Source: Nitrospirota bacterium
GTDB taxonomy: Bacteria; Nitrospinota_A; UBA7883; JACRGQ01
DNA: 12,606 nucleotides
Assembly: GCA_024275955.1 (NCBI GenBank)
Contig: JAJRYD010000002.1
Span: forward strand, 1 to 12,606
Direction: 5' to 3'
Under the pieces are notes generated by a model. It was not told the DNA's origin, searched no databases, and saw only the letters and a list, made by a program, of their open reading frames with translations. Made by a program: the position numbers and the translations under genes. Of this stretch, positions 1-12,606 are shown one piece after another (the stretch's first letter is position 1; every line of letters starts with the position of its first letter).

Positions 1-194
1 ATCGCCTGGTTCATAGAGCGGATATCGGCGCGCAGATACTCGGATATAGCGAGACCTGCCGCGTCATCTGCTGATTTGTTGATCCTTAAACCAGACGAAA
101 GTCTTTCGAGCGATGTTCCAAGGTTGTTATTGTTGTTCGTCAAATAACGCTGGGTCGTAATGGAATAGATATTATTATAAACTCTTAATGGCAT
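1..194 (-). CDS. Flagellin, N-terminal part (gene runs off the left edge)
   Basis: Structural protein of the flagellar filament, exported by the flagellar type III apparatus. The 64 visible residues begin MPLRVYNNIYSITTQRYL and contain the conserved D0/D1 segment SLERLSSGLRINKSADDAAG (residues 28-47) followed by LAISE. This is close to the universal flagellin N-terminus. The start is the ATG whose complement lies at 192-194. It is preceded by a strong Shine-Dalgarno GGGAGGA (complement of 201-207) about 6 bases upstream. A GCCGAT-type flagellar sigma-28 -10 element lies just upstream. The rest of the gene is outside the window, so length and the variable domain cannot be judged. The gene diverges from rnr across a 269-base gap in which I see no other gene. 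Which flagellin paralogue this is cannot be told. Confidence 0.95.
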   Translation of the reverse strand, partial: MPLRVYNNIYSITTQRYLTNNNNNLGTSLERLSSGLRINKSADDAAGLAISEYLRADIRSMNQA

Positions 195-215
195 TTTTAA
201 TCCTCCCTGAGTGTT

Positions 216-223
216 AAATCGGC
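216..223 (-). promoter_or_regulatory. Possible sigma-28 (FliA) -10 element of the flagellin gene
   Basis: On the minus strand this reads GCCGATTT, close to the FliA -10 consensus GCCGATAA. It would start transcription about 15 bases before the flagellin ATG, just ahead of the Shine-Dalgarno. A good TAAA -35 at the standard 15-base spacing is not obvious, so this rests on the -10 match and the gene's identity. Confidence 0.4.
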
Positions 224-463
224 ATCCTTGCCTTTATTAAAATTACAGTTCAAAAAAATCTAAAATATCGAAAACTACTTTCTCTAAAATCTTTCCATCG
301 CTCTCCTTTCCAAAGCCTCTTTTTTAAAGCGCTCTCTGCTGTCTATCGTTTCGGAAACTATCTTGTTTCACTAAAGCCCCGACAGGAGACGCAAAAATCT
401 TTAGCCTTTTTCCGGTTTATATGCTTTTTCTGCATTTCCCCCAAAAGAAGGTAAAGTAAGGCG

Positions 464-2623
464 ATGGCTGATAAAGAGTTTTTAGATTTTTTGCGCGAGA
501 TATTAAACAGACCCCATACGCTGGCGGAGCTTAGGAAAAAAGCGCCGGAAACCTATCAAAAAGGAATAAGCCGGCATTTGAAAGCTGTTGTGAATAGCGG
601 GGATATCGTAAAAATACGGGGCGGGCGCTACGGTCTTCCAGATAAAATGAACCTTGTCAAAGGGAGAGTACAGGGGCATCCAGACGGTTTTGGCTTTGTA
701 TTGCCGGAAGAGGCGGGAGAGCTTGATATATATATAGGGCCAAAAAACTTTAGAAAAGCGATGCACGGCGACAAAGTCGTAGCACGGGTGGAATCTGTCG
801 GGCATGGAGGCAAACGGGAAGGCTCTGTTATAAGAATACTGGAAAGAGCCAGAAAAACGATTGCCGGCATTTACCAAAGTAGCGGCAAAGGTGGTGTCGT
901 ACTGCCGAGCCAGACTAGAATAATCCAGACATTCCAGATACCCTCCGGCAATACGATAAAAGCAAAAAGCGGGCAGGTGGTTTTGGCAAAGATAGTCGAA
1001 TATCCGGAAAATTATCTCCCCCCGACAGCAGAAATTATTGAAATACTTGGCTTTCCAGGTGATTTGCAGGTAGAAACAAAGGTTATCCTGCGTGAACACG
1101 ATTTGCCGGAAAAATTCCCCGAAAAGGTCGAAAAAGCGGCCTCAAAAGCGAGCGAGCCGGTAAAAGGGGACTTTAAGGAGAGGCTTGATTTAAGAGAGCA
1201 ATGGGTAATAACAATAGATGGCGAAACGGCAAAGGATTTCGACGATGCTGTATCTATAGAGGAAAAGGCGGGAGGACTCTTTGAGCTAGGTGTCCATATT
1301 GCCGACGTTTCGCATTATGTCAAACATGGCACCCCGCTTGACGCGGAAGGTTACCGTAGAGGAACCTCCACATATTTTCCAGGCTCTGTAGTTCCTATGC
1401 TTCCGTTTTACCTTTCCGATAATATCTGCTCGTTAAGGCCTCACGTCGAAAGGCTTACCCTCTCTTGCGTTATGCGGTTCGATGCCAATGGAAAGATGAC
1501 AGGCTACCGCTTCGCACCTTCCGTAATCAAAAGCGCTCATAGGATGACATACAGCGAGGTAGCAAAAATTCTCGATAACCCTAATAGCGAAAGCGATAGA
1601 GAAAAAGCAGACAAGCTTACAGCGATGAAAAAGCTTTACAGCCTTTTAAAGAAAAATCGCGACAGAGACGGCAGTATAGACTTTGACCTGCCGGAACCTT
1701 TAATAATTCTTAATATACAGGGAGAGCCGGAAAAGATTATACGGGCAGAACGCAACGATGCGCATCGCTTGATAGAAGATTTTATGCTTGCCGCGAACCG
1801 TGCCGCCGCAGATTTCCTAAAGGAGGCTCCTTCTCTTTACCGCGTCCACCCGGAACCTGACCTCTCAAAGCTGAAAGATTTTTTCGACTTTGCCGCAAGG
1901 CTCGGCCACTTTACCGAAAACGAGAATCTTCATATGAAATTGCAGGAGATACTAGAGCAGGCGGTAGGCAAGCCGGATGAAAAACTTTTAAACTACATGC
2001 TCCTTAGATCTATGAAACAGGCAACCTACTCTTCCAACAATGTCGGACACTTTGGATTAGCGTTTTCGCACTACACGCATTTCACTTCGCCTATAAGAAG
2101 ATACCCCGACCTTATAGTCCATAGACTTATAAAAGCTACGCTAAATAGCGAAAGGGAAATGTTCGACGCGCAAGAGCTCGAAACAGCAGGCTCTCATTGC
2201 TCCATAGCCGAGCGCAACTCCGAAGATGCCGAGAGAGCTGTAGTAAACATGCTAAAGGTAAGGTTCGCCGCCGACCGAGAAGGAGAAGAGTTTGAGGGCA
2301 TTATCACCGGCGTTAAGCCTTTCGGCATTTTTGTGGAGCTAAATGAACTGCTGGTGGAAGGGCTGATGCGGGTTACCGACCTGCACGACGACTATTACGA
2401 TTTTATTGAAAACAGGTACGCGCTTGTGGGAAAGAGAACAAATAAGATCTACAAGTTCGGCGACATTATAAAGGTGCGTATAAAATATGTAGACCTCTTA
2501 AAAAAACAGATAGAGCTTGAACCGTTAGACGCTCCGAGACCGCGCCGCGGCGGCGGGCATCGGCCGGTAAAACTATCGAAGTTTAAAAAAGGGAAAGGCA
2601 GAAGAAAAAAACGCGGCAGGTAG
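464..2623 (+). CDS. rnr: Ribonuclease R (3'-to-5' exoribonuclease)
   Basis: Processive hydrolytic 3'-5' exoribonuclease of the RNB family. It degrades structured RNA and takes part in rRNA/tmRNA and mRNA quality control in the cytoplasm. The 719 residues fit bacterial RNase R in order: winged-helix N-terminus (about 1-60), two cold-shock/OB domains (about 63-200), RNB catalytic domain (about 240-560), S1 domain (about 607-686) and a short Lys/Arg-rich tail (about 690-719). The metal-binding cluster is visible as IDGETAKDFDDAV, giving Asp252, Asp258, Asp260 and Asp261. HFTSPIRRYPDLIVHRL (539-555) is the conserved late RNB motif. The start ATG follows an AAGGTAAAG/TAAGG stretch that is a weak ribosome binding site. 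The gene is monocistronic here, diverging from flagellin and converging on the minus-strand block. Confidence 0.96.
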   Translation: MADKEFLDFLREILNRPHTLAELRKKAPETYQKGISRHLKAVVNSGDIVKIRGGRYGLPDKMNLVKGRVQGHPDGFGFVLPEEAGELDIYIGPKNFRKAMHGDKVVARVESVGHGGKREGSVIRILERARKTIAGIYQSSGKGGVVLPSQTRIIQTFQIPSGNTIKAKSGQVVLAKIVEYPENYLPPTAEIIEILGFPGDLQVETKVILREHDLPEKFPEKVEKAASKASEPVKGDFKERLDLREQWVITIDGETAKDFDDAVSIEEKAGGLFELGVHIADVSHYVKHGTPLDAEGYRRGTSTYFPGSVVPMLPFYLSDNICSLRPHVERLTLSCVMRFDANGKMTGYRFAPSVIKSAHRMTYSEVAKILDNPNSESDREKADKLTAMKKLYSLLKKNRDRDGSIDFDLPEPLIILNIQGEPEKIIRAERNDAHRLIEDFMLAANRAAADFLKEAPSLYRVHPEPDLSKLKDFFDFAARLGHFTENENLHMKLQEILEQAVGKPDEKLLNYMLLRSMKQATYSSNNVGHFGLAFSHYTHFTSPIRRYPDLIVHRLIKATLNSEREMFDAQELETAGSHCSIAERNSEDAERAVVNMLKVRFAADREGEEFEGIITGVKPFGIFVELNELLVEGLMRVTDLHDDYYDFIENRYALVGKRTNKIYKFGDIIKVRIKYVDLLKKQIELEPLDAPRPRRGGGHRPVKLSKFKKGKGRRKKRGR

Positions 2624-2815
2624 ACGAAGCGTTTCCCCCAAAATCTTTTCTTATAAAAAAATTCAGATTGATTATCACCAATCGCTTGGCTAACCTCCTC
2701 TTTTCGTGTTCATTCCAAAAGGGGCATGCCTCGCGATAGTTTCGTTTGGCGGTCCTCCGGTTACGAGAAGAAAACGCCCCCCCTTGCCGTCCGCCTTTTA
2801 CCGCCGCTTCGTCTT

Positions 2816-2853
2816 CTTTAGCAACGGTTACAAGCTAAAGATAGAGTAACCGT
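2816..2853. repeat. Interlocked inverted repeats (pseudoknot-type arrangement)
   Basis: Two perfect inverted repeats overlap in the order A-B-A'-B'. CTTTAGC (2816-2822) pairs with GCTAAAG (2834-2840). ACGGTTAC (2824-2831) pairs with GTAACCGT (2846-2853). As RNA this could form either of two exclusive hairpins or a compact H-type pseudoknot with stems of 7 and 8 bp and connecting loops of 1, 2 and 5 bases. No function is known. Confidence 0.6.
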
Positions 2854-2982
2854 CTTAGCTCCAAGCTTCACTTCACCTTCAAGTATGTATGCGAAACCGC
2901 CTATATAATTATCTGCGTTGTCCGGCTTGAACCGAATCGAGAAGAATACGAGAATAACGGCGGCGCGGCGGGAAAATAGTTT
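2818..2982 (-). pseudogene. Unstarted open frame, possible gene remnant
   Basis: The minus strand is open for 55 codons and ends in a TAA at 2818-2820. The frame has no ATG/GTG/TTG start with a ribosome binding site. It includes the protein-like stretches FKPDNADNYIGGFAYILEGE and VKLGAKTVTLSLACNRC. I do not recognise a family. It lies just downstream of the DUF2007 gene on the same strand, so it may be a decayed gene end or chance. Confidence 0.2.
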
Positions 2983-2999
2983 TTAAACCATTAATCTGC

Positions 3000-3476
3000 C
3001 TACCGCTTGCTTGGTCTGCCTCCGCTGGCGGTAGTATCGGGGGCGAGCATATGAAGGATAAAGAGCGCGAATGAGAGCAGAGAAAAGATTATTGTGTATG
3101 GATGACCGCCGCCTTCCTGTTGCGCGGAGTAGTTTGCCAGAAAGAAAAAAACTACCGCCGCCAACAGCCAGATATTTTTTAGCGAAGTTCTGTTTTTTTT
3201 CTCCGTCATTATTCTCTCATGCTCCCTATCTATCTCTTCGTCGCTCGGCTCTTCTGCTTTCGAATTTATAATTTCCATCGCGTCCGGCAGATCGGCCGTC
3301 TTTACATATATCGGAATTTTAGGGCCAGCGGTATCGTTTATGCCGGTAATCTGGCCGAACCCTATAGGCGAGGCAACAACTTCTATTCCGTGAGACTCCA
3401 GTAGCCCTTTTATCAGCTCCGCCTCCATAGGGTCGTAGACTGTTGTAAGAATTTCGTATTCTTCAGCTTTAGACAT
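3000..3476 (-). CDS. DUF2007-domain membrane protein
   Basis: 158 residues. The N-terminal part (about 6-72) has the look of the DUF2007 'putative signal transducing protein' family: EYEILTTVYDPMEAELIKGL, then HGIEVV and a PIYVKTADLPDAMEII ending. It is a small ferredoxin-like fold found in many Gram-negative bacteria; its role is unknown. A charged linker (about 73-100, rich in Glu and Lys) leads to two predicted membrane helices (about 101-116 and 127-144) and a short basic tail, so the domain is probably held at the inner membrane facing the cytoplasm. The chosen ATG has GGAG only 2 bases upstream, which is tight, and no better in-frame start is visible. It lies 92 bases downstream of the O-antigen ligase-like gene on the same strand and could be co-transcribed. 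Confidence 0.8.
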   Translation of the reverse strand: MSKAEEYEILTTVYDPMEAELIKGLLESHGIEVVASPIGFGQITGINDTAGPKIPIYVKTADLPDAMEIINSKAEEPSDEEIDREHERIMTEKKNRTSLKNIWLLAAVVFFFLANYSAQQEGGGHPYTIIFSLLSFALFILHMLAPDTTASGGRPSKR

Positions 3477-3568
3477 TGCTCCATTATAAGCAGGCTGTCA
3501 GCGTTTCTGCCAGTATAGATATCGGGGTATGCAAAGATAAAAGAAAGAGGTTTGTTCTGCTTCTTTTT

Positions 3569-4759
3569 TCAGCTTCCCTCAGACGGCTCAAAGAGCCATT
3601 TGCGGTATCCTTCGGCTAGTCCCATGATAAAAGTAAGCTGAATCCAGACTACCGCTGTTCCGAAATTGTACTCAAACATACCAGCAAAACCGATAGTTAC
3701 AAAAGAAGCTAGTAAGCCTATGTAGATAGATTTTAAAAGTGAGTCTTTCTCTTTCCTGAAAAGACGAAAATATTTGGTTCCAAAATAGTAAAACATAAAA
3801 ACAATCAGCCCAAAGCCGATAAAGCCTCCCTCTGCTAGATCGTGCGTGAAGATATTATGGCCGTGGGCCGGATGTGGAATTAGCCCCTGCTGATGATACG
3901 GAGTCAAAGCGGCTGAAAACTGCTCGTAACCTATTCCGAATATCGGATGCTCTTTAAACTGCTCCCATGCTATCTGCCAGTATACAATTCTCCCCTCAAG
4001 GTCGGTTTCAAATATTCTAATGACGCGCGCTCTGAAATTCGGAAACAGCCACGCGTAGCCGGCAAGAAAGCTCGGCAATAAAAAAACAGTAGTGACGAAA
4101 AATTTTTTAGACTTGAAAAATGCCACAAGCAAAATAGCTACAGAAACCCCAAGGAAATAACTTCTAGAGCCGGACATAACAAGACCTGTAAAAAGAATCG
4201 GGAGCAGTAGCGCGTACTCTTTTTTATAAAAACATGAAAGCGCAAAACAGAGAACCGCTACAAGAGAGATAAAACCGCCATAGTGAAGAGGGTGGCCAAA
4301 GTAGCCGATTAACCGTGCCTCGCCGTGACCGAAGAAAAGGCTTTGGTATATTTCTGGGATGCCAAGATACCGTTGACCGATAGCCCAGACTATTAAAACC
4401 GAATTTACCGTAAATAGTATATGAAGCGTTTTAATCGCTACGTTGTGGCTGATGCTAAACCTTCCTATAAAAATGTACGGCAGTTTGTCCCACAATTCTC
4501 TGATTTCGATAACGGCGGCAAACGCTCCATTAGCAAGAGCGGTTATTCCTTTCCAGCCGTAAATTCCGGCAAAAATCGAAAAGTCTTTATCAATCTTCTT
4601 CCAGTCTTTTGTTACATACAGGTCGCGCAGAAAATAAATTGCCATCAGGACCATAGCGGCGTTGCTCCCTGCGATTGAGATACAAGACATAAACGCGCCA
4701 AGATAGAGGAGATAGGAAAACAGTGATGGACTCTCGCGGTTTAGATTTTCTTGCGGCAA
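3569..4759 (-). CDS. O-antigen ligase/polymerase-like membrane protein (Wzy_C family)
   Basis: 396-residue polytopic inner-membrane protein of the Wzy/WaaL type. These proteins join or transfer polysaccharide chains on the periplasmic side during O-antigen or exopolysaccharide assembly. Evidence: about ten hydrophobic segments from residue 12 to 380, the central MSGSRSYFLGV motif (195-205, Arg199), the RIVYWQIAWEQFKEHPIFGIG segment (257-277), and the large-loop HGHNIF motif (299-304, His299/His301) followed by HDLAEGG. This pattern fits PF04932. The sequence cannot separate ligase from polymerase. The start is uncertain: the frame begins at a TTG (complement of 4757-4759) with no clear Shine-Dalgarno, 24 bases after the remains of a methyltransferase gene. 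No better in-frame start lies upstream because an in-frame TAA at 4784-4786 closes the frame. Confidence 0.85.
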   Translation of the reverse strand: MPQENLNRESPSLFSYLLYLGAFMSCISIAGSNAAMVLMAIYFLRDLYVTKDWKKIDKDFSIFAGIYGWKGITALANGAFAAVIEIRELWDKLPYIFIGRFSISHNVAIKTLHILFTVNSVLIVWAIGQRYLGIPEIYQSLFFGHGEARLIGYFGHPLHYGGFISLVAVLCFALSCFYKKEYALLLPILFTGLVMSGSRSYFLGVSVAILLVAFFKSKKFFVTTVFLLPSFLAGYAWLFPNFRARVIRIFETDLEGRIVYWQIAWEQFKEHPIFGIGYEQFSAALTPYHQQGLIPHPAHGHNIFTHDLAEGGFIGFGLIVFMFYYFGTKYFRLFRKEKDSLLKSIYIGLLASFVTIGFAGMFEYNFGTAVVWIQLTFIMGLAEGYRKWLFEPSEGS

Positions 4760-4783
4760 GCTACAACACCAATAAGATAGTCT

Positions 4784-5269
4784 TTAAGGGCCGGTTTTTG
4801 TTTCGTGGAACTCTTTGTACTTGATCTTTGATTTCTCAAGCGAGAATGTTTTTACAAGTACAAGAGTGAAAAAAACAGAAAAATTGGGGAAAGCTCTTCC
4901 GAGCAAAGCTGTAGGTTTAGCGATAAACGGATACACACCACCGTTGGTTTTGCCTAGAAAGGTAAAGCGATACCCTTTGAAATAGTTTTGCAATGGTTAA
5001 ACCTTACAAGCCTCTAACATCTGCACCCACCTTACAGCCAATACCAAAAGCACCAAAAAGGGTAACGTTTAGCGAATCACAATGTTTTTTAGTGTATATT
5101 CCGTCATTACAACCAATATCCAGTAATTTTCTATTATCTTTGATTTTCTTAGTAGCGACATTTTTTTTGCTAACAAAATAAGATTTTCAATGTTTTTATT
5201 GTAGACAGAAACCTTTATTTTCCATTTAAGGTTCTGTAGCGTTTCCTTGAGGCTCATTGACGGCGGCAT
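4784..5269 (-). pseudogene. Decayed class I SAM-dependent methyltransferase
   Basis: A minus-strand gene in pieces. The N-terminal part begins MPPSMSLKETLQNLKWK, and the ATG at 5257 (MSLKETL) is better spaced from a GAAGGA site than the one at 5269. It reads to LILLAKK and meets a run of eight A (plus-strand T run 5161-5168). Moving one frame there continues as NVATKKIKDNRKLLDIGCNDGIYTKK (written LLDIGCNDG for motif I), the glycine-rich SAM-binding loop. This second frame stops soon after, near 5040. A C-terminal-like piece (4784-4993) contains YRFTFLGKTNGGVYPF and ALLGRAFPNFSVFFTLVLVKTF. The middle of the enzyme is missing, so this is more than one frameshift. The likely original role was modification of a sugar or lipid in the same surface-polysaccharide context as the next gene. 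Confidence 0.6.
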
Positions 5270-5445
5270 CCTTCACAAAATTTACTCAACACTTTTCACA
5301 GCTATCTATGGCATTGTACTGTAATTAACAGAACAAGGAAGTTGTTAATTTTTGCGTAAGTAACACCGCTGAAAATATGGAACCGCTCTAGTGAAAAAGC
5401 GATACAAGCTGTTCCATGCTGTTGGTGATGCCCGGCAAGGCCGAA

Positions 5446-5473
5446 GATTAGCTCCGTGCGCCTTTCAGCGTAC
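5446..5473. repeat. Copy 1 of duplicated intergenic module (28-base core)
   Basis: The core starts GATTAGCTCCGTGCG and ends CAGCGTAC. It matches 26 of 28 bases with the core at 5742-5769. Weaker similarity extends upstream (CCATGCTGTTGGTGATGC, from about 5414) and downstream (AAATTTATT near 5490). A CGAACC-TTCC-GGTTCG hairpin follows at 5590-5605. Confidence 0.75.
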
Positions 5474-5562
5474 TCGCAAAATACCCAAATTTATTACAAA
5501 AATGGCTATCTCATTTTAGCCAAAGCTGTTTATTGAAGGAGACTTAAAAGGAAAGCTCGCAT

Positions 5563-5605
5563 AAATCTTTGCTTTCAGCAAAGATTTTCCGAACCTTCCG
5601 GTTCG
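5563..5605. repeat. Two adjacent perfect hairpins in copy 1
   Basis: AAATCTTTGC (5563-5572) pairs with GCAAAGATTT (5578-5587) around a 5-base loop. Three bases on, CGAACC (5590-5595) pairs with GGTTCG (5600-5605) around TTCC. They look like transcript-ending or repeat-element hairpins; direction is not clear. Confidence 0.6.
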
Positions 5606-5741
5606 AGCTTTAGACTCGGTAAAAAACCGGAGCTATCCCCAGCTCTTTTTCTGCCGAGCTGAAAGCTAGAAATTGTCAAAGCGGTTTGTGTTCCGCATTG
5701 CGACTACTACCCCCCACGCTGTGGGTGGTGCAAGGGGGCCG

Positions 5742-5769
5742 GATTACCTCCGTGCGCCTTTTAGCGTAC
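5742..5769. repeat. Copy 2 of duplicated intergenic module (28-base core)
   Basis: Partner of the core at 5446-5473, differing at two bases (G/C and C/T). The upstream CCACGCTGTGGGTGGTGC mirrors copy 1, the downstream GAATTTATAAAAAAA resembles copy 1, and a TCGAACC-TCC-GGTTCGA hairpin follows at 5814-5830. The order of elements is the same in both copies but the spacing differs. Confidence 0.75.
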
Positions 5770-5849
5770 CCTGAGAAACTCGAATTTATAAAAAAAGGTA
5801 AGGAACCTCGTTTTCGAACCTCCGGTTCGACTCTAGAATCCATAAACCG

Positions 5850-5869
5850 AAAACAACCCTGAAGGGTTG
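5850..5869 (-). terminator. Probable rho-independent terminator of tRNA-Leu
   Basis: On the minus strand, CAACCC-TTCA-GGGTTG is followed by TTTTC. It lies 11 bases beyond the CCA end of the tRNA, in the direction of its transcription. Confidence 0.6.
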
Positions 5870-5880
5870 CCTTTGATTTT

Positions 5881-5968
5881 TGGTGCCCGGGGCCGGAATC
5901 GAACCGGCACAGCCTTAAAGACCGAGGGATTTTAAGTCCCTTGCGTCTACCAATTCCGCCACCCGGGC
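5881..5968 (-). tRNA. tRNA-Leu (anticodon UAA)
   Basis: An 88-base tRNA with encoded CCA. The acceptor stem GCCCGGG (5' end at 5968) pairs with CCCGGGC before ACCA. The D-arm reads TGGCGGAATTGGTAGACGC. The anticodon stem-loop is AGGGA-CTTAAAA-TCCCT, giving anticodon TAA. A long variable arm typical of class II leucine tRNAs (CGGTCTTTAAGGCTG region) is followed by a T-arm with GGTTCGATTCC. It decodes UUA and wobble UUG. Confidence 0.96.
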
Positions 5969-6088
5969 GCGACAGCTTGCTGTTTTTAGCGATTCTACAG
6001 GATGCTAAGCCTCCTTTGACAGTCAAAAATCATATTTTAATTCATCACAGCATCATTTTAGGTTTGATAAACGATTTTGGTGATTCTT

Positions 6089-6097
6089 TGATATAAT
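6089..6097 (+). promoter_or_regulatory. Extended -10 promoter of the gspG-like gene
   Basis: TGATATAAT is a perfect extended -10 (TGn plus TATAAT). No good -35 sits at the usual distance, as is common for this promoter class. Transcription would start near 6104, about 8 bases before the ATG, so the mRNA would have almost no leader and no Shine-Dalgarno. Confidence 0.5.
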
Positions 6098-6111
6098 CTT
6101 TCCCTATAAAG

Positions 6112-6534
6112 ATGAAGTGGAACAAAAACAGGCAAAATACCAAAATCAACCTAAAAGGCGGGTTTACCCTGATAGAGATCCTCGTCGTGATGGTGATTAT
6201 AGGCCTTTTGGCCGGTCTTGTAGGGCCTAAGCTTTTCAAGCATGTAGATTCCGCCAAGCAAAAAGATGCCAAAGCCCAAATCTCTATGCTAGAGGGAGCG
6301 CTCGACCTATACCGCTTGGAAAAGCACCACTACCCTACCACCGAGGAAGGACTTAAATCGCTTAAAGAATATCTTAAAAAAGAGCTTCCAAGCGACCCGT
6401 GGGGCAACCCTTACATATACAAGATGCCGGGTGGCGATGGACGCGAATACGAAATTATAAGCCAAGGGGCAGACGGCAGTGCCGGAGGCGATGGGAACAA
6501 TGCCGATATTTACAGCTGGAAAGGGCTCAACTGA
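6112..6534 (+). CDS. gspG: Type II secretion major pseudopilin GspG-like protein
   Basis: 140 residues. A basic leader (MKWNKNRQNTKINLKGG) ends at a prepilin peptidase site, with cleavage expected between Gly17 and Phe18. FTLIEILVVMVIIGLLAG follows, with the conserved Glu at mature position 5. The C-terminal part has the GspG layout: YRLEKHHYPTTEEGL, the SDPWGNPYIY motif (94-103), and the calcium-loop-like region GADGSAGGDG (119-128) with NADI. In type II systems GspG is the main subunit of the periplasmic pseudopilus that drives folded proteins out through the secretin. No other gsp gene is in this window, so the gene is isolated here and may serve a system encoded elsewhere. The start has no Shine-Dalgarno but is the only ATG before the processing site, and a promoter lies just upstream. 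Confidence 0.93.
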   Translation: MKWNKNRQNTKINLKGGFTLIEILVVMVIIGLLAGLVGPKLFKHVDSAKQKDAKAQISMLEGALDLYRLEKHHYPTTEEGLKSLKEYLKKELPSDPWGNPYIYKMPGGDGREYEIISQGADGSAGGDGNNADIYSWKGLN

Positions 6535-6680
6535 TATCTTCCCACCCTTGCCGGCTAGGCGTTTTAAAAGCTTTTTACTTTACCTGCTCTATGGAGTAGT
6601 ATTCGATTGCTTTCATAGTCTTAGACATTGGGCGTTGTAACTTTCTTTAGTATTGGCATTTTTATAGTACATTTTCAAAA

Positions 6681-8531
6681 ATGAAGTTTCATCTGTTAAA
6701 AGTTTTTAGCGCAGTCGTGCTTGTCGCTTTCGCCGCTGTTTCTGCCGGAGCGGAAAATCTATCCGGCGGCTCTCCCTTGCAGTCTGTTCCTTCCGGCTCT
6801 TCTTTGGGCGCTTCCGTCTTCAAGTCTCTCTCGTCAGAAGATATAACAGACATAGAACCTGCTGATGCCTCGATAATACTTTCAAGCACCAAGTTCGAAG
6901 CGGGAAAAAGCTATCCCGTAATTTTAAAAATTGATATTAACGGCAAGTACCATATAAACTCCAACCAGCCGGCCAACCCTTCGCTAATACCTACAAATGT
7001 AACATTTACCGTTTCCGATGAATCGGTTACGATAGGACGCGTCATCTACCCAAAGCCGGAACTAAAGAAATTTAGTTTTTCAAAAGAGAAGCTTTCTGTT
7101 TATGAAGGAGCAGTTCTTATCCAGACGTCGCTTACCTTCAACGAGGTGTTTTCGGACAGTCTGGAGCTTAAAGCTGTTTTCGACTATCAGGCATGCACAG
7201 ACACAATATGCCTTTTGCCGAAACAGGTAGAGCTAAAAGCAAAACTTATAATCGGCACTGGCGGTGAAGCTATAAACGACGAAATTTTCGCGCAGGCGAA
7301 AACCGACAGCGCGCAAAGCTCTCCCTTCGAATCGGCAAGCGGTTTTGGGCTTGTGCTTCTTGTCTTTTTAGGCGGACTCGCACTTAACCTCACCCCTTGC
7401 ATCTACCCTATAATACCTGTCACTGTCGGCTTCTTTGGTTCTGCTTCTGGAAGGTCTAGGGGCCAGACGGTTTCGCACGCGGCAGTCTACATACTCGGCA
7501 TGGCGGTCATGTATTCGGCGCTTGGCACGGTAGCGGCCCTCACCGGCTCATTTTTTGGCGAGCTTACGCAAAGCAGTTTTGTCATACTGCTTCTGGTCGG
7601 CATCATGCTGGCGCTTTCCCTTTCGATGTTCGGTTTTTATGATATCAAGGTTCCTGTCGCTCTTTTACAGCTAAGCTCCAAATCGTTCAGCGGACTTTTT
7701 GGCACTTTTTTTATGGGCATTACGGTAGGCATTATCGCCGCGCCCTGCATAGGCCCTTTTGTTGTCGGGCTACTTACCTTTGTCGGCGAAAGGCAGGACC
7801 CGCTTCTCGGTTTTGTCCTTTTCTTTGTGCTTTCGATAGGCCTTGGCATACCGCTACTTTTCCTCGCGGTTTTCAGCGGAGGGATACAAAACCTGCCGAA
7901 AGCTGGAATATGGATGGAATGGGTTCGGAAAGTTTTTGGAGTGGTACTGCTAGGGATGGCTCTTTACTTCGCCTCCCCGCTTATACCGCCCGACATGCAG
8001 GGGACTCTTATCTTTCTGCTTGCTCTTGGAGGCGCGGCATACCTTATAAGGGCCGGTAGCGGCATAGCAGGCGGCATGGTTTTTAAAATTCTCAGAACCG
8101 CTATACCGCTCGCGATAATAGGCATAGCGATACTGTTTACTTTAATGGAGTCGAAGCAAAAGGAGGGGCTTCATTTTACGGAATATTCAAAACCGTTTTT
8201 CGAACAATCTATCGCAAGCGGAAAACCGACAATCTTTTATTTCACCGCCGACTGGTGCGTACCATGCCGAGAGCTTAAAATTTTTACTTTCACCGATAAA
8301 AAGGTTTTGGCAATGGCTGGAAGTTTTACCGCGATAAAGGCAGACTACACCAGAGTAGACAAAAAGAAAGATTTCCTTAAAAAAGAGTTTGGCGTGAAAG
8401 GTGTGCCTACCGTTATCTTCTTTGATAAAAATGGAAACGAGAAAACCCGCTTTACAGGTTTTGTAAACGCCGACGAATTTTTAAAACATCTCGCTTTAGT
8501 CGGTCTCTCGCCAGCTATAGGCGTTGAGTAG
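6681..8531 (+). CDS. dsbD: Thiol:disulfide interchange protein DsbD
   Basis: Inner-membrane reductant carrier that passes electrons from cytoplasmic thioredoxin to periplasmic Dsb and cytochrome c maturation partners. The 616 residues show all three DsbD parts: signal peptide (1 to about 24) and a periplasmic N-terminal domain with the cysteine pair ACTDTIC (Cys172 and Cys177); a multi-helix membrane domain (about 222-487) with the two redox prolines-cysteines LNLTPCIYP (Cys240) and IAAPCIGP (Cys356); and a C-terminal thioredoxin domain with WCVPC (Cys526 and Cys529) and the cis-Pro loop GVPT (Pro576). The N-terminal pair is C-x4-C rather than the C-x5-C of E. coli. No Shine-Dalgarno is evident before the ATG at 6681, but the signal peptide supports that start. 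A terminator follows the stop, so the gene is probably transcribed alone. Confidence 0.95.
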   Translation: MKFHLLKVFSAVVLVAFAAVSAGAENLSGGSPLQSVPSGSSLGASVFKSLSSEDITDIEPADASIILSSTKFEAGKSYPVILKIDINGKYHINSNQPANPSLIPTNVTFTVSDESVTIGRVIYPKPELKKFSFSKEKLSVYEGAVLIQTSLTFNEVFSDSLELKAVFDYQACTDTICLLPKQVELKAKLIIGTGGEAINDEIFAQAKTDSAQSSPFESASGFGLVLLVFLGGLALNLTPCIYPIIPVTVGFFGSASGRSRGQTVSHAAVYILGMAVMYSALGTVAALTGSFFGELTQSSFVILLLVGIMLALSLSMFGFYDIKVPVALLQLSSKSFSGLFGTFFMGITVGIIAAPCIGPFVVGLLTFVGERQDPLLGFVLFFVLSIGLGIPLLFLAVFSGGIQNLPKAGIWMEWVRKVFGVVLLGMALYFASPLIPPDMQGTLIFLLALGGAAYLIRAGSGIAGGMVFKILRTAIPLAIIGIAILFTLMESKQKEGLHFTEYSKPFFEQSIASGKPTIFYFTADWCVPCRELKIFTFTDKKVLAMAGSFTAIKADYTRVDKKKDFLKKEFGVKGVPTVIFFDKNGNEKTRFTGFVNADEFLKHLALVGLSPAIGVE

Positions 8532-8571
8532 GCTTTTAAAAAAGTTTCCCGGCCGTCTTTTCTAAGGCTGG

Positions 8572-8604
8572 GCCTTACTCCGTATTTGGGGTAGGCTCGT
8601 TTTT
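8572..8604 (+). terminator. Rho-independent terminator after dsbD
   Basis: GCC(T)TACTCC pairs with GGGGTAGGC around GTATTT, with one bulged T and one G-U pair. A run of five T (8600-8604) follows. It separates dsbD from the heat-shock operon promoter, which begins 12 bases later. Confidence 0.65.
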
Positions 8605-8615
8605 GGATAGCGGCC

Positions 8616-8644
8616 TTGACATTCACTTAGTAAGATTTTATCTT
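8616..8644 (+). promoter_or_regulatory. Housekeeping-type promoter of the small heat-shock operon
   Basis: TTGACA (8616-8621, perfect -35), a 17-base spacer, then TATCTT (8639-8644, -10). Transcription would begin near 8651 and give a leader of about 150 bases before the first small heat-shock gene. It is not a match to the sigma-32 consensus. Confidence 0.65.
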
Positions 8645-8646
8645 AC
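8630..8646. promoter_or_regulatory. Palindromic operator candidate over the -10 box
   Basis: GTAAGAT-TTT-ATCTTAC is a perfect 7-bp inverted repeat with a 3-base centre. It covers the end of the spacer and all of the -10 hexamer of the heat-shock promoter, the classic place for a repressor to block RNA polymerase. The regulator is not in the window. Confidence 0.45.
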
Positions 8647-8691
8647 CTGGATAGGCTTTAGTTCAACCAGCAACAGATTGTTTTTCAATAT

Positions 8692-8799
8692 CTTTTCTCT
8701 CCAAAAGCTTGACAGACCAAAGGTGCGGTTTTATCTGAATACCAGAGCAGGAGAGCGAAACAAAAAGCTGAATAACCATTTTATAGAAGGAGGGAAAAG
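8692..8799 (+). promoter_or_regulatory. Putative RNA thermometer in the heat-shock operon leader
   Basis: CTTTTCTCTCC (8692-8702) can pair over 11 bp, with one U-G wobble, with GGAGGGAAAAG (8789-8799), which contains the Shine-Dalgarno of the first small heat-shock gene. The 86 bases between can form further short stems (for example AGCTT near 8707 with AAGCT near 8765). Heat-labile masking of the ribosome binding site is well known for small heat-shock genes. Here it is inferred from complementarity only. Confidence 0.45.
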
Positions 8800-8801
8800 C
8801 G

Positions 8802-9227
8802 ATGTTACTGCAAACCTTGACAGAAAGCGGCTTTTTCAATCCGTTCCATGAGATAGACGGACTTGAAAAAGAAATCCGCGGTATTTTTAACGGTCGTACT
8901 TTTGGGGGGCATTCGGAGCTTAACATTTACAAGTTCGGCGAAGATTCCGTGAAAGTAGTCGCCTTTCTTCCAGGCGTTGATGCGGAAAAACTCGATGTAA
9001 CGGTCGAGGGAGACCGATTGACCATCGCCGGTTCCTTCGCGGAAAAGGACGAAGGTTCCTGCCATCTTCGTGAAAGGAAATGTGGAGATTTTTCAAAAAT
9101 CGTTAAACTTCCCTTCAGGGCGAAGGCTGAGGATATGACCGCCGGTTATGGCAAAGGTATCCTATCTATAACTGTAAACCGCGATGATGAAGATAAACCA
9201 AAAACTATAAAAGTAGATGTCCAGTAA
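8802..9227 (+). CDS. Small heat-shock protein (Hsp20/alpha-crystallin family), first of two
   Basis: 141 residues. ATP-independent cytoplasmic chaperone that binds unfolding proteins and forms large oligomers. Layout: short N-terminal arm (1 to about 38) with FNPFHEIDGLEKEIRGIF; alpha-crystallin domain (about 39-128) with VKVVAFLPGVDAEKLDVTVEG and DRLTIAG; the conserved FRAKAEDMTAGYGKGILSITV end with its G-I-L motif (119-121); and a C-terminal tail carrying the I-x-V anchor (IKV, 136-138). The start ATG has a strong AAGGAGG site 8 bases upstream. The gene forms an operon with the next one, 13 bases apart. A strong promoter with a palindrome, plus a leader that can mask the ribosome binding site, suggests dual transcriptional and translational control. 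Confidence 0.93.
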   Translation: MLLQTLTESGFFNPFHEIDGLEKEIRGIFNGRTFGGHSELNIYKFGEDSVKVVAFLPGVDAEKLDVTVEGDRLTIAGSFAEKDEGSCHLRERKCGDFSKIVKLPFRAKAEDMTAGYGKGILSITVNRDDEDKPKTIKVDVQ

Positions 9228-9240
9228 GGAGATGATGAAA

Positions 9241-9627
9241 ATGAGTGTACTCGAAAAAGTAAAAACCGATGAGCTTGAAAAAAGCGGCGTAGTGGAAGAG
9301 TGCCTGATTCCCGATGTCGATATTCTCGAAAGGGACAACTCGTGGCTCTTGATAGCAAATATTCCCGGCGCGGATAACGGATCGACCGAAGTTTCTCTGG
9401 ATAACGACCTTCTTGCCATAAGGGCAACGCTCAGGAATGAACTGCCGGAAGGCTATACCGCCTGCTATACCGAAAATAAGGTGAATAGATACAGCAGAAG
9501 TTTTAGACTGCCTGACGGAGTGGACCGCGATGGCATTGCCGCCTTGCTGAAGGACGGCGTGCTTCGGGTGACACTTCCAAAAGCGAAGGAAGCTTTGCCA
9601 AGAAAGATTAAAGTAAACTCTAACTAG
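9241..9627 (+). CDS. Small heat-shock protein (Hsp20/alpha-crystallin family), second of two
   Basis: 128 residues from the ATG at 9241, chosen because AAGGAG (9226-9231), overlapping the stop of the first gene, sits 9 bases upstream; an in-frame ATG at 9217 has no such site. The alpha-crystallin domain spans about 21-113: IPDVDILERDNSWLLIANIPG, LLAIRATL, then YSRSFRLPDGVDRDGIAALL and the end motif KDGVLRVTLPKAK (104-116). The tail carries an I-x-V-like KIKV (122-125). It is only distantly similar to the first protein, which suggests an old pair with different roles (as with class A/B or IbpA/IbpB-type partners) rather than a recent duplication. Probably co-transcribed and possibly co-assembled with the first protein; two hairpins follow the stop. 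Confidence 0.92.
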   Translation: MSVLEKVKTDELEKSGVVEECLIPDVDILERDNSWLLIANIPGADNGSTEVSLDNDLLAIRATLRNELPEGYTACYTENKVNRYSRSFRLPDGVDRDGIAALLKDGVLRVTLPKAKEALPRKIKVNSN

Positions 9628-9684
9628 GTATCAGCCTCCACGATACCCTCGGGGCGGCCATTACCCCCGATGATGGTCGCCCCG
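9627..9684 (+). terminator. Two hairpins after the heat-shock operon
   Basis: GGTATC (9627-9632) pairs with GATACC (9642-9647). Then a GC-rich 12-bp stem, CGGGGCGGCCAT (9650-9661) with ATGGTCGCCCCG (9673-9684) and one G-U pair, closes an 11-base loop. There is no T run, so termination may be factor-assisted, or the stem may protect the mRNA 3' end. Confidence 0.5.
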
Positions 9685-10480
9685 CTTAGTAAGCATAATC
9701 AGCGTAATTTACTAATTCATACTACTTAGTCGTCCCTGATAAAGTTGTTTCATGCTACAAATAAAGGTGAATATCGGTTTTTAACCCTTTGGAAATCGCA
9801 AGAAAAATGAAGAAGTAATGAAAAAGATGGTTATTTAACTTAAGGTTATTTACAAAAACCTCCTCCTTAGCGAAGCGGAAGGAGGGGTCGCCCGAAGGGC
9901 GGGGGGGGGCTTATTAGTAACCCTTCCGGCGTTCGACAGGCTTGCGCTGCCTTCCCTTTTTAAAAAGGGAAAGATTTTTATAATCGTTTAAACAATAAAC
10001 AACTTTTTCAGGTTCGACTAATGTAATTCATTTTGGCATACTCGCACGTGTCCCGCCTATCTTAAAATTTAATCAAAGACGATGGAAACTTCTGATTTGT
10101 TGAAAGTAGGTTGGAATCTCGTTTTGCTCGCCATGCCTCAATAATATTCTGCTATGGGGAGTCTGACAACCCCCTTTATGACTTAAGTTTGCAGCCTATA
10201 AAATCAATTAGTTATAAAATCTATGTATTTAGCACCCCCCTTGGTTACAAGCAATGGGGGGCTTGGGAGTCGCAAAGGCGGTGGGACTGGCGCTCCATCC
10301 GCCTTTTTGCTCCTACCCTCACGCCACGCCATCGCCTCCAACCTCCGGCGGTGCAGTCGCTACGGCATCGTTTGTCGGCTTAGGCGTAAATCTTTTCCAG
10401 CAATCAGCGAACTTCCAAGCCTCCAAGATATAGAAAAAAATAGTTGTAATATTCGGGGGGGCGGGTAATATCTTTCTTAG
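9685..10480. other. Hairpin-rich intergenic DNA upstream of the DGR
   Basis: About 800 bases with no gene I can support. Contents: a GGTTATTTA direct pair (about 9824 and 9844); stems CCTCCTT/AAGGAGG (9862-9885) and CGCCC/GGGCG (9889-9901); a run of nine G (9901-9909); a 20-base perfect palindrome (9952-9971); a C6/G6 stem (10235-10261); and an imperfect long stem with AAAGGCGG (10274-10281) pairing with CCGCCTTT (10299-10306). Short open frames here have neither ribosome binding sites nor protein-like composition. Confidence 0.6.
9952..9971. repeat. Perfect 20-base palindrome
   Basis: TTCCCTTTTTAAAAAGGGAA is fully self-complementary. It may be a bidirectional terminator-like element or part of a repeat; there is no gene immediately beside it. 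Confidence 0.6.
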
Positions 10481-10486
10481 TATAAT
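10481..10486 (+). promoter_or_regulatory. Putative -10 box of the DGR target gene
   Basis: Perfect TATAAT. Transcription would start near 10493, giving a leader of about 39 bases before the ATG at 10532. No convincing -35 is seen at 17 bases; the upstream DNA is G-rich. Confidence 0.4.
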
Positions 10487-10531
10487 TTTGGGGTAGTTCA
10501 TTCATACCGATTTGCCTAAAGGGGGAAACTG

Positions 10532-11407
10532 ATGCAAAAGTATGGTTTTAAATATCTGGCGGTAATGCTGTTCGTTTCTATGTTTGCGCTATCTGCCTGC
10601 GGTAGTGGCGGCGGGTCAAGTTCATCAACGGCTGATACGACAGCCCCCACAACAACAGTAAGCCCAGCTGGTGGTACATACAGCAGTTCCCAAACGGTTA
10701 CCCTTACTGCTAGTGAAACGGCAACCATCTACTACACGACAGACGGCACTACGCCTACAACAGCTTCAACCGTTTACTCAAGCGCTATCAGCATTACAGC
10801 AGGCGCTACGCTTAAATGTTTTGCGGTGGATAGCGCTGGCAATAGCGGAAGCGTGCAAACTGATACATATGTTATAAGCGTGATGAAAGTCCCTGATACA
10901 GGGCAAACCACTTCTTACACAGCTACTTTTGGGGAGGATAGCGATTACACAATCAATGTCCCCTCCTATACCGACAATAGCGACTATACGATAACAGATA
11001 ATGTAACAGGTTTAATGTGGCAGAAGTGCAGCGTGGGACAGACTAACGATGCCTCATGCAGTGGTACAGCAACTACCTACAACTGGTACGAAGCGACAGG
11101 CACGGCAGATGCAACTTACAACGCAGGCGGTGCAACAGATGTATGCGGTTCACTGTCGCTTGCCGGCAATACAGATTGGAGACTGCCAAATCCGTTTGAA
11201 CTTATGCTAATTGTCGACAATGAAATATATAATCCTTCAATAAACAGTACATATTTTCCTGCTACCGTTTCGTCGTACTATTGGTCGGCTACTACCGGTG
11301 CAGGCAATACTTCCGATGCGTGGGGTGTGTATTTCGGCAATGGTTACGTCGGCTACGGCAATGGGGCAAGCCCCAGCTATGTCCGGTGCGTTCGTCTCGG
11401 ACAGTGA
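10532..11407 (+). CDS. DGR target: variable lipoprotein with chitobiase-like and Lcl (DUF1566) domains
   Basis: 291 residues. The signal peptide ends in the lipobox LSAC (Cys23), so the mature protein is lipid-anchored; Gly24 rather than Asp after the cysteine favours outer-membrane sorting. A Ser/Gly linker leads to a domain like the C-terminal domain of chitobiase (about 37-115: APTTTVSPAGGTYSSSQTVT, IYYTTDGTTPTT, FAVDSAGNSG). The C-terminal Lcl/DUF1566 domain (about 119-291) has DNVTGLMWQKC, DWRLPNPFEL and SSYYWSATT, ending YVRCVRLGQ. The last 46 codons are the variable region: 17 codons differ from the template repeat, mostly Asn in the template becoming Gly, Tyr, Ser, Asp or Pro. The domain is a C-type-lectin-like fold used by known DGR targets to display a variable surface. 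The start has AAAGGGGG 7 bases upstream. The partner bound is unknown. Confidence 0.92.
   Translation: MQKYGFKYLAVMLFVSMFALSACGSGGGSSSSTADTTAPTTTVSPAGGTYSSSQTVTLTASETATIYYTTDGTTPTTASTVYSSAISITAGATLKCFAVDSAGNSGSVQTDTYVISVMKVPDTGQTTSYTATFGEDSDYTINVPSYTDNSDYTITDNVTGLMWQKCSVGQTNDASCSGTATTYNWYEATGTADATYNAGGATDVCGSLSLAGNTDWRLPNPFELMLIVDNEIYNPSINSTYFPATVSSYYWSATTGAGNTSDAWGVYFGNGYVGYGNGASPSYVRCVRLGQ
11266..11407 (+). repeat. DGR variable region (VR)
   Basis: Ends exactly at the target stop codon. It aligns without gaps to 11971-12112 at an offset of 705 bases. Within 11268-11407 there are 25 differences, all where the template has A: 18 to G, 4 to T, 3 to C. Two more A differences sit at the extreme left edge (11266-11267). 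All 92 non-A positions are identical. The conserved 3' end (about 11378-11401) would be the initiation-of-mutagenic-homing segment. Confidence 0.95.
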
Positions 11408-11456
11408 GTCGGTTATTTGATTATTTGGTTTTTTCGGAAATTTTTTTTGGAATTTG

Positions 11457-11828
11457 ATGGCATATTATGAAAACTTACCGATATATAAAAAAGCATTTGA
11501 GCTTATTGTTTGTGTTGAAAACGCTGTCCGTAATTTTTCCAGATACCATAAATATTCTATCGGCACAGATATGAGGCATTTATCAAGAAATCTTGTTTTT
11601 CTAATAATACAAGCTAATTCAAGGCAAGAAAAAGTTTGCTTGCTTACGGAGTTGAGGGATAGGAGTGAAGAGATGAAAATAATGGTAATGGTTGGAAAGG
11701 AGATAAAGGCATTTAATAGTTTTAAGCAGTTTGAAAATGTGGCAAATCTTGCCGTAGAAATTAGTAAACAGAGCGAGGGGTGGCTTGGAAGCCAGCGTAA
11801 GCAACAGCCGGAATTGCCAAATGTGTAA
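11457..11828 (+). CDS. avd: Avd-type accessory protein of the DGR
   Basis: 123 residues from the ATG at 11457 (a TTG lies one codon earlier). All-helical four-helix-bundle protein of the Avd / 23S-rRNA-intervening-sequence family. In studied DGRs it forms a basic pentamer that binds the RT and the template RNA and is needed for cDNA synthesis. Family features seen: the start MAYYENLPIYKKAFELIV, then RNFSRYHKYSIGTDMR and the LSRNLVFLIIQANS helix, and LTELRDRSEEMKIMV, with an Arg/Lys-rich surface throughout. Only a weak TTGGAA precedes the start. It sits 49 bases after the target gene and 142 bases before the template repeat, the usual DGR order. No rRNA is nearby, so an rRNA-intervening role is unlikely. 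Confidence 0.9.
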   Translation: MAYYENLPIYKKAFELIVCVENAVRNFSRYHKYSIGTDMRHLSRNLVFLIIQANSRQEKVCLLTELRDRSEEMKIMVMVGKEIKAFNSFKQFENVANLAVEISKQSEGWLGSQRKQQPELPNV

Positions 11829-11857
11829 AGCAGCGGCAAGCGAGCCAAAGATCACTG

Positions 11858-11955
11858 TGCGCCTGCCCCGCCATGTTTGTGCTTTTGCGCCTGCATGGCA
11901 TTATCATTCGTTAAGTCGTACCGCTAAGGATCGGTTTATCGTGGCAATATTTGCC
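11858..11955 (+). ncRNA. Structured 5' segment of the DGR template RNA (putative)
   Basis: Between avd and the TR. GCCATG (11870-11875) pairs with CATGGC (11894-11899). Inside it GTGC (11879-11882) pairs with GCGC (11887-11890, one G-U) around TTTT, with 3-base internal loops on each side. A second hairpin, GGCAA-TAT-TTGCC, lies at 11943-11955. TGCGCCTGC is repeated at 11858-11866 and 11886-11894. In known DGRs the RNA upstream of the TR binds Avd/RT; that this segment does so is inferred. Confidence 0.4.
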
Positions 11956-11970
11956 GTAAAGTGGGCGGGT

Positions 11971-12112
11971 AATTTCGTCGAACTATTGGTCGGCTACTAC
12001 CAATGCAAACAATACTTCCAATGCGTGGAATGTGAATTTCAACAATGGTAACGTCAACAACAACAATAAGACAAACAACAACTATGTCCGGTGCGTTCGT
12101 CTCGGAAAGTGA
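11971..12112 (+). repeat. DGR template repeat (TR)
   Basis: The non-varying donor copy, rich in AAC/AAT codons when read in the frame of the target gene (the VR-frame translation contains runs such as NNNNKTNNN). It is copied into A-mutated cDNA that replaces the VR. About 48 adenines lie in the 140-base core by hand count, of which 25 are changed in the present VR. Its 3' end overlaps the predicted start of the RT gene. Confidence 0.95.
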
Positions 12113-12503
12113 TTATAGCGGTCTGTTTTCTTTTGCTTCTCTTTTTGACGCATACATGGCGTGCAGAAAGAGAAAACGGAATACGACCAATGCGTTGAGG
12201 TTTGAAATTAATGTTCTCGACAACATTTTTTCTCTTAGCGATGAGCTTATTAAAGGCGAGTACAAGCCATCCCGCTCTGTCTGCTTTGTAACCGGCAAGC
12301 CGAAACTAAGAGAAATATTTGCCGCAGATTTTAGAGATAGGGTTGTACACCATCTCCTCGTTTCAAAGATGGAGGAGGTGTATGAGCCTAAATTTATATA
12401 CGATTCCTATGCCTGCAGAAAAGAGAAGGGAACCCACGCCGCTGTCAGCCGGTTAAAATATTTTATGGAAATTGTCCTAAAGTTAGTTGAAATTAAGGTA
12501 TGA
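12084..12503 (+). CDS. DGR reverse transcriptase, truncated N-terminal fragment
   Basis: Retron/group-II-intron-like RT that copies the template RNA with errors at A. From the ATG at 12084 the 139 residues contain SFASLFDAYMACRKRKR, LIKGEYKPSR, PKLREIFAADFRDRVVHHLL (73-92) and FIYDSYACRKEKGTHAAV (104-121), which cover the first RT motifs. Full DGR RTs are over twice this length. The catalytic YxDD motif and the late LGxxxSQ-type motif are absent. After Met128 the sequence no longer looks like RT and stops 11 codons on, in what appears to be inserted DNA. No Shine-Dalgarno is seen. An earlier in-frame ATG at 12045 would translate the template repeat itself (MVTSTTTIRQ) and is less likely. As it stands the protein should be inactive. 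Confidence 0.8.
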   Translation: MSGAFVSESDYSGLFSFASLFDAYMACRKRKRNTTNALRFEINVLDNIFSLSDELIKGEYKPSRSVCFVTGKPKLREIFAADFRDRVVHHLLVSKMEEVYEPKFIYDSYACRKEKGTHAAVSRLKYFMEIVLKLVEIKV

Positions 12504-12555
12504 CCTCACCTGCTAAGATATGTTTGAGAAAGAACAAAAAATAGCAAGGAGGTCA
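12501..12555 (+). promoter_or_regulatory. Inverted repeat that can mask the next gene's ribosome binding site
   Basis: TGACCTC (12501-12507) is the exact reverse complement of GAGGTCA (12549-12555), which contains the GGAGGT ribosome binding site of the gene at 12558. Transcripts running in from the RT gene would carry both arms; a transcript started inside the 41-base loop would not. Confidence 0.45.
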
Positions 12556-12557
12556 AC

Positions 12558-12606
12558 ATGGACAGAGTAAACGGAAAGAAGATTGATGGCAATAGTAGAA
12601 TTGAAA
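12558..12606 (+). CDS. Start of an unidentified gene (runs off the right edge)
   Basis: ATG with AAGGAGGT ending 4 bases upstream, a strong ribosome binding site. The 16 visible residues are MDRVNGKKIDGNSRIE, too few to identify. The position inside the broken RT gene suggests a transposase or related gene of an inserted element, but nothing in the residues confirms it. Confidence 0.5.
   Translation, partial: MDRVNGKKIDGNSRIE

Follow-up and report, generated by a model that had tools for sequence, protein, structure and literature searches.

Whether a diversity-generating retroelement (DGR) with a flawless record of adenine-specific variation can still diversify its target is the question raised by contig C8. 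The window is this whole contig of 12,606 bases, which ends inside an insertion sequence (IS) repeat and belongs to a 2.45 Mb source assembly of 56 contigs (98.4% complete). The preliminary description had placed the target gene, avd, the template repeat (TR) and the reverse transcriptase (RT) in that order. The order was correct, but the RT was present as its 5' start only. The features were as follows:

10532 to 11407, plus strand: DGR target gene encoding a 291-aa lipoprotein (lipobox LSAC read from the sequence; Pfam domains)
11268 to 11407, plus strand: variable repeat (VR), aligned to the TR without gaps and ending at the stop codon
11457 to 11828, plus strand: avd accessory gene, about 123 aa (Pfam bAvd, PHROG Avd)
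11973 to 12112, plus strand: TR, rich in AAC/AAT, with 48 adenines
12084 to 12467, plus strand: 5' remnant of the DGR RT gene, about 128 codons (profile and homologue matches), with native sequence stopping at 12467
12468 to 12606, plus strand: left end of a multi-copy IS; the same 139 bp occur at several other contig ends, and the element runs off the contig

The VR (11268-11407) and the TR (11973-12112) were realigned computationally, and the numbers given earlier were reproduced. The 140 bases aligned with zero gaps, all 25 differences fell on TR adenines (18 A>G, 4 A>T and 3 A>C), and the non-adenine positions were identical in 92 of 92 cases (31 C, 27 G and 34 T). The similarity reached 11266 if two additional mismatches at TR adenines were counted. 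The changes were found mostly in AAC and AAT codons, with 15 at the first codon position, 10 at the second and none at the third. When the assembly was searched with the first 83 TR/VR bases, allowing at most 3 mismatches at non-adenine positions, no additional copy appeared, and no other undecayed VR was found there.

The lean towards A-to-G, for which the same count of 18/25 was obtained as before, deviated from equal thirds with a p of 1e-4. Ten VRs of relatives showed the order G > T > C as well (100:59:11), and for the BPP-1 RT in E. coli dC accounted for 59% of the misinsertions opposite adenine (PMC12875486). Because the relatives and the BPP-1 RT behave alike, the lean needs no special explanation and was ruled out as a novelty. 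We infer, by analogy with what was measured for the BPP-1 RT, that the excess arises because the RT prefers to insert dC where the template has an adenine.

The target gene encodes a CHB_HEX_C_1/Fn3-associated domain (PF13290, 6.8e-23) and a C-terminal Lcl_C domain (PF07603, 8.8e-34), which we take to be the former DUF1566. The VR occupies the 3' end of the Lcl_C gene up to the stop codon, and translating the TR yields the end of such a domain. DUF1566 is often targeted by DGRs and reportedly has a C-type-lectin fold (PMC4159848, PMC6642488). An AlphaFold model of the variable domain built from three sequences had a mean pLDDT of 44, too low to confirm this fold, and no viral relatives of the target were found. 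The avd product matched bAvd above the cut-off (PF22296, 1.7e-11), DivGenRetAVD of NCBIfam below the family cut-off (5.9e-9) and the PHROG 'Avd protein of DGR' (1.2e-18). RNA folding of the spacer between avd and the TR, together with the TR itself, scored no better than shuffles (z 0.03), no strong hairpin was found directly 3' of the VR, and a tRNA was the only Rfam family matched in the window. The VR/TR pattern, the match to bAvd and the homology of the RT stub to the BPP-1 RT together give good support to the earlier claim of a DGR with adenine-specific mutagenic retrohoming.

Two other genes in the genome resemble the target:

C29:30867-31691 (L183): Lcl_C paralogue, a 434-codon gene with two Lcl_C domains and VR-like ends
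C24:34654-34947 (L184): Lcl_C paralogue, a pseudogene with frameshifts and an insert and with a VR-like end

Their existence would fit an ordinary gene duplication in which the differences between VR and TR arose by chance or selection and not as DGR output. This reading is barely credible, since the chance of 25 random differences all landing on the 48 adenines among 140 bases is about 1e-14, and since avd and a DGR-type RT start adjoin the repeats. The same layout was also present in a Candidatus Lambdaproteobacteria RIFOXYD2 DGR (MFNF01000042.1, here L043), where two VRs differed from the TR at adenines only (21/21 and 20/20). The three VR-like stretches of C29 and C24 differed from the TR of the window at 43-51% of the adenine sites and at 13-20% of the other sites, with additional indels, and the adenine bias was significant in each (Fisher p 0.002, 0.0006 and 2e-5). 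In the C24 paralogue the 3' end of the VR and the downstream flank were almost unchanged. From their sequences, the two genes may once have been DGR targets and drifted afterwards, or else the positions are naturally variable loops for which no DGR is needed.

A complete RT, as implied by the preliminary description, was not confirmed. The open reading frame up to 12503 consists of 128 native RT codons (from the ATG at 12084 to 12467) followed by the left end of the IS, which contains the stop. The stub matched TIGR04416 (group II-like/DGR RTs) below the cut-off (1.3e-8), PHROG 1423 (4.6e-41) and the DGR RT of Bordetella phage BPP-1 (8ub7; 1.8e-14), and these matches covered only the N-terminal third of these RTs. 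In an alignment with 12 homologues, the stub broke off shortly upstream of the aspartate of motif A (DIxxFF), a residue that hardly varies among the 12, and so it lacks this motif, YxDD and all later ones. At its other end, the RT frame overlaps the 3' end of the TR, and the nearest in-frame ATG upstream of the conserved part (12084) lies inside the TR, as does the corresponding ATG (5980) of L043 in its own TR. It is possible that the RT instead starts at a later non-ATG codon, CTG here and GTG in L043.

The remainder of the RT was not found in the assembly. RVT_1 gave zero matches in the genome, TIGR04416 at E-values up to 10 found the stub only, and a profile built on the catalytic half of the RT, which detected RTs in three control genomes, gave no match in the genome. 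No convincing RT match was found in the 400-base contig ends. The intact and possibly active cassette that had been implied was thus unsupported, and because the RT lacks everything from motif A onward and none was found elsewhere in the genome, we class the locus, as judged from its sequence, as a disrupted DGR and not a complete one.

The sequence that interrupts the RT has the hallmarks of an IS end, with an imperfect terminal inverted repeat (GAAATTGTCCTAAAGTTAGTTGAAATTAAGGTATGACC) followed by the start of a transposase-like open reading frame (MDRVNGKKIDGNSRIE). Position 12468, the base after RT codon 128, is the first base of the repeat (left end GAAATTGTCCTAAAG). This left end was found in nine other places with unrelated flanks. 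Compared with the copies at other contig ends, 12468-12606 was 98-100% identical, and several copies were identical over the 139 bp. By reading both ends of every contig, ten left and eleven right IS ends were tallied. Five left/right pairs carried exact 8-bp target duplications (ACTCCTTC, CTTGATAT, CCGCATTT, ATCAATGA and GCTGGTTT), and therefore the repeat is, on sequence evidence, a real mobile element. Only about 42 N-terminal residues of its transposase were assembled, a Transposase_mut search of the genome for the IS body gave no match, and the body of the repeat seems to be absent from the assembly. At least eight different repeat families cap contigs of this genome, which seems rich in insertion sequences. 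Upstream of the DGR, a stretch of about 120 bp (window 9727-9849) matched the contig ends of C6 and C22 at about 90% and looks like a small mobile element or IS remnant.

The contig stops 139 bases past the junction, inside a repeat, and the VR/TR pair has not decayed at non-adenine sites. Both observations would also fit an intact and active DGR, whose RT is whole in most cells, the IS junction then being a minority allele or an artefact of assembly. We regard this as unlikely. The junction coincides exactly with the IS terminus that nine other copies have, the five copies with proper 8-bp duplications show that such joins in this assembly are real, and the missing RT remainder was not recovered from the assembly. 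If some cells carried an intact allele, the contig would also be likely to break at 12467.

We therefore consider it very probable that the window holds a bacterial DGR caught shortly after the loss of its RT through an IS, one that worked until recently and is probably dead in the assembly. In the working state, the RT together with Avd would have reverse-transcribed the TR RNA, making errors at its adenines, and the resulting cDNA would have taken the place of the VR, which forms the 3' end of the surface-lipoprotein gene, a mechanism taken from BPP-1 and other DGRs. Judging by the VR/TR pattern, about 20 residues of the C-type-lectin-like Lcl_C domain would have varied. The pattern itself was presumably made by RT/Avd mutagenic retrohoming before the IS arrived. 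The IS then landed after RT codon 128, and as the sequence shows, every catalytic motif was thereby removed or separated. The VR is probably frozen in its last state now, because there is no other RT in the assembly. The agreement at 92/92 non-adenine sites limits the divergence since the last homing to about 3% (95%). This agreement and the near identity of the IS end across copies suggest that the insertion was recent, without fixing a date.

A simple insertion is one way in which the RT could have been lost; in another, IS copies recombined with each other and everything downstream was deleted. The left end on C8, with the flank ATTTTATG, had no partner carrying the duplicate among the eleven right ends. 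Five left and six right ends were unpaired altogether, which suggests rearrangements, and the rest of the RT is missing. The same would be seen with a short contig left unbinned, however, and given a recent loss through the IS we hold such a deletion to be quite possible but not the favoured course. It refines the preferred explanation, a DGR that lost its RT through an IS, and does not contest the main claim. Under that explanation the missing part of the RT has either been deleted, possibly when IS copies recombined, or sits on a contig that was dropped for its shortness, and in both cases the assembled genome lacks a whole RT gene. On such a dropped contig the rest of the RT could survive, parted from the stub by the IS but not lost. 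The gene might be repaired if the IS were excised precisely, and part of the population may carry an intact RT allele.

The locus is an ordinary DGR caught during its loss with the cause visible and not a new kind of DGR. A perfect VR/TR signature is thus no evidence of a currently working DGR. The loss is bracketed, since the cassette broke too late for any non-adenine difference to accumulate, and it provides a concrete case of a DGR core vanishing while the target genes stay, of which earlier surveys saw mainly the end state. A more speculative idea, which we consider quite improbable, is that IS capture locks in a favourable variant, with lineages repeatedly losing the DGR engine while keeping the chosen target allele and older copies such as those on C29 and C24.

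The nearest RTs to the stub came from a Lambdaproteobacteria MAG (65% identity) and a Brocadiaceae MAG (61%), and the identity within the same taxonomic family was 40%. MutS-like DGR accessory proteins are known. The Lambdaproteobacteria DGR, L043, resembles that of C8 in the RT (the 65% match), an A-rich TR of about 140 bases that encodes the same C-terminus, Lcl_C targets, bAvd and a candidate RT start codon inside the TR. In contrast to C8, L043 has a complete RT of 509 aa (5980-7509) with YMDD and a C-terminal MutS_I domain (PF01624), two target genes and an extra short MutS_I open reading frame (4963-5280) before avd. In the Brocadiaceae relative (L044), a MutS_I open reading frame follows the RT (661-1787). 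The frame of this RT changes inside the conserved GLPMGI / NLTSQFFANVYLNELDQF region and leaves it in two parts, possibly a second broken RT of this group, or a sequencing error. As far as the sequences tell, the patchy distribution of related RTs is in line with sporadic transfer, as has been proposed for DGRs (PMC8144416).

The DGR of Bordetella phage BPP-1 (mtd-avd-TR-brt; RT structures 8ub7-8ube) shares with C8 the gene order, the adenine-specific VR/TR differences, the Avd family and the RT homology. Its target is a phage tail gene, whereas that of C8 is an Lcl_C gene that is apparently chromosomal and of the host, and only the C8 RT is truncated by an IS. Loss of the DGR core with kept targets is already known from cyanobacteria (PMC7517822) and Treponema denticola (PMC4891356). 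The cyanobacterial remnants lie near transposases, and there either the RT survives without the other parts or the target stands alone. They are like C8 in their degraded DGR parts, the transposases nearby and the remote paralogues with residual TR-VR similarity, but at C8 the IS lies inside the RT gene. Some strains of T. denticola carry target genes without RT and TR, and truncated or over-mutated 'suspicious' targets were described that resemble the copies on C24 and C29, so that targets outlive a lost DGR core there as well. Unlike T. denticola, C8 keeps the TR, avd and the start of the RT, and therefore the loss has been caught at an earlier point with its cause visible.
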